A stretch of DNA of 64,000 bases from Nitrospirota bacterium (lineage in GTDB: Bacteria; Nitrospirota; JACRHJ01): the NCBI GenBank assembly GCA_021784575.1, contig JAJYHX010000002.1, positions 62,001 through 126,000 of the forward strand, written 5' to 3'. The position numbers and the translations under genes were made by a program. The notes under the pieces are model-generated. The model ran no database searches. It was not told the origin of the DNA and saw nothing but the letters and a program-made list of their open reading frames with translations. Below are positions 1 to 64,000 of this stretch, in pieces (the stretch's first letter is position 1; every line of letters begins with the position of its first letter).

Positions 1-48
1 CAGCCGAGTGGTACAGGCTTCATGGATGGCTCTGAGGAGGTCTACAGC

Positions 49-1242
49 TTGGACATTTTCGGGAAGTGCAAACGATTTACAAAGGCGGACGACTTAAAGG
101 CGATAGGCGCCTATCTTTATTTCCGCAGGATAGATTCGCCACAGGACCCGATAGTAACGATGGACGGCCATGAGCTGATAATGCTCGGCTCCAACAACTA
201 CCTTGGCCTGACAAACGACCCCAGGGTGAAGGAAGCGGCTATTGCCGCCATAAGGAAATACGGCACAGGCTGCGCCGGGTCGAGGTTCTTGAACGGCACG
301 CTCGATATACATGAGGAACTCGAAGAGCGTCTGGCCGGGTTCATGCGGAAGCCCGCCGCGATTACCTTCTCCACCGGCTTTCAGACGAACCTCGGCACAA
401 TCTCCGCCGTGGCCGGAAAGGACGACACCGTAATAATCGACAAGCTCGACCATGCGAGCATTATCGACGGCTGCCGCCTCTCCTTCGGCGAGGCCAGGAA
501 ATTCAAACACAACGACATGGAAGACCTCGACCGTGTCCTGACAAACTGCGGGAACGGCGGCAAGATAGTCGTCGTTGACGGCGTGTTCTCGATGGAAGGC
601 GACATAGCCGACCTGCCGAAGATTGTGGACGTGGCCAGGATACGCGGCGCGCGCGTGATGGTGGACGACGCGCACGGCATAGGAGTCCTGGGGAAGAACG
701 GCAGGGGCACTGCTGAGCATTTCGGCCTGGAAGACAAGGTGGACATCATAATGGGGACTTACAGCAAGTCCCTTGCCTCCATCGGCGGGTTCGTAGTCGC
801 GGAACGGGACGTCATAAACTACATAAAACACCATGCCCGCGCCCTTATATTCTCCGCAAGCCCGCCGCCGTCGTCCGTGGCGTCGGTAATAACCGCGCTG
901 GACATTATCGAGAGCGAGCCGGAGAGACGGAAGGCGCTGTGGGACAATACCCATAAAATGCAGAAAGGCTTCAGGGAGATGGGCTACGACATAGGCGTCA
1001 GCGATACGCCTGTCGTGCCTGTCGTCGTGGGCGAGGACATGACGGCGTTCATTATGACAAGGCGGCTCCAGGAAGAAGGGGTTTTCGTCAATCCGGTTGT
1101 CAGCCCCGCGACACCCCCGGGAAGGGCGCTTATCAGGACGAGCTACATGGCCACGCACACATTCGGGCAGCTCGACCGCGTGCTCGAAGTCTTCGAGAAG
1201 GTTGGCAGGGAGCTTGGCATCCTCCAGCCGAAGCACGTGTAA
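49..1242 (+). CDS. Serine palmitoyltransferase / KBL-BioF-like alpha-oxoamine synthase
   Basis: PLP-dependent alpha-oxoamine synthase of the family that condenses an amino acid with an acyl-CoA or acyl-ACP (serine palmitoyltransferase, 2-amino-3-ketobutyrate ligase, BioF). Visible motifs are GSNNYLGLT near the N-terminus, [10 protein letters not shown] (cofactor-binding Asp and His) and [12 protein letters not shown], whose Lys should form the PLP aldimine. I start at TTG 49 because GAGGAGG lies 8 bases upstream and the protein then begins MDIFGKC, as I recall for this family; an in-frame ATG at 22 is the alternative, and the frame is open to the window edge. Length is about 397 aa, normal for the family. 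Lipid-related neighbours make a sphingoid-base role more likely than biotin synthesis, but the substrate is inferred only. Confidence 0.8.
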
Positions 1243-1285
1243 AAAAATATCGAGCCGGACGCGATTGAAACATCCAGGCCGTAAA

Positions 1286-1846
1286 ATGTATCACCTCGCG
1301 GGCGGTCTTGTCATAGGCGCCGCGTATATCTCGCTCGGACGCGAACGGGGGCTTCCCGCGCTTGCCGCGCTTACGGCCATTGCCACGGCTACCGACATAT
1401 CCCGCCTTGTATTTCCGAGGTTCAACGACTTCATGTTCCGGCGCTTTGGCGCGTTTATCCGTGAGTCGGAGAAACACGCCGTCACCGGCACGCCGTGGTA
1501 TCTGGCGGGTATGCTCGGAGCGTTTTTCCTGTTCAGCCTGCCGGTCGCGGTATGCTCGATTGTTTTCCTCGCCTGCGGAGACGTCAGCGCGACGATAGTC
1601 GGCGAGAGATGGGGGACGATAAAAATATCCGGCGTCAAGAGCCTTCAGGGAACGATTGCGTTCTTCCTTGCCGCGCTTGTCTGCGGCTATGCGGCGGGGA
1701 GTTACTGGCAGGGGCTTCCGTTGCCGGTCGTTGCCGCCGGGGCGCTGACGGCGGCTGTAGTGGAAATCCTTCCGCTCAAGATCAACGACAACCTTTCCAT
1801 ACCGATAATCTCAGGCGCTGTAATGCAGGCGCTGGCGCATTACTGA
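1286..1846 (+). CDS. Dolichol/phytol kinase-like (CDP-diglyceride synthetase-related) membrane protein
   Basis: Integral membrane protein of about 186 aa with several hydrophobic segments. Characters of the CTP-dependent prenol/diacylglycerol kinase family (SEC59/DGK1/VTE5-like) are a GDVSATIVGERWG stretch followed by KSLQGTIAFF, and a late PLKINDNLSIPI segment. These enzymes phosphorylate a lipid alcohol with CTP. The start is ATG 1286; no good ribosome-binding site precedes it and TTG 1265 is possible. It follows the palmitoyltransferase-like gene by about 40 bases, so the two are probably co-transcribed and may act on one lipid. Its substrate cannot be told from sequence. Confidence 0.65.
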   Translation: MYHLAGGLVIGAAYISLGRERGLPALAALTAIATATDISRLVFPRFNDFMFRRFGAFIRESEKHAVTGTPWYLAGMLGAFFLFSLPVAVCSIVFLACGDVSATIVGERWGTIKISGVKSLQGTIAFFLAALVCGYAAGSYWQGLPLPVVAAGALTAAVVEILPLKINDNLSIPIISGAVMQALAHY

Positions 1847-1850
1847 ACCA

Positions 1851-2744
1851 TCACCCCTGCCTCTCTCCCATTAAAGGGCGAGGAGTTAGAAAGCGATATA
1901 ACTTGTCCGCCGCCCGGACGCAAAGCGGCGCAAGAACCGCCCCGGCGATTACGTCCGCGACATAGTGATACCGCAGATAAACCGTCGCAAGGACAAGGCC
2001 GGATGCGAGCGGCAGGGCCGCCCAGAAAAACCATCTCCTGTATCTCCATGCGTATGTCAGCACTATCAGCACGATTTCCGTATGGCCTGACGGGAACGCG
2101 TCCCGGTTTGTCCCTTCGAGGAAGTTCAACGCGGAATTAATCGCCTTAGCAAAACCGTCCCGCATCAGCCCGTGAGTGAACTGCCCGGCCAGATAATACC
2201 TCGGCCCGAACGCCGGGACGATTATGTAACCGATGTATGAGACGAAAAACCCGAATGTTATACCGAAGAAAGCGATGTCGAATTTTTCGGTCTCTCTCCT
2301 TGAAAGCAGGATGAGACAGAATATCATTGGAATGAAATAATATGAGGTATAGCAGACCTGGAGCACCGCCGTGAGCGCGGGGCTTATCATCCAGTCCAGC
2401 CATGCGCCGGGAACCGGGCCGACGATGTATGAATCAATCCGCGCGAGGAAGGCGTCCTTGTCGGGGGGATTGATGTATGCGGTCATATGGCCCATGCTGT
2501 CGAACGTGAAGAGTATGACGAACAATGGCATCAGCAGGTCTATTGATTTTATCAGCGCGCTGTGTGGGGCCTTACGGCGCATCCGGTCCGTTAAAAGGAC
2601 GACGACACCCACCGCGCCGAAACGCAGGGCCAGGATTCCGGCGTCGGGTATTCTTTTGTAGTTCAGGAGGGTAATGGCAAGAAGGCCAAGCAGGAAGACC
2701 GCCGAAAGCTGTGTTACGGGTTTCGCCTTCCGGAAGAGTAGCAT
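1851..2744 (-). CDS. PAP2-superfamily membrane phosphatase (Aur1-like)
   Basis: Polytopic membrane protein of about 297 aa with the PAP2 acid-phosphatase core: AFPSGHTEIV and RYHYVADVIAG supply the conserved Ser-Gly-His and the Arg/His of the third motif. The spacing and late position of the motifs resemble the PAP2_3 branch that includes Aur1-type inositol phosphoceramide synthases; plain lipid-phosphate phosphatase activity is equally possible. It is the last gene of a minus-strand operon (TPR protein, ExeA-like ATPase, this gene; 4-base gap to the ATPase). The last dozen residues (TPRPLMGERQG) are encoded by an interspersed repeat at 1853-1889, so the original C-terminus has been replaced or extended. 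Confidence 0.78.
   Translation of the reverse strand: MLLFRKAKPVTQLSAVFLLGLLAITLLNYKRIPDAGILALRFGAVGVVVLLTDRMRRKAPHSALIKSIDLLMPLFVILFTFDSMGHMTAYINPPDKDAFLARIDSYIVGPVPGAWLDWMISPALTAVLQVCYTSYYFIPMIFCLILLSRRETEKFDIAFFGITFGFFVSYIGYIIVPAFGPRYYLAGQFTHGLMRDGFAKAINSALNFLEGTNRDAFPSGHTEIVLIVLTYAWRYRRWFFWAALPLASGLVLATVYLRYHYVADVIAGAVLAPLCVRAADKLYRFLTPRPLMGERQG
1853..1889. repeat. Interspersed repeat, CTCTCCC/GGGCGAGG family (family D)
   Basis: The segment CTCTCCCATTAAAGGGCGAG closely matches 38629-38652. It supplies the final codons and stop of the PAP2 gene. Related copies lie at 22877-22917, 35858-35899 and 47107-47134. Confidence 0.7.
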
Positions 2745-2748
2745 CTCC

Positions 2749-3576
2749 TTAGACGCCGGCTGTAACGGTCAGGCCGAAGTCGGCGGCCACTTCCTCGACG
2801 ATGTCCAGGTCTATGCCGGGTCTTTTTGTAAGGAAGCCCTCAAGGAGTGTATTGTCGCATATGGTGTTAATGAGCCGCGGGATGCCCTTGGAGAGTGTAT
2901 GCACGGCCTCTATCGACGAAGGCGAAAAGATTTCCCTCTCGCATCCGGCGATGTGCAGCCTGTGCCGGATATACTGCGCGGTCATCTCGTGCGTAAACGA
3001 CTTCAGACGGTATTTAACGGCTACTCTCTGCTTTAAAGGCTCGTCCAGGGACAGCACGTCGTCGAGTTCCGGCATTCCGAAAAATACAAACGACACAAGC
3101 TTTCCTCCGGGCACTTCGAGATTGAGGAGTCCCCTGAACTCTTCCATTATTTCCCTCGAGTTCAGCATCTGCGCCTCGTCTATCAGCACCACCGCCTTCT
3201 TGCCGGACTCGTGAATTTCTATAAGGCGGTTATATATCGTGCTCAGGAGATTGACCTTGTCCTCGGGAACGTCCTCTACGCCAAGCTGCATGGCGATCTT
3301 TTTAAGGAGCCATTCGGTCGTGATGGAGGAATGTATTATCACGAGCAGGGCGGACTCGTGCCCGCCGTCGTCGAGCTCGTCGAGCATCCTTCTGGCAAGG
3401 GTGGTTTTGCCGGTGCCTATGCCGCCTACAAGCACGGCGAGGCCCTTCATCGTGCTTACGGCATATTTCAGCCGCAGGAGGGCTTCGGCGTGTTGTTCGC
3501 TGTTGTAATAGAACCTGTTGTCGATGGAGTTGGTAAAGGGCTGTTCCTTAAGGCCGTAATATTTCAGGTAGTCCAT
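2749..3576 (-). CDS. ExeA/GspA-like AAA ATPase
   Basis: Cytoplasmic ATPase of 275 aa beginning MDYLKYYGLKEQPF, the usual N-terminal signature of the ExeA/GspA/MshM group. Walker A is GGIGTGKTT at about residues 52-60 and Walker B is VVLIDEAQ. Family members power assembly of type II secretion, pilus or exopolysaccharide machinery. Full-length GspA has a peptidoglycan-binding region after the ATPase that is absent here, as in XrtA-associated and MshM-like forms. It sits 15 bases downstream of a giant TPR protein and 4 bases upstream of PAP2, indicating one operon. The partner machine is not in the window, although a GspG-like protein lies at 42335-43501. Confidence 0.85.
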   Translation of the reverse strand: MDYLKYYGLKEQPFTNSIDNRFYYNSEQHAEALLRLKYAVSTMKGLAVLVGGIGTGKTTLARRMLDELDDGGHESALLVIIHSSITTEWLLKKIAMQLGVEDVPEDKVNLLSTIYNRLIEIHESGKKAVVLIDEAQMLNSREIMEEFRGLLNLEVPGGKLVSFVFFGMPELDDVLSLDEPLKQRVAVKYRLKSFTHEMTAQYIRHRLHIAGCEREIFSPSSIEAVHTLSKGIPRLINTICDNTLLEGFLTKRPGIDLDIVEEVAADFGLTVTAGV

Positions 3577-3591
3577 CGCGCTCTCCGTTGG

Positions 3592-6500
3592 TTATAGATA
3601 AGACACCTTGCTCTTTTTAGGCGCTTTATCGCCTGCTTTTTTCTTGTCCGGCGGCGGCATCGCTCCGGATTCCAAAAGCGCCCTGCCTAACCTCTGAAGC
3701 CGGTCCTTTATATCCCTGAAGCCGCTGTTCTCCGAGGAAATTTCACGGGAGATGGACTGAGCGGTGGCAATGTCTCCCTTTAGCTCGTATGCGGTCGAAA
3801 GGTCGTATTTCAAGCCGAGATACTCCTCTCTTTCGCGGCCGGCGATATTAAGCCCATCCTTGAAAAACTTTATGGCGGAATCGTAATCGCCCTTTTCTAT
3901 ATTGCACAGTCCTATCATGCTCGCGCAGTCAAGGCGCCTGTCCGGGTCGCGCGACGCCAGATCGAACTCGCCAAGGGCCTCGTCGATCATCCCCATTTCC
4001 TTGTAGGCGATGCCGAGGTTGTAATGTGTCTCGTAGTCCTCGTTATTAAGCTGTTCTTCGACGCCTTTCTTGAACTCCTGGAACACGTCCGACAGCAGCT
4101 TGTCTTCAAATACGCCCGCGGGCTTATCGGTATCGGTAACAGGCTGTGCCTCGGTCTCCTTGTCGAGTTCCTCGCGCAGTTCGGCGCCAAGGTCGAAGAA
4201 ATCATCATCCGCCGTCTTATCGTGTTCGTGTATTTTAAATACCGGAGTAACCTTGGAGAAATCCTCCGGGTCGGGTGCTTTCGCAGATGGTTTGCCGACT
4301 GTCGCATCCTGGACCGCATCGGAAGCCGCATTTGGAGCAGTATCCGAAGCAGTATCCGAAGCAGTATCCGAAGCAGTATCCGAAGCAGTATCCGAAGCAG
4401 TATCCGAAGCAGTATCCGATGGAGGCTCGTCCCAGGTCTGGAACGCCTCATCCAGCTCGCTGTCGAGAGAACCGAAAGCCGCGTCTTCCTCGCTCACCTC
4501 CGCCGGGATTTCCTGATTACTTGCCGCATATAATTCCGGTTCGGCATACTCCGGCTTATAGGATTGAAATTCTGTCCCGGGTTCAGGCCTGCTCTCCGTT
4601 TCAGCCGCAGCCTGCTCCGGCGCGGCTTCCTCCGCGGGAAACACAGTGTCATTTTCCGGTTCGGTTGGAGTCGGCGTCTTCAGCGCATCGAGCTTTTCGC
4701 GGATTTCTTCGTCGTCGGGATTTATGGAAATCAGCCGCTCGTATATATCTATCGCTTCCCGCACAAGCCCCTGTTGAGCGTAGAAATCCGCCTCCGCGCG
4801 CTCTTCAAGGTAATGCACGGAACCCGGTTCCATCGAATGCGAGTCGAATTCATCGAAATCGATACTGAACGGGTGTTCCTCTATTCCGGTAAAGGAGACT
4901 TTTTCCGCCGGAGATTCATCCGCCCTGGAAATCTCTGCATCCGCAACGGCGTTGTTTTCCTCCGTCGGCAAAGCATCCGAAAGCTCAATCATCTCGTGGA
5001 TGCTGTCCGGCTTTTGTTCCTGCATCGCCGGAGGCGTATCCGGAGCGGACGTGGCAAGCAGAGGATTGCCGGGGTCGAGACGCCGGGCCTTTTCAAGCGC
5101 CTCGTCGGCCATCTTATTCATGCCCATTGAATTATAAATCCCCGCAAGCTCGACCGAAGCGTCTATAAAGCTGTCGAGATCGCCCTGGGATTTATAGAGC
5201 TCCAAATATCTCTTTTTTATTTCAGGGTCCCGAGGACGGGTTTCGGAAAGGGCGCTCAGAACATCTATAACCTTTTCCGTCGTGCCGTACCGGAGGAGCA
5301 TGTCGGCCTCGGAGAGCCGTTCCTCGAAGCTTTTTCCCGGCGCAACAGGCGTATCCTCGATATCCGGGATGCCGTCTCCGGGGTCGCTTTGCATCCCGGA
5401 TATGTCCGCCGCCGAGGTCTCGTCGAGTCCCTTGTCAACGGCGAATATGTCTATGCCATCAAGCTCGCCTTCTTCGGGAAGGCGTTCCGCCCCAGCCTCC
5501 CGCGGAAATTCAGCCAGTCCTTCGTCCGGCTCCATCTGCTGGAGTTCTCCAAACTCATCGGGCAGCTCCGGAAGAGCGGATTCCGGCGATGCTTTCTCCT
5601 GTTCAATTTCAATCGGGGCGGGTATTGTTTCAGGCGCGGCTTCCGAAGACGGCTGGATGTCCGCATCCAATAAAATCTCTTCAGATGCCGTGGAATCATC
5701 TATGGCAGTCTCTTCTTCCGCCGCTTTTTCTTCCACTGCGGCAGGATTATCTTCCCGTATTTCTTCCTCCGGCGGGGTTGTTTCAGCAGCGGCGGATTCG
5801 AGCGGGATTTCCTCCCCCGATGTCTTATTGCCGGTAATCCCAACGGCGGGAGGCGCGGTCTCCTTTGACGACAGGTCTTTCGCCTCACGTCTTAGGGATT
5901 CGGCCTCTTCCGGCCTGTTCTGCTTCTCCAGGATGTCGGCCAGGAGATTCACGGCCTCCATGCTGTCGTTTTTGTGAACAAGGAACTCCCTGACGAACTT
6001 TTCTGCCTGGGCAAACTCGTTTTTGGAGATATGCAGGTCCGTGAGCGCCCTGTATTCGTTCCAGGCGGACGCAAAATCGCCGGTCTTTACATAGATGTCT
6101 ATAAGCTGGAGCCGGTAGTTTGCGTTCCCGGGGTCTTTTTCCTGAAGCCCGCTGTATATTGCAGCCGATTCTTCATACCTGCCGGAGCGCAGATAAGCTT
6201 CCGCAAGCGGCGTCAGCACACGGACGTCGTTCGGGTCCAGCTTGTTTGCCGTTTCGAGTTTGGCCGTCGCCTCGCGGAGTCTGTTGTCCTTTATGTCGAG
6301 CAGGGCGGATACGCGGATAAACTCGAATCTTCCCGACGCTTTTTTCTCCACTTTTGCAAGGAAATCCCTTGCTCCGGCGCTGTCGCCCTGTCCGAGTTTC
6401 TTCTCCGCAAGCTCGATGCACTTGTTTATCCCTTCCTTTTCAAAACCTTCGCTTAAGTAAAGCTCCGCCAGTTTATGGGCAAGGGAGAAGTTGTCGGGGT

Positions 6501-6924
6501 TAAGGTCGCAAAGCGTCTTGTATATGTCGATTGCCTTGAGCTTTTGCCCCTGCCTGGTAAAATAAGACGCCGCCGCAAGGTAGCTCTCGTTTGCGTTACC
6601 GATCATGCCGCGCTCGGCGTTCAGCTTGCCCATGAGTATGTAGATATCGACCTGGTCAGGCTTTATGTTCAGGACTTTTTTATATAGGGCTATGGCCTTG
6701 AGAGTGAAGCCTGTCCTGTTGAATAATTCGGCGGCTTTTTTGAATGATTCTATCGCCTTGGCGGTGTCGTTCCTCTTGAGGCAGAGGTCTCCGATGCTAT
6801 TGATGGTGTTGGCGTCGTTTGGGGATTCCGCGACAATCTTCTCGTACTCGATTATCGCCTTGTCCCACTGGGACTTGGCTATAAACTTCTGCGCGTCTTT
6901 TAATACTTTGCTTTTGTTAATCAC
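3592..6924 (-). CDS. Large TPR scaffold protein with acidic low-complexity middle
   Basis: Protein of about 1110 aa. The N-terminal 370 residues are consecutive tetratricopeptide repeats (for example AIESFKKAAELFNRTGF and AIALYKKVLNIKPD). The middle is a very acidic, Pro/Ala/Glu-rich linker with further isolated TPRs, including a seven-fold SDTA repeat, and the C-terminus returns to TPRs (NLGIAYKEMGMIDEALGEFD). The GTG start at 6924 is chosen because GAGG precedes it and the protein then begins with the first TPR helix; an ATG 44 codons upstream would fall beyond the promoter at 6961-6989. There is no signal peptide, so it is probably a cytoplasmic scaffold. Co-transcription with an ExeA-like ATPase suggests a role in assembling an envelope machine such as a pilus or secretion system. 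Function unknown. Confidence 0.8.
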   Translation of the reverse strand: MINKSKVLKDAQKFIAKSQWDKAIIEYEKIVAESPNDANTINSIGDLCLKRNDTAKAIESFKKAAELFNRTGFTLKAIALYKKVLNIKPDQVDIYILMGKLNAERGMIGNANESYLAAASYFTRQGQKLKAIDIYKTLCDLNPDNFSLAHKLAELYLSEGFEKEGINKCIELAEKKLGQGDSAGARDFLAKVEKKASGRFEFIRVSALLDIKDNRLREATAKLETANKLDPNDVRVLTPLAEAYLRSGRYEESAAIYSGLQEKDPGNANYRLQLIDIYVKTGDFASAWNEYRALTDLHISKNEFAQAEKFVREFLVHKNDSMEAVNLLADILEKQNRPEEAESLRREAKDLSSKETAPPAVGITGNKTSGEEIPLESAAAETTPPEEEIREDNPAAVEEKAAEEETAIDDSTASEEILLDADIQPSSEAAPETIPAPIEIEQEKASPESALPELPDEFGELQQMEPDEGLAEFPREAGAERLPEEGELDGIDIFAVDKGLDETSAADISGMQSDPGDGIPDIEDTPVAPGKSFEERLSEADMLLRYGTTEKVIDVLSALSETRPRDPEIKKRYLELYKSQGDLDSFIDASVELAGIYNSMGMNKMADEALEKARRLDPGNPLLATSAPDTPPAMQEQKPDSIHEMIELSDALPTEENNAVADAEISRADESPAEKVSFTGIEEHPFSIDFDEFDSHSMEPGSVHYLEERAEADFYAQQGLVREAIDIYERLISINPDDEEIREKLDALKTPTPTEPENDTVFPAEEAAPEQAAAETESRPEPGTEFQSYKPEYAEPELYAASNQEIPAEVSEEDAAFGSLDSELDEAFQTWDEPPSDTASDTASDTASDTASDTASDTASDTAPNAASDAVQDATVGKPSAKAPDPEDFSKVTPVFKIHEHDKTADDDFFDLGAELREELDKETEAQPVTDTDKPAGVFEDKLLSDVFQEFKKGVEEQLNNEDYETHYNLGIAYKEMGMIDEALGEFDLASRDPDRRLDCASMIGLCNIEKGDYDSAIKFFKDGLNIAGREREEYLGLKYDLSTAYELKGDIATAQSISREISSENSGFRDIKDRLQRLGRALLESGAMPPPDKKKAGDKAPKKSKVSYL
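4336..4419 (-). repeat. Perfect 12-bp tandem repeat, 7 copies (SDTA x7)
   Basis: The unit AGCAGTATCCGA is repeated seven times without a mismatch, encoding SDTA seven times in the acidic linker of the TPR protein. Perfect identity implies recent slippage and likely copy-number variation that keeps the reading frame. Confidence 0.95.
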
Positions 6925-6960
6925 GTAAACCTCGAATAAAGGGCAAAAAACCCCATGTAA

Positions 6961-6989
6961 ATTTAACATAACCGAATTCCCGCTGTCAA
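6961..6989 (-). promoter_or_regulatory. Promoter candidate for the TPR-ExeA-PAP2 operon
   Basis: On the minus strand TTGACA (6989-6984) is followed by a 17-base spacer and TTAAAT (6966-6961), with TG just before the -10. It lies 37 bases upstream of the GTG start. Confidence 0.55.
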
Positions 6990-7058
6990 GGGAGAAATGG
7001 TGTTGGAAAAACCTGTAACTTCTTGAAAATAAAGCTACAAAATTGTTAGGCCGCATGG

Positions 7059-7087
7059 TTTACATCCTCGGCCCGTTGTGTTATAAA
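7059..7087 (+). promoter_or_regulatory. Promoter candidate for the transglutaminase-like gene
   Basis: TTTACA (7059-7064), 17-base spacer, TATAAA (7082-7087) preceded by TGT as an extended -10. It lies 32 bases upstream of the TTG start and is divergent from the TPR-operon promoter. Confidence 0.65.
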
Positions 7088-7119
7088 TATTCAAACTAAG
7101 TCTTAAGGAGAGAGTCGTC

Positions 7120-8517
7120 TTGAGAAAACGCATTTTCAGTCTCGCGGCCGTTGTCCTGGCTGTTTTAACCTGTAAATCCGCTCTTGCCGCTTCCCATGAG
7201 GAATGGGCCGGGATATATCTCGGAAAACAGAAAATAGGCTATGAGCATATCGCGGTGGAGAGGATTCCCGGCGGGTTCAAGGTTACCGACGATATGACGG
7301 CAAGCCTTGGCGTGCTTGGGACGGTGCAGGAACTTAATGCAAAGACGTCTTCGGTAACCGACGGCTCCTACAGGCTGAGGAGCTTCCGTTTCTCCATGCG
7401 TTCCGGGTTTGCGGATTCCGAAATCTCCGGGAGCGTGGACGGGCATACGCTCCGGCTGAGGACCGGGCCGGATGCCTCCGGCGCAAAGGACATAAAAATA
7501 GACGAGGCGCCGTTTCTCGCCTCCGGCGCGGACCTTTATCTCCGGGGTCTGAAGCTTAAGGCGGGAGATTCCTTCGACCTTCCGATATTCGACCCGGCCT
7601 CTCTCTCGCTCGAAAGCATGAAGGCGAACGTCAGGTCTGCGGAGACGATGAAAACGGGCGACGCGCTCGTCCCGGTATACCGCGTGGACGAAAGCTATGC
7701 CGGAATAGATGGCATCGACTGGATAAGCCCGAAACTCGGTGTCGTCAAATCCTCCGGGCCGATGGGTTTTACATACATCCGGGAAGCCAGGGCGCAGGCG
7801 GTTGATTTGAAGTCCTCAGCGCCCCCGGACATCACGGCGCTTGCATCTGTCCCGGCCGGGGGTGCGGCAGTCGCCGACCCGCGAAGCCTGTCTTTCATGC
7901 GGGCCAGGCTTGAGGGAATCGATTTCGCCGGGATGTCACTGAATGGCGGGCGGCAGAGTTTTTCGGGCGGAATCCTCACTGCGAGGAAGGAAAATATATC
8001 CGGCCTCAAACCGGCGGAACTCCCGGTGAAAGGGCCTGGCCTTGAAAGATTCCTCAGGCCTCAGCCCTTCGTGCAGTCTGACGACCCGGAGATAATAGGC
8101 AAGGCGCGTGAGATAATCGGACAGGACAAGGACTCGCTGAGCGCGGCCGGGAAACTCCTCGAGTGGGTCTATGAGAACCTCAGGCAGTACCCTTCCGCCG
8201 GGATACCGAGCGCCATCGAAGTATTGCACAACCTCTCAGGCGACTGCAACGAGCACGCGACGCTTTACCTTGCCCTTGCCCGCGCCGCCGGCATACCGGC
8301 CAGGATGGATTCCGGTCTTGTGCTGATGGACGGGAGGTTCTATTACCACGCCTGGAACGAGGTATATGTCGGCGGGTGGATAACCGTAGACCCGACATTC
8401 GGCCAGTTCCCGGCAGACGCGTCGCACATCAGGCTTGCCGAGGGCGGGCTGGACAAGCAGGTCGAGCTCTTGAAGGCCGTGGGTAAATTAAAGATAAAAA
8501 TTCTGCAATATAAATGA
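7120..8517 (+). CDS. Secreted transglutaminase-like domain protein
   Basis: Exported protein of 465 aa with an N-terminal signal peptide (MRKRIFSLAAVVLAVLTC, cleavage likely after SALA). The C-terminal third is a transglutaminase/protease-like domain with the full catalytic triad: Cys376 in GDCNEH, His410 in YYHAWNEV and Asp424 in VDPTFGQ. The first 330 residues look like beta-rich extracytoplasmic sequence without a named domain I recognise. It starts at TTG 7120 with AAGGAG ten bases upstream. In bacteria such domains usually act as periplasmic cysteine proteases or peptide cross-linkers; the substrate is unknown. It heads a row of four exported proteins. Confidence 0.82.
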   Translation: MRKRIFSLAAVVLAVLTCKSALAASHEEWAGIYLGKQKIGYEHIAVERIPGGFKVTDDMTASLGVLGTVQELNAKTSSVTDGSYRLRSFRFSMRSGFADSEISGSVDGHTLRLRTGPDASGAKDIKIDEAPFLASGADLYLRGLKLKAGDSFDLPIFDPASLSLESMKANVRSAETMKTGDALVPVYRVDESYAGIDGIDWISPKLGVVKSSGPMGFTYIREARAQAVDLKSSAPPDITALASVPAGGAAVADPRSLSFMRARLEGIDFAGMSLNGGRQSFSGGILTARKENISGLKPAELPVKGPGLERFLRPQPFVQSDDPEIIGKAREIIGQDKDSLSAAGKLLEWVYENLRQYPSAGIPSAIEVLHNLSGDCNEHATLYLALARAAGIPARMDSGLVLMDGRFYYHAWNEVYVGGWITVDPTFGQFPADASHIRLAEGGLDKQVELLKAVGKLKIKILQYK

Positions 8518-8563
8518 CGACCTCAAGACGGCGCGCTACATACACCGACAATGGGAGGGCCCG

Positions 8564-9736
8564 ATGACATCCACACGTTTCAACACCGGTCGTGGAATCC
8601 GCGGATTTGCGCGGCGGTTGTTTTGCCTGGCGGCGATAGCCTGTCTGTCTCTCATTGTTTCACTTCCGGAGCGCGCGCTTGCCGGGCAGCGCGTTTTCTA
8701 TGCAATCGGCTCGGCTGGTTATCGTAAACCGCAGTTCCGCGAGGTAGGTAAGAGATTAGAGCTCGTTTCTCCTCCAAGTTTTCGTGATGTGCGGTTGTAC
8801 GAGGTGGACACGGCCACGCTGCGCGTTGTGCGCTCCCTCGGCCTGCCGGGAGGCTTCGGGTTTAACTCATCAGGGATGCTGGATCCGGAGCGCGGCGCAA
8901 TTGTCATAAGCGATGGAGAATGGGGGCCCTCCACTGTGATGCGTGTCTCGGCGCCCGCCCTGACGGTACAGTCCGTGATGAAGATCGACATATACCCCGG
9001 GGTCAACTGTATGGAGAATACGTTCGTTCAGCCGGTAACCGGCCTGGCGTACTTTTCCTGCAATTATGGCAGTGACTCGAGCGGGCTTCTCGCCGTAGAT
9101 ACTATCAAAAAGAAGGTGGTGACCGATATTAAACGGGCTGGCGGCCAACCAATGGCGTACGACCGCAGGCGTCAGCGGCTATACATTTTAAACTCCGGCG
9201 CCATCACGATTGTCAGCCCGCGGAACCGTGTTCTGAGCTATATTGAGGGACCGACGGCCCGTGCCGGCAAGCACCGCATCGGTTCATACATCCGGGGTGC
9301 AGCCTTGCTGCCGGACGGCAACCTGGTGCTTATAACTAATTTCGGTAGGAGTGCGCTCACCTTTCAGATTTACGACCCCGACAACAAAAAGGTATTGCGC
9401 TCCCGGACGGAGAAGGAGACTTTTAAAGTCGTTGAAGATGCCGGTCTCTCAAAGGATGGGGCGCGCCTGTTCGTCGACTTGTTTGTCAATATTAAAGAGA
9501 GCGATCGCGCAATACTCTTCGATACGGCTACGCTTAAACCTCTGCGGCGCTGGATACTTCCCGAACAAGGCCGCCCCTGGCCAGAAAAATGTTTTGTTCC
9601 GGCCCCGGACAAGCTTGGCGGGATGTGGTTTTTCGGCAGAAGCGGCAAAATCTATCGTCTTGACGACCACGACGGCAAACTTCTGGGAGAGGTTAAACTG
9701 CCCTTTCACCTTATCTCCCTGGTTCGGGAAAAATAG
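8564..9736 (+). CDS. Secreted beta-propeller-like protein, function unknown
   Basis: Protein of 390 aa with a signal peptide ending near ERALAG. The remainder has repeated short blocks of the YncE/NHL type, such as LAVDTIKKKVVTDIKRAGG and LYEVDTATLRVVRSLGLPGG, suggesting a six- or seven-bladed propeller. No catalytic motif is visible. GGGAGG precedes the ATG. Codon choice looks more mixed (more AT-ending codons) than in the flanking genes, hinting at a different origin; this is an impression, not a calculation. It sits 46 bases after the transglutaminase-like gene. Confidence 0.6.
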   Translation: MTSTRFNTGRGIRGFARRLFCLAAIACLSLIVSLPERALAGQRVFYAIGSAGYRKPQFREVGKRLELVSPPSFRDVRLYEVDTATLRVVRSLGLPGGFGFNSSGMLDPERGAIVISDGEWGPSTVMRVSAPALTVQSVMKIDIYPGVNCMENTFVQPVTGLAYFSCNYGSDSSGLLAVDTIKKKVVTDIKRAGGQPMAYDRRRQRLYILNSGAITIVSPRNRVLSYIEGPTARAGKHRIGSYIRGAALLPDGNLVLITNFGRSALTFQIYDPDNKKVLRSRTEKETFKVVEDAGLSKDGARLFVDLFVNIKESDRAILFDTATLKPLRRWILPEQGRPWPEKCFVPAPDKLGGMWFFGRSGKIYRLDDHDGKLLGEVKLPFHLISLVREK

Positions 9737-9769
9737 GGCGAGGTTTTAAAATTCGCCCGATGAATCGGG
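9736..9769 (+). other. Two overlapping, mutually exclusive hairpins
   Basis: GGGCGA (9736-9741) can pair with TCGCCC (9753-9758), or CCCGAT (9756-9761) with ATCGGG (9764-9769). They lie between the propeller gene stop and the LEA lipoprotein start, without a clean T-run. The ATG at 9760 lies in the stem, which favours ATG 9784 as the real start of the next gene. Confidence 0.45.
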
Positions 9770-9783
9770 CAGTTGCGGTCATT

Positions 9784-10239
9784 ATGAAAAAGCGAAGCCT
9801 GGTTTACATAATCATTTTCTCCGGTATCCTATTGCTTTCCGCCTGCGGCATGAGCGGCGCGGTAAGCAGAATGACCATAGAGCTTGAAAGCGTAAGGATA
9901 ACCGACATGACGTTCGCCGGTTTCGACGCGAAGGTATATCTCAGGGTGACGAACCCGAACTGGTTCACCGTCGGCGTGTCCGACCTCAGCTATCGCGCGT
10001 ATATTTCCGGGCGGGAGGTGGCGTCCGGGCAGGCCGGGCAGGAAATATCCATACCTTCCGGCGCCGCAGCCGAAGTAATCCTGCCTGTGAAGGTAACCTA
10101 CGGAAACCTCGGCGGAAAAATCTCTCAGGCGTTCTCCGGCGGGAAACTCGACTACCGCCTTGCCGGGTCAGCGGTATTCCATACCTGGTTTGCAAGCAAG
10201 ACCGTCCAGTTCGATACAAAAACCAGGAAGCTCAAATGA
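9784..10239 (+). CDS. LEA type 2 / WHy-domain lipoprotein
   Basis: Outer-envelope lipoprotein of about 151 aa. The lipobox LLLSAC puts the lipidated cysteine at residue 21 when ATG 9784 is used; an ATG at 9760 adds eight residues before the signal peptide and falls inside a hairpin. The mature part is a single WHy/LEA14 beta-sandwich (VRITDMTFAGFDAKVYLRVT, then NPNWFTVGVSDLSY), a domain found in plant desiccation proteins and bacterial envelope lipoproteins. Its ligand is not known. The stop overlaps the next gene's ATG by four bases, so the pair is translationally coupled. Confidence 0.75.
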   Translation: MKKRSLVYIIIFSGILLLSACGMSGAVSRMTIELESVRITDMTFAGFDAKVYLRVTNPNWFTVGVSDLSYRAYISGREVASGQAGQEISIPSGAAAEVILPVKVTYGNLGGKISQAFSGGKLDYRLAGSAVFHTWFASKTVQFDTKTRKLK

Positions 10240-11198
10240 ATATGACATGCCGCCCCGAAGAGTTGAAGAGCGCAAGCCTCAAAATAATGCGGACAAAAAA
10301 ATACCTGCTGCTGCCGTTTATCGCTGTCCTGCTCTTCTTCTCCGGGTGCGGTGCGCTCGAAGGCATGGAGAGCCGCGCGATGCTGGCGCGGGAAGCCGCG
10401 GTTCATCCGAGGGATCCGAAGACCGGTCTTCTGCCGAACGCAGGGCCGATATTCATCCGGGGAAAAGGGCCGAGGGCGGCCCTTTTGATACATGGTTTCG
10501 GCGCAACTCCGTTTGACTTGAAACCCCTTGCCGTTGCGCTAAGTAAAGAAAATATAACGGTTTACGCTCCGCTCCTGCCCGGCCACGGCACCACAATCCA
10601 GGACTTTGCGCGCTCTACCGAAAAAGAATGGATTTCCGCGTCAAAACAAGGGCTTAAAAGGCTTGCAAGATACCCGAAGGTATATATAATCGGCTTCTCC
10701 ATGGGCGGCGCGATAGCGCTCGACATCGCGTCGGAACAGTCCGTGAAAAATAAGATTTCCGGGGTTGTGCTGCTCGCGCCGTGCGTATTCATAAAGGGCC
10801 GGCACAGGCTTGTAACGCCGGAATGTGCGATTATGCACTTCTCCCGCTTCCTTTTTACGGACTACATAATAAACAAAGAACCATCATTCAGCTTCGACAA
10901 AAAAGCCCTCGCGGGGAGACCGGCCTACGACCTTTTTCCGTTAAAGGACCTCCGAGAGCTGGTCATGCTCGAAGAAGCCGCCCGTAGAAAGCTTCCGGCG
11001 GTGAGCGAGCCGCTGCTTGTTGTGCAGTCCAGGAACGACCCCACAGTTTCCGCCTCCGGCCCGAACTACATATTGTCTCATATCTCCTCGAAAGATAAAG
11101 GAGTTTTCTGGGTGACGCATTCGGGGCACATGCTTGTTCTGGATGCGGAAAAGGCGCGGATAATAAAGAAAGTCGAAGAATTTATCCAGTCGCATTAG
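10236..11198 (+). CDS. Alpha/beta-hydrolase (carboxylesterase/monoacylglycerol lipase-like) lipoprotein
   Basis: Serine hydrolase of 320 aa with the complete triad: Ser155 in GFSMGG, Asp268 in RNDPT and His298 in HSGHM, plus the oxyanion HGFG after strand 3. This matches the Est30/monoacylglycerol-lipase family, which hydrolyses short acyl esters. The N-terminus contains a lipoprotein signal ending LLFFSGC (Cys38). AGGA upstream supports ATG 10236, which places 17 residues before the signal; ATG 10287 would give a conventional signal peptide but has no ribosome-binding site. Coupled to the LEA lipoprotein, so both likely sit in the same membrane. Confidence 0.82.
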   Translation: MNMTCRPEELKSASLKIMRTKKYLLLPFIAVLLFFSGCGALEGMESRAMLAREAAVHPRDPKTGLLPNAGPIFIRGKGPRAALLIHGFGATPFDLKPLAVALSKENITVYAPLLPGHGTTIQDFARSTEKEWISASKQGLKRLARYPKVYIIGFSMGGAIALDIASEQSVKNKISGVVLLAPCVFIKGRHRLVTPECAIMHFSRFLFTDYIINKEPSFSFDKKALAGRPAYDLFPLKDLRELVMLEEAARRKLPAVSEPLLVVQSRNDPTVSASGPNYILSHISSKDKGVFWVTHSGHMLVLDAEKARIIKKVEEFIQSH

Positions 11199-11302
11199 CC
11201 CGTTGAAGGAATATCATGGCGTTCTTTGCCGACCTGCCCGTTTTTACTCTACAAAATATAGTAGTTCTTTTCTTTCCCTCCACATCTTTTAGCGCTTCTT
11301 TG

Positions 11303-11331
11303 TTGATTTTCCCCGCCGCATATGATATAAA
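11303..11331 (+). promoter_or_regulatory. Promoter candidate for smc
   Basis: TTGATT (11303-11308), 17-base spacer, TATAAA (11326-11331) preceded by TGA. It lies 56 bases upstream of the smc ATG in an AT-rich 189-base gap. Confidence 0.6.
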
Positions 11332-11387
11332 TCCACACTGAAAAACCGTGAAAAAGCAGTTCTCCGGACCCCGAAAATGAGGTAACA

Positions 11388-14300
11388 ATGCGCTTTCACA
11401 AGCTGGAAATGACAGGTTTCAAGTCCTTCGCGGACAAGACCTCCGTCACCTTCGAGCCGGGCATGACCGCCGTGGTGGGGCCGAACGGATGCGGCAAGAG
11501 CAACATCTCCGACGGCATCCGCTGGGTCCTGGGCGAGAAGAGCGCCAAGAACATGCGCGGAGAAAAAATGGAGGACGTGATATTCAACGGGACGGAGGTA
11601 AGGAAACCAACCGGGATGGCGGAGATAAACCTGACTCTCCAGGACGTCGAAGGGGCGGACTCGCTCGGGTTTTCGGAGTTTAAGGAAATTACCATCACGC
11701 GCAGGCTTTACAGGAGCGGCGAGAGCGAATACCTCATAAACAAGATACCATGCCGCCTGAAGGACATCCGGGATTTGCTCATGGACACCGGGGTCGGCTC
11801 ACGGGCCTATTCCATAATCGAGCAGGGGAAAATCGGCCAGATTATAACGAGCAAGCCGGAGGAGCGGCGTTTTATAATCGAGGAGGTCGCGGGGATTACG
11901 AAATACAAGTCCCGCAAGACAGAGGCGCTTGGAAAACTAAAGGAAACGGAAGACAACTTAAGCCGCGTGAGCGACATAATCCAGGAAGTTAAGCGCCAGA
12001 TAGGGAGCCTCGACAGACAGGCGAAGAAAGCCGAGAGATACAAGAAGCTCACGGCGGAGCTCCGGGGGCTGGAGCTTAAAATGGCCTGGGAGGACTACGG
12101 CGCCCTGCTTGCAAGGGGCGCGGAGACGGATAAGGAGCGCGAAGGGCTTGCATCGCGGGAATCCGCAGCCAAAAACGCCGTTCTGGCAAGGGAGGCGAAT
12201 CTTTCCGAGGCGAGGCTTCATCTCGCGGAGAAAGAGCGGGCGCTCATGGAGCACCAGCGCGAGACGCACCGCCTTGAGTCGGAAGTCAGCCGCCTGGAAG
12301 CGAGGGCCGAGGTGGCGGCAAGCCAGCTCAAAAACCTCGACGAGCAGGAGGAGCGCAGGCTTTCCGAAACCGGCAGACTTAAGGCGGAGGAACAGGAGCT
12401 TCAGGCGCACTCCATGTCCCTCCGGGAAGAGGAGGGGGCGCTTAAGACGGAGCTCGACAGCCTGCGCGCCGGGCTACAGACCCTTGAGACGGAGTATCAG
12501 GCAAAGGTCGATGGCGCGCACACTCTCGAACAGGAGATAGAGCGCGGGCGCGTCCGGCTTTTCGACGTCCAGGCGGAGCTTGCCGCCGGCCGGAATAACC
12601 TTGCGAGACTTGAAGAGCGAAAGGCCGAGCTTGAGACACGTTCGTCAAGAGGGCGCGAGGAGCGCCTTGAGACCGAGGCTCGCCTGTCTTCGGCAAAGAT
12701 CGAGGCGGAGAAGAAAAGACTCGAATTACAGGCCGCCAGGTCATCCTCCGACGGCCTTCAGGCCGAGCGGGAGACGCTCTCGGCGAAGATCGACGGGACA
12801 AGGACGGCGCTGAAAGAACTCTCCGAAGGGCTTGCCGCAGGACGCGAAAGGCTGTCCCAAAAATCCAACCGTCTGAAATCGCTCAAGGAACTGGAAGAGA
12901 GCCTTGAGGGCCTTGCGGAGGGCGTGAAGGCCCTTGTTTCCGAGAACAGGCGCGGGGCGTTTCCGGGAATGAAGGGACTTATCGCGGATATTCTTTCGGC
13001 CATGCCGGAGCACGAACGCGCAATCGAGGCGGCGCTCGGCGAGAGGCTTCAGAATATAATCGTCGGCGGTCACGAAGACGCAAGAACGGCGATAGCTTTC
13101 CTTAAGGCCAGAGGCGCGGGCAGAGGGAGTTTTGTCCCTTCCCTGCCGAGGTCGTCTTCCGGGAATATTATCCCTGAAGGCGCCGGAATAATCGGCAGGG
13201 CTTCGTCCCTTGTCGAGGCTAAAGACGGATACAAGGAAATTATCGACACGCTCCTTGGCGGCGTGCTGGTTATGCGGGACCTCGACTCCGCGTTTGCAAT
13301 ATGGGAAGCCGGCGCTCCCTTTACGCTTGCCACGCTCGACGGCGAGGTGATCGAGCCCTCCGGCGTAATAACGGGCGGAGCAGGCAGACCGGCTTCGGAC
13401 GGCAAGGCCCCGGACCCGGAGTCCGGCGGCGGGATACTCGCCAGAAAACGCGAGATAAGAAGGCTTGCCGAAGAGGTGGAGAGCCTCTCGCGCGAGAACC
13501 AGGCGGCTGAAAGCAGGCTGTCCGAGACCAGGGTTCTTATGGACGGGCTTGAAGGAAAGATAAAGGAGCTTCACGAGATAATAAGCGAGAAGCGCGTCGC
13601 GGCGGTAGCCCTGGAAAAGGACTCGGCGTCTCTGGATACGGAACTTGAGAGGATAACGAAGAAGCTCGAGGTGCTCGACATCGAGGCGTCCCGGCGCTCA
13701 CAGGAAGAAGACGAGGTGAGGGAATCCATAACCAAAACCCGCGCCGCGATGAATGATTCGAGCCTGGAAAAGGACAATGCCGAATCCGCTCTCTTCGCTG
13801 GGCAGGAAAGGCTCAAGGCCGCCAAATCGGAGCTTGAAAGAGACCGGGAGATACTTACCGCCAGAAAAATGGACCTCTCCGCGCTTATCCAGAAGCACGA
13901 GTCCTGGGCGAGGGATTTAAAGCGCGCGGACCTCAAAAAAGATGAACTCGAACGCAGGCGCGCGCAGCTTGACCTGGAAGGACACGGGATTTCCGAGAAG
14001 AAAAACGAACTTGCAAAGGCCCGCGAGGAAGCCGAAAAAAGCATAAACTCGACGATGACAGAGGCCATCGCCATGAAGGAAAAAACACCCGCCCTCCAGG
14101 ACGCCTACCAGGAATCGTACGACGCCATAGACGGCCTGGAAGAGTCCGTGAAATCCGCCCGGAGGGATGCCGAGGCCGCCAGGGACGCCCTCGGAGAGAT
14201 TGAGCTTAGGCGCGCCGAGCTTAAACTGAAGATAGAACACCTTCTTGAGACGGTCGAGCATAATTACCACATTCGCATACCGGAGATAGAGGACGAGATA

Positions 14301-14996
14301 AAGGCGCTTGAGATAGAGCGCGAACAGGCGGAGATGGACGCCGCCGAGCTTCGGATAAAGCTCGAAAAGCTCGGGCCTGTGAATGTCGGCGCGATAGAGG
14401 AATATAACGAACTGATGGAGCGCTTCGAGTTTCTGAGCAGCCAGAAGCAGGACCTGGAGTCGTCCGTGGCGCGCCTCCGGGAGGCCATCGGCAAAATCAA
14501 CAAGACCTCCGAGGAGCTCTTCATGGACGCGTTCAACTCCATCAACGAGACCTTCAAACAGGTATTCCTGTCCCTCTTCGGCGGAGGCAAGGCGGAGCTG
14601 GTTCTCGTGCCGCCGGAGGAGGGCGACGACGTGCTTGATTTTGGCCTCGAGATTGTCGCTCAGCCGCCGGGGAAGAAGCTTCAGAACCTGCTCCTTTGCT
14701 CAGGAGGCGAAAAGGCGCTTATCGCCGTCGCGCTTGTCTTTGCATGTTTCCTCGTGAAGCCGTCGCCTTTCTGCGTGCTTGACGAAGTTGACGCCCCGCT
14801 CGACGAAAACAACGTCCAGCGGTTCGGGAACATGCTGAAGGACTTCGCCGGCAAGACCCAGTTCATCGTCATCACCCACAGCCGCCCGACAATGGAACTC
14901 GCCGACGCGCTCTATGGCGTCACGATGGACGAGCCTGGCGTCTCGCGCCTCGTCTCCGTCCGCCTGAAAGAAGCCGCGGAGATGGCGGGGGTGTAA
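11388..14996 (+). CDS. smc: Chromosome segregation protein SMC
   Basis: Full-length SMC ATPase (1202 aa) that, with ScpA/ScpB, organises and segregates the chromosome. Walker A GPNGCGKSN lies at residues 32-40. Two long coiled coils (about 170-500 and 680-1020) flank a hinge beginning near residue 525 (GMKGLIADIL). The C-terminal head has the ABC signature CSGGEKA at about 1104 and Walker B CVLDEVDAPLDENN at about 1130. GAGGT precedes the ATG. It is followed by a clear terminator and preceded by its own promoter, so it is probably monocistronic. scpA and scpB are not in the window. Confidence 0.98.
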   Translation: MRFHKLEMTGFKSFADKTSVTFEPGMTAVVGPNGCGKSNISDGIRWVLGEKSAKNMRGEKMEDVIFNGTEVRKPTGMAEINLTLQDVEGADSLGFSEFKEITITRRLYRSGESEYLINKIPCRLKDIRDLLMDTGVGSRAYSIIEQGKIGQIITSKPEERRFIIEEVAGITKYKSRKTEALGKLKETEDNLSRVSDIIQEVKRQIGSLDRQAKKAERYKKLTAELRGLELKMAWEDYGALLARGAETDKEREGLASRESAAKNAVLAREANLSEARLHLAEKERALMEHQRETHRLESEVSRLEARAEVAASQLKNLDEQEERRLSETGRLKAEEQELQAHSMSLREEEGALKTELDSLRAGLQTLETEYQAKVDGAHTLEQEIERGRVRLFDVQAELAAGRNNLARLEERKAELETRSSRGREERLETEARLSSAKIEAEKKRLELQAARSSSDGLQAERETLSAKIDGTRTALKELSEGLAAGRERLSQKSNRLKSLKELEESLEGLAEGVKALVSENRRGAFPGMKGLIADILSAMPEHERAIEAALGERLQNIIVGGHEDARTAIAFLKARGAGRGSFVPSLPRSSSGNIIPEGAGIIGRASSLVEAKDGYKEIIDTLLGGVLVMRDLDSAFAIWEAGAPFTLATLDGEVIEPSGVITGGAGRPASDGKAPDPESGGGILARKREIRRLAEEVESLSRENQAAESRLSETRVLMDGLEGKIKELHEIISEKRVAAVALEKDSASLDTELERITKKLEVLDIEASRRSQEEDEVRESITKTRAAMNDSSLEKDNAESALFAGQERLKAAKSELERDREILTARKMDLSALIQKHESWARDLKRADLKKDELERRRAQLDLEGHGISEKKNELAKAREEAEKSINSTMTEAIAMKEKTPALQDAYQESYDAIDGLEESVKSARRDAEAARDALGEIELRRAELKLKIEHLLETVEHNYHIRIPEIEDEIKALEIEREQAEMDAAELRIKLEKLGPVNVGAIEEYNELMERFEFLSSQKQDLESSVARLREAIGKINKTSEELFMDAFNSINETFKQVFLSLFGGGKAELVLVPPEEGDDVLDFGLEIVAQPPGKKLQNLLLCSGGEKALIAVALVFACFLVKPSPFCVLDEVDAPLDENNVQRFGNMLKDFAGKTQFIVITHSRPTMELADALYGVTMDEPGVSRLVSVRLKEAAEMAGV

Positions 14997-15158
14997 GTTC
15001 GGGATGAAGCGCATTCACGGGAAGAACCCCGCTATTATGCGCTTGGAAAAACCGACAAGGGATGATGCCTGTTCGCTGTTTTTACGATACGGAAAAGGTA
15101 AAAAAATAAATGCATTCCGCGCGGCATGGGTAACTTGGAACGAAATGTATCTCAATTC

Positions 15159-15184
15159 ATCCGCCCCACCGGCGGATTTTTTAT
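15159..15184 (+). terminator. Intrinsic terminator after smc
   Basis: Seven-base perfect stem ATCCGCC (15159-15165) / GGCGGAT (15171-15177), five-base loop, followed by a run of six Ts. Confidence 0.85.
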
Positions 15185-15218
15185 TTAAAAACAACGGTCT
15201 CTGTGCTATCTTTATTAA

Positions 15219-16607
15219 ATGGCGGGAACTGAAACGATCTCTGGGGATATAATAGAAAAACTGGGCGTCATTGCCGGGGCTGAGAACGTCGCCGCGGACG
15301 AGACCGGGTGTCTCGCATACGCCTACGACGCGACGCGCCTGAAGGGGACGCCCAATGCCGTTGTGCGGCCGGGGAGCGAGGAAGAAATCTCAAAAATTTT
15401 ATCCCTCGCAAACGAGCGCGGTGTTCCCGTGGTCCCGCGCGGGGCGGGCAGCGGCCTATCGGGCGGAGCCGTGCCGAGCCGGGGCGGTATTGTCCTCTCG
15501 TTCGAGAAGATGAACAGGATAATCTCCGTCGATACGGAAAACCGGATTGCGACAGTTCAGCCCGGCGTCGTTACCGCTGACTTGCAGGCGGCTGCCGAGG
15601 AGAAGGGACTTTTCTATCCGCCGGACCCCGGAAGCCTCGCGTTCTGCACTATCGGCGGGAACGTGGCCGAGAACGCCGGCGGGATGCGGGCGCTGAAATA
15701 TGGCGTCACGCGTGATTACGTAATAGGTCTTCGCGCCGCGCTTCCTTCGGGCGAGGTTATCCGGGCGGGCGTGAAGACGGCCAAGGGCGTTGTGGGATAC
15801 GACCTCGCGCGGCTTATCGTCGGCTCGGAGGGGACGCTTGCGGTTGTTACAGAAATTACGCTGAGGCTCATCCCCCTGCCGGAGAAGGTAATTACGATGA
15901 CCGCGTTCTTCGCGGGCGCGCGTCAGGCGGGAGAAGCGGTGGCGGCGGTCATGGCGTCTCCGTTCACGCCGCGCTGCCTTGAGTTCCTGGACGGCGAGGC
16001 CCTTGGCGCCGGAGCAGGGAAAATCGGCTATGCGCTTCCGGAAGGCGCGGGGGCGTTTCTCCTGATAGAGACCGACGGAAGCCAGGACGAGGCCGCCCGG
16101 CAGATGGACGGAATCCGCGCGCTATTGAACAACAAGGCGCTGAGAATAAATATTACGCAGGACAAGGCCGCCTCGGCCGAGCTCTGGAAGCTTCGCAGGA
16201 GCACCTCGCAGGCCCTGTTTTCCATAGCGCCGCACAAGATAAACGAGGATACCGTCGTACCCGTAAGCCGCGTGCCGGAGGCGCTGGAGGGTTTCGGAGA
16301 AATTGCTTCGAGATTAGGGCAGAAGATAATCTGTTTCGGCCATGCCGGGGACGGCAACATTCACGTGAACGTGATGACGGACAAGTCCGACCCTGAGCGG
16401 CTTAAGGAAGCGGAAAAAGCGGTCTTCGAGGTGTTCAGGCTGGTGCTCGCGCTCGGCGGGACAATCTCCGGAGAGCACGGCATCGGGCTCACGAAGCTCC
16501 CGTATATCGGAATGGAACTTTCCGCCGAGGAGATAGAACTGCAAAAGAAAATAAAATCGGTTTTCGACCCGAACGGTATACTTAACCCGGGAAAGATATT
16601 TCCGTAA
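15219..16607 (+). CDS. FAD-linked oxidase, GlcD / D-lactate dehydrogenase type
   Basis: Flavoprotein of 462 aa of the glycolate oxidase GlcD/D-2-hydroxyacid dehydrogenase family, oxidising a 2-hydroxy acid to the 2-oxo acid. The N-terminal half is the PCMH FAD-binding fold with VVPRGAGSGLSGG and GGNVAENAGG. The C-terminal FAD-oxidase domain has the conserved GHAGDGNIHVN and SGEHGIGLTK. No iron-sulfur domain is fused and no GlcE/GlcF-like partner is adjacent, so the electron acceptor is unclear. The start is ATG 15219; no strong ribosome-binding site is visible. Substrate (glycolate, D-lactate or other) is not decided by sequence. Confidence 0.88.
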   Translation: MAGTETISGDIIEKLGVIAGAENVAADETGCLAYAYDATRLKGTPNAVVRPGSEEEISKILSLANERGVPVVPRGAGSGLSGGAVPSRGGIVLSFEKMNRIISVDTENRIATVQPGVVTADLQAAAEEKGLFYPPDPGSLAFCTIGGNVAENAGGMRALKYGVTRDYVIGLRAALPSGEVIRAGVKTAKGVVGYDLARLIVGSEGTLAVVTEITLRLIPLPEKVITMTAFFAGARQAGEAVAAVMASPFTPRCLEFLDGEALGAGAGKIGYALPEGAGAFLLIETDGSQDEAARQMDGIRALLNNKALRINITQDKAASAELWKLRRSTSQALFSIAPHKINEDTVVPVSRVPEALEGFGEIASRLGQKIICFGHAGDGNIHVNVMTDKSDPERLKEAEKAVFEVFRLVLALGGTISGEHGIGLTKLPYIGMELSAEEIELQKKIKSVFDPNGILNPGKIFP

Positions 16608-16611
16608 AACC

Positions 16612-16706
16612 CGTGTTCGCGGCAAATCGAAAATACGTGTTCGTGAATCGTAGCTCGTGTTCGTGGTGGAGTTAAGAATTTGGATTTTCACGGACACGAA
16701 TCACGG
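16612..16706. repeat. CGTGTTCG repeat cluster, copy 1 (family E)
   Basis: Three direct CGTGTTCG units (starting near 16613, 16636 and 16656) and one inverted unit (CACGGACACGAATCACG near 16690). The block 16635-16666 matches 19700-19731 in about 27 of 31 positions. It fills the gap upstream of the glutamate dehydrogenase gene. Confidence 0.75.
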
Positions 16707-16723
16707 CCTTTTCAGGAGGATTC

Positions 16724-17983
16724 ATGGGGATTGTTGAAGAAGCGTGGGAGCGGTCCGAGACCGAGAGGATACTGAACCATAACGTCGATATAGTGGCGGA
16801 AAAGATAAACCTCGACCACGAGATGCGGACTTTCCTGAAGGTGCCGTTCCGGGAGATAAAAGTCCAGATACCGCTCAAGATGGACGACGGGCGCGTGGAG
16901 ATATTCGTCGGATACCGCGTCCAGCACAACCAGACGCGCGGCCCCATGAAGGGCGGGATACGTTATCACCCGCGGGTTAACCTTGGAGAGATAAGGGCGC
17001 TTGCGGCGGCCATGACATGGAAGACCGCGCTTATCGACATCCCGTTCGGCGGCGCAAAGGGAGGTGTTACGTGCGACCCCAAGACGCTTTCCAGGGGAGA
17101 ACTTGAGAGGCTGACCAGGTCTTTCATAACCAGGATAAGCGACAGCATAGGCCCGAACCTCGACATCCCCGCCCCGGACATGAACACAAACCCGCAGGTG
17201 ATGGCGTGGATAATGGACGAATACTCGAAAAGGCACGGATACACGCCTGCGGCTGTTACGGGAAAGCCTGTAGAGCTTGGCGGCTCCGTCGGACGCATCG
17301 AGGCCACGGGCAGGGGCGTGACATACCTTGCAAAACGGGCGATGAAGGATAAAAAAATCGAGATACAGGGCGCAAGGGTGGTTGTGCAGGGCATGGGAAA
17401 CGTCGGCGGGACGGCCGCGAGGCTTCTCGCGGACGAGGGCTGCAAAGTCATAGCGGTATCCGACAGCAAGGGCGGCCTCTACAACCCGGACGGCCTGAAC
17501 ATCTCCCGTGTAAACATGCACAAGGAGGACACCGGTTCGCTTAAGGGTTTTAGCGGCGCGGACTACATCACGAACGATGAACTGCTCGAACTGCCGTGCG
17601 AGGTTCTGATACCGGCGGCGATGGAATGCGTGATAATGGAACATAACGCGGCAAGGCTCAAATGTTCCGTCGTCGTCGAGGGCGCCAACATCCCGACATC
17701 CCCGGAGGCGGACAAAATCCTTGAGGACAAGGGGGTATATGTCGTTCCGGACATCCTTGCGAACGCGGGCGGGGTTCTTGTGTCGTATTTCGAGTGGGCG
17801 CAGGATTTACAGTCGGCGTTCTGGGAAGAGGAGCGGGTCAACAGGAAGCTTCTTAAAATGATGCTCGATGCATACGAGATGGTGAAGGAAGTATCGGCGC
17901 AGAATAACGTCAGCATGAGGGTGGCGTCCTACGCAATCGCAATCGAGAAGGTGTCGAAGGCGGTACGGCTGAGGGGATTTTAA
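16724..17983 (+). CDS. gdhA: Glu/Leu/Phe/Val dehydrogenase family, glutamate dehydrogenase
   Basis: NAD(P)-dependent glutamate dehydrogenase of 419 aa interconverting glutamate with 2-oxoglutarate and ammonia. The catalytic-domain signature is DIPFGGAKGGV, the substrate-binding Lys region is MKGGIRYHP, and the Rossmann GxGxxG appears as VVQGMGNVGG near residue 220. The length fits the hexameric 45-kDa class. AGGAGG sits six bases before the ATG. The gene lies between two copies of a CGTGTTCG repeat together with the ABC exporter that follows. Cofactor specificity cannot be read with confidence. Confidence 0.93.
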   Translation: MGIVEEAWERSETERILNHNVDIVAEKINLDHEMRTFLKVPFREIKVQIPLKMDDGRVEIFVGYRVQHNQTRGPMKGGIRYHPRVNLGEIRALAAAMTWKTALIDIPFGGAKGGVTCDPKTLSRGELERLTRSFITRISDSIGPNLDIPAPDMNTNPQVMAWIMDEYSKRHGYTPAAVTGKPVELGGSVGRIEATGRGVTYLAKRAMKDKKIEIQGARVVVQGMGNVGGTAARLLADEGCKVIAVSDSKGGLYNPDGLNISRVNMHKEDTGSLKGFSGADYITNDELLELPCEVLIPAAMECVIMEHNAARLKCSVVVEGANIPTSPEADKILEDKGVYVVPDILANAGGVLVSYFEWAQDLQSAFWEEERVNRKLLKMMLDAYEMVKEVSAQNNVSMRVASYAIAIEKVSKAVRLRGF

Positions 17984-17993
17984 TTTCCAAATT

Positions 17994-18914
17994 ATGCCTG
18001 AAAACATTATAGAAGCCAAAGGCCTGCGCAAGGAATATTCCGGATACCCTGCTGTCAAGGGAATAGATTTCAGCGTGGAGCGGGCGGAGTGTTTCGGGTT
18101 CCTGGGGCCCAACGGCGCCGGCAAGACCACGACGATGAACATGCTCCAGGGCTATGTGACCATCACCGGCGGCACGCTCAGGATATTCGGAATGGAACTG
18201 CGCGGGAACGAACGGAAAATAAAGGCCCGCATGGGCGTCGTCCCGCAGGAGAACAACCTTGACCCAGACCTCTCCGTAATGGAGAACCTCCGCGTCTACG
18301 CCAGGTATTTCGACATCCCGAAGGCCGAGGCGATGAGGCGCGCGGCGTCACTTCTTGAGATGATGTCTCTGCTGGACAAAAAAAACGAGAAGATAACAAG
18401 GCTCTCCGGGGGGATGAAGAGACGGCTCATGCTCGCCCGCGCGCTGATAAACGACTCCGACCTCATAATGCTCGACGAGCCGACGACAGGGCTCGACCCG
18501 CAGGCGAGGCATCTCATCTGGCAGAAGCTCAAGGAGCAGAAGCGCCAGGGCCGGACGATGGCGCTTACCACGCACTACATGGACGAGGCGGCGCACCTTT
18601 GCGACAGGCTTGTGGTGATGGACCAGGGCAGGATACTTGCGCTGGGCTCGCCGCAGGAGCTGGTTGATAAATACGCCCGGGGAAGCGTCGTGGAACTGCC
18701 TGTGCCGAGAGGTGGCGAATCGGAAGTGTTAAATGCGCTCGCCGGCGCGGACTACGACTACGAAATATCCGGAGATACGCTTTTTATCAACAGCGCGGAC
18801 GGGGACTCGGTTATCGCGAGGCTTGCGCGCTTTACAAAGGGCGGTTTCGTCCACAGGCCCGCCACGCTCGAAGACGTGTTCTTGAAGCTTACGGGCAGGG
18901 AGCTTCGGGAATGA
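17994..18914 (+). CDS. ABC-2 transporter ATP-binding protein (NodI/DrrA-like)
   Basis: Nucleotide-binding subunit (306 aa) of an ABC-2-type exporter. Walker A GPNGAGKTT is at about residues 38-46, the signature is LSGGMKRR, and Walker B is LIMLDEPTTGLDP followed by the switch His in TTHYMDEA. The 90-residue C-terminal extension is typical of DrrA/NodI-like exporters of lipids, polyketides or drugs. It starts 10 bases after gdhA, and its stop overlaps the permease start (ATGA). Substrate unknown. Confidence 0.9.
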   Translation: MPENIIEAKGLRKEYSGYPAVKGIDFSVERAECFGFLGPNGAGKTTTMNMLQGYVTITGGTLRIFGMELRGNERKIKARMGVVPQENNLDPDLSVMENLRVYARYFDIPKAEAMRRAASLLEMMSLLDKKNEKITRLSGGMKRRLMLARALINDSDLIMLDEPTTGLDPQARHLIWQKLKEQKRQGRTMALTTHYMDEAAHLCDRLVVMDQGRILALGSPQELVDKYARGSVVELPVPRGGESEVLNALAGADYDYEISGDTLFINSADGDSVIARLARFTKGGFVHRPATLEDVFLKLTGRELRE

Positions 18915-19693
18915 GGGATTTTTTCAGGCCCCCGCAGGTCGGGCGGCGCGCGTTCAAGGTCTGGCAGAGGAACCGGGACGCATGGCTGAAGTTTTACAAG
19001 GCAAGCCTTGTCGGGAACCTCGCGGAACCGATTCTCTTCCTTCTCGCCTTCGGCTTGGGGCTGGGGAGGTTCATAAGAAACGTCGGCGGCGTCCCGTATA
19101 TAAAGTTCATAGCGCCGGGGCTTGTAGTCTCCGCGGCGATGAACGCGGCGTCTTTTGAGTGCACGTTCGGCTCCTTCACGCGCATGAGCACGCAGAAGTC
19201 ATACGACGCCATTATCGTAACGCCCGTGAATATCGACGAAGTCGCGGCGGGCGACATCCTCTGGGGGGCGACAAAGGGTTTCATATCCGCCGTCATAATG
19301 CTTCCCGTGCTCGCCGCCTTCGGCCTTATGGACTCGCCCTGGCTTGTCCTCTCGCCGATTCTGTATCTACTAATGAGCCTGATGTTCGCATCGATGGCCC
19401 TCATCGTAACGGCGTTCGTCCCGTCTTACGACTATTACGCCTATTATTTCAGCCTCGTCATATCGCCCATGTTCTTCTTCTCCGGGATATTTTTTCCGCT
19501 CTCGACCCTGCCGCCGTGGGTTATGAAGATAGCGTGGTTCACGCCGCTGATCCACGCCGTGAACGTATCCCGCGCGCTTGCCACGGGGCATTTTTACGGC
19601 GGCCTTGCCGTCGATACCCTGTGGATGGTTGTCTTCACGCTCATATGCTCGTGGACGGCGATAAAATTCATCAGGAGGAGGCTTATAAAGTAA
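18911..19693 (+). CDS. ABC-2 transporter permease (NodJ-like)
   Basis: Membrane subunit of 260 aa with about six transmembrane segments and the NodJ/ABC-2 signature near the end (FFFSGIFFPLSTLPPW). It pairs with the preceding ATPase by a four-base ATGA overlap. The first 25 residues are a basic cytoplasmic arm. Together they form a two-gene exporter whose cargo is not indicated. Confidence 0.9.
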   Translation: MRDFFRPPQVGRRAFKVWQRNRDAWLKFYKASLVGNLAEPILFLLAFGLGLGRFIRNVGGVPYIKFIAPGLVVSAAMNAASFECTFGSFTRMSTQKSYDAIIVTPVNIDEVAAGDILWGATKGFISAVIMLPVLAAFGLMDSPWLVLSPILYLLMSLMFASMALIVTAFVPSYDYYAYYFSLVISPMFFFSGIFFPLSTLPPWVMKIAWFTPLIHAVNVSRALATGHFYGGLAVDTLWMVVFTLICSWTAIKFIRRRLIK

Positions 19694-19699
19694 TAAAAC

Positions 19700-19731
19700 A
19701 CGTGTTCGTGGTTCGCAGCTCGTGTTCGCAA
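19700..19731. repeat. CGTGTTCG repeat, copy 2 (family E)
   Basis: Direct copy of 16635-16666 (about 27 of 31 positions). The two copies bracket gdhA and the ABC exporter. Confidence 0.75.
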
Positions 19732-19742
19732 AGGAGGTCTTC

Positions 19743-19973
19743 ATGAAGTCGAAGAATCTTTTATTCGCCGCAGTTATCATAGCCGTAATCGGTTTTTTGT
19801 TTTTCCTTAGCTCGACCGCCAGAAAACCGCCTCTCATTCCGTCCGATGCGATTCATAAGAACCTCACCGGCATCCGGGCCTGCGCGCCATGCCACGGCCC
19901 CGGCGGGAGCAGCCCGCTCAAGAAGGAACATCCGCCGAAGCGGCACTGTTTCAAGTGCCATAAAAAAGCATGA
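19743..19973 (+). CDS. Small membrane-anchored diheme cytochrome c
   Basis: Protein of 76 aa with an N-terminal hydrophobic segment (about residues 6-23) that may be an uncleaved anchor or a signal peptide. Two heme c sites follow: C47APCH and C69FKCH, with further His residues (H39, H63) available as axial ligands. AAGGAGGT lies just upstream of ATG 19743. It is probably a periplasmic electron-transfer shuttle; its partners are not in the window. It is preceded by repeat copy E2 and followed by the promoter of the next operon. Confidence 0.72.
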   Translation: MKSKNLLFAAVIIAVIGFLFFLSSTARKPPLIPSDAIHKNLTGIRACAPCHGPGGSSPLKKEHPPKRHCFKCHKKA

Positions 19974-19981
19974 AGGGATTT

Positions 19982-20010
19982 TTGACACGGGCCTTTCAGG
20001 GTGATACGAT
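19982..20010 (+). promoter_or_regulatory. Promoter candidate for MBL-ogt operon
   Basis: Perfect TTGACA (19982-19987), 17-base spacer, TACGAT (20005-20010) with TGA directly before it. The expected transcript start near 20017 leaves a leader of about 114 bases. Confidence 0.68.
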
Positions 20011-20016
20011 AAAAGA

Positions 20017-20130
20017 ATAACCCTCCCAACACGCGGAGGGATGGGCGGCGCCCCGGCTTTATACATGTCCCGAGGCAGGCTCCGCGCCGGGAGATGGCTA
20101 AAGGAAGTTTCCGATAGAACGGAGGTTGAC
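20017..20130 (+). promoter_or_regulatory. Structured 5' leader of the MBL-fold gene
   Basis: Two hairpins are visible: CCCTCC (20021-20026) with GGAGGG (20035-20040), and CCCGGC (20052-20057) with GCCGGG (20086-20091) enclosing a small GAG/CTC stem. No T-run follows, so it is not a simple terminator. It resembles no riboswitch class I can name. An in-frame ATG at 20041 would turn part of it into coding sequence, but the strong GGAGG at 20121 favours the start at 20131. Confidence 0.4.
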
Positions 20131-20748
20131 ATGCTCGACAAAATGAAATGGCTCGGCCACGACACGTTCAGGATAGAATCCGGCGGCAAGGTTATCTATA
20201 CCGATCCGTTCCAGATCAAAGACGGCCTGCCGAAGGCCGACCTTATCCTCATCACACATGCGCACCCCGACCACTGCTCGCCGGACGACGTAAAGAAGAT
20301 AGTTAAGAAGGATACCGTGATCGTCGCGCCGGTGGGCTGCGAGGAAAAGCTGAAGGGAAACACAAGGAAGGTAAAACCGGGCGACAGGCTTACGGAGATG
20401 GGCGTGGAGATAGAGGCGGTGCCGTCTTACAACACGAACAAGAAGTTCCACCCGAAGAGCAATAACTGGGTAGGGTACATATTCGCTGTCGAAGGCAAGA
20501 GGATATACCTGGCAGGCGATACCGACCGCATCCCGGAGATGAAGACCTTCCGGTGCGACATCGCGCTCCTGCCGGTTTCCGGGACATACGTCATGACGGC
20601 GGAAGAGGCCGCGCAGGCCGCCTATGACATAAAGCCCGGCGTCGCCGTGCCGATGCACTACGCCTCGATAGTAGGCTCCGAAGAAGACGCGGAAAAGTTC
20701 AGGAAGCTGTATAAAGGCGAGACGCACATCTTCAGGAAGGCGGCATGA
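20131..20748 (+). CDS. MBL-fold metal-dependent hydrolase (UPF0173/UlaG-like)
   Basis: Cytoplasmic metallo-beta-lactamase-fold protein of 205 aa. The metal-binding motif is H43AH45PD47H48, and later ligands are GDTD (Asp near 130) and the final His in PMHYAS. This is the short UPF0173/UlaG-like family, which handles small phosphorylated or nucleotide substrates; the true substrate is unknown. ATG 20131 is chosen for its GGAGG. It overlaps ogt by four bases, and both depend on the promoter at 19982. Confidence 0.85.
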   Translation: MLDKMKWLGHDTFRIESGGKVIYTDPFQIKDGLPKADLILITHAHPDHCSPDDVKKIVKKDTVIVAPVGCEEKLKGNTRKVKPGDRLTEMGVEIEAVPSYNTNKKFHPKSNNWVGYIFAVEGKRIYLAGDTDRIPEMKTFRCDIALLPVSGTYVMTAEEAAQAAYDIKPGVAVPMHYASIVGSEEDAEKFRKLYKGETHIFRKAA

Positions 20749-21290
20749 AGCTTTATTACACGACTATAGATCTTTCCGCCCTCGGACTGCCCGCGTTCCG
20801 GCACGGGTCCGCCGGCTTTGCGGCGGCCACGGAGAAAGGACTTTGCCGGCTGGCGCTTAATCCGCTGCCACTTGCGGAGTTCGTGGACGAGATGGAGGCG
20901 CAGTATGGCGCGAAGCCGGTAGAGGACGGGCAGCCGTTTGCAGCCCTTCGGGGCGAGCTTTCGGATTATTTTGAAGGGGAGCCGGTCGCTTTCACGCAGA
21001 AACTCGACCTCCGCGGGACAGATTTTCAGAAGGCCGTCTGGCGCGAGCTTATGAATATTCCCTACGGCAATGTCCGCTCGTATAAGTGGCTTGCGGCAAA
21101 GGTCGGGAAACCCGGCGCCGCCAGGGCCGCAGGGAACGCGCTCGGCGCAAACATGATTCCAATACTTGTCCCATGCCACAGGATAATAGAATCATCCGGC
21201 GGCTTGGGCGGGTTCGGCGGCGGGATAGAGCTGAAGAAGAGGCTCCTGGAACTGGAGGGGATACGCGCGGGTAGGGGGGTATTCTCGTAG
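20745..21290 (+). CDS. ogt: Methylated-DNA-protein cysteine methyltransferase
   Basis: O6-alkylguanine-DNA alkyltransferase of 181 aa that repairs alkylated guanine and thymine by transferring the alkyl group to itself. The acceptor is Cys144 in VPCHRII; the helix-turn-helix segment PYGNVRSYKWLA with ARAAGNALGAN binds DNA. The N-terminal domain is the short Ogt type, without an AraC-like Ada domain. Translationally coupled to the MBL gene. Confidence 0.93.
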   Translation: MKLYYTTIDLSALGLPAFRHGSAGFAAATEKGLCRLALNPLPLAEFVDEMEAQYGAKPVEDGQPFAALRGELSDYFEGEPVAFTQKLDLRGTDFQKAVWRELMNIPYGNVRSYKWLAAKVGKPGAARAAGNALGANMIPILVPCHRIIESSGGLGGFGGGIELKKRLLELEGIRAGRGVFS

Positions 21291-21383
21291 AAAAAATATC
21301 TTGAACGTAAAACAGAACCATGGCCGAAACCGCGCTATCGTGAATAATATTTTTTCGGAGAGAATGTTCCCTCCCCGGACATT

Positions 21384-21836
21384 TTAAAAACGGCGTGTCT
21401 GCCTCAGGGCCTCGTAGAGGGCTATCCCCACGCAGGTCGAAAGGTTTAAGCTCCTGACCTCTCCGAACATAGGCACGGTAAGCGAAGAATCCGGGTGGGC
21501 CGCAAGCCACTCTGCCGGCAGACCCCGTGTCTCCGGGCCGAAAACCAGCGCGTCGCCGTCCTGGTATCGAACCTGTGTATAGGGCCTTGACACCTTGGTG
21601 CTGAAGTAGAAGAAACGGGAGCCGGAAAGCTCCGAATAGACATCGTCCATGCAGTCGTGCACGGTGAGCTTTACGTGCGGCCAGTAGTCCAGTCCGGCGC
21701 GTTTAAGGTAACGGTCCGAGAGGGAGAAGCCGAGCGGGCGCACAAGATGCAAACGACAGTCCGCCGCTGCGGACAGCCGGGCGATGTTCCCGGTGTTCCC
21801 GGCTATTTCGGGCTGATAAAGCACGATATGGAGCAT
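21384..21836 (-). CDS. trmL: tRNA (cytidine/uridine-2'-O)-methyltransferase TrmL
   Basis: SPOUT-class SAM-dependent methyltransferase of 150 aa that 2'-O-methylates the wobble nucleotide 34 of tRNA-Leu isoacceptors. It shows the family start MLHIVLYQPEIAGNTGNIAR, FGPETRGLP and the trefoil-knot end LNLSTCVGIALYEALRQ. Minus strand, convergent with ogt and divergent from the M50 protease gene. Confidence 0.93.
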   Translation of the reverse strand: MLHIVLYQPEIAGNTGNIARLSAAADCRLHLVRPLGFSLSDRYLKRAGLDYWPHVKLTVHDCMDDVYSELSGSRFFYFSTKVSRPYTQVRYQDGDALVFGPETRGLPAEWLAAHPDSSLTVPMFGEVRSLNLSTCVGIALYEALRQTRRF

Positions 21837-21874
21837 GAGGCATTATAACATCTGTCAACCACGGAAATAAAGGG

Positions 21875-21903
21875 TGTCATTCTTACGTGAAGCGAAGAAT
21901 CCG
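21875..21903. repeat. Degenerate GAAGAATCC repeat (family B)
   Basis: TGTCATTCTTACGTGAAGCG followed by AAGAATCCG resembles the TGTCATTCTGAGC...GAAGAATCC element at 49964-49998. It overlaps the GTG at 21874 that could otherwise be taken for the start of the next gene. Confidence 0.5.
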
Positions 21904-21909
21904 TATTTT

Positions 21910-22758
21910 ATGAAACTCAGACTCCACCTGCTCCTCTTCATACTCACCGTATTTTCCACGCTGTTCGCGGGCGCGTATTTTATAGGGGAATATAACCTCT
22001 TCGGCGAATTCCCGCACCGCATCCTGCCGGGTCTCGTGAAGGGGGCGCCGTTTGCCCTGCCGCTCATGGCAATACTCGGCGGGCACGAGATGGCGCATTA
22101 CGTAACTTCCCGCCGCCACAAGATAATTGCGACGCTGCCGTATTTCATCCCGTTCCCGAACCTCTTCGGCACCCTGGGCGCGGTTATAAAGATAAAATCC
22201 CGCATCCGGGACAAATCCGAGCTGATAGACATCGGGGCGTCAGGCCCTGTTGCAGGTTTCATTCTGTCCGTTATCGCCTGCTCGATAGGGCTTTCCATGT
22301 CCCGCGCATTGCCCGCGCACCCTCCGGCCCACGGCGAAACCATACTCGGCGGATCGTTGATTTACAACTTCCTGATGCGCATATTCATAAAAGGCGATTT
22401 GCATTCGCAGGCGGTGGACTTGAGCCCGGTGGCTGTCGCAGGCTGGGTGGGTCTTTTCGTTACGTCCATCAATCTTATGCCGGTAGGCCAGCTGGACGGC
22501 GGGCATGTCGCCTATGCCTTCTTCGCCAGGCGGCACGGGATTGTCTCGAAAATATTTGTAGTTATCCTCATTGCATTGGGTTACCTCTTCCCGGGCTGGT
22601 TTATCTGGGGCGTTTTACTCATATTCCTGGGCACGAAGCATCCGCCGGTCGAGAACCCGGACGAACCCCTGGACGCCAGGAGGGTTGCCATAGGCATCTT
22701 TGCCTTCCTGATTTTTATAATCACATTCACTCCCGTGCCGATAGTCGTCGCGCCATAA
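21910..22758 (+). CDS. Site-2-protease-family (M50) membrane metalloprotease
   Basis: Polytopic zinc protease of about 282 aa. The zinc motif is H59EMAH63 inside the second hydrophobic segment, and the third ligand region is MPVGQLDGG with Asp196; GPVAGF lies between them. These enzymes cleave substrates within the membrane. The start is placed at ATG 21910 (MKLRLHLLLFILTVFSTLF), because the stretch before it back to GTG 21874 is a degenerate interspersed repeat. No PDZ domain is present. Substrate unknown. Confidence 0.82.
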   Translation: MKLRLHLLLFILTVFSTLFAGAYFIGEYNLFGEFPHRILPGLVKGAPFALPLMAILGGHEMAHYVTSRRHKIIATLPYFIPFPNLFGTLGAVIKIKSRIRDKSELIDIGASGPVAGFILSVIACSIGLSMSRALPAHPPAHGETILGGSLIYNFLMRIFIKGDLHSQAVDLSPVAVAGWVGLFVTSINLMPVGQLDGGHVAYAFFARRHGIVSKIFVVILIALGYLFPGWFIWGVLLIFLGTKHPPVENPDEPLDARRVAIGIFAFLIFIITFTPVPIVVAP

Positions 22759-22783
22759 ATCACTCGTTTTCTCCTTTTTTCTC

Positions 22784-22812
22784 TTGCATTTCTCCACGGT
22801 TTGTGGTAAAAA
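22784..22812 (+). promoter_or_regulatory. Promoter candidate for the rimP-nusA-infB operon
   Basis: TTGCAT (22784-22789), 17-base spacer, TAAAAA (22807-22812) preceded by TGG. It lies just upstream of the leader hairpin. Confidence 0.5.
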
Positions 22813-22837
22813 ATACATAACTCAGAAGCGATTACCT

Positions 22838-22865
22838 GGGTGGGCTCGAAAGGCCCACTCTTTTT
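22838..22865 (+). terminator. Attenuator-like hairpin in the rimP leader
   Basis: GGGTGGGCT (22838-22846) pairs with GGCCCACTC (22852-22860) and is followed by TTTTT. A similar G-C-rich hairpin with a T-run in the rimP leader is common in bacteria and is thought to attenuate the nusA operon, letting NusA regulate its own synthesis. Confidence 0.7.
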
Positions 22866-22876
22866 GTTTAGGATGA

Positions 22877-22917
22877 TTTCCCCTCCTCTCCGCCTGCGGG
22901 AGAGGGGTCATGGGGGG
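22877..22917. repeat. CTCTCC/GGGAGAG palindrome between attenuator and rimP (family D)
   Basis: CTCTCC (22886-22891) pairs with GGAGAG across a short loop, and the surroundings match the CCCCTC...GGGAGAGGGG repeat type. It has inserted between the attenuator and the rimP start and contributes the G-rich sequence upstream of the GTG. Confidence 0.6.
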
Positions 22918-22923
22918 TGCAGG

Positions 22924-23391
22924 GTGGCCAGGGAAAAGATAGCAGACGCCGCAAGAAGGGTGGCCGGGCCGGTTATCGAGGAGATGGGCTGCGAGCTTGC
23001 GGAGGTCAGGTTTGTCATGGAAGGAGGCCGCTGGCGCCTGCAAATTTTTATAGACAAGCCGGGCGGCATCACAATCGATGACTGCGAGGCCGTAAGCCGC
23101 GAAATCGACACCCTGATAGAGGTGGAGGACTTCATACAGGGCGCATATATCCTCGAAGTCTCCTCTCCGGGGCTGGACAGGCCGCTCTATAAGCCTGCGG
23201 ATTATATGCGTTTCAACGGGAAGCTGGCTAAAGTAAAGACGAACGCGGCCATAGATGGGCAGAAGGCTTTTACCGGCAGGATAGACAGTCCGGACGAGGA
23301 AGGGTTCAGCCTTGTTATTCACGACGGCAGGAAAATCGTTTATATAAAATATGGGCAGGTCGAGAAAGCCCGCCTCGAAGTCGAATTTTAG
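22924..23391 (+). CDS. rimP: Ribosome maturation factor RimP
   Basis: Protein of 155 aa needed for 30S subunit maturation. N-terminal domain motifs are VIEEMGCELAEVRF and GGITIDDCEAVSREID; LEVSSPGLDRPL marks the junction with the SH3-like C-terminal domain. GTG 22924 is chosen because the protein then starts VAREKIADAARR, the normal N-terminus, whereas an upstream in-frame ATG would translate the inserted repeat. First gene of the nusA-infB operon. Confidence 0.93.
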   Translation: MAREKIADAARRVAGPVIEEMGCELAEVRFVMEGGRWRLQIFIDKPGGITIDDCEAVSREIDTLIEVEDFIQGAYILEVSSPGLDRPLYKPADYMRFNGKLAKVKTNAAIDGQKAFTGRIDSPDEEGFSLVIHDGRKIVYIKYGQVEKARLEVEF

Positions 23392-23403
23392 GAGGATTTT
23401 CAG

Positions 23404-24570
23404 ATGAATCACGAGCTGATTACCGTAATAGACCAAATCTGCAAGGAAAAAGGCATATCGAAAGACGTGCTCCTTGAGGCGGTGGAGTCCGCCCTGGTCT
23501 CGGCGGCAAGAAAGAAGTTCCCGGATAACGAAAACATAAAGGTAACGGTCAATCCCAAAAACGGAAAGATTTCCATTCACCTGATTTATCAGGTGGTGGA
23601 AGAGGTGGAGGACCCGGGCAACCAGATGACGCTCGAAGAGGCGAAAGACCTCGACCCGTCTGCGGAAATCGGCGGCGAAGTGGACATACTCCAGGATTTC
23701 GAGGGCTACGGACGCATAGCGGCCCAGACGGCAAAACAGGTCATAGTTCAGAGGGTAAAGGAGGCCGAGCGCGACATCATCGTCAACGAATACTCGGGCC
23801 GCATAGGCGACCTCGTGAACGGCATCGTCATGCGCCAGGAGAAGGGCAACTACCTCATCGACATAGGCAAGACCGAAGCCGTCCTCCCGGTTCGGGAACA
23901 GGCCCCCCGTGAAAGCTACAAGCAGGGCGACAGGGTCCGGGCCTACCTGCTCGACGTCCGCACGACGAACAAGGGGCCTCAGATAGTCCTTTCCCGGAGC
24001 AACCCGGAGCTTGTGTCGAAGCTCTTCGAGATGGAGGTCCCGGAGATTTACGAGAAGATTGTCGAGATAAAGGGCGCGGTGCGCGAGGCCGGGGACAGGA
24101 CCAAGATTGCGGTCTGTTCAAAGGATTCCGCCGTCGATCCCGTAGGCGCCTGCGTTGGGATGAAAGGCTCGCGCGTCCAGGCCGTCGTCCGGGAGCTGCG
24201 GGGCGAAAAGATAGACATAATCCCCTGGACGGAAGACCCGATACAGTTCATAAGCAAGGCGCTCTCGCCCGCGACTGTCGAGAAAGTCGCCGTGGACGAG
24301 GACGAAAAATCCGCGCTTGTCATAGTCTCCGATACGCAGCTCTCGCTTGCGATAGGCAAAAAAGGGCAGAACGTCCGGCTCGCCGCGAAGCTTACCGGAT
24401 GGAAGATTGACATATACTCCGAGTCCGAATACGACAAGATGACCCAGAAGGACAGGGAAAAGGAGATAGAGGAGGCGATAGCCCGCGAATCCAAGCTCCT
24501 GGAGGAGGCGCAGGCGGCGGACGCCGGTTCGGCGGACGCCCCTGAGACCGGCGATGAAGGCGCGGCCTGA
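23404..24570 (+). CDS. nusA: Transcription termination/antitermination factor NusA
   Basis: 388-aa NusA: N-terminal RNA-polymerase-binding domain (residues 1-125), S1 domain (about 132-200, GDLVNGIVMRQEKGNYLIDIG) and two KH domains (GACVGMKGSRVQAVVREL and IGKKGQNVRLAAKLTG). It controls pausing, termination and rRNA antitermination. The acidic C-terminal repeats of enterobacterial NusA are absent; an Ala/Glu/Asp-rich tail ends the protein. AGGAGG precedes the ATG. The end overlaps the next gene by 17 bases. Confidence 0.97.
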   Translation: MNHELITVIDQICKEKGISKDVLLEAVESALVSAARKKFPDNENIKVTVNPKNGKISIHLIYQVVEEVEDPGNQMTLEEAKDLDPSAEIGGEVDILQDFEGYGRIAAQTAKQVIVQRVKEAERDIIVNEYSGRIGDLVNGIVMRQEKGNYLIDIGKTEAVLPVREQAPRESYKQGDRVRAYLLDVRTTNKGPQIVLSRSNPELVSKLFEMEVPEIYEKIVEIKGAVREAGDRTKIAVCSKDSAVDPVGACVGMKGSRVQAVVRELRGEKIDIIPWTEDPIQFISKALSPATVEKVAVDEDEKSALVIVSDTQLSLAIGKKGQNVRLAAKLTGWKIDIYSESEYDKMTQKDREKEIEEAIARESKLLEEAQAADAGSADAPETGDEGAA

Positions 24571-25144
24571 GAGGTCTTGCATAGCCTGCCGCAGGAAGGG
24601 CAAAAAGGGAGAGCTCATAAGAATGACGGACTCCCCGGCGGGCGTCATAATCGACTATGCGGAAAAACTTCCGGGCAGAGGGGCATATGTCTGCCCGGAA
24701 AGGGAATGCATGGAAAAGCTCCTGAAACCGGGGGGCGGCGGCGCGCTTTCACGGGCTTTGAAACGGGATGTCGCGCCGCCTGCCAGGGAAGCCTTTTACG
24801 AGGAGCTTTCGGCGAAGATAAAAAGGAAGGTTTCGGCGCTGCTGGGGATGGCAAGGAAGGCCGGCCTGGCGGAGTACGGTTTCGACGCGGCGCTCGGCGC
24901 GGCCAGAAAGGCTCCCGGCGGCGTTATGGTGGTTTCGGACGACCTGGCGGAAAACAGCCGAAGGAGGCTCCTGGAAAAAATAAACGGAGACGTTTCGTCG
25001 ATATATAATTTTTCAGACAAGGAAGCGCTTGGGGCTGTAACAGGCGCTTCCGGGCCGGTCGGGATAATTTACGTGAGGCCGTCGGAGCTCTCGCATTCCC
25101 TTGCGAGGGAGATAACGCTTCTTTTAAAAGTCAGCGGGGGGTGA
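24554..25144 (+). CDS. YlxR (DUF448) - L7Ae-like RNA-binding fusion
   Basis: Protein of 196 aa joining two RNA-binding modules usually encoded as separate genes ylxR and ylxQ in Firmicutes. Residues 1-85 are YlxR/DUF448 (SCIACRRKGKKGELIRM, GRGAYVCPEREC); residues 90-196 are L7Ae/L30e-like (ALLGMARKAGLAEYGFDAA). The fused form between nusA and infB is common in Proteobacteria. The start overlaps nusA. The YlxR part may bind RNase P or nucleoid RNA; this is not certain. Confidence 0.85.
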   Translation: MKARPERSCIACRRKGKKGELIRMTDSPAGVIIDYAEKLPGRGAYVCPERECMEKLLKPGGGGALSRALKRDVAPPAREAFYEELSAKIKRKVSALLGMARKAGLAEYGFDAALGAARKAPGGVMVVSDDLAENSRRRLLEKINGDVSSIYNFSDKEALGAVTGASGPVGIIYVRPSELSHSLAREITLLLKVSGG

Positions 25145-25152
25145 TTTAACAA

Positions 25153-27960
25153 ATGGCAAAACCGAGAGTCTATGAGCTCGCAAAGGAACTGGATGTCGAT
25201 AATAACCCTGAGGCCTACAAGCAGCTGATTCAGGACATCCTCTCCGAGCTTAAAAGAATTGGACTGAACGACAAGACCCCGTCTTCGGGCCTGGACGACG
25301 AACACGCGAAGCTTATCCGGGAGAAGTTCGGAAAGCCCAAGGAAAAACCGGCCAAGCCGGAAGTATTGAAGCTTGGGGCAAAACCTTCCGGCGCCGTCAG
25401 GCTCAAATCGGCCCCCCCGGCCCGCGAACCAGAAGAAGGCGTCAGGCCTGCGGCGGCCAAAAAGGTGGAGAAGGTGGAAAAGGAGAAGCCGGCGCCCAAA
25501 TCCCGTTTCGGTTTCTTCCATCACAAGGCAACCGCCGTTGCCACAGGCCCCGCCGCGGGGACGGCTGAAATCGTAAAACCGAAGATTGAAGTAAAACCTC
25601 CCGAGCATCCGCCGGAGGAGATAGAAAAGATTGAAGCCGCCCCGCAGGCGCAAGTTGTCCAGGAAGAGCCTGCCAGCGAAGTCCAGGCCCCGGAGACTCC
25701 GGCCGCCGCCGGGGAAATCCCCGTCCGGGAGCCGCGCAAAGCCGAGACGCCCAGGCCGCCGGCGCCGGAAGAAACCAGGCCTATGGTATCCAAGGAGATG
25801 CTCGAAAGGCTCGCGGCAGAGAATATAAGGAAGAAGGAAGGAACCTTGCCGCCGGGGTCTCCGCACCCTGCGCAGCAGGGGCTTAAGGAACAGGCCCCAA
25901 GGGATGCATTTGCAAAGCCAAAGAAACCCAAAGGGCCGAAACCCGTCCGGACTGAACTGGAAGTTCTGGAAGGCGTGGATAAACTTCCGTCTATTTCATC
26001 CAAGCTGAAAAACCGCCTGCAAACCGTGAAGAAAAAACCCGCCGGCCCGGAAACCGTTTTTTCCAAGAAAGATCAGGGGCCTCAGAAGTGGCAGGAGTTC
26101 AGGGGGGGCAAAAAGAAAGTCCAGAAGCAGGAGTTCAGAGGCCACAGGCCGATGCCCCAGCCGGCACCCGCGCCGGTGGAAGACATCGCGTCCACCGTTG
26201 CCAGGAAAAAGGCAATCCGGATTACCGAGGGCATAACCGTAAAGGATTTCGCCGACAAGATAGGCGTAAAGTCCGGCGATATAATAAAAAAACTGTTTGA
26301 AATGGGCCTGATGGCAACTATCAACAACCCCATAGACACCGACGCGGCAATCCTCCTGGCGGATCAATATGGCCTGAAGGTGGACGTAACGCCCATTACG
26401 GACGAGGAGGCGTTTGTCGAAGAGGAGCAGGATCGCCCGGAGGATCTGAAATTCCGTCCGCCTGTCGTCACAATCATGGGCCATGTAGACCACGGCAAGA
26501 CGTCGCTCCTCGACGCCATACGGCAGGCGAACGTGACGCAGGAAGAGGCCGGAGGCATTACGCAGCACATCGGCGCGTACAGGGTGCGTCTGAAGGAAAA
26601 GGATATAGTCTTTCTCGATACGCCCGGACACGAGGCGTTCACGGCCATGAGGGCGAGAGGCGCGCAGGTAACGGACATAGTCGTCCTTGTCGTGGCCGCG
26701 GAAGACGGCGTCCGCCCGCAGACGCTCGAAGCCATAAACCACTCGCGCGCCGCCAAGGTGCCCATAATCGTCGCGATAAACAAGATAGACAAGCCGGAGG
26801 CCGACCAGGAGAGGGTGAAAAGGGAGCTGTCCGACCAGGGCCTCGTGCCGGAGGAATGGGGCGGCGATACGATATTCGTGCCGGTTTCCGCCAAGAAGCG
26901 CATCGGTCTTGAGAGCCTTCTCGAAATGATACTCCTCCAGTCGGAGGTCATGGAGCTGAAAGCGAACCCCAACAAGCCCGGCCGCGGCACGATAATCGAG
27001 GCGAAGCTGGACAAGGGACGCGGCCCCGTCGCGACGGTGCTCGTATCTTCCGGGACGGTCAAGCCCGGCGACGTCTTCGTTACCGGCCAGCACTACGGGC
27101 GCATAAGGATGCTTCTAAACGACAAGGGCAGGAAGGAAAGAGAGGCCACGCCGTCCTATCCCGTGGAGGTTATAGGGCTGTCGGGCGTGCCGCAGGCGGG
27201 GGATTCTTTCGTGGTCATGGAAGACGAGAAGAAGGCCCGCCAGGTAGCCCAGTCGAGGATGCAGAAACAGAGAGAGGCGGAGCTTGCCCAGAGGAAGAGG
27301 ATTACGCTGGACGACCTCTTCTCGCAGATACAGAAGGGCGAGGTCAAGGAGCTAAATATCATAATCAAGGCGGACGTGCAGGGTTCCGTGGAGGCGGTTT
27401 CGGAATCGCTCTCAAAACTCTCCACGGAGGCGGTCAAGCTGAACGTGATACACGGCTCCGTCGGCGCCATCACGGAATCTGACGTAATGCTGGCGTCGGC
27501 GTCGAACGCCATCATCATCGGTTTCAACATACGGCCTGAGCCCAAGGCCTCGCAGCTTGCGGAATCCGAAGGGGTGGACATCCGGCTCTACAACATAATC
27601 TACAACGCGATAGAGGAAGTGAAGCAGGCGATGGAAGGCCTGCTGGAGCCGACGCTGAAAGAAAAAGTCCTCGGACGCGCGGAGGTGCGCCAGACATTCA
27701 GCGTGCCGAAGATAGGCATCATCGCCGGCTCATACGTCCTGGACGGCGTCATTACGCGCGGCAGCGCCGGCGTGCGCGTGCTCCGGGACAACGTAGTGGT
27801 ATACGAAGGCAAGCTGTCCTCGCTTAAGCGTTTCAAGGAAGACGTGCGCGAGGTTCAGACGGGATACGAATGCGGCATAGGCATCGAGAACTTCAACGAC
27901 ATCAAGGTCGGAGACATAATCGAGGCCTATGACGTGGAGAAGCTCGCCGCGAAGCTGTAA
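25153..27960 (+). CDS. infB: Translation initiation factor IF-2
   Basis: 935-aa GTPase that places initiator tRNA on the 30S subunit. It has an N-terminal IF2N domain ([16 protein letters not shown]), a 300-residue Pro/Ala/Lys/Glu-rich linker, and a second IF2N module near 355-405 ([16 protein letters not shown]). The G domain has G1 GHVDHGKTS at 443-451, DTPGHEAF and NKIDKP. Domains II-IV follow, ending [25 protein letters not shown] eight to ten bases upstream marks the start. Part of the nusA operon. Confidence 0.98.
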
Positions 27961-27963
27961 TGC

Positions 27964-28245
27964 ATGTTTGTGGGTATTCTTACAGTCGAACTGCTCGTGT
28001 ATGACGCGGGCTCGCTCAAGAGCAAGCGTAGCGTCGTGAAGGGCCTGAAGGACAGGATACGAAGCAGGTTCAACGTATCCGTCGCCGAGGTGGACAACCA
28101 GGACCTCTGGCAGAGGGCGACGCTCGGGGCAGCCTGCGTATCCGGCGATAAGGCGTTTACTGCCGATGTCCTGAACAAGGTTGTGGACCTGATACGCTCA
28201 AACACCGGGGTCGAGCTGACAGATTACCGGATAGAGATACTGTAA
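27964..28245 (+). CDS. DUF503 family protein (YlxP-like)
   Basis: 93-aa DUF503 protein (MFVGILTVELLVYDAGSLKS, KSKRSVVKGLKDRIRSRFNV). These small proteins almost always lie between infB and rbfA, as here, and are presumed to act in ribosome maturation; their biochemical role is not settled. It starts three bases after the infB stop. Confidence 0.9.
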   Translation: MFVGILTVELLVYDAGSLKSKRSVVKGLKDRIRSRFNVSVAEVDNQDLWQRATLGAACVSGDKAFTADVLNKVVDLIRSNTGVELTDYRIEIL

Positions 28246-28251
28246 AACATA

Positions 28252-28626
28252 GTGAGACCGCACGACTACAAACGCTCCGACAGGGTGAGCGAACAGATAC
28301 GCGCCGAGTTGTCCGATATACTGCTTCGGAAGACAAAAGACCCGCGTATCGGGTTTGTCACCATCACCCGCGTGAAGCTCAGCGACGACCTCAAATACGC
28401 CACTGTGTTCGTCAGCGTGATAGGCGGCGAGGCGAGGAAGAAGGAGGCCGTCAAGGGCCTCAAGAGCGGGAGCAGCTTCATGCGCGCGGAGCTCGGGCAC
28501 AGGCTTCGGCTTCGCGCCGCGCCTGAGCTTTCCTTCAAGCTGGATGAATCCATAGAAAAAGGCTCGAAGACCCTTGATATTCTTCGCAGCCTTGATATAA
28601 AAAAAGACGAGGGGGATATAGAATGA
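28252..28626 (+). CDS. rbfA: Ribosome-binding factor A
   Basis: 124-aa KH-fold 30S assembly factor (RSDRVSEQIRAELSDILL, KDPRIGFVTITRVKLSDDL, FKLDESIEKG). It begins with GTG 28252, six bases after the DUF503 stop, and overlaps nrnA by four bases. Confidence 0.96.
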   Translation: MRPHDYKRSDRVSEQIRAELSDILLRKTKDPRIGFVTITRVKLSDDLKYATVFVSVIGGEARKKEAVKGLKSGSSFMRAELGHRLRLRAAPELSFKLDESIEKGSKTLDILRSLDIKKDEGDIE

Positions 28627-29594
28627 CCGGCGGTATAGAGGCCGTGGCCGAGGCGATAAAACATCTTGATTCCGTTCTTGTTTCCACTCACATAAGCCCC
28701 GAGGGAGACGCAATAGGCTCGGAGCTTGGGCTTGCGCTGTCGCTGATAAAAATGGGAAAGAAGGTCTCGATTCTGAATGCCGACCCGGTGCCTGAGTTCC
28801 TTCGGTTCCTTCCGGGGGCCGAACTCATAAAGACCGGCACGGAAATACCGGAACAGTACGATGCGCTGGTGGTGGTGGACTGCGAGCCGGAACGCACCGG
28901 GCTTAAACTCAAAGACGCGCCGGGGCTTAGGACGATAAACATCGACCACCACATCACAAACCCCAGGACCGCAAGCGTCTTCTGGATAAACCCGGAAGCG
29001 GCTGCGGCGGGCGAGATGGTATACGACCTGCTCACGTTTATGAACGCCCCCATTGACAGGGACATAGCCACGAACCTCTACACCTGCATATTCACGGATA
29101 CCGGTTCGTTCAGGTATGCCAATACCGACGCCGACGCCCTCGCGAAGTCCGCAAAGCTGCTCTCCTACGGAGTCGAAACGTGGAAGATCGCCGAGAACGT
29201 CTACGAGACGAAGTCCTTCGGCAGGATGAAGCTCCTGGGCCTCGTCCTGGCGAACATGGAGATCAGCCTCGACGGCCTCGTGGCGTGGGTCACGGTGAAG
29301 GAGGAATTCTACCGCATGACCGGCACGAAGTCCGAGGATACGGACGGCTTCATAAACTACCCCCGCGCCGTGAAGGGAGTGGAGGTGGCCGTGCTTTTCA
29401 GGGAGGCCGGGCCGGACAAGGTAAAGATAAGCTTCCGCTCGAAGGGCAGGGTAAACGTCTCCACGCTTGCCGAAAACCTCGGCGGCGGCGGGCATCCCAA
29501 CGCCTCAGGGGTCGTTATGGGAATGTCTCTTGAGAAGACCAGGGATTTCGTGCTTCCGAGGGTCATGGAGCACATGAAATTATTCTCCGCCTGA
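28623..29594 (+). CDS. nrnA: DHH-family phosphoesterase NrnA (nanoRNase / pAp phosphatase)
   Basis: 323-aa DHH/DHHA1 enzyme that degrades short oligoribonucleotides and dephosphorylates 3'-phosphoadenosine 5'-phosphate. Manganese-binding motifs are HISPEGDAIGS, VVDCEPERTG and the eponymous IDHHITN; the DHHA1 substrate motif is GGGGHPNASG near the C-terminus. Coupled to rbfA by ATGA and to truB by one base. Confidence 0.94.
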   Translation: MTGGIEAVAEAIKHLDSVLVSTHISPEGDAIGSELGLALSLIKMGKKVSILNADPVPEFLRFLPGAELIKTGTEIPEQYDALVVVDCEPERTGLKLKDAPGLRTINIDHHITNPRTASVFWINPEAAAAGEMVYDLLTFMNAPIDRDIATNLYTCIFTDTGSFRYANTDADALAKSAKLLSYGVETWKIAENVYETKSFGRMKLLGLVLANMEISLDGLVAWVTVKEEFYRMTGTKSEDTDGFINYPRAVKGVEVAVLFREAGPDKVKISFRSKGRVNVSTLAENLGGGGHPNASGVVMGMSLEKTRDFVLPRVMEHMKLFSA

Positions 29595-30487
29595 TGGACG
29601 GACTCATACTGACAGACAAACCTCTCGGCTGGACATCCCACGACGCCGTTTTATTCCTGCGCAGGCTGCTGAAGGAAAAACGCGCCGGACATACCGGCAC
29701 GCTCGACCCGTCCGCGACAGGCCTGCTTCTCGTCCTCCTGGGCCGGGCTGCAAGGCTGGCCCGGTTTTACACCGGCGACAGAAAAGAATACACGGCTGTA
29801 GTAACGCTCGGATGCGAAACGGATACGCTCGACGCAGAGGGCAGGACGGTGCGGGAGATGCCCGTGCCCGCGCTCAACAGGGGCGCGCTGGAAGAGGTTC
29901 TGTCCCGCTTTACCGGAGAGATGGAGCAGGTTCCGCCGTCTTATTCCGCAATAAAGATTGACGGCCAGCCGCTTTACAGACATGCGAGGAAAGGACTTCA
30001 TGTCCAGGCCCCGCCGAGGCGGGTTGTGATATACGCGCTTGAACTCCTCAATATCTCCGGCGCGGAGTTTTCCATTCGCGCGGTCTGCTCGGGCGGCACG
30101 TATATACGCTCGCTCGCGAGGGATATTTCAGAGGCGCTTGGAACGTGCGGACACCTCTCCGGGCTTCGCAGAACCGCCGTCGGAACTTACAGAGCCGAAG
30201 ACGCCTTGCCGCTTGAGCCGAAACCTCAGGCCGATGAGGCCTGTGGCAAAATAATTCCCCTGGACATGCTCCTGCCGGGGTTTCCCGCGGCAAGGCTGAC
30301 ACCCGTCGGCGCGGATGACGTCCTGCACGGCAGACCGCCCGCGCGCGCCGATTTTATTTTGATTCCGGAATGCCCGGTCGATGCCGCCGTCCGGCTTACG
30401 GACGAATCCGGGAGGCTTCTGGCCATAGGCATGCCTGCGGGAGAAGGCGCCGGGAAACCCTATCTCCCCAAGGTGGTTCTTGGCTAA
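29594..30487 (+). CDS. truB: tRNA pseudouridine(55) synthase TruB
   Basis: 297-aa pseudouridine synthase modifying U55 in the T-loop of all tRNAs. The catalytic residue is Asp38 in HTGTLDPSATGLL; other motifs are KEYTAVVTLG and CSGGTYIRSLARDI. A C-terminal PUA-like extension is present. Starts within the nrnA stop (TGATG). Confidence 0.97.
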   Translation: MDGLILTDKPLGWTSHDAVLFLRRLLKEKRAGHTGTLDPSATGLLLVLLGRAARLARFYTGDRKEYTAVVTLGCETDTLDAEGRTVREMPVPALNRGALEEVLSRFTGEMEQVPPSYSAIKIDGQPLYRHARKGLHVQAPPRRVVIYALELLNISGAEFSIRAVCSGGTYIRSLARDISEALGTCGHLSGLRRTAVGTYRAEDALPLEPKPQADEACGKIIPLDMLLPGFPAARLTPVGADDVLHGRPPARADFILIPECPVDAAVRLTDESGRLLAIGMPAGEGAGKPYLPKVVLG

Positions 30488-30493
30488 AAAAAG

Positions 30494-30522
30494 CTTTACA
30501 AACACCTGTGGTTATGCTACTT
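30494..30522 (+). promoter_or_regulatory. Promoter candidate for rpsO-pnp
   Basis: TTTACA (30494-30499), 17-base spacer, TACTTT (30517-30522) preceded by TGC. The same -35 is used at 7059. It lies between truB and rpsO. Confidence 0.5.
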
Positions 30523-30587
30523 TTTGAAGGTTGTGGGCTGTTATAAACCGAGACTCATGCAATAAAATCGGGAAGGAGGTGAAAGCG

Positions 30588-30857
30588 ATGGCTATGGAGA
30601 AGGACACCAAGCAGGACTTAATCGGTAAATATAAGATACACGAAACCGACACCGGTTCGCCTGAGGTGCAGATCGCCCTATTGAGCGAGCGGATTAAATA
30701 TCTTACCGAACATTTCAAGACGCATAAGAAGGATTTTCATTCAAGGCGCGGGCTTCTGAAAATGGTCGGGCGCAGGAGAAGGCTTCTTGACTACCTCAAG
30801 AACAAAAGCGTGGACCGCTACAAGAAGATGGTCGAGGATCTTGGCTTAAGAAAATAA
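30588..30857 (+). CDS. rpsO: 30S ribosomal protein S15
   Basis: 89-aa S15 ([39 protein letters not shown]). It binds the central domain of 16S rRNA, and in several bacteria its own leader. AAGGAGGTG at 30573-30581 fixes the start at ATG 30588. The roughly 65-base leader from the promoter at 30494 could hold an autoregulatory structure; none is obvious by eye. Confidence 0.98.
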
Positions 30858-30877
30858 TACTGGAGAAAAACTTTTAA

Positions 30878-32974
30878 ATGGTTCATAAAGTGGAAATGCC
30901 CTTAAGGGATGGCACCCTCACTCTGGAGACGGGAAAGATTGCCCGGCAGGCGAGCGGTGCGGTTATAGCGGCTTACGGGGACACTGTTGTCCTCGCCACG
31001 GCAGTCGCTTCGAAGGTCGAGCGCGAGGGACAGGATTTCTTCCCCCTGACGGTCGATTACTTAGAGAAGACATACGCCGCCGGAAAGATACCTGGCGGTT
31101 TTTTCAAGAGAGAGGGACGGCTTACCGAGAAAGAGACCCTTACTTCGCGGCTTATCGACAGGCCGCTTCGGCCTCTTTTCCCCAAAGGCTTTTTGTGCGA
31201 GACGCAGATAATCGCCAACGTCCTTTCGTTCGGCGAAGAGAACGTATCCGACATAATGGGCCTGATGGCGGCTTCCGCGGCCCTGACAATCTCCGACATA
31301 CCCTTTGGCGGCCCTGTGAGCGCCGTCCGTATCGGCATGATAGGCGGCAGGTTCGTCGTGAACCCGACGCTGAAGGAGATGGAGGAGACGAAGCTCGAGC
31401 TTACCGTCGCCGGGACAAGGGAAGCCATAATGATGGTCGAGTCCTGGGCCGCCGAGGTGAGCGAGGACGTCATGCTCGACGCCCTGGAGCTCGCGCACGA
31501 AGAGATTAAAAAGGGTGTGGCGCTCCAGGAGAAGCTCCGGGAGCAGGCCGGTATCGAGAAGCGCGTCGTCAAGGAGATAAAGATAGACCCGGCGCTTGTG
31601 GACGAGGTAAAGGCGAAGGCACTCTCCGGCATAAGCGAGTTCATACAGATACCCAACAAGACCGAGCGCCAGAAGTCCCTCGACAACCTCAAGGACGCCA
31701 TAACCGCCGGGATTGGCGGGGACGACATCATGAAGATAAGGGACATCAGCATCGTCTTCCACGACATCGAAAGGGACATGGTCAGGAAGATGATACTGGA
31801 GAAAGGTATGCGCGCGGACGGCAGGGGAGTCCGCGACATCCGCCCGATAACCTGCGACACGAGCATACTTCCCAGGACGCACGGCTCCGCCCTTTTCACG
31901 AGGGGCGAGACCCAGGCCCTCGTTACCGCCACCCTCGGCACGTCCGAGGATGCGCAGATGATAGACGCGCTCGAAGGCGTAAGCTACAAGCCGTTCATGC
32001 TTCACTACAACTTCCCCCCGTATTCCGTCGGAGAGGCGAAGTTCCTGCGCGGCCCGGGCAGGCGCGAGATTGGCCACGGCGCCCTGGCCGAGAAGTCCTT
32101 GAGGCAGGTAATCCCGCCCAAGGAGAAATTCCCGTATACAGTCCGCGTGGTCTCGGACATTACGGAGTCCAACGGGAGCTCGTCGATGGCGTCCGTCTGC
32201 GGCGGGACTCTCGCGCTCATGGACGCGGGCGTGCCCATAAAGGCGCCTGTCGCCGGCATAGCGATGGGGCTTATAAAGGAGGACGACAGATACGTCGTGC
32301 TCTCGGACATCCTTGGGCTTGAGGACCACCTCGGCGATATGGACTTCAAGGTTACCGGGACGCGCGAGGGCGTCTGCGCGCTCCAGATGGACATAAAAAT
32401 AGGCGGAGTGACAAAGGCATTGATGAAAGAGGCCCTTGACCAGGCAAAGGAAGGCCGTCTCCATATCCTCGGCAGGATGCTCGACGCGCTTCCGGAGCCG
32501 AGGGCGAACCTCTCCCCGCACGCGCCGAGGATATTCACGATAAACATCAAGCCGGACAAGATCAGGGAAGTCATAGGCTCCGGCGGCAAGGTCATAAGGG
32601 GCATAGTCGAGGAAACCGGCTGCAAGATAGACATAGAGGACAGCGGAATCATAAACATCGCATCCTCGGACGAGGCAGCGGCGAAGAAGGCCATCGACAT
32701 CATCCAGGGGATTGTCATGGAGCCGGAGATCGGGAAGATTTACAAGGGCAAGGTCAGAAAGATCATGGACTTCGGAGCCTTTGTTGAGATACTTCCCGGA
32801 ACGGACGGCCTTGTCCACATATCCCAGATAGCCGAGCACCGCGTCACGAACGTCTCCGACGAGCTGAAAGAGGGCGACGAGGTGATGGTGAAGGTTCTGG
32901 AGATAGACCGCCAGGGCAAAATCCGCCTTTCAGCCAAGGAAGCGGCCAGGGAATTGAAGGCGAAAGAGGGATAG
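30878..32974 (+). CDS. pnp: Polyribonucleotide nucleotidyltransferase (PNPase)
   Basis: 698-aa phosphorolytic 3'-5' exoribonuclease with two RNase PH domains, an alpha-helical linker, KH domain (DKIREVIGSGGKVIRGIVEE) and S1 domain (GKIYKGKVRKIMDFGAFVEI). The second RNase PH motif FLRGPGRREIGHGALAE is intact. It follows rpsO by 20 bases, the usual arrangement. Confidence 0.98.
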   Translation: MVHKVEMPLRDGTLTLETGKIARQASGAVIAAYGDTVVLATAVASKVEREGQDFFPLTVDYLEKTYAAGKIPGGFFKREGRLTEKETLTSRLIDRPLRPLFPKGFLCETQIIANVLSFGEENVSDIMGLMAASAALTISDIPFGGPVSAVRIGMIGGRFVVNPTLKEMEETKLELTVAGTREAIMMVESWAAEVSEDVMLDALELAHEEIKKGVALQEKLREQAGIEKRVVKEIKIDPALVDEVKAKALSGISEFIQIPNKTERQKSLDNLKDAITAGIGGDDIMKIRDISIVFHDIERDMVRKMILEKGMRADGRGVRDIRPITCDTSILPRTHGSALFTRGETQALVTATLGTSEDAQMIDALEGVSYKPFMLHYNFPPYSVGEAKFLRGPGRREIGHGALAEKSLRQVIPPKEKFPYTVRVVSDITESNGSSSMASVCGGTLALMDAGVPIKAPVAGIAMGLIKEDDRYVVLSDILGLEDHLGDMDFKVTGTREGVCALQMDIKIGGVTKALMKEALDQAKEGRLHILGRMLDALPEPRANLSPHAPRIFTINIKPDKIREVIGSGGKVIRGIVEETGCKIDIEDSGIINIASSDEAAAKKAIDIIQGIVMEPEIGKIYKGKVRKIMDFGAFVEILPGTDGLVHISQIAEHRVTNVSDELKEGDEVMVKVLEIDRQGKIRLSAKEAARELKAKEG

Positions 32975-33007
32975 GACGCGCCGCCGCGACAGGACTTCTT
33001 AAAGAGG

Positions 33008-33045
33008 GGAAATGGGCATTCGGCGTGGGCTCGTTTCCTTTTTTT
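33008..33045 (+). terminator. Weak terminator candidate after pnp
   Basis: GGAAA (33008-33012) can pair with TTTCC (33034-33038), extended by G-T pairs, and a run of seven Ts follows. The loop is long (21 bases), so termination would be partial. Confidence 0.3.
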
Positions 33046-33069
33046 ATGGTAATATTTTAATCAGAGGCT

Positions 33070-34326
33070 ATGTTTAAAAAAGAGTTGCTCGACAACGGAA
33101 TGCGCGTGGTAACCGAGAGGATTTCCAACGTCCGCTCGGTATCGCTTGGGATTTGGATCGACATCGGTTCGAGGGACGAGTCCCCGGAGCTTAGCGGCGC
33201 GTCGCATTTCATAGAGCATATGCTCTTCAAGGGCACGAAGAAACGGAGCGCCCGCGACATAGCCGTGGAAATGGACTCGATGGGCGGAGAGCTCAACGCC
33301 TTTACCAGCAAGGAAGGCACAACCTACTACTTCAAAGTCCTGGACGAGCATCTCCCCCGCGCGCTCGACCTCCTCTCGGACGTCTTCAATAACTCCACGT
33401 TTGAACAGAAGGAGCTTGACCGCGAGCGCAAGGTCATAATGGAAGAGATAAAGATGGTCGAGGACACGCCGGACGACCTTGTCCACGAGCTCCTCTACGA
33501 ATCCGTCTGGAAGGGCACGCCGCTCGGCCGGCCGGTGCTCGGCACGCGGAGGAGCATGAGCGGGCTTTCCCGCGAAGACCTTGTCGGCTACATGAAGAAG
33601 TTTTACACTCCGCGGAATGTCGTAATCTCAGCCGCGGGCAATTTCAATCACGACATGTTAATCGAGACGCTGAACAAGAGCTTCGGCGGCGGGAAACGCG
33701 GGAGCGACAGGGAGAAGTCCGGCCCCGTGGATTTCAAGACCTCCGTGAACATAAGGAGCCGCAAGCTCGAACAGGCGCATATCTGCATTGGCGTCAAGGG
33801 CCTGCCGTATTCTCACGGGGACCGTTTCGGAATGTACGCCCTTAACACGCTGCTCGGCAGCAGCATGAGCTCAAGGCTCTTCCAGGAGATACGCGAGAGG
33901 CGCGGCCTTGCGTATTCCGTCTATTCCTACCTTACCTCCCTCAAGGACACGGGTCTTTTCGTAATCTACGCCGGCGTCAGCCCTTCAAAGGCCGCGTCGG
34001 TGCTCAGGCTTGTCTGGAAAGAGATAGACAAGCTCCTGGACTCTGGCGTTAGAAAGGACGAACTGGAGAAGGTTAAGGAGCAGCTAAAGGGCAACATGGT
34101 CCTGGCGCTTGAGAACACCTACAACAGGATGAGCCAGCTCGCAAAGCACGAGATGTACCTTGGACGCCGCTACTCCTTAAACGAGATAATCTCCGAGATA
34201 GAGAAGGTCGATCCGGAACAGGTGCACAGGCTGGTTTCCGAGCTTTTCGGCAGCCGGGAGATTGCCATGAGCGCGCTTGGGCCGGTAGACAAGGAAGAGC
34301 TTCAAAAAGAAATTCCCGTCCGCTGA
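33070..34326 (+). CDS. M16-family zinc peptidase (processing-peptidase-like)
   Basis: 418-aa single-chain insulinase-family peptidase (YmxG/mitochondrial processing peptidase type). The inverted zinc motif is H46FIEH50, with the downstream Glu in [13 protein letters not shown]. The two M16 domains are both present (second with [20 protein letters not shown]). Its usual position after pnp and before dut is conserved in many bacteria; substrates are unknown. AGAGG precedes the ATG. Confidence 0.92.
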
Positions 34327-34328
34327 AG

Positions 34329-34778
34329 ATGTCAGGGAAATTAAAGATAAATATCAAAAGGACCGGCCGCCTCGACCTGCCCCTGCCGTCCTACCAGACG
34401 GAGCATTCCGCCGGCATGGACATCATGGCCGCCGTGGAAGAAGACTTCACTATCCCGCCCGGCAAGTGGGGTCTTGTCCCGACCGGAATAGCCATTGAGC
34501 TGCCTCCAGGATACGAGGCGCAGATACGCCCCAGAAGCGGCCTCGCCGCGAAATACGGCATAAGCCTCGTCAACACCCCCGGCACCATCGATTCCGACTA
34601 TCGCGGCGAAATAAAGGTAATCCTCATCAATTTCGGTGGCGAGCCCTACACCGTCAGGCGGGGCGACCGAATCGCGCAGATGGTCGTAAACGAAGTCGTC
34701 CGCGCGGAGCTTGTCCGTGTGGAAGAACTGGGCTGCACGAAGCGCGGAGACGGCGGTTTCGGGCACACGGGTAAATGA
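34329..34778 (+). CDS. dut: dUTP pyrophosphatase
   Basis: 149-aa trimeric dUTPase that hydrolyses dUTP to dUMP. Conserved motifs in order: [32 protein letters not shown] (catalytic Asp), RGDRIAQMV and the C-terminal [10 protein letters not shown] that closes the active site. Overlaps mutL by four bases. Confidence 0.97.
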
Positions 34779-36529
34779 TAAAAATCCTTCCCGAACATAT
34801 CGCCAACAAGATCGCCGCCGGAGAGGTCGTGGAAAGGCCGGCGTCGGTGGTCAAGGAGCTTGTCGAAAATTCCATAGATTCCGGCGCGTCGAGGATATTC
34901 GTCGAGACGTCAGGCGGCGGGACAAAGCTGATAAAGGTAACCGACGACGGCTCCGGCATGTCCCCGGACGACGCCCTCCTCGCGTTCGAGCGGCACGCCA
35001 CAAGCAAGCTTGACTCAGGCGAAAGCCTTTTCTCCATATCCACCATGGGCTTCCGGGGCGAGGCCCTGCCGTCCATAGCGTCCGTCTCCCGCTTCAGGCT
35101 GATTACCTCCGCAGGCGAAGGGCGCGGCTCGTCCGTCGTAATCGACGGCGGGAATATCCGTGGCGTAAAGGAGACCGGCGCGCCGAAAGGCACCACCGCA
35201 GAGGCGCGGGATTTATTCTTCAATACCCCGGCGAGGCTCAAGTTCCTGAAGAGCCGCGAGACCGAGCTTTCCCACATCGCGTCGGCTGTCGAAAGGCTTG
35301 CACTGGCGTACCCGGAAATCCACTTCAGGCTTGCAAACGACGGGAAGGAGCTGCTCGATTGTCCGCCCGTCCGCGCGCTTCGGGAACGCATTGCACAGGT
35401 CTACGGGCGGGATTTCGCAAAAGGGCTTTCGGAAATAAATGCCGCCGGGCCTTGCAGGATTTACGGCTTCGTGTCGATGCCGGGAACGAGCTTCTCCGAC
35501 CGCTCAAGGCAGGAAAGCTTCGTGAACCGCCGCCCCGTGAAAGACCGCGTGATACAACGCGCGATTTACGACGCCTACGAATCACTCCTGATGAAGGAGA
35601 GGCACCCCGCGTCGATACTGTTCATCGACATAGACCCGTCCCTCGTGGACGTGAATGTCCATCCGGCAAAGAGGGAGGTTCGCTTCGCCGACGCGCCGGG
35701 GGTGCAGAGGGCGATAAAGGATGCCGTGACCGGCGCGCTGAAGAGCTCCGAAGGCGCGGACGCGGAGGCCTTCGCGGAATCCGGCTCTGTGCGGGAGATT
35801 CCAGCCCCGTTCGCTTCGTCATCACCTCACTATGGAGGATGGAACAATGCCCATTTTAACCCCGCGCCCTTCGGGAGACGGGCAGGGGGCGAGGGTGAGC
35901 ATCAGGAGCGGATGCCGCTCCACGCGGAGAGAAATTTCGCCTCTTCGCCAGAACCTTTTCGTGAATTTCCCATGCAGGTGCTGGACTCCTACATCATCGC
36001 CCGGAGCGCGGACGGATTTATCTTAATCGACCAGCACGCGGCGCACGAGCGTATTCAGTATGAGAAGGTCAAGGCGCGCTACGGCAGGCAGGGCGAGGCT
36101 TCGCAGGGCCTGCTCGTCCCGGAGAGAATCGAGCTGACGGCGAAGGAGGCGGCGCTCCTCGAAGCCGTCCTGCCGGAGCTTAAGGCAATTGGCATCGAGG
36201 CCGAAGCCTTCGGCGGCGGGAACTTCCTCATACGCTCAAAGCCGCTATTCCTCGACAAGTCCGACATAAAGGAAGTCGTGCTGGGGCTGGCGGGTGAGCT
36301 TGAAACCGCGGACGTGAAGGGCAGGGCGGACGAGCTCAGGGAGAAGATCTGCAAGTCCGTCGCCTGCAAGAGCGCCGTCAAGGCCGGAAAGAAACTCCAC
36401 CCGCACGCTATGGAGCGCCTCATCGAAGCTCTCTTCGCCTGCGAGATGCCTTACACCTGCGCCCACGGCAGACCGACAGTGATAAAATTCGGATTGAACG
36501 AACTGGAGAAGATGTTCAAGAGGAAATAG
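34775..36529 (+). CDS. mutL: DNA mismatch repair protein MutL, endonuclease-proficient type
   Basis: 584-aa MutL. GHKL ATPase motifs are [20 protein letters not shown] and GFRGEAL. The C-terminal domain has the DQHA(X)2E(X)4E endonuclease motif starting at Asp419 ([12 protein letters not shown]) and the zinc-site end [13 protein letters not shown], so nicking should not need MutH. The linker between the two domains contains an interspersed repeat at 35858-35899 (about residues 362-375) read in frame. Coupled to dut. Confidence 0.96.
35858..35899. repeat. GC-rich CCCTTCGGGAG...GGGCGAGGGTGAG repeat inside mutL (family D)
   Basis: GCGCCCTTCGGGAGACGGGC is a hairpin, followed by AGGGGGCGAGGGTGAG, which is the layout of the other family D copies. 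It is translated as part of the MutL linker without a frame break. Confidence 0.6.
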
Positions 36530-36538
36530 CGACTTAGA

Positions 36539-36574
36539 CTGTCATTCCGAGCGCAGCCGAAAAATCCACGGTTG
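36539..36574. repeat. TGTCATTCCGAGCGCAG repeat (family B)
   Basis: Between mutL and miaA. It matches, in opposite orientation, the element inside mtaB at 49964-49998 (TGTCATTC-GAGCGCAGC-GAA-AATCCACGGTT). Confidence 0.7.
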
Positions 36575-36605
36575 ACTTTAATGACGTTCAACCTGTCCCA
36601 TAATT

Positions 36606-37571
36606 ATGCAAAAGTTATTCGTCATCCTCGGCCCTACCGCCGTCGGCAAGACTGAAATATCCCTCGCCCTTGCGGAGGAGATCGGCGCGGAAATAATATC
36701 CGCCGACTCAATGCAGGTATACCGCGGCATGGACATCGGAACCGCGAAGCCGACGCCCGCCGAGCGCGCGCGGGTGCCGCACCACCTGATTGACGTGGCA
36801 GAACCTTGGGAGGAATTCTCCGCCGGGCGATACGTGAGCCTCGCGGACGAGGCGATTGCGAACATCAAAAGGCGGGGAAAGATTCCGCTCGTCGTCGGCG
36901 GGACGGGGATGTATGTCCGGGCGCTCCTGGAGGGTATTTTCGATGGGCCGGGCGCGGATTTCAAGCTCCGGGAGGGCCTTGCGGAAACCGAATCCGGTGA
37001 ACCGGGCACGCTTCATAACATGCTGAAAAAAATAGATTCCAGGGCGGCGGAGAGGATACATCCGTCGGACACAAGGCGGATAATCCGTGCGTTGGAAGTA
37101 TTTGAGAAAACAGGGAAAACCATCAGCGAGAGCCAGCGCCAGTGGCGCGGCGAGGGGAGCGAAGGCGGCAGATACGATTATAAAATCGCGGGCTTGACCC
37201 GGCCCCGCACGGAGCTGTACCGCCGTATTGACGAGCGTGTTGAAAAGATGATGAAAAACGGGCTGTTGGAGGAGGTGTGGGCTCTCCGGAAAAACGGCTG
37301 CGCGCGCGGTTTGCCCTCCATGCAGGCCCTCGGATATAAACAACTTATGGCGCATCTGGACGGCGGCGGCCTGTCAACAGGCGGCGGAGAACCGGGCCTT
37401 GAGGAGGCGGTGCGGCTCATAAAACGCGATACGAGGCGCTACGCCAAGAGGCAGTATACATGGTTCAATGCGCAGAAAAACATGGCGTGGATTAACGTGT
37501 CTCAAGAAAAATTTGCCGATTCTCTCGCATCGGTAAAGAAAGCGCTTGATATTTCCGATAATTTCCGATAG
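36606..37571 (+). CDS. miaA: tRNA dimethylallyltransferase
   Basis: 321-aa enzyme adding dimethylallyl to A37 of tRNAs reading UNN codons, the substrate for MiaB (50341-51717). P-loop GPTAVGKTE at residues 8-16; DSMQVYRGMDIGTAKP and the tRNA-binding TRRYAKRQYTWF are present. It precedes hfq, as in many Proteobacteria. Confidence 0.97.
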   Translation: MQKLFVILGPTAVGKTEISLALAEEIGAEIISADSMQVYRGMDIGTAKPTPAERARVPHHLIDVAEPWEEFSAGRYVSLADEAIANIKRRGKIPLVVGGTGMYVRALLEGIFDGPGADFKLREGLAETESGEPGTLHNMLKKIDSRAAERIHPSDTRRIIRALEVFEKTGKTISESQRQWRGEGSEGGRYDYKIAGLTRPRTELYRRIDERVEKMMKNGLLEEVWALRKNGCARGLPSMQALGYKQLMAHLDGGGLSTGGGEPGLEEAVRLIKRDTRRYAKRQYTWFNAQKNMAWINVSQEKFADSLASVKKALDISDNFR

Positions 37572-37626
37572 CTTTATAAGGTTTGGACGGCAGTCAGGGT
37601 ATCAACAACCGGGAAAAGGGAGAGCC

Positions 37627-37953
37627 ATGTCGAGGTCCCAGATAAACCTTCAGGACGCATTTTTGAATCATGTTCGTAAAGAGAAAATCCCGGTGGTCAT
37701 AAATATCGCCGGGGGAGGCAGGATCGAGGGCCTCGTAAAAGGTTTTGATAACTTTGTGATTTTGCTCAAGCACGACGGTCAGCACCTGATTTACAAGCAC
37801 GCCATAAATTCGATAGTGCCGGAGCGCGCCGTCGAGTTGGCGGGGCACGGCAATCAGGCCGAGCCGGAGCCAAAAGAGGCAAGGGAAATCCCTTCCCCGG
37901 AGACCCAGGCAACAGCTCCGGAGGAGCCTTCCGAACCCTGGGTGGAAGGCTGA
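37627..37953 (+). CDS. hfq: RNA chaperone Hfq
   Basis: 108-aa Hfq. The Sm1 motif is [20 protein letters not shown] and the Sm2 motif is [12 protein letters not shown], so the proximal uridine-binding site looks intact. The Sm1 loop reads GGGRIEG where E. coli has LQGQIES. A 35-residue Glu/Pro/Ala-rich acidic tail follows the core. GGGAG precedes ATG 37627. Its last base is the first of the next gene. Confidence 0.95.
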
Positions 37954-38351
37954 TGCCGGAGAGGAGAAACCCGCTCCCAACTGTCGATATAATAATAGAA
38001 ATCCGTTCCGGGATTGTGCTGATAGAAAGGGGAAACGCCCCGCACGGGTGGGCGATACCTGGCGGATTTATAGATTACGGAGAGAGCGCGGAGGCCGCCG
38101 CCATCCGCGAAGCCAAAGAGGAAACGGGCCTAACTGTTGAATTAATAAGGCAATTCCATACATATTCCGAGGCCGGAAGGGATCCCCGTTTTCATACGAT
38201 TACCACTGTGTTTATTGCACGGGCGGATGGCGTTCCCGAGGCGCGTGATGACGCCAAAGGCATTGGAATATTTGATAAAAACGACCTTCCTTCACCCATC
38301 TGTTTTGACCATTCCCTGATACTGCAAGACTACTTCTCCGGGCGATACTAA
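37953..38351 (+). CDS. NUDIX hydrolase
   Basis: 132-aa Nudix protein with a canonical box [20 protein letters not shown] then ETGLTVEL. The small size and surroundings resemble ADP-ribose or nucleotide-sugar pyrophosphatases, but substrate cannot be inferred reliably. Starts inside the hfq stop (TGATG). Confidence 0.9.
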
Positions 38352-38576
38352 CCCTTTAAAACCGCTCCGTCCCCGCGCCGGTTTTTTGCCCGAAATTGCC
38401 CAAAAACGGCCCGTTTTCGAGCCGCTTTCGATACCGCCGGAAAAATGCTATTTTAAATTATTTTTTCTTTAATAGTCAGCAGGTTGCATAGCTAATCCGG
38501 AATAGCCACTGACAGTGAACATCGTCTATCGATGAGAATTACTCACGGGTGTCCGTGTTGTTTTATGAGTAAAGCC

Positions 38577-38598
38577 GGGCGCAAGTGAACTCGCGCCC
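38577..38598. repeat. GGGCGC palindrome, copy 1 (family F)
   Basis: GGGCGCAAGTGAACTCGCGCCC, imperfect palindrome with perfect GGGCG/CGCCC ends; sister copy at 38659. Confidence 0.7.
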
Positions 38599-38628
38599 CT
38601 GCGATACGGGCAGGGCGGCGGCGAACCC

Positions 38629-38652
38629 TCTCCCATGAAAGGGCGAGGGGTA
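38629..38652. repeat. CTCTCCCATGAAAGGGCGAGG repeat (family D)
   Basis: Differs by few bases from the copy at the end of the PAP2 gene (1853-1889). Confidence 0.75.
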
Positions 38653-38658
38653 ACGTCC

Positions 38659-38678
38659 GGGCGCAATGAATTGCGCCC
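38659..38678. repeat. GGGCGCAAT palindrome, copy 2 (family F)
   Basis: Perfect nine-base arms GGGCGCAAT / ATTGCGCCC around GA. Confidence 0.8.
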
Positions 38679-38697
38679 ATACGATGAGCAGGAGGGG

Positions 38698-38877
38698 GGC
38701 AAAGGATATTCGGAACGAGCGCAATTCGGGATGAGGCATCGGCAGCTCTCGGCGAAGTTAGCGGCCATGCGGCAAACCTGTCCGACGAACGCAGCGAGGA
38801 GTTTTTGCCGCATGGCGAACGAGTCGATTAGAGATGCCCTGCCGAATCCCGTGGAGCGAGTCCGAATATCCTTTGCC
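38698..38877. repeat. 180-bp imperfect palindromic element
   Basis: The outer arms are a perfect 17-bp inverted repeat (38698-38714 and 38861-38877, GGCAAAGGATATTCGGA). Inner arms are a perfect 13-bp inverted repeat (38764-38776 and 38804-38816, GCCATGCGGCAAA) around a 27-base loop. Between them, short matching blocks (ATTCGG, GGCATC) are kept in mirrored order. A partial extra copy of the outer motif (CCGAATATCC) lies at 38900-38909. Confidence 0.8.
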
Positions 38878-38923
38878 TGACCTGGATGTTCGGGATGAGC
38901 CGAATATCCTGAAAATTTTTGGG

Positions 38924-38941
38924 TTCCCGCCTTCGCGGGAA
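38924..38941. repeat. TTCCCGC-CTTC-GCGGGAA palindrome (family A)
   Basis: Perfect seven-base arms; the same core plus flanks (GGAATGACG) recurs at 49015-49032. Read on the other strand it encodes VIPAKAG. Confidence 0.85.
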
Positions 38942-38952
38942 TGACGGGCATA

Positions 38953-38985
38953 GAGTGGATTCTTCGCTTCGCTCAGAAGGACAGC
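38953..38985. repeat. TGGATTCTTCGCTTCGCTCAG repeat (family B)
   Basis: Same element as inside mtaB at 49964-49998. Confidence 0.7.
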
Positions 38986-38990
38986 TTACC

Positions 38991-39034
38991 TTCATCCCCC
39001 TCTTAAGATAAAAGGAGGAACGAGGGGCGTTATG
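38991..39034. repeat. TCATCCCCCTCTTAAG repeat (family C)
   Basis: One of five copies (others at 48957, 51046, 56515 and 60741), ending GGGGCGTTATGA. Confidence 0.8.
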
Positions 39035-39105
39035 ACAATGTAGCTTATTCGCGCTGTTCAGAAGGACAGGCGTGGAGGCAGGCGGCGGCGGGGGCTATGA
39101 AAATA

Positions 39106-39134
39106 TTGGCGTTGCGGATTGTCCATGCTATAAA
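39106..39134 (+). promoter_or_regulatory. Promoter candidate for pgsA-plsY
   Basis: TTGGCG (39106-39111), 17-base spacer, TATAAA (39129-39134) preceded by TGC. A second possible promoter follows: TTGATA (39142-39147), 18 bases, TAAAAT (39166-39171). Confidence 0.6.
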
Positions 39135-39213
39135 TTTCCGCTTGATAATCCACCTTGCAATGCTGTAAAATTTACATGGCGTCAATTAAGCGGAAAATGG
39201 GGATAAACCGGCC

Positions 39214-39807
39214 TTGAACCTCCCGAATGCACTCACGCTCCTACGGGTCCTGCTGATACCCGTATTCATTTTTTTCCTGTCGTCGTATACGCCTTTCGAT
39301 ATTCCGCTTGAGACGCGGGCCATAATCGCCGCATGCGTCTTTTTCGCGGCGTCCATGACCGACTGGCTGGACGGCTACATAGCTCGAAGCACCGGCCAGA
39401 TAACCAGACTCGGCAAGCTCTTCGACCCCATAGCCGACAAACTGCTCACGTCGTCCGCGCTCATACTCCTCGTATCGCTCCACGGGGAGGCGCCGGCGTG
39501 GATTGCGATTGTAATAATCGGCAGGGAGTTCGCCGTAACGGGGCTTCGTGCGGCGGCGTCTTCGGCGGGGCATGTAATACCCGCCACGGAAGGCGGGAAG
39601 GCCAAGATGGTATTCCAGACGATTGCGATAATCGCGCTCCTCCTGGACATCGGCGTAAAATCCGCCTACCTCGACATGTTCTGGATAGGGACGGTCGCGC
39701 TTTGGATTTCCATGATACTTGCGGTAATCTCCGGTGTGCAGTATTTTGCCGAGTACTGGGATAAAATCGGACTGTCCGGCGATGGGGGAGGGGAGGGCGG
39801 ACAATGA
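39214..39807 (+). CDS. pgsA: CDP-diacylglycerol-glycerol-3-phosphate 3-phosphatidyltransferase
   Basis: 197-aa membrane enzyme making phosphatidylglycerol phosphate. The CDP-alcohol phosphotransferase signature is complete: DG-x2-AR-x8-G-x3-D-x3-D in DGYIARSTGQITRLG then KLFDPIAD. It starts with TTG 39214, giving the family-typical MNLPNALTLLR. Overlaps plsY by four bases, a phospholipid-synthesis pair. Confidence 0.96.
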   Translation: MNLPNALTLLRVLLIPVFIFFLSSYTPFDIPLETRAIIAACVFFAASMTDWLDGYIARSTGQITRLGKLFDPIADKLLTSSALILLVSLHGEAPAWIAIVIIGREFAVTGLRAAASSAGHVIPATEGGKAKMVFQTIAIIALLLDIGVKSAYLDMFWIGTVALWISMILAVISGVQYFAEYWDKIGLSGDGGGEGGQ

Positions 39808-40379
39808 AATGGGGTTTCTGCGCGCTGGCTTATCTCATGGGATCGATTCCCTTCGGGCTGATTGTCTCGAAGGCATACGGAGCCGACCTGCGTTCAAAGG
39901 GGAGCGGAAATATCGGCGCCACGAACGCGCTTCGGGTAATCGGGAAGAAGGCGGGCGCGCTGACGCTGCTTGGCGACATGCTGAAGGGTGCGGCTGCGGC
40001 GCTGATTGCGCTTAACTTCGCCGGATACGAGACCGGAGTCATTGCCGCCGGCGCGGCGGTAATCGGGCACGATTTTCCTGTGTTTGCGAAGTTCAAAGGG
40101 GGCAAGGGGGTTGCAACGAGCCTGGGGGCGCTTCTGGCGCTGGAACCTTACATCGGCATCGCGTGCCTCTCGATATGGGTAATCGCATTTCTCGTGTTCA
40201 GGATTTCATCCGTAGGGGCGCTGGCGGCCTTCGCGGCCCTGCCTGTCCTGGTCCTTATGTTAAAAAGCTTTAATCACCCTATGATTATACTTTCCTTTTT
40301 CATGGCTTTTATGATATTTATTAAACACCGCGAAAACATAAAAAGACTGATTAAAGGGGAAGAAAAGGGGTTTTCCTAA
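39804..40379 (+). CDS. plsY: Glycerol-3-phosphate acyltransferase PlsY
   Basis: 191-aa polytopic enzyme acylating glycerol-3-phosphate from acyl-phosphate. Motifs: GSIPFGLIV, SGNIGATNALR and GHDFPVFAKFKGGKGVATSLG. It supplies precursor upstream of PgsA in phospholipid synthesis. ATGA overlap with pgsA. Confidence 0.96.
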   Translation: MKWGFCALAYLMGSIPFGLIVSKAYGADLRSKGSGNIGATNALRVIGKKAGALTLLGDMLKGAAAALIALNFAGYETGVIAAGAAVIGHDFPVFAKFKGGKGVATSLGALLALEPYIGIACLSIWVIAFLVFRISSVGALAAFAALPVLVLMLKSFNHPMIILSFFMAFMIFIKHRENIKRLIKGEEKGFS

Positions 40380-40412
40380 AAACAACCTTAGAAGAGCGAT
40401 ACGCAGGTCAAT

Positions 40413-42326
40413 ATGCCTCTGAAGAGAATAATCTTTCTGACAGCCGTAATACTCGCTTTTTGGGCGATGTCCTTCGTCCAGGGCGCGAAGGCGCAAGGCG
40501 CGGCGCAGGCCCCCGCCGCCGTCGCCCCTCCGGCAAAAGCGACGGATATTTCCTACATAAACAGCCAGGCATACCAGAAGCTCTCGGACGCCCGGAGAAA
40601 GCTCGACGCAAAGGACTACAAGGGGGCGAAAGAGACCCTTCGCGGCCTTGAGAATTTCTGCCTCGACCTGGGCATCACGTCATTCGAGCCGCTCTCCGCG
40701 TCGATGCTGAAACAGGCGAAGTCCCTTATGGACCAGAACGACCCGGGCGCCGCGCTGCTCCTTATCGATTCCGCGGCCAGAATATCTCCATATTATCCTC
40801 CGGCATATTTCGCAAAGGGATGGGCATACCTTTCGCAGGACAAGATGAAGTTCCTTATGACGCTCGATTCCTTCCGGGAGGGGTTCGTAAGGTCATTGAA
40901 GGACTTCTGGTGGCCGTTCCTGTACGTCGGGAACAAGTTTACCAGCCTGCTCTTCACGCTTGCGGCGGCGTTCTCGCTGTTCGGCCTTTTCGTGGCGTCA
41001 AGGTATTCCGCGCTCCTCGCGCACGACATCTCGGAGGCGTTGAACAAAAGGGAACTGGAGCCGCATATCAAATACATTGCCCTGCCGGCGCTTTTCCTCA
41101 TCGTGCTCGCCGTCCTCGGATACTGGTGGGCGGCCACAATCTGCTTCCTCTCGCTCTGGATATATTTCAACAAAAAGGAAAAGGCGCTTGCGATAGGCTT
41201 CTTCGCTCTCCTTGTATTCATGCCCTGGATAATCGGATACTACGCCAATTTCCCGCAGGCGGGCGGCAACAGGCTGCTGTGGGTGATGGACTCCGTAAAC
41301 AAGGGACATCTGGGCCAAGGGACGGAACAATACCTCGAGTCCCTGACAAAGCGGGAGCCGGGAAACGAGCCCGCCGCCATGACGCTGGCGCAGTTCTACA
41401 AAAAATCCGGCCAGTATGACGCCGCCGCGGCAATCTACGGAAACCTTATAAAACAGTCGCCCTCCAACCCGGCATACATGAATAACCTCGGCAACATCTA
41501 TTTCCTCGACGGAAAGGACGCCGACGCGATAAGCGAGTACCAGGCGGCAATCAACGCGGCGCCGAAGGACCCGATGCCCTGGTTCAACATGAGCCAGGTA
41601 TACGGCGACAGGCTGATGTTCACCGAGAGGGAAAAGGCCGACCTTGCCGCGAGGGAGATCGACCCGGACCTTATCTCGACGCTCAGGGAAAAGGCCGGTT
41701 CCCTGCCTGTTAGGATGGTGTTCGACGAACCGGTGCCCGTCATGGCGTTCTGGAAGATTGCATTTGCCGCGAAAGACACAAGGCTTGCGGATTCGCTGTG
41801 GGCGATGACGGTAAAGGTGCTGCCCTTAAACGGCGCTCCCGTGGCGGGGCTTTCCTTTATTCTCCTTGTCGTTGCGGTAAGCGCGCTAAGGAAAAAGGGG
41901 GCGTTCTCCCATTTCTGCGCAAAATGCGGCAGGGTAAGCTGCCGGAAATGCCAGAAGCCCAACTACAACAAGGAACTCTGCCCGGAGTGCCACCAGATAT
42001 TCGTGAAACTGGAAGGAGTGGAGGCGAGGGACAGGGTGCGCAAACTGCTCGAAATGCGGGAGAGGGACAGGAAGAAATCGCTCTTCTGCCGCTCCGTATC
42101 GCTGATCCTGCCCGGAAGCGGCCATTTCCTGACGGGGCATCCTTTCAGGGGATTTTTGTTCATGGGCGCGTTCATATTCTTCGTCAAGGACATATTCTTC
42201 GGCGGGTTCCTTTCCGTCCCGTACGATTTCAGGCTTCCGTTCCCGCAGCCGGACGTCATGGCAATGGGTTTGCTGCTGGTTGTATTCTACCTGGCGGCGC
42301 AGTTCAGCCTGCGCAAGTTGATATGA
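40413..42326 (+). CDS. Membrane TPR protein with zinc ribbon
   Basis: 637-aa protein with a signal peptide or first anchor (MPLKRIIFLTAVILAFW). A periplasmic TPR-like helical region follows, then transmembrane helices near residues 165-185 and 220-280, and further TPRs (NPAYMNNLGNIYFLDGKDAD). A zinc-ribbon-like cluster CAKCGRVSCRKCQ...CPECH sits near 510-530, with two C-terminal transmembrane helices. I know no named family with this layout. The next gene follows after 8 bases and carries a GspG-like domain, so the pair may belong to an envelope-assembly or secretion-related system. Possibly functionally linked to the TPR-ExeA operon at 2.7-6.9 kb; this is inference. Confidence 0.7.
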   Translation: MPLKRIIFLTAVILAFWAMSFVQGAKAQGAAQAPAAVAPPAKATDISYINSQAYQKLSDARRKLDAKDYKGAKETLRGLENFCLDLGITSFEPLSASMLKQAKSLMDQNDPGAALLLIDSAARISPYYPPAYFAKGWAYLSQDKMKFLMTLDSFREGFVRSLKDFWWPFLYVGNKFTSLLFTLAAAFSLFGLFVASRYSALLAHDISEALNKRELEPHIKYIALPALFLIVLAVLGYWWAATICFLSLWIYFNKKEKALAIGFFALLVFMPWIIGYYANFPQAGGNRLLWVMDSVNKGHLGQGTEQYLESLTKREPGNEPAAMTLAQFYKKSGQYDAAAAIYGNLIKQSPSNPAYMNNLGNIYFLDGKDADAISEYQAAINAAPKDPMPWFNMSQVYGDRLMFTEREKADLAAREIDPDLISTLREKAGSLPVRMVFDEPVPVMAFWKIAFAAKDTRLADSLWAMTVKVLPLNGAPVAGLSFILLVVAVSALRKKGAFSHFCAKCGRVSCRKCQKPNYNKELCPECHQIFVKLEGVEARDRVRKLLEMRERDRKKSLFCRSVSLILPGSGHFLTGHPFRGFLFMGAFIFFVKDIFFGGFLSVPYDFRLPFPQPDVMAMGLLLVVFYLAAQFSLRKLI

Positions 42327-42334
42327 GGCTATAA

Positions 42335-43501
42335 ATGGCGCTCGAAGGAACCATAAAAGAGTTCGGCCTGGCGGATATTTTCCAGCTTATCGGCCTGCAA
42401 AAAAAGACTGGCACGCTCTTCCTCAAGGGTCTTGAATCCACGGTTAACATACACTTTGAAGACGGGGCCGTGGTGAAGATCGACGAAAGCGCGAAACTGC
42501 CGAAATACCTTACCGGCAGGATATTTATTAACCTTGGGAAAATAAAGCCGGCGCAGCTCGAAGAGGCCCTTGAGATACAGAAGACGACGGCCCGTAAGAT
42601 AGGGAGCATCCTTATAGGCCAGGAAGTCATAAACAAGGACGACCTGAAAGACGCCCTGTCATTCCAGATGAAAGAGGCGGTTTACAGGGTCTTCAGGTGG
42701 AGGGGCGGGGATTACAAGTTCTACCAGGACAAGGTGGACTACGACCGGGACACCATCACCCCCTTAAGCTCCGAGCACCTCCTGATGGACGGCGTAAGGA
42801 TGCTCGACGAATGGCCGAGGCTCGAAAAAACCCTTCCGTCAGCCGATACCGTCCTCAAGAAAGACGAGCAGAAGACAATCCCGGAAGAGGCGGCGGAGGG
42901 AGAAGAGATATTTTCGTACGAATCAGGGCCGGGCGGCCTATCGAAGGAAGCCGCCCTTACGTTCAGGAATATCCGCGGCAGCAGGACGGTCTACGAAATC
43001 ATAGAGTCCTCTCCGCTTGGCGAGTTCGACGCCTCGAAGGCGATTGTGGAGCTTATAGAAAAAGGCTATCTCGGCAAGACGGAGTCCATACCGGAGATTG
43101 TGCTGCACGAAAAGGCGATAAAGCGCAACAACGGCATTGCCGGCTGGTCTCTCTACATCCCGTATCTCGCTGTATTCCTAAGCCTGGGATTGATTGTCTT
43201 CCAGATTACGGGGACAAGGAAGATAATGAACCCGGGAGCGACGAACTTCCCGGATATAAAGGTCTCGTTCTGCTCAAGCCAGGTCCAGAAGCTCAAGGAA
43301 AACGCAGAGCTTTATTATTTCGATTACGGCCTGTATCCTCGGGACGCATCCATACTTAAGAAGCGGGGTTATTACACGAATATAATCGACCCCTGGGGAA
43401 GGACACTGCTTTTGAATTACAGCGGCGGGGAGCCCGTGGTTTCAAGCGCAGGCCCCGACGGCGTCCCCGGCACGGCAGACGACATCTCAAGTAATCCGTA
43501 A
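42335..43501 (+). CDS. DUF4388 (PATAN) protein with GspG-like C-terminal domain
   Basis: 388-aa protein. Residues 1-100 are a DUF4388/PATAN domain (MALEGTIKEFGLADIFQLIG, TGTLFLKG), and the segment to about 170 continues as the DUF4388-associated helical region (GEILVRQ-like SILIGQEVINKDDLKDAL). One transmembrane helix (about 275-292) is followed by a sequence like the type II pseudopilin GspG core (NAELYYFDYGLYP, DPWGRTLLLNYSGG, AGPDGVPGTADDI). The topology would put the GspG-like part outside the membrane, joined to a cytoplasmic regulatory domain. No prepilin peptidase motif precedes the helix, so it is not a normal pseudopilin. Confidence 0.72.
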   Translation: MALEGTIKEFGLADIFQLIGLQKKTGTLFLKGLESTVNIHFEDGAVVKIDESAKLPKYLTGRIFINLGKIKPAQLEEALEIQKTTARKIGSILIGQEVINKDDLKDALSFQMKEAVYRVFRWRGGDYKFYQDKVDYDRDTITPLSSEHLLMDGVRMLDEWPRLEKTLPSADTVLKKDEQKTIPEEAAEGEEIFSYESGPGGLSKEAALTFRNIRGSRTVYEIIESSPLGEFDASKAIVELIEKGYLGKTESIPEIVLHEKAIKRNNGIAGWSLYIPYLAVFLSLGLIVFQITGTRKIMNPGATNFPDIKVSFCSSQVQKLKENAELYYFDYGLYPRDASILKKRGYYTNIIDPWGRTLLLNYSGGEPVVSSAGPDGVPGTADDISSNP

Positions 43502-43569
43502 CCAGGACCACCCGGGATGAAAAGAGTTACAGCACAAGAGGCATGACAGACGACATCTCCGGCAATCCG
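43469..43569. repeat. Degenerate 30-bp direct repeat beside dif
   Basis: 43469-43498 (last codons of the DUF4388-GspG gene) and 43540-43569 match in 25 of 30 positions. The second copy would encode GMTDDISGNP, against GTADDISSNP at the gene end, and stops six bases before the dif candidate. Confidence 0.7.
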
Positions 43570-43574
43570 CATCG

Positions 43575-43602
43575 AGTTTACATAATATATCTTATGGGAC
43601 GT
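43575..43602 (-). other. dif: Candidate dif (XerC/XerD recombination) site
   Basis: 28-bp site of 11+6+11 architecture. Written on the minus strand: XerC-side arm ACGTCCCATAA, centre GATATA, XerD-side arm TTATGTAAACT. From memory, the XerD arm equals that of Bacillus subtilis dif and the whole site differs at about four positions; against E. coli dif about 20 of 28 positions agree. It lies between two genes near the point where gene orientation switches. Only one such site was noticed. Confidence 0.8.
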
Positions 43603-43604
43603 TC

Positions 43605-44844
43605 TTGATTATCCGGGCGAAAAAGATATTGCCGATAACCGCGCCGCCTATAGACAACGGCGCCGTTGTCGTTCAGGGCCGAATGATAGCCGCAATCGGC
43701 AGGGAATCCGCCGTCATAAGGAAATATCCGAAGGAAACCGTTGTGGACCTGGGCGACCGGCTCGTCATGCCGGGGCTTGTCAACTCCCACACCCACCTCG
43801 AACTCTCGCACCTCAAGGGCAAAATCGGCGAAAGGCGCGAGTTTTTCGACTGGATAATTGAGCTGGTGGAGACCAGGCGAAGGCTCGGCTCGAAAGGTCT
43901 TCGGCAGGCCCTGAGGGCCTCGCTTATGGAGGTTTTGACCTCCGGCACGACCTGCATCGGCGACATATCCGCAACCGAGGCCGCGATCCCGATGCTCTCC
44001 AAAAGCGGGCTCAGGGCGACGGTATTCCTTGAGGCGCTCGGCCCGGACGAGCGCAAGGCGGAGCATGTATTCAAGGCCCTGAAGGCCCGACTTGCAAAGC
44101 TCGGAGCTCTGCCGGACAGGGTCTCAGTCGGTGTGTCTCCGCATTCTACTTATTCCGTATCTCCATTATTAATCAGAATGATAGCCGAGTATACTTCAGA
44201 TAATGGCTTACCTGTCGCGGTTCATCTGTCTGAAAGTAAACATGAAAATCTGTATATCAACGGCAAGGCATCGGGCATCGACGGCTACATGAAACACTTC
44301 GGCTGGGAGGGCGCAACAAGAAAAAAGGCGCGCTCCCCGCTGGGACTGTTGAGCCAGGCCGGGCTTGGGAATTTTGCGGCGGCGCACTGCGTGCACGTCT
44401 CAAAACAGGACATCAACTACATGAAAAGCAAGGGGATTTCCTCCATTTTCTGCCCCAGGAGCAATTATTTTCTGGGCGTAGGAAAGGCGCCCGTGGAAGA
44501 CATGGCGCAGGCCGGAGTCAACATTGCCATCGGGACGGACAGCCTGGCAAGCAACATAAACCTCAACCTCTGGGACGAGATGCGTTTTGCCTACCTCGTA
44601 AGCCGTCTCCCGGCAAGGAATATCGTGGAGATGGCGACGATAAACGGGGCCAGGGCGCTGGGGCTTGAAGGGATAACCGGCTCCCTTGCGCCCGGCAAGG
44701 AGGCGGACATTATCGCCGTCCACGGCACCGCCGCAAAGTCTAACGACCCGTATTATCCCCTCCTGATGGATACAAAACGCGAGGACGTCTCCGCCGTAAT
44801 AGTCCAGGGCAGGCCCCTGCACTCCACAGACGGATACATCGACT

Positions 44845-44855
<11 letters not shown>
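43605..44855 (+). CDS. Amidohydrolase, probable aminodeoxyfutalosine deaminase
   Basis: 416-aa metal-dependent hydrolase of the ATZ/TRZ-chlorohydrolase-like amidohydrolase family. Metal ligands: VNSHTHLELSHL, AVHLSES, AAHCVHVS and IGTDSLASN. Directly before mqnE and mqnC, so it most likely deaminates 6-amino-6-deoxyfutalosine to futalosine (the MqnX step); this rests on context. It starts with TTG 43605, two bases after the dif candidate, leaving no room for a normal ribosome-binding site outside dif. Overlaps mqnE by 11 bases. Confidence 0.78.
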
Positions 44856-45939
<1,084 letters not shown>

Positions 45940-45949
45940 CGAACAAACG

Positions 45950-47008
45950 GTGAAAACCCTGCTTAAAAAGGCCGTGTGCGGGAAGCGTCTGACGAAGGAC
46001 GAGGGAATCTCCCTGTTCCTCGGGGCCGGGCTGCTGCCGCTCGCTCGTGCCGCGGACGAAGTCCGGAAGCGCCTGCACCCGGAAGGCGTCGTCTCCTTCA
46101 TCATAGACCGGAACATAAACTATACCAATGTCTGCGTAAACCAGTGCAGGTTCTGCGCCTTCTACAGGGCCGAGGACGCGCCGGAGGCATATCTCCTGCC
46201 GGACGACGTAATATTCCGGAAAATCAGGGAGACCGTCGAGGTCGGCGGCACGCAGATACTCATACAGGGCGGTCTGCACCCCAGGCTCGACATCTCGTAT
46301 TACCGGAGGCTTTTCTCCGGGATAAAGAAACGGTTTAACATTAATATTCATGGGCTTTCGCCAGCAGAGATAAAGCATATTGCTAAGAATTCTGGCCTGA
46401 CAATCAGAGAGACCTTGGTTAACCTTAAAAAAGCCGGGCTGGATTCAATCCCCGGCGGCGGCGCGGAGATACTGGTTGACAGCGTCCGGGGCGAGGTAAG
46501 CCCTAAAAAAATATCGTATGAGGGATGGCGCGAGGTGATGCTGACGGCCCAGGAGCTGGGGTTCCCGACTACCGCGACGATGATGTTCGGGAGCGTGGAG
46601 AGGCCGGAAGATATAGTCGAGCATATCTTCCGGGTGCGCGAGATGCAGGACGCGCACCACGGCTTCACAGCCTTTATCCCCTGGACGTATCAGCCGGGCA
46701 ACACCGAGCTTGGCGGAAAAACGGCGACGGGCGTGGAATACCTACGGGTTCTCGCGTTCTCGCGGCTTTTCCTGGATAATGTCCCGAATTTGCAGGTCTC
46801 GTGGGTTACACAGGGGGCGGCGATGGCCCAGGCGGCGCTTCGGTTCGGGGCGAACGATTTTGGGAGCACGATGCTCGAAGAGAACGTCGTGGCCGCTGCG
46901 GGAGTAAAAAACCGTATGGATTCCGGGGACATTGTATATCTAATTAAAAATGCAGGTTTCACTCCCGCGCAACGCGACACCAAGTATTCGATTTTAAAGG
47001 TTTTTTAG
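45950..47008 (+). CDS. mqnC: Cyclic dehypoxanthinyl futalosine synthase MqnC
   Basis: 352-aa radical-SAM enzyme that cyclises dehypoxanthinyl futalosine. The cluster motif is CVNQCRFCAFYR, followed by QILIQGGLHPRL and PGGGAEIL; clearly paralogous to the preceding MqnE. I start at GTG 45950, ten bases after the mqnE stop. It is the last rightward gene before the strand switch. Confidence 0.93.
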   Translation: MKTLLKKAVCGKRLTKDEGISLFLGAGLLPLARAADEVRKRLHPEGVVSFIIDRNINYTNVCVNQCRFCAFYRAEDAPEAYLLPDDVIFRKIRETVEVGGTQILIQGGLHPRLDISYYRRLFSGIKKRFNINIHGLSPAEIKHIAKNSGLTIRETLVNLKKAGLDSIPGGGAEILVDSVRGEVSPKKISYEGWREVMLTAQELGFPTTATMMFGSVERPEDIVEHIFRVREMQDAHHGFTAFIPWTYQPGNTELGGKTATGVEYLRVLAFSRLFLDNVPNLQVSWVTQGAAMAQAALRFGANDFGSTMLEENVVAAAGVKNRMDSGDIVYLIKNAGFTPAQRDTKYSILKVF

Positions 47009-47026
47009 CCACTGTTTTAAATTTTC

Positions 47027-47090
47027 CAGTGTTTTCCTTGACTTAAGCCCCCAATCCACAATCTCTGTGGAAAATCTGTTGAAAACACTG
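47027..47090. repeat. Nested inverted repeats, possible bidirectional terminator
   Basis: Outer arms CAGTGTTTTC (47027-47036) / GAAAACACTG (47081-47090) are perfect; an inner CCACA/TGTGG stem lies between. The T- and A-runs on both sides could end transcription from either direction. The inner TGTGGAAAA also resembles a DnaA box with one mismatch. Confidence 0.55.
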
Positions 47091-47106
47091 TTGAAAATAA
47101 AACAAT

Positions 47107-47134
47107 CCCTCTCCCGGCAACAGCCGGGAGAGGG
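47107..47134. repeat. Perfect 12-bp hairpin CCCTCTCCCGGC/GCCGGGAGAGGG
   Basis: Perfect 12-bp stem around AACA; a form of the family D repeat. With no T-run it is not a standard terminator, though it may stop transcription or protect 3' ends. Confidence 0.75.
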
Positions 47135-47241
47135 TGCTTAAAAACTGGGCATCTTTAAAAAATATAAGCAATTTTTAATCTGAAAACGGTTGTCATTTAA
47201 CTGACGGAAACTCTTAAAATATAAAATTTATCGTCAAAAAA

Positions 47242-47922
47242 TTAACGGCTTGAGATCTTCACCAGCAAATCCCGCAGGGATTGGTTGTCCCGGATGCCCT
47301 TGTCGATGAGCTTTGCGAGCACCTTGTCGAGCCGTTTTATCAGCTTGTTGCGGTCGGAAGTCGTCAGCTTGTTCTCCGATTCCGCCTTGTAATCCGACCA
47401 GAGCACGTCGCCGGTCTTCACGTCCAGCACGTAAAGTTTAAGCGAGCCGGTGACTTTGACATGGCTTCCGACGAGATTTTTCTTGGAATCCGCCATAAAG
47501 TCCTGGACTTTTGCGCCCAGGGCCACCTGCACGTCCGGATACTGCTCCATCAGTTCCTTCCGGACCTTTGTAGCGCTCTGCCTGTCGAGCGGAGTAGTAA
47601 GGCCGGTCCTGACCATTTTCACGCCAAGCCTGCCAAGCCCCGCCTCGATTGAATCCCGGAACACGTCCGAAACCGTTTTGTCGTTAATCTCGTAGCGCAC
47701 GTTCCCGCTGTAATCCGTGCGCCTTATGACCTGCTTAGGATACGTCTGCGTCCCCTGCCTTGCGTCCACGACCGGCAGGAGCGTGCCGATTACGGGCTTT
47801 GGTATCGTCGTTACCTGCCCCTGGCTCGCGTTATATGATACGTTCATCCTTTCACCGGCACACCCGCTAAAGACAAAAGCCAGAGAAATCAATGCGCTAA
47901 GCACTACAATCTTAAGTTTCAT
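47242..47922 (-). CDS. Lipoprotein, YajG-like, function unknown
   Basis: 226-aa protein with a lipoprotein signal (MKLKIVVLSALISLAFVFSG, lipidated Cys21). The mature part contains VFRDSIEAGLGRLGVKMVR and LYVLDVKTGDVLWSDYKAE, typical of YajG-like or curli-assembly-like envelope lipoproteins. GGAGGA supports ATG 47922. It follows the ThiI-like gene by 25 bases and is the last gene of the leftward series. No enzymatic motif is seen. Confidence 0.72.
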   Translation of the reverse strand: MKLKIVVLSALISLAFVFSGCAGERMNVSYNASQGQVTTIPKPVIGTLLPVVDARQGTQTYPKQVIRRTDYSGNVRYEINDKTVSDVFRDSIEAGLGRLGVKMVRTGLTTPLDRQSATKVRKELMEQYPDVQVALGAKVQDFMADSKKNLVGSHVKVTGSLKLYVLDVKTGDVLWSDYKAESENKLTTSDRNKLIKRLDKVLAKLIDKGIRDNQSLRDLLVKISSR

Positions 47923-47947
47923 CTTAAGTTTTCCTCCCTTTTGGCGA

Positions 47948-48946
47948 TTAGCCTGCCTTAAGTTCTTCGACAAGAGAAACCGGCGCCGGGCGCGTCTGGA
48001 TTGTCCTCGTTTCCTGCCCGGAAGATACTTCCATTGCCATGAAATCAAGCCCCCCGTTATCCGAATATCTTGCCGTAATCCTGGCCGCAAGTTCGATCTC
48101 GCCTTCGGTCGGGCTGCCCCTGAAAACCGATACCGGCCCCGGAACGTCCCTGGCCCTGATTATAACCTCTCTCTCCCCGGCAAGAGAAACAAGCTTCTCG
48201 TTATCGCTTTCGTTCCTGCCGACATGGAGAGTCCCGCCCGGGAACCTGAAAAACCTGCCCGCCGTAAGGAGCTGTATGTCCCGCGCGTCCACCGCCTCCT
48301 CTCTCTTGCAGAAAAATTCCCGTATCCTCTTCGAGAGCACAGGGTCCGTCAGCATACAGCCCCCGGCGGGCGTCGCATAGTCCTTTATCCCGAACTCCGC
48401 CGCCAGGTTAATCTGGTCCCTGCGGGAGCGTCCGGAGAAACCGTAGAGCCTTTCACGGTCGATAAGCCCCTTTTCTTCCGGGATGGTCGGCGGCATGAGC
48501 TTCGCGCAGAGCGGCCTCAGTAGCCGGCCCTTCAGCCCGGAATCCCGCTCGATTATGCTCATGGCGTCGCGCCTCTGGGACATCGGCCTCTGGCCGAGCA
48601 CCTCGCCGGAGATGATGAAGTCGGCCCCTTCTTCCAGCATAAGCGCCCGCGCCTTTTTCATCATGAATATCTTGCAGTCGAGACACGGGTTAAAGTTCTT
48701 TCCGTAGCCGTAGACCGGCTTTTTTACCATCCCCATGTATTCCGGCGAGACGTCGATTATCCGGACGCGAAGGCCGTATTTTTCTTTGAAATCTCCGGCC
48801 GCCAGGGCCTCTTTTCCCTTGTTTTTGTAGCCGAAGAAGGGCGTAATGAAATGCAGCGCGGTAACATCCACGCCCTGCTCCATCACGACCCTCGCCGCGA
48901 GCAGGCTGTCCAGACCCCCGGAAAAAAGAGAGAATGCCTTAACCAT
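47948..48946 (-). CDS. PP-loop tRNA thiolation protein, ThiI/MnmA-like
   Basis: 332-aa ATP-pyrophosphatase. The PP-loop is FSGGLDSLLAA at residues 7-17. Conserved cysteines in NPCLDCKIFM and GGCMLTDP match the deltaproteobacterial ThiI/MnmA-like branch with a DUF814-type C-terminus, which probably activates uridine for 4-thiouridine or 2-thiouridine formation. I start at ATG 48946 (AAGGTG upstream), since ATG 48961 lies inside repeat family C. It lies beside mtaB and miaB, so tRNA sulfur modification is the shared theme. Confidence 0.78.
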   Translation of the reverse strand: MVKAFSLFSGGLDSLLAARVVMEQGVDVTALHFITPFFGYKNKGKEALAAGDFKEKYGLRVRIIDVSPEYMGMVKKPVYGYGKNFNPCLDCKIFMMKKARALMLEEGADFIISGEVLGQRPMSQRRDAMSIIERDSGLKGRLLRPLCAKLMPPTIPEEKGLIDRERLYGFSGRSRRDQINLAAEFGIKDYATPAGGCMLTDPVLSKRIREFFCKREEAVDARDIQLLTAGRFFRFPGGTLHVGRNESDNEKLVSLAGEREVIIRARDVPGPVSVFRGSPTEGEIELAARITARYSDNGGLDFMAMEVSSGQETRTIQTRPAPVSLVEELKAG

Positions 48947-48956
48947 AATTGTCACC

Positions 48957-49002
48957 TTCATCCCCCTCTTGTTCTTAAGAGGTGGAGCGAGGGGGTGTTA
49001 TG
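48957..49002. repeat. TCATCCCCCTCTT...AAGAGG repeat (family C)
   Basis: Fills the gap between mtaB and the ThiI-like gene; the copy has TTGTTCTTAAGAG at its centre. Confidence 0.75.
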
Positions 49003-50344
49003 AAAGTCCCTGGATTCCCGCCTTCGCGGGAATGACGTCCGGCGCACCAGCGTTATGAATGACGCCGCTTGTCGCCCACTTGTCCGCGCCAATTATTTTA
49101 ACATCGATTGGCCTGCCCGGGGCGGCATTTTTCCCGTCGAAGGAGACCCGGACGTAATTATCCGTCAGGCCGGAGAATGTCCCGTCCTTTTCCTCCGCTA
49201 CGACCGTCATGGTGTTCCCGGCGAGGCTGCGCCGGAAGTCAAGGTTCTTCCTGCCGCCAAGCTCCCGGAGCCTCTCGCTCCTCTCGCGCTTCACGTCCCC
49301 CGGCACCGGGTCTCCCATAGTATACGCCTTTGTGCCCTTCCGGGGGGAATAGCTGAAGACGTGGAGATAGTTTATGGGAGAGTCCTCTATCCGCTTCAGC
49401 GTCTCTTCAAAGGCGCTCTCGTCCTCGGCGGGATAGCCGACAATCACGTCCGCGCCTATACACGACTCAGGCTCCGCCTTCTCGATTCGTTTTACGACAC
49501 CCAGGTAATCCTTCCAGTCGTATCCCCGGCCCATCGAGTCGAGGACCTTATCGCTTGCGCTCTGGAGCGGCACATGGAAGTGCCGGCAGAGTTTTCCGCG
49601 CGATGCAAGTCCTGTCAGCTCATCGTCGATTTCCATCGGCTCGACGGAGCTAAGGCGAAGCCTCCCAAGCCCCGGCCTTTCCAGGAGCTTTGCGACGAGG
49701 CCGGAAAGCCTTAAGCCGCTTAAATCCTTTAAGTCCTTTCCGTATGCGCCGAGATGCACGCCGGTAATAACAATCTCGTAATATCCCCTGGCTATGAGTT
49801 CGTCCGCCCTGGCCATGACGTCTTCGGGCCTTGCGCTCCGGGAGCGGCCCCGCGCATACGGGACGATGCAGTATGAGCAGAACGAGTCACAGCCTTCCTG
49901 TACCTTCAAAAAGGCGCGAGAGCGGCCGCCAACCGCTTGAGCGAAATGGGAGACCAATTTTATAACCGTGGATTCTTCGCTGCGCTCAGAATGGCATCCT
50001 TCCTTACGCCTACCCGCTATAATATCCGGAATACTTTCCCGCTCCTCGTTCCCAATGACCGCATCCACGCCGTCCATGCCCTTTATGGCGTCCGGGGCGA
50101 CCTGCGCGTAGCACCCGGTAACGAGCACCATACCGCCGGGCTTCCTGGCCTTTACCGCACGGCGAATCTCCTGCCGGCACTGGTAGTCGCTCTTGCCGGT
50201 AACGGAGCATGTGAAGATTACCTGCGCGTCGGCCTCGCCCCTCGAAGCCACGGCTTGTCCGCCGCGCGCCGAGAGGCTTTCGCCAAGCGCCGCCGCATCG
50301 AACTGGTTTATCTTGCAGCCGAGGGTTGTTATGTGGAATTTCAT
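48998..50344 (-). CDS. mtaB: tRNA t6A37 methylthiotransferase MtaB
   Basis: 448-aa radical-SAM methylthiotransferase converting t6A37 to ms2t6A37 in tRNAs reading ANN codons. UPF0004 domain cysteines: LGCKINQFD, FTCSVTG and TGCYAQ; radical-SAM motif CDSFCSYC; a TRAM domain follows. Two oddities: residues about 113-128 (HSERSEEST) are an in-frame interspersed repeat between the N-terminal domain and the radical-SAM core, and the C-terminus (VIPAKAGIQ) is read from another repeat, so the natural stop was lost or displaced. The catalytic residues look intact. Overlaps miaB by four bases. Confidence 0.94.
   Translation of the reverse strand: MKFHITTLGCKINQFDAAALGESLSARGGQAVASRGEADAQVIFTCSVTGKSDYQCRQEIRRAVKARKPGGMVLVTGCYAQVAPDAIKGMDGVDAVIGNEERESIPDIIAGRRKEGCHSERSEESTVIKLVSHFAQAVGGRSRAFLKVQEGCDSFCSYCIVPYARGRSRSARPEDVMARADELIARGYYEIVITGVHLGAYGKDLKDLSGLRLSGLVAKLLERPGLGRLRLSSVEPMEIDDELTGLASRGKLCRHFHVPLQSASDKVLDSMGRGYDWKDYLGVVKRIEKAEPESCIGADVIVGYPAEDESAFEETLKRIEDSPINYLHVFSYSPRKGTKAYTMGDPVPGDVKRERSERLRELGGRKNLDFRRSLAGNTMTVVAEEKDGTFSGLTDNYVRVSFDGKNAAPGRPIDVKIIGADKWATSGVIHNAGAPDVIPAKAGIQGLS
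49015..49032. repeat. TTCCCGC-CTTC-GCGGGAA palindrome (family A)
   Basis: Perfect seven-base arms, identical core to 38924-38941. It encodes the last residues of MtaB. Confidence 0.85.
49964..49998. repeat. CCGTGGATTCTTCGCTGCGC repeat inside mtaB (family B)
   Basis: Best-preserved family B copy. On the coding strand it reads as CHSERSEEST in frame. Confidence 0.85.
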
Positions 50345-51717
50345 ATTATCTTTCCCGCCAGCGAATGCTTTTTGCCTTCAATTATCTTCACCTGAACGAG
50401 CCTTCCGACAAGCTCCGGCGGGCCGTCGAAGTTCACAATCTTCCCCTGAGTTGTCTTGCCGGTGAGTCTGCCCCGCGCGCCAGATTTGTCCGGGCCTTCG
50501 ACAAGCGCTTCCTCGACGAGGCCGACGCGCGCACCTATCTTTTCCCGCATTATCCTGTCCTGGACTTCCAGAACTTTATACAGCCGCTCGTCCTTGACAT
50601 TCTCGGGGAGATGGCCGGGCAGCCTCTGAGCGGCGGTCATAGGTCTTCTGGAATATTTGAAGGCGAATATGCCGTCGTAGCGTATATCCTCAAGCGCGCG
50701 GAGAGTCGTCCGGAAGTCGTCATCCGTCTCGCCCGGGAATCCGGCGATTATGTCCGTGGACACGGCGAGGCCGGGTACGGCGTCTTTCAGCGCGCCAAGC
50801 CTGTTCATATAGTCCTCGAATGTATATTTCCTGTTCATCCGGCCAAGCACGCCGTCCGATGCGGACTGAAGCGGCAGGTGTATCGCGTTGCAGACCTTCG
50901 GGAGATTCGCCATTGCGTCTATGAGCGAGTCGGAGAGGTCTTTCGGGTGAGAGGTTACGAAGCGGATGCGGAGCAGGCCGTCGATGGCGTTTATCATTTG
51001 TAACAGCGAAGGAAAATCGCAGTAACGCTCATTGATATTTCCAAGTAACGCCCCCTCTGTCCCCCTCTTAATATAAGAGGGGGATGGGGGAGTTATGATT
51101 CCGTATGAATTTACGTTCTGCCCGAGCAGCGTAACCTCACGGCAGCCGGACTTCACGAGTTCCTCTATCTCGCGGATAATGTCCCCCGGCTTCCTGCTCC
51201 GCTCGCGGCCCCGGACAAAAGGCACGACGCAGTATGTGCAGAAATTGTCGCAGCCGTACATTATGTTCACGAAGGATGTTACCGCGTTCCCGCGCGAAGC
51301 GGGGATTGACGCGTGTTCGTAGCCTTCCGGGAATTCCGTGGCGGCCCGCCTTCCGGAAGCCTGTCCGCCGGTTTCCTCGAGCAGGTACGGGAGTCTGCCG
51401 ATGTTCTGGTTTCCGAACAGGACATCGACAAACGGCGCGCGCTTCAGGACGGAGTTTCCTTCCTGCTGGGCTATGCAGCCGGACACGGCGATCTTCATGG
51501 AGGGATTCTGCTCCTTGAGTTCCCGGAGCTTGCCGAGGGCGCTGTAGAACTTCTGCTCCGCCTTTTCGCGGATGCTGCACGTATTGAGCAGGACAAGGCC
51601 CGCGTCTTCGAGCCTTTCGGATTCCCGGTAGCCTTCGGCTTTCAGGAGACCTGCCAGTTTCTCGGAGTCGTGCTCGTTCATCTGGCAGCCGAAGGTAAGG
51701 ATTTTGAAGCTCTTCAT
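50341..51717 (-). CDS. miaB: tRNA i6A37 methylthiotransferase MiaB
   Basis: 458-aa radical-SAM enzyme adding a methylthio group to i6A37, the product of MiaA. N-terminal cysteines are in FGCQMNEHD, NTCSIRE and SGCIAQQ; the radical-SAM motif is CDNFCTYC; a TRAM domain is at the end. After GQNVNSYG, where other MiaBs run into the helix DFxxLLxxI, there is an extra stretch TPPSPSYIKRGTEGALLG (about residues 207-224) encoded by repeat family C. AGGAGG directly precedes the ATG. Confidence 0.95.
   Translation of the reverse strand: MKSFKILTFGCQMNEHDSEKLAGLLKAEGYRESERLEDAGLVLLNTCSIREKAEQKFYSALGKLRELKEQNPSMKIAVSGCIAQQEGNSVLKRAPFVDVLFGNQNIGRLPYLLEETGGQASGRRAATEFPEGYEHASIPASRGNAVTSFVNIMYGCDNFCTYCVVPFVRGRERSRKPGDIIREIEELVKSGCREVTLLGQNVNSYGIITPPSPSYIKRGTEGALLGNINERYCDFPSLLQMINAIDGLLRIRFVTSHPKDLSDSLIDAMANLPKVCNAIHLPLQSASDGVLGRMNRKYTFEDYMNRLGALKDAVPGLAVSTDIIAGFPGETDDDFRTTLRALEDIRYDGIFAFKYSRRPMTAAQRLPGHLPENVKDERLYKVLEVQDRIMREKIGARVGLVEEALVEGPDKSGARGRLTGKTTQGKIVNFDGPPELVGRLVQVKIIEGKKHSLAGKII
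51046..51097. repeat. CCCCCTCTTA...TAAGAGGGGG repeat inside miaB (family C)
   Basis: Ten-base arms CCCCCTCTTA / TAAGAGGGGG around AT(A), flanked by GCCCCCTCTGTC and GATGGGGGAGTTATGA. Translated in frame. Confidence 0.85.
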
Positions 51718-51721
51718 CCTC

Positions 51722-52087
51722 CTACCCCAGAAGGTCTTTCGTCCTGTCGAGGAGATCCTGAGGCGAGAAGGGCTTCGTTATGTATTCGTCTACGCCCACT
51801 TCCAGCCCCTTTATCTTGTCGGATTCCTGACCCTTGGCAGTCAACATAATCACGATGATGTCGTTTGTATTCGGGTCGTTTTTAAGGTGTGAGCACACCT
51901 CGTAGCCGTTCATGCCGGGCATCATGACATCGAGGAAGACAAGCGCGGGTTTCTCCTCCCGCGCTATTTTCAGCGCATCGACGCCGTTCAACGCGGTAAA
52001 GACGTCATATCCGGCGGATTCCAGCTTGTACTTGACTATCCTCAGGATATGCATCTCGTCATCCACTACAAGGATTTTCTTGGACAT
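51722..52087 (-). CDS. Single-domain response regulator (CheY-like)
   Basis: 121-aa receiver domain without output domain. Phosphorylation-site residues are complete: acidic pair Asp9-Asp10, phospho-acceptor Asp53 in FLDVMMPG, Thr83 and Lys105. The family acts by protein-protein contact with a partner. No histidine kinase lies nearby; the target is unknown. It lies four bases upstream of miaB and 21 bases after the DUF62 gene. Confidence 0.92.
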   Translation of the reverse strand: MSKKILVVDDEMHILRIVKYKLESAGYDVFTALNGVDALKIAREEKPALVFLDVMMPGMNGYEVCSHLKNDPNTNDIIVIMLTAKGQESDKIKGLEVGVDEYITKPFSPQDLLDRTKDLLG

Positions 52088-52108
52088 GTCGCTCCTCCGG
52101 AAATAGAA

Positions 52109-52927
52109 TTAGCGCTTCTTTACGAAAACCCTGTCGCCCCTCTTAAGCCCGCACGTCCTCCTGGCGTCTCCCTGGCATACGAATATCTCGAGGAATCCGC
52201 CGCCGTTTATCACGGCCCCCGTCTCGCCTTTCTTCAGCGCGGAATAAAACGGCGAGACCACGTTCAGCGCAAGCTGGCCCGCCTCGATGCCGCACTGCGC
52301 GTCCTGGCCGCATAACTCTTCGATGTCCCGGGACGTTATGTTGGATATGGCGTTCCCGAACTTGTCGATATAGACGACCTCCCCGGCCACGCCGTCATTT
52401 TCCTTGCGCGAGCGCGGGATATTGAACCGCACGTAGTCTGTTATCTCGTCGCCGAAATTCTCCGCCTCGACACCTTTGGAGAGCCACGCGGCAGACGGCG
52501 CGAATATGTCCCTCGCGTTAAACGTGCTGCCCTGCCAGGCGCCGGTAGACCGGTCCTCCCGGAAGTAGTGGCTCGCGGTGAGGTGGATTACCTTCGAGAA
52601 CCCCGGGTCGGCATACACGAACGACAGGACGCCGTTGTCCGGCGCGATGAAGCAGTGCTTGTCCGTCACGGCGAGAATGGGCCTTCTCTGGCTTCCCACG
52701 CCGGGGTCTACAACGACAAGATGAATCGTGGACTGCGGGAAATATTCGTATGCCGCGCCAAGCAGGTAGGCGGCGGCCCAGATGTCGTGCGACGGCACCT
52801 CGTGGGAGATGTCTATAATACTCGCGTCAGGGTTGACGCCGAGTATAACCCCCTTCATCGCCCCCGAAAAATAATCCCTCGTCCCGAAATCGGTCGTAAG
52901 CGTAATCAGTCTTTTCTTAATGTCCAT
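52109..52927 (-). CDS. SAM hydroxide adenosyltransferase (DUF62)
   Basis: 272-aa DUF62 enzyme related to fluorinases. Members studied hydrolyse S-adenosylmethionine to adenosine and methionine. Seen motifs: TLTTDFGTRDYFSGAMKGV, DISHEVPSHD, VVVDPGVGS and APDNGVLS. The start ATG 52927 has AGAGGGA upstream. It overlaps the end of the cytochrome fusion gene by 11 bases. In this setting it may tune the SAM pool used by nearby radical-SAM enzymes; that is speculation. Confidence 0.9.
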   Translation of the reverse strand: MDIKKRLITLTTDFGTRDYFSGAMKGVILGVNPDASIIDISHEVPSHDIWAAAYLLGAAYEYFPQSTIHLVVVDPGVGSQRRPILAVTDKHCFIAPDNGVLSFVYADPGFSKVIHLTASHYFREDRSTGAWQGSTFNARDIFAPSAAWLSKGVEAENFGDEITDYVRFNIPRSRKENDGVAGEVVYIDKFGNAISNITSRDIEELCGQDAQCGIEAGQLALNVVSPFYSALKKGETGAVINGGGFLEIFVCQGDARRTCGLKRGDRVFVKKR

Positions 52928-54332
52928 TATTCCCTCTGTGGGCGCCGCCCATCCGTTCATATTTCTTAAAGTCGAAATTCGGGCTTCGGTATTCGTCGTG
53001 GCATTTCGTGCAGACCTTTTCCTTCACATGGGCGCGCGGGACATTGTAAGGGGTCAGATAGTTCCCCGGCCTCTCGTAGTTGTAGTGCAGTCCGCCCGCC
53101 CCGTGGCAGTCCTCGCAGGTGACGTTCCTGAGGTCCGGTTTTCCGCCCGTCGTCCCGTTCCCGTAGCCGGTGGGATAACCGTACCCGGTAACGTGGCACG
53201 GCAGGCACTCCGGGTCATACTCGTCGCCCGTCTTTACGAGCGCGGAGTAGGCCCTCGCATGTTTTGTCGAAGACCAGTTATGGAAACTCCGCGCATGACA
53301 CTTCCTGCACGCAGCAGGCCCGGCGAAATAGCCGTTAAGTGCGGTCATGTCCGTGAAAACGAATTCTTTCTTCTTCAGCTCCCGCCTGTATTGCGCCAGG
53401 AGTTCCTCCACATCCGGGTCCGGCAAAATATTCTCGCCCAGGCGCACCGCCTTGTATCTGTATTTTTCTATTTTTCTGTTCCCTTTTCCGAGCCAAAGGT
53501 CGAGCCTGCCTATGAGCCTCCCCTCGTAGAAACCCTTCACTACAATTGTATCGCCATACCGAAGCGGTTTCTTGAGTATACCGCCGTCGTCCCCAAATAT
53601 TACCACGTCCGCGCCGGATTTGGCGGCGAATTTTTTCTGGTCGGAGACGCTAAGGTGCGCGAGGAGCACGACAATATCGGCCTTTTTCCGCAGCGCCCGA
53701 ACCTGGCGTCTCGCCGCCGCAAGCGAGTTTTCGACCTTAAACCGCTTGAAAATGGAAGGGAATGTCCCATACGGGAATTCGTCGTCGATGACGCCGGTTA
53801 TGCCGACGGTTACAGGCCCGACCTTCTTTATCATGGAGCCCTGGAAGGCCAGGCCGGAGGCGGTATAGAGGTTGGCGCAGACGAGCCTGTCGCCCGCCTT
53901 TCCGGCGTTGTTTTTCAGAAGGCCGAGCCCGAACTCAAGGTCGTATTCGCCCGGCAGTATCGCGTCGTATCCGGCGATTTTCATCGCCTTCATGAGCACG
54001 GATGCCTTGAGGTTGTAAAACGCCTTCCTGTCCTTCGGGTCGTTTAAGCCGTCGAAGAGCGTATCGCCCGCGTCGAGCACGAGCGTCCTTGTGTTCCTGT
54101 GCGATTTTATATAGCTCGCCCTGGCGGAGAGACCGCCCAGCTGTCCGTCCGTGCAGCCGCACCGCCTTATCATCCCGCGCGTGTCGCTCGAGAAGAATAT
54201 CGTAAGGCCGGGGTTTGACGCGGCATGGACGGCAATGGGAGCAACAAAGAGCAGGAACAGGATAATTCCGAAGCCGGTCAACCGGCTAAGCCTGAACCTG
54301 ACCGATGAGATGGTGCGCATGGTCGATACCAT
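52917..54332 (-). CDS. Metallophosphatase fused to a tetraheme cytochrome c
   Basis: Exported protein of about 471 aa. After a signal peptide ([13 protein letters not shown]) comes a 5'-nucleotidase/UshA-like metallophosphoesterase segment: [37 protein letters not shown]. The last 140 residues are a cytochrome domain with four heme sites CRKCH, CLPCH, CEDCH and CTKCH. Such fusions occur in metal-reducing Deltaproteobacteria. The first metal site looks altered (SSDTRG instead of TNDxHG), so phosphatase activity is doubtful. Starts possible at ATG 54332 or 54320 (TTG 54338 upstream); all lie inside the end of pyrD. The role is probably redox, in the periplasm. Confidence 0.82.
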
Positions 54333-55209
54333 TTTCAATCATATACCTTTCTATCCCCGCGATTATCTCCACAGGCGCAAGCGGGTTTACGAAACTGGCC
54401 GTGCCGGCGGCCACGGCAGTCGCGCCTGCGAGCATGAACTCTATCGCGTCTTCGGCGTTCATTATCCCGCCCATGCCGATAATCGGAAGCCCCACGGCGC
54501 GGTATACCTGCCATACAATCCGCACCGCGACCGGCCTTATCGCCGGGCCTGAAAGCCCGCCGGTAATGTTCGCAATCCTGGGCTTCCTGTTTTTTATGTC
54601 GATGGCCATGCCAAGCAGCGTGTTTATGAGCGAGAGCGCGTCCGCCCCCGCGTGCGCCGCCCTGTCCGCAAACGGCACGATGTCCGTAACGTTCGGAGAC
54701 AGCTTCGCTATTACCGGAAGCGATGTGGCATTCCTGACCGCCCTGATAACATCATACGTGGCCTCCAGGTCCGTCCCGAAGGCCATGCCGCCTTTCTTAA
54801 CGTTCGGGCAGGATATGTTCACCTCGATGGCGTGAACGCCTTTCGCGCGGTCGAGCCTCGCGGTTACGGCCTCGTATTCCTCGACGGTATTCCCGAAGAT
54901 ATTCGCTATTACCTTCGTATCGAACCCGGCCAGAAACGGCAGCTTACGCTTGATAAAATCGTCCACGCCGACGTTCTGAAGGCCGATGGCGTTCAGCATA
55001 CCCGAAGGCGTCTCGCAGAGCCTCGGAGGAGGATTGCCCTGCATGGGCTTAAGCGACAGCCCCTTTGTCGTTATCCCGCCGAGCAGGGAGAGGTCGAAAT
55101 ACTTTGAGTATTCCTCGCCGTATCCGAACGTCCCGGAGGCGGTAACGACCGGGTTCTTCAGCGTAAGCGGGCCGAGCTTAACAGACAGTGAAGGTTTTAT
55201 TTTTACCAT
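54286..55209 (-). CDS. pyrD: Dihydroorotate dehydrogenase B, catalytic subunit
   Basis: 307-aa FMN-containing PyrDB that oxidises dihydroorotate to orotate, feeding electrons to PyrK and NAD. Characteristic sequence: [26 protein letters not shown] (catalytic Cys rather than the Ser of class 2 enzymes) and [14 protein letters not shown]. It overlaps pyrK by seven bases. Confidence 0.96.
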
Positions 55210-56018
55210 ACTATATCATCGGCGTCGAAAACCGGGCCGTCGTCGCAGACTTTTTTATAGACGCTGCTTCCATGCTCCCGGTCAAGCACGCCAATCACGC
55301 AGCCCATGCACGCGCCGATACCGCAGGCCATGTTAGATTCCATCGAGGTATAGTTTTTAATCCCGTATTTCTTCGCCATCGCCGCGACGCTTATGAGCAT
55401 CGGATGAGGCCCGCAGGAATATATAGCCCAGCCGCCGGTTCCCTTGTGTTTGTGTTCATGGATGTATTCGTCAAGGATATGGGTTATAAAGCCCTTCTTC
55501 CCCAGGCTCCCGTCCTCGGTCGCCGTGAACGTCTCGATTCCCTTCCGACTGAACTCGTCCGCGCCCAGGACGTATTCCCTGCTCCTGCCGCCGATGAACG
55601 CCGCGGCGGAAATGTCTTTCCGTTCGTCCGAGATGTAATCCGCAAGGGCCATGAGCGGCGCGATACCTATCCCGCCGCCGACGATAAGCGCGTGTTTTAT
55701 GCCCGCAGGCATCGGGAAGCCGTTTCCAAGCGGCCCCAGGACGTCGATCTCGTCTCCGGGGATGAGCCGTGAAAGAAGCGCCGTGCCCCTCCCGGCCCGC
55801 CTGTACAGGAAGCGCACGGAATCGTCCGAAAGCTTCCTGTGCAGGCTGAGCGGACGCCTCAGGAGCGGGTCCGTGGACGGCCCTGCCTTCAGCATGTAGA
55901 ACTGGCCGGGGACGGCAGGCCGACCGGCTTTACGCAGACCTATGCCCTCGGCCTCTATGTCCACGATGAAATATCCTTCGAGCAGTTCCTCGTTCTTCCT
56001 GATGCGGGCTATCATCAC
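55203..56018 (-). CDS. pyrK: Dihydroorotate dehydrogenase B, electron-transfer subunit
   Basis: 271-aa FAD/[2Fe-2S] subunit passing electrons from PyrDB to NAD. FAD-binding [11 protein letters not shown]-binding [15 protein letters not shown] and four cluster cysteines in [12 protein letters not shown]...VCDDGPVF. Overlaps greA by four bases. Confidence 0.95.
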
Positions 56019-56494
56019 TCCTCGAAAAATATTTCCAGGATTTCGTAGTCAACCGTCCCGGCCGGAATCCTGCACGTGACGACATCGCCGACGGGGTGTC
56101 CTATAAGGGATCTCCCGACCGGCGAGAGCACGGATATTTTGCCCTCCTTCAGGTCGGCCTCGTCCGTGCCGACGATGGTGTAGCGTTTCTCCTCCTCGGA
56201 TTCCTGGTCGAGAAGGACAATCGTCGCGCCGAAGACGACCTTTTCGTTCGAGAGCCTGCTCGTGTCGATGACCTGCGCAGCCGCGAGCTTTCCCTGAAGT
56301 TCCTGCATCCGGCCTTCTATGAATCCCTGGCGCTCTTTTGCGGCGTGATATTCCGCGTTTTCGGAAAGGTCTCCGTGTCCCCTCGCCTCTTCTATGTCTC
56401 TTATATTTTTGGGCCGCTCCACCTTGCGGAGGCGCTCCAGCTCATCCTGGAGCTTCAGATAGCCCTTCTTCGTCATCGGGATTTTCTCTGGCAT
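56015..56494 (-). CDS. greA: Transcription elongation factor GreA
   Basis: 159-aa GreA that stimulates cleavage of backtracked RNA by RNA polymerase. It has an N-terminal coiled coil (residues about 10-75, ending EARGHGDLSENAEYHAAKE with the catalytic acidic tip) and a C-terminal FKBP-like domain (SPVGRSLIGHPVGDVV). Placed between carB and pyrK, as in many Proteobacteria. Confidence 0.96.
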   Translation of the reverse strand: MPEKIPMTKKGYLKLQDELERLRKVERPKNIRDIEEARGHGDLSENAEYHAAKERQGFIEGRMQELQGKLAAAQVIDTSRLSNEKVVFGATIVLLDQESEEEKRYTIVGTDEADLKEGKISVLSPVGRSLIGHPVGDVVTCRIPAGTVDYEILEIFFEE

Positions 56495-56514
56495 CGTAAA
56501 ATAACGACTCCTTT

Positions 56515-56576
56515 CATAACTCCCCCGGCTTCGCCTCCCCCTCTTATTCTTAAGAGGGGGATAAGAGGGGGCGTTA
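56515..56576. repeat. CCCCCTCTTATTCTTAAGAG repeat (family C)
   Basis: Between carB and greA, beginning TAACTCCCCC and ending GGGGGCGTTAA; its end touches the carB stop at 56579. Confidence 0.85.
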
Positions 56577-56578
56577 AT

Positions 56579-59781
<3,203 letters not shown>

Positions 59782-59782
<1 letters not shown>

Positions 59783-60675
59783 TACACGTGCTCCTGCACC
59801 CAGCCCTCGTACAGCCCGTAACGCTCCATTACGTCCTGCGCGGCCAAGTATTCCTCTTCCGTTATCTTCCTGTTTATCTCCGGGTAATCTGCCGACTCGT
59901 ATGTCGGGAAATACTGGTCCATCAGGCTGATGGAAACGTCCGGAGAAAGCTCTTCCGCTATGAATTTCATTACGTCATCCGTCCCGGCGATATTATCGGG
60001 AAGGACAAGGTGCCGGATAATCAGCCCGCGTTCGGCCACGCCGCCGCCGTCCGTTTCAAGAAGCCCGGCCTGCCTGAACATCTCTTTTATTGCGGCCCGG
60101 TTATATGAAACGTATTTCCTTGCCTTTGAATATTTCTTCGCAAGCCCGTCGTCTGAATACCGCATGTCAGGGAGATATACATCGACTACGCCGTCCAGGA
60201 GCTTCAGAGCCGAGAGCGTTTCATAGCCGCTCGTGTTGTAGACGATGGGGATATTGAAACCGCCTTCGGCTGCGATTGGAAGAGCCTCGAGTATTCTTGG
60301 CATGTAGTGCGTCGGCGTTACGAAGTTTATATTGTGCGCGCCTCGTTTTTGGAGTTCGAGCATAATCCCGGCAAGCCCCGCCGCGTCGTATTCGATACCG
60401 TTTCCCTTGTGGCTTATGGGCCAGTTCTGGCAGTAGGCGCACTTCATCGTGCAGCGGCTGAAGAATATCGTCCCGCTGCCGCGCGTGCCGGATATTGCCG
60501 GCTCCTCGCCGAAGTGCAGGTTATACGAAGCAATCTTCGCCTTTGCGCCAGCTCCACACAGCCCCACCTGCCCTTCCAGCCTGTTTACTCCGCAGTCGTT
60601 CGGGCAGAGGTCACATTTCTCGAGCCGCGCCAGCGCGGACTTTGCGCGGGAGTTAAGTTCGTCTATAGAAATCAT
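59782..60675 (-). CDS. Radical-SAM protein, PflX/PflA-like
   Basis: 297-aa radical-SAM protein of the PflX group (COG1313-like, related to pyruvate formate-lyase activases). It has an N-terminal [13 protein letters not shown] and [30 protein letters not shown] and the cluster motif [11 protein letters not shown]. The function of this group is not established. Start ATG 60675: the stretch upstream (SRSPEQSEGEES) is a translated repeat. It stands within the pyrimidine operon, but no pyrimidine role is known. Confidence 0.85.
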
Positions 60676-60680
60676 AAATT

Positions 60681-60735
60681 CAGATTCTTCCCCTTCGCTT
60701 TGTTCAGGGCTTCGGCTCACTCGCTCAGAACGACA
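60681..60735. repeat. GATTCTTC...CTCGCTCAGAACGACA repeat (family B variant)
   Basis: Longer form with an inserted CCCTTCGCTTTGTTCAGGGC hairpin; it lies upstream of the PflX-like gene. Confidence 0.6.
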
Positions 60736-60740
60736 TTTTC

Positions 60741-60785
60741 CTTCATCCCCCTCTTAAGATAAGAGGGGGACAGAGGGGGCGTTAT
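60741..60785. repeat. TCATCCCCCTCTTAAGATAA repeat (family C)
   Basis: Arms CCCCCTCTTA / TAAGAGGGGG, ending AGAGGGGGCGTTATG, adjacent to the family B copy. Confidence 0.85.
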
Positions 60786-60790
60786 GTTCC

Positions 60791-61951
60791 TTAATTCTTC
60801 ACTTTTATCTTCTCTATCTCCATCATGGCTATAAATCGCTGGAAGAGATAGGCCGAGTCGTGCGGGCCGGGGGAGGCCTCCGGGTGATACTGCACGGAGA
60901 ATACCGGAAGCTCTTTGTGCCTCATGCCCTCGACGGTATTATCGTTCAGGTTCACGTGCGTAAGCTCTACCGTATCCGGCATGGTATTCATGTCCACGGC
61001 GAAACCGTGGTTCTGCGCCGTAATCTCGACCTTGCGGGTGCTTAAGTCCATCACAGGCTGGTTGGCGCCGTGGTGCCCGAACTTGAGCTTGTACGTCCTG
61101 CCGCCCAGAGCTATCCCAAGGAGCTGATGTCCGAGGCAGATGCCGAAGACGGGAACTTTACCCAGCAGGGCCTTTATGTTTTCCACGGCGTATGTTACGG
61201 GCTCCGGGTCTCCGGGGCCGTTGCTGAGAAGGACGCCGTCCGGCCTCATGGCCATTACCTCGCGCCAGGACGTTGCCGCCGGGACGACCGAAACCCTGCA
61301 CGCCAGGGAAGAGAGTATCCGGGGTATGTTTCTTTTTATCCCGAAGTCGTACGCGACGACGTGAAGCGAGGGGTTCTTCGATTCGCCGTAGCCGCGCTCC
61401 ATGTTCCACGTCGTCTGCTTTGTCTCGTAAGGTTCCGCGCAGGAGACCACCTTTGCGAGGTCCTGTCCCGCCATAGAAGGCCGGGAGGCCGCTTTCCTTG
61501 TCAGGCTTTCCGGATTGGTATCCACGGTGGAGATTACCCCCTGCTGGGCGCCGAAGTCCCGGATGTGCTTCGTCAGGGCGCGTGTGTCTATCCCCTGTAT
61601 TCCGACGATGTTATAGCTTTTGAGATAGCTGTCCAGGCTGCCCCTGTTGCGCCAGTTGCTTGGATATCCGCTGTATTCCTTTACGATAAACGCCTCCACC
61701 CATGGCCTGCCGGATTCCACATCCTCGGCGTTCACGCCGTAGTTCCCTATGAGCGGATAGGTCATCGTCACCATCTGCCCCTTGTAGGAAGGGTCGGTAA
61801 GGATTTCCTCGTAGCCGGCCATGGAGGTATTGAAGACCACCTCTCCGGCGGCTTCGCCTTCCGCGCCGAAAGAAATACCCGCGAACCACGCGCCGTCGGC
61901 AAGGGCGAGAATTGCTTTTTTATGGTTTTGACTCAATTTTTTTACCTTCAC
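60791..61951 (-). CDS. carA: Carbamoyl-phosphate synthase small (glutaminase) subunit
   Basis: 386-aa subunit splitting glutamine for CarB. CPSase N-terminal domain [20 protein letters not shown]; glutamine amidotransferase class I motif [14 protein letters not shown] with the nucleophilic Cys, and [10 protein letters not shown] with catalytic His and Asp-region. GTG 61951 overlaps pyrC by 32 bases; TTG 61936 is an alternative. Confidence 0.96.
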
Positions 61952-63197
61952 GTATTGTCATAATCGGCCAGCCCTTCAGGACGAGGCCGGAAAACGCGGT
62001 GTTTTTCCCCTTGCTGAGCAGCATCTCCGGCCGGACCGTCTTTTCCATTTCCGGGTCTATAAGGACGATGTCCGCGGGCGATCCGGGCGCAAGCGATGGC
62101 GGGGCCATACCGAGGGCCAGCGCCGGGTTTACGGTCAGTTTCTTGAGCAGTTCAACCATTGGGATAAGACCGGAATGGGCAAGGGCCATCGCAAGAGCCA
62201 GGGCCGTTTCCAGCCCGGAAATCCCGAAAGGGGCAAGGTCGAACTCCACGTCTTTTTCGGACGCGGCGTGCGGCGCGTGGTCTGTCGCTATGACATCGAG
62301 CGTGTCGTCAGAAAGCCCCCTTATTATCGCCTTCCTGTCCGCCTCCGTCCGGAGCGGAGGGTTGACTTTGAGGTATGTATTATATGACATAACTCCTTCA
62401 TCGGTCAAGGTAAAATAGTGCGGGCAGGTCTCCGCCGTGACGTTTATGCCTTCCGCCTTGGCGCGGCGAATCAGTTCGACCGAGCCGGCCGTCGAGACGT
62501 GCGCGATATGGAGCCTTGCGCCTGTCAGCCTTGCCAGGGATATGTCCCTTGCGACCATGACCTCCTCGGCTGCGGACGGTATACCCCGCAGGCCAAGGCG
62601 GGTGGAAACCGCCCCTTCGTTCATCACGCCCCCGGCGGAAAGAGATGGCTCCTCGCAGTGCGAGATTATCGTCCTGCCGAATGTTTTCGCGTATTCAAGC
62701 GCATGCCGCATTATCTCCGCATTGGCGACCGGCTTGCCGTCGTCGGAGAAGCCTATGCAGCCGGCCTCGGCCATCTCGCCCATCTCGGCGAGCTCGGCCC
62801 CCATCGAGCCTTTGGTTATTGCGCCTATCGGCAGCGCTTTGCAGAACCCTGCCTTTTTCGCCTGCGCGATTATGAATTCCGTGACGGAGCGGCTGTCGTT
62901 TACAGGGCTGGTGTTCGGCATGCAGCAGATGGTCGTGAACCCGCCCGCCGCCGCCGCGCGCGTCCCGGATGTTATGTCTTCCTTATACTCGAAACCCGGC
63001 TCGCGGAGGTGGCAGTGCATGTCGACAAGACCCGGCGCGACAATAAGGCCCTTGGCGTCTATAACCTCGGCGCCGGCCGGTTTCTTGTTATTTTTCGGCG
63101 GCCGGACAATCCTGTCCCCGTCTATATAAATGTCCTGCGCCTTGTCGATGCCGCTCGCAGGGTCTATTACCCTGCCGCCCTTGATTATCAGAGTCAT
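61920..63197 (-). CDS. pyrC: Dihydroorotase
   Basis: 425-aa class I dihydroorotase cyclising carbamoyl-aspartate. Zinc ligands in [26 protein letters not shown] and ATDHAPHA. I start at ATG 63197, giving [16 protein letters not shown]; the frame runs on upstream only as a shadow of pyrB. Overlaps pyrB by four bases and carA by 32. Confidence 0.96.
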
Positions 63198-64000
63198 GCA
63201 GCCCCCCTGCCCTCCGTCAGTAGGTATATAATTGCCATCCGCACCGCAACCCCGTTCGTTACCTGGTCGAGGATGACGGAATACGGCCCGTCCGCCACCT
63301 CCGGCGAGATTTCCACGCCCCGGTTTATCGGCCCGGGATGCATAATCAGGACGCCCTTCTTCGCCAGCCTTACGCGCTCCGCGCTCAGGCCGAAGAAACG
63401 GGAATACTCCCTGACGCCGGGGAAAAGCCCGCTTTTCTGCCGCTCCATCTGTATCCGGAGCATCATGATGACATCCGCGCCGTCGATTGCATCTTCCGGC
63501 CTGGAATATACCTTCGCGCCCATCTTCCCGATTTCCGCCGGGATGAGTGTCGCCGGGCCGCATATGCGGACATTCGCTCCCATTTTGTTCAGGCAGAGGA
63601 TATTCGAGCGGGCTACCCTGCTGTGTGCTATGTCCCCGATTATGGCGATATTGAGTCCCTCTACCTTGCCGAGGCGCTCCTTCATGGTAAACAGATCGAG
63701 GAGCGCCTGGGATGGGTGTTCGTGAGCGCCGTCGCCCGCGTTTATTACGGAACTTTTAAGCGCCTTGGCGAGTATCATGGGCGCGCCGGACATCGAGTGC
63801 CGCACGATTATCATGTCCGAGTTCATCGCCTCGATGTTGCGCGCGGTGTCGAGAAGCGTCTCGCCCTTTACGACGCTGCTCGTGGAAGAGGATATGTTTA
63901 TGATGTCGGCGGAGAGCCTCTTTGCCGCAAGCTCGAAGGATGTCCTTGTCCGGGTGGATGGCTCGAAGAAAAGATTAACGATTGTCCTGCCCCTGAGCGC
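63194..64000 (-). CDS. pyrB: Aspartate carbamoyltransferase catalytic subunit (N-terminus outside the window)
   Basis: Carbamoyl phosphate-aspartate condensing enzyme, first committed step of pyrimidine synthesis; 268 residues visible. The carbamoyl-phosphate-binding motif [10 protein letters not shown] lies at the window edge, followed by [15 protein letters not shown] and [10 protein letters not shown]. The N-terminal 45 or so residues lie beyond position 64000. First visible gene of the leftward pyrimidine operon. Confidence 0.96.

Follow-up and report, generated by a model that had tools for sequence, protein, structure and literature searches.

The dif site is a textbook element of bacterial chromosomes, and a survey spanning 16 phyla predicted it for 641 organisms, among them a single member of the Nitrospirae, for whose genome the Firmicutes, Chlamydiae, and Proteobacteria profiles all gave one identical site (PMC3025954). 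The 28-mer described here adds to this known kind, being almost certainly the chromosomal dif of a Nitrospirota bacterium. It shares the phylum with the site predicted by Kono et al. 2011 (PMC3025954), whose work includes one Nitrospirae genome, versus about 200 scanned here. The window, meaning the whole stretch of 64,000 nucleotides that was analyzed (C2:62001-126000), belongs to a genome of 2.1 Mb in 14 contigs that is about 97% complete. Compared with the dif of Bacillus subtilis, the 28-mer agrees at 24 of 28 positions (XerC arm 8/11, center 5/6, XerD arm 11/11), so the initial annotation was right in equating the two XerD arms and in calling the XerC arm close. The Escherichia coli dif shares the 11-6-11 layout and agrees at 19 of 28 positions, with a weaker XerC arm (6/11). 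The site and its surroundings are composed as follows.

42335..43501, plus strand: DUF4388 protein with a weak C-terminal T2SSG (pseudopilin) match; ends 73 bp before dif
43575..43602, minus strand: predicted dif site, 28 bp; minus strand 43602-43575 reads ACGTCCCATAA-GATATA-TTATGTAAACT
43592..43602, minus strand: XerC arm ACGTCCCATAA; relatives have ACGTC[CT][CGT]ATAA and close variants
43586..43591, minus strand: central hexamer GATATA, the part of the site that differs between relatives
43575..43585, minus strand: XerD arm TTATGTAAACT; the phylum form TTATGTNAANT is near-invariant
43605..44855, plus strand: amidohydrolase, probable aminofutalosine deaminase; best NCBIfam match NF006269, below the cutoff
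44845..45939, plus strand: mqnE, aminofutalosine synthase (TIGR03700, 471 bits over the cutoff)
45902..47008, plus strand: mqnC, cyclic dehypoxanthinyl futalosine synthase (TIGR03699, 489 bits over the cutoff)
46956, no strand: peak of the cumulative GC skew, computed for the entire contig of 331,818 bp (contig position C2:108,956)
48998..50344, minus strand: mtaB (TIGR01579, 397 bits)

Read directly from the window, positions 43575-43602 are AGTTTACATAATATATCTTATGGGACGT on the plus strand and ACGTCCCATAAGATATATTATGTAAACT as the reverse complement. The initial annotation had proposed an XerC-center-XerD layout in an intergenic gap, and both proposals hold, as the 28-mer lies exactly at these coordinates with an 11-bp XerC arm, a 6-bp center, and an 11-bp XerD arm, is partly palindromic, and falls within the gap 43502-43604 between two plus-strand open reading frames (42335-43501 and 43605-44855, the latter with a TTG start). 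Just 2 bp separate dif from this TTG, so that the XerC arm sits where a ribosome-binding site would be. On the other side, a 37-nt direct repeat (43469-43505 and 43540-43576, 78% identical, offset by 71 bp) is present; apparently the terminal part of the DUF4388 gene (3') exists in a second copy immediately ahead of dif, which makes the spacer wider than in genomes of the same genus. No Rfam family was found in the window.

The 28-mer is single in the genome when the whole 2.1-Mb assembly is searched with up to three mismatches, while the reversed control gave 0 matches; the possibility of several copies, raised in the initial annotation, is thus answered by one copy only in an assembly that is about 97% complete. 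Within the window, the core ATAA-N6-TTATGTAAA has one mismatch-free occurrence. The 28-mer is almost certainly the sole dif of the chromosome.

The position of the site was compared with the cumulative GC skew, which was computed over the full contig C2 (331,818 bp) and only sampled on other contigs. C2 has a single skew maximum, after which the curve declines for more than 200 kb, and dif lies just 3.4 kb before this peak of the whole 332-kb contig, with a mean skew of +0.055 to its left and -0.057 to its right. Peak, end of mqnC, and switch in gene direction fall together near 47 kb: mqnC, the final rightward gene, stops at 47008, the next genes are leftward, and the switch is 3.4 kb from dif, where about 3.5 kb had been estimated. 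The initial annotation, which took the site as a mark of the terminus, is refined in that the site marks the terminus region; the switch is found at about 46.96-47.0 kb. With both skew and gene direction changing 3.4 kb beyond dif, dif need not be the exact point where the forks meet. Such an offset is usual according to the dif survey, in which the positions of dif and of the skew shift-point correlate without coinciding exactly (PMC3025954). The KOPS-like octamer GGGNAGGG is polarized toward dif (22:8 on the left, 11:35 on the right), which may simply follow the GC skew. Contig C6 carries dnaA at 53.7 kb, close to a local minimum of the cumulative skew at 57.8 kb (first 80 kb of C6). As dnaA and dif are on separate contigs in this genome, the distance to oriC is taken from relatives only. 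Within C6 and C14 the sampled skew takes both signs, which fits with or without a second switch.

The genome codes for the corresponding recombination machinery, so that none of the three grounds for refutation named in the initial annotation (several copies, a distant skew switch, no XerC/XerD) applies. There are five tyrosine recombinases, every one of them outside the window. One is XerD, above the NCBIfam equivalog cutoff (370 versus 329.6 bits), and another is XerC by best match, with 327.7 bits against an equivalog cutoff of 335.15 (about 7 bits under) and with a gene context of trmFO-like and hslV-like neighbors, as read from the translations; the remaining three score far lower than both. 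An FtsK with a C-terminal gamma domain is encoded on C6 (PF09397, 81 bits). The context of the XerC-like gene resembles the trmFO-xerC-hslV context of codV in B. subtilis, where XerC corresponds to CodV and XerD to RipX.

Across the phylum, 196 near-complete genomes were searched with the pattern GTCNNATAAN6TTATGTNAANT, allowing at most one mismatch, and 184 of them have a match, mostly a single one. A strict pattern found exactly one site per genome in 23 of 99 relatives, and a looser one with fewer fixed bases was dropped, since its excess matches in AT-rich genomes made it unusable for copy counts. In each of the nine relatives whose skew was measured to the left and right of the site, it decreases from one side to the other with a common orientation; among those nine, the drop is negligible in G015 (+0.0115 to +0.0086), and G087 is negative on both sides. 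Among genomes assembled as a single contig, 14 in number, the site is 0.26-0.495 of the circle away from dnaA (mean 0.44), and in G054 the sign of the sampled skew switches at 2.2-2.5 Mb, with the site at 2.50 Mb. Nearly all Nitrospirota therefore have one site, which lies where the skew drops and on about the opposite side of the circle from dnaA; this is the conservation in relatives that the initial annotation had suggested looking for.

Some relatives carry variations on this arrangement. In one genome of family f8, dif is present twice at a distance of 117 bp, with identical sequence and direct orientation (G012:C54:17950-17975 and 18067-18092), from which XerCD would be expected to excise the intervening piece. 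Two other genomes have two good dif motifs each on different contigs (G117, on C28 and C61; G028, on C4 and C125), for which a second replicon, an integrated element, or assembly contamination are options. Some relatives have, 24-25 bp past the XerD arm of dif, a further XerD half-site in inverted orientation (AGTTTACATAATAT or ATTTTACATAATAT), namely in family f8 (L024, L025, and L028; three genomes) and in family f6 (L044 and L126; genome G019, with two copies), and G010 shows a comparable one. This half-site is absent from the window.

Genomes of two families share the genes around the site. The order TPR gene, DUF4388 gene, dif, amidohydrolase, mqnE, and mqnC is kept in family f1, to which the genome belongs, and in f3, despite protein identities as low as 25-40%. 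In the genomes of both families dif occupies the spacer immediately 5' of the probable aminofutalosine deaminase gene of the mqn operon, and in two f3 genomes it is the entire space between the stop codon of the DUF4388 gene and an ATG one base on. A site that fills the spacer before a start codon makes a regulatory element a serious rival, so the 28-mer could be read as a conserved operator, promoter, or leader of the adjoining mqn (menaquinone) operon, particularly as the site stays directly 5' of the amidohydrolase start codon between genera whose proteins are 34-50% identical. We nevertheless consider this reading very improbable, as the motif behaves independently of the operon. It is retained in f2, f8, and f9, which have no true mqnE (f9 has no mqnE match at all), and outside f1 and f3 it is missing from all 27 mqnE loci examined (4 kb). 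In f4, f5, f12, and f16, 140 kb separate dif from mqnE, or the two occupy separate contigs. The motif is single-copy and follows the drops in GC skew. It thus neither regularly accompanies the mqn genes upstream nor disappears where they are absent, and, motif and mqnE being dissociable, a role as mqn operator as the sole function is refuted.

A dif site of the chromosome itself also has to be distinguished from a genuine Xer site left behind by an integrated phage, plasmid, or IMEX, given that such elements exploit dif-like sites and many Xer sites are mobile. This origin is about as improbable as the previous one: there is one site in the genome, the surrounding open reading frames include no integrase (the five tyrosine recombinases being elsewhere) and no phage match, and the gene order is shared with relatives down to 34% protein identity. 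As for a resemblance by chance, 28 bp is short and AT-rich cores turn up randomly with several mismatches, but with a profile built solely from Nitrospirota sites outside the genus the site scores 46.6 bits, against 15.6 bits for the runner-up on the 332-kb contig (31 bits lower) and best scores of 8.4-13.1 bits in ten simulated first-order contigs of 332 kb, and relatives have the orthologous site at the same place, so that the probability of a coincidence is negligible.

With the 28-mer taken as the native dif, the site itself is an ordinary feature for Nitrospirota, and it is the neighboring genes that are unusually well conserved. The genomic neighbors of the B. subtilis dif differ from those in the window. 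Within the phylum, mqnE and mqnC are found within about 6 kb of dif, on either side, in f1, f3, f6, f19, and f35, and a MiaB-like gene lies beside dif in relatives from f4, f11, f12, f13, f16, and f19. In f6 miaB faces mqnC, and in the window miaB is just beyond mtaB. The linkage with mtaB was assessed by joining the phylum-wide dif positions with the TIGR01579 positions, which gave at least 117 dif places with a listed mtaB. At no fewer than 63 of these at least 117 places the two are on different contigs of fragmented assemblies, where linkage is unscorable; at 37 or more, covering at least 16 families including f1, mtaB is within 10 kb of dif. All 37 listed linked mtaB genes are on the XerC side and transcribed toward dif. 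The 3' end of mtaB is at most 1 kb from dif in at least 34 genomes of at least 15 families other than f1, and among the cases listed within 1 kb the gap is mostly 180-240 bp, counted from the end of the profile match. The mtaB gene of the window is likewise on the XerC side, 5.4 kb from dif, with the mqn genes and a ThiI-like gene intervening, and in family f9 the linkage of mtaB and dif has been lost.

Terminus regions are commonly regarded as prone to rearrangement, which makes the linkage of both mtaB and mqn genes with dif less expected. Shared ancestry explains the mtaB-dif pattern, and a constraint on this linkage is possible. That the neighborhood as a whole (mtaB on the XerC side, mqn close by) is kept phylum-wide under constraint, beyond a mere rarity of terminus rearrangements, seems rather unlikely to us; under such a reading, dif may also serve the gene that follows as its leader, or the spacing between mtaB and dif may matter. 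A literature search found no description of a conserved dif neighborhood, which is weak evidence of novelty.

From known Xer biology, we can predict how the site would work. XerC would bind at 43592-43602 and XerD at 43575-43585, each to its own 11-bp arm. Should sister chromosomes recombine into a dimer, FtsK at the septum would draw both terminus regions together and its gamma domain would activate XerD. Two ordered strand exchanges over the 6-bp center would then resolve the dimer, giving two monomers.

In a phylum that is poorly cultured, dif provides a solid landmark of the terminus, and the single phylum pattern that locates it in 184 of 196 genomes is an aid for orienting metagenome assemblies. 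The fixed neighborhood of the site, with the linkage of mtaB and of the mqn genes to dif, offers a testable case.
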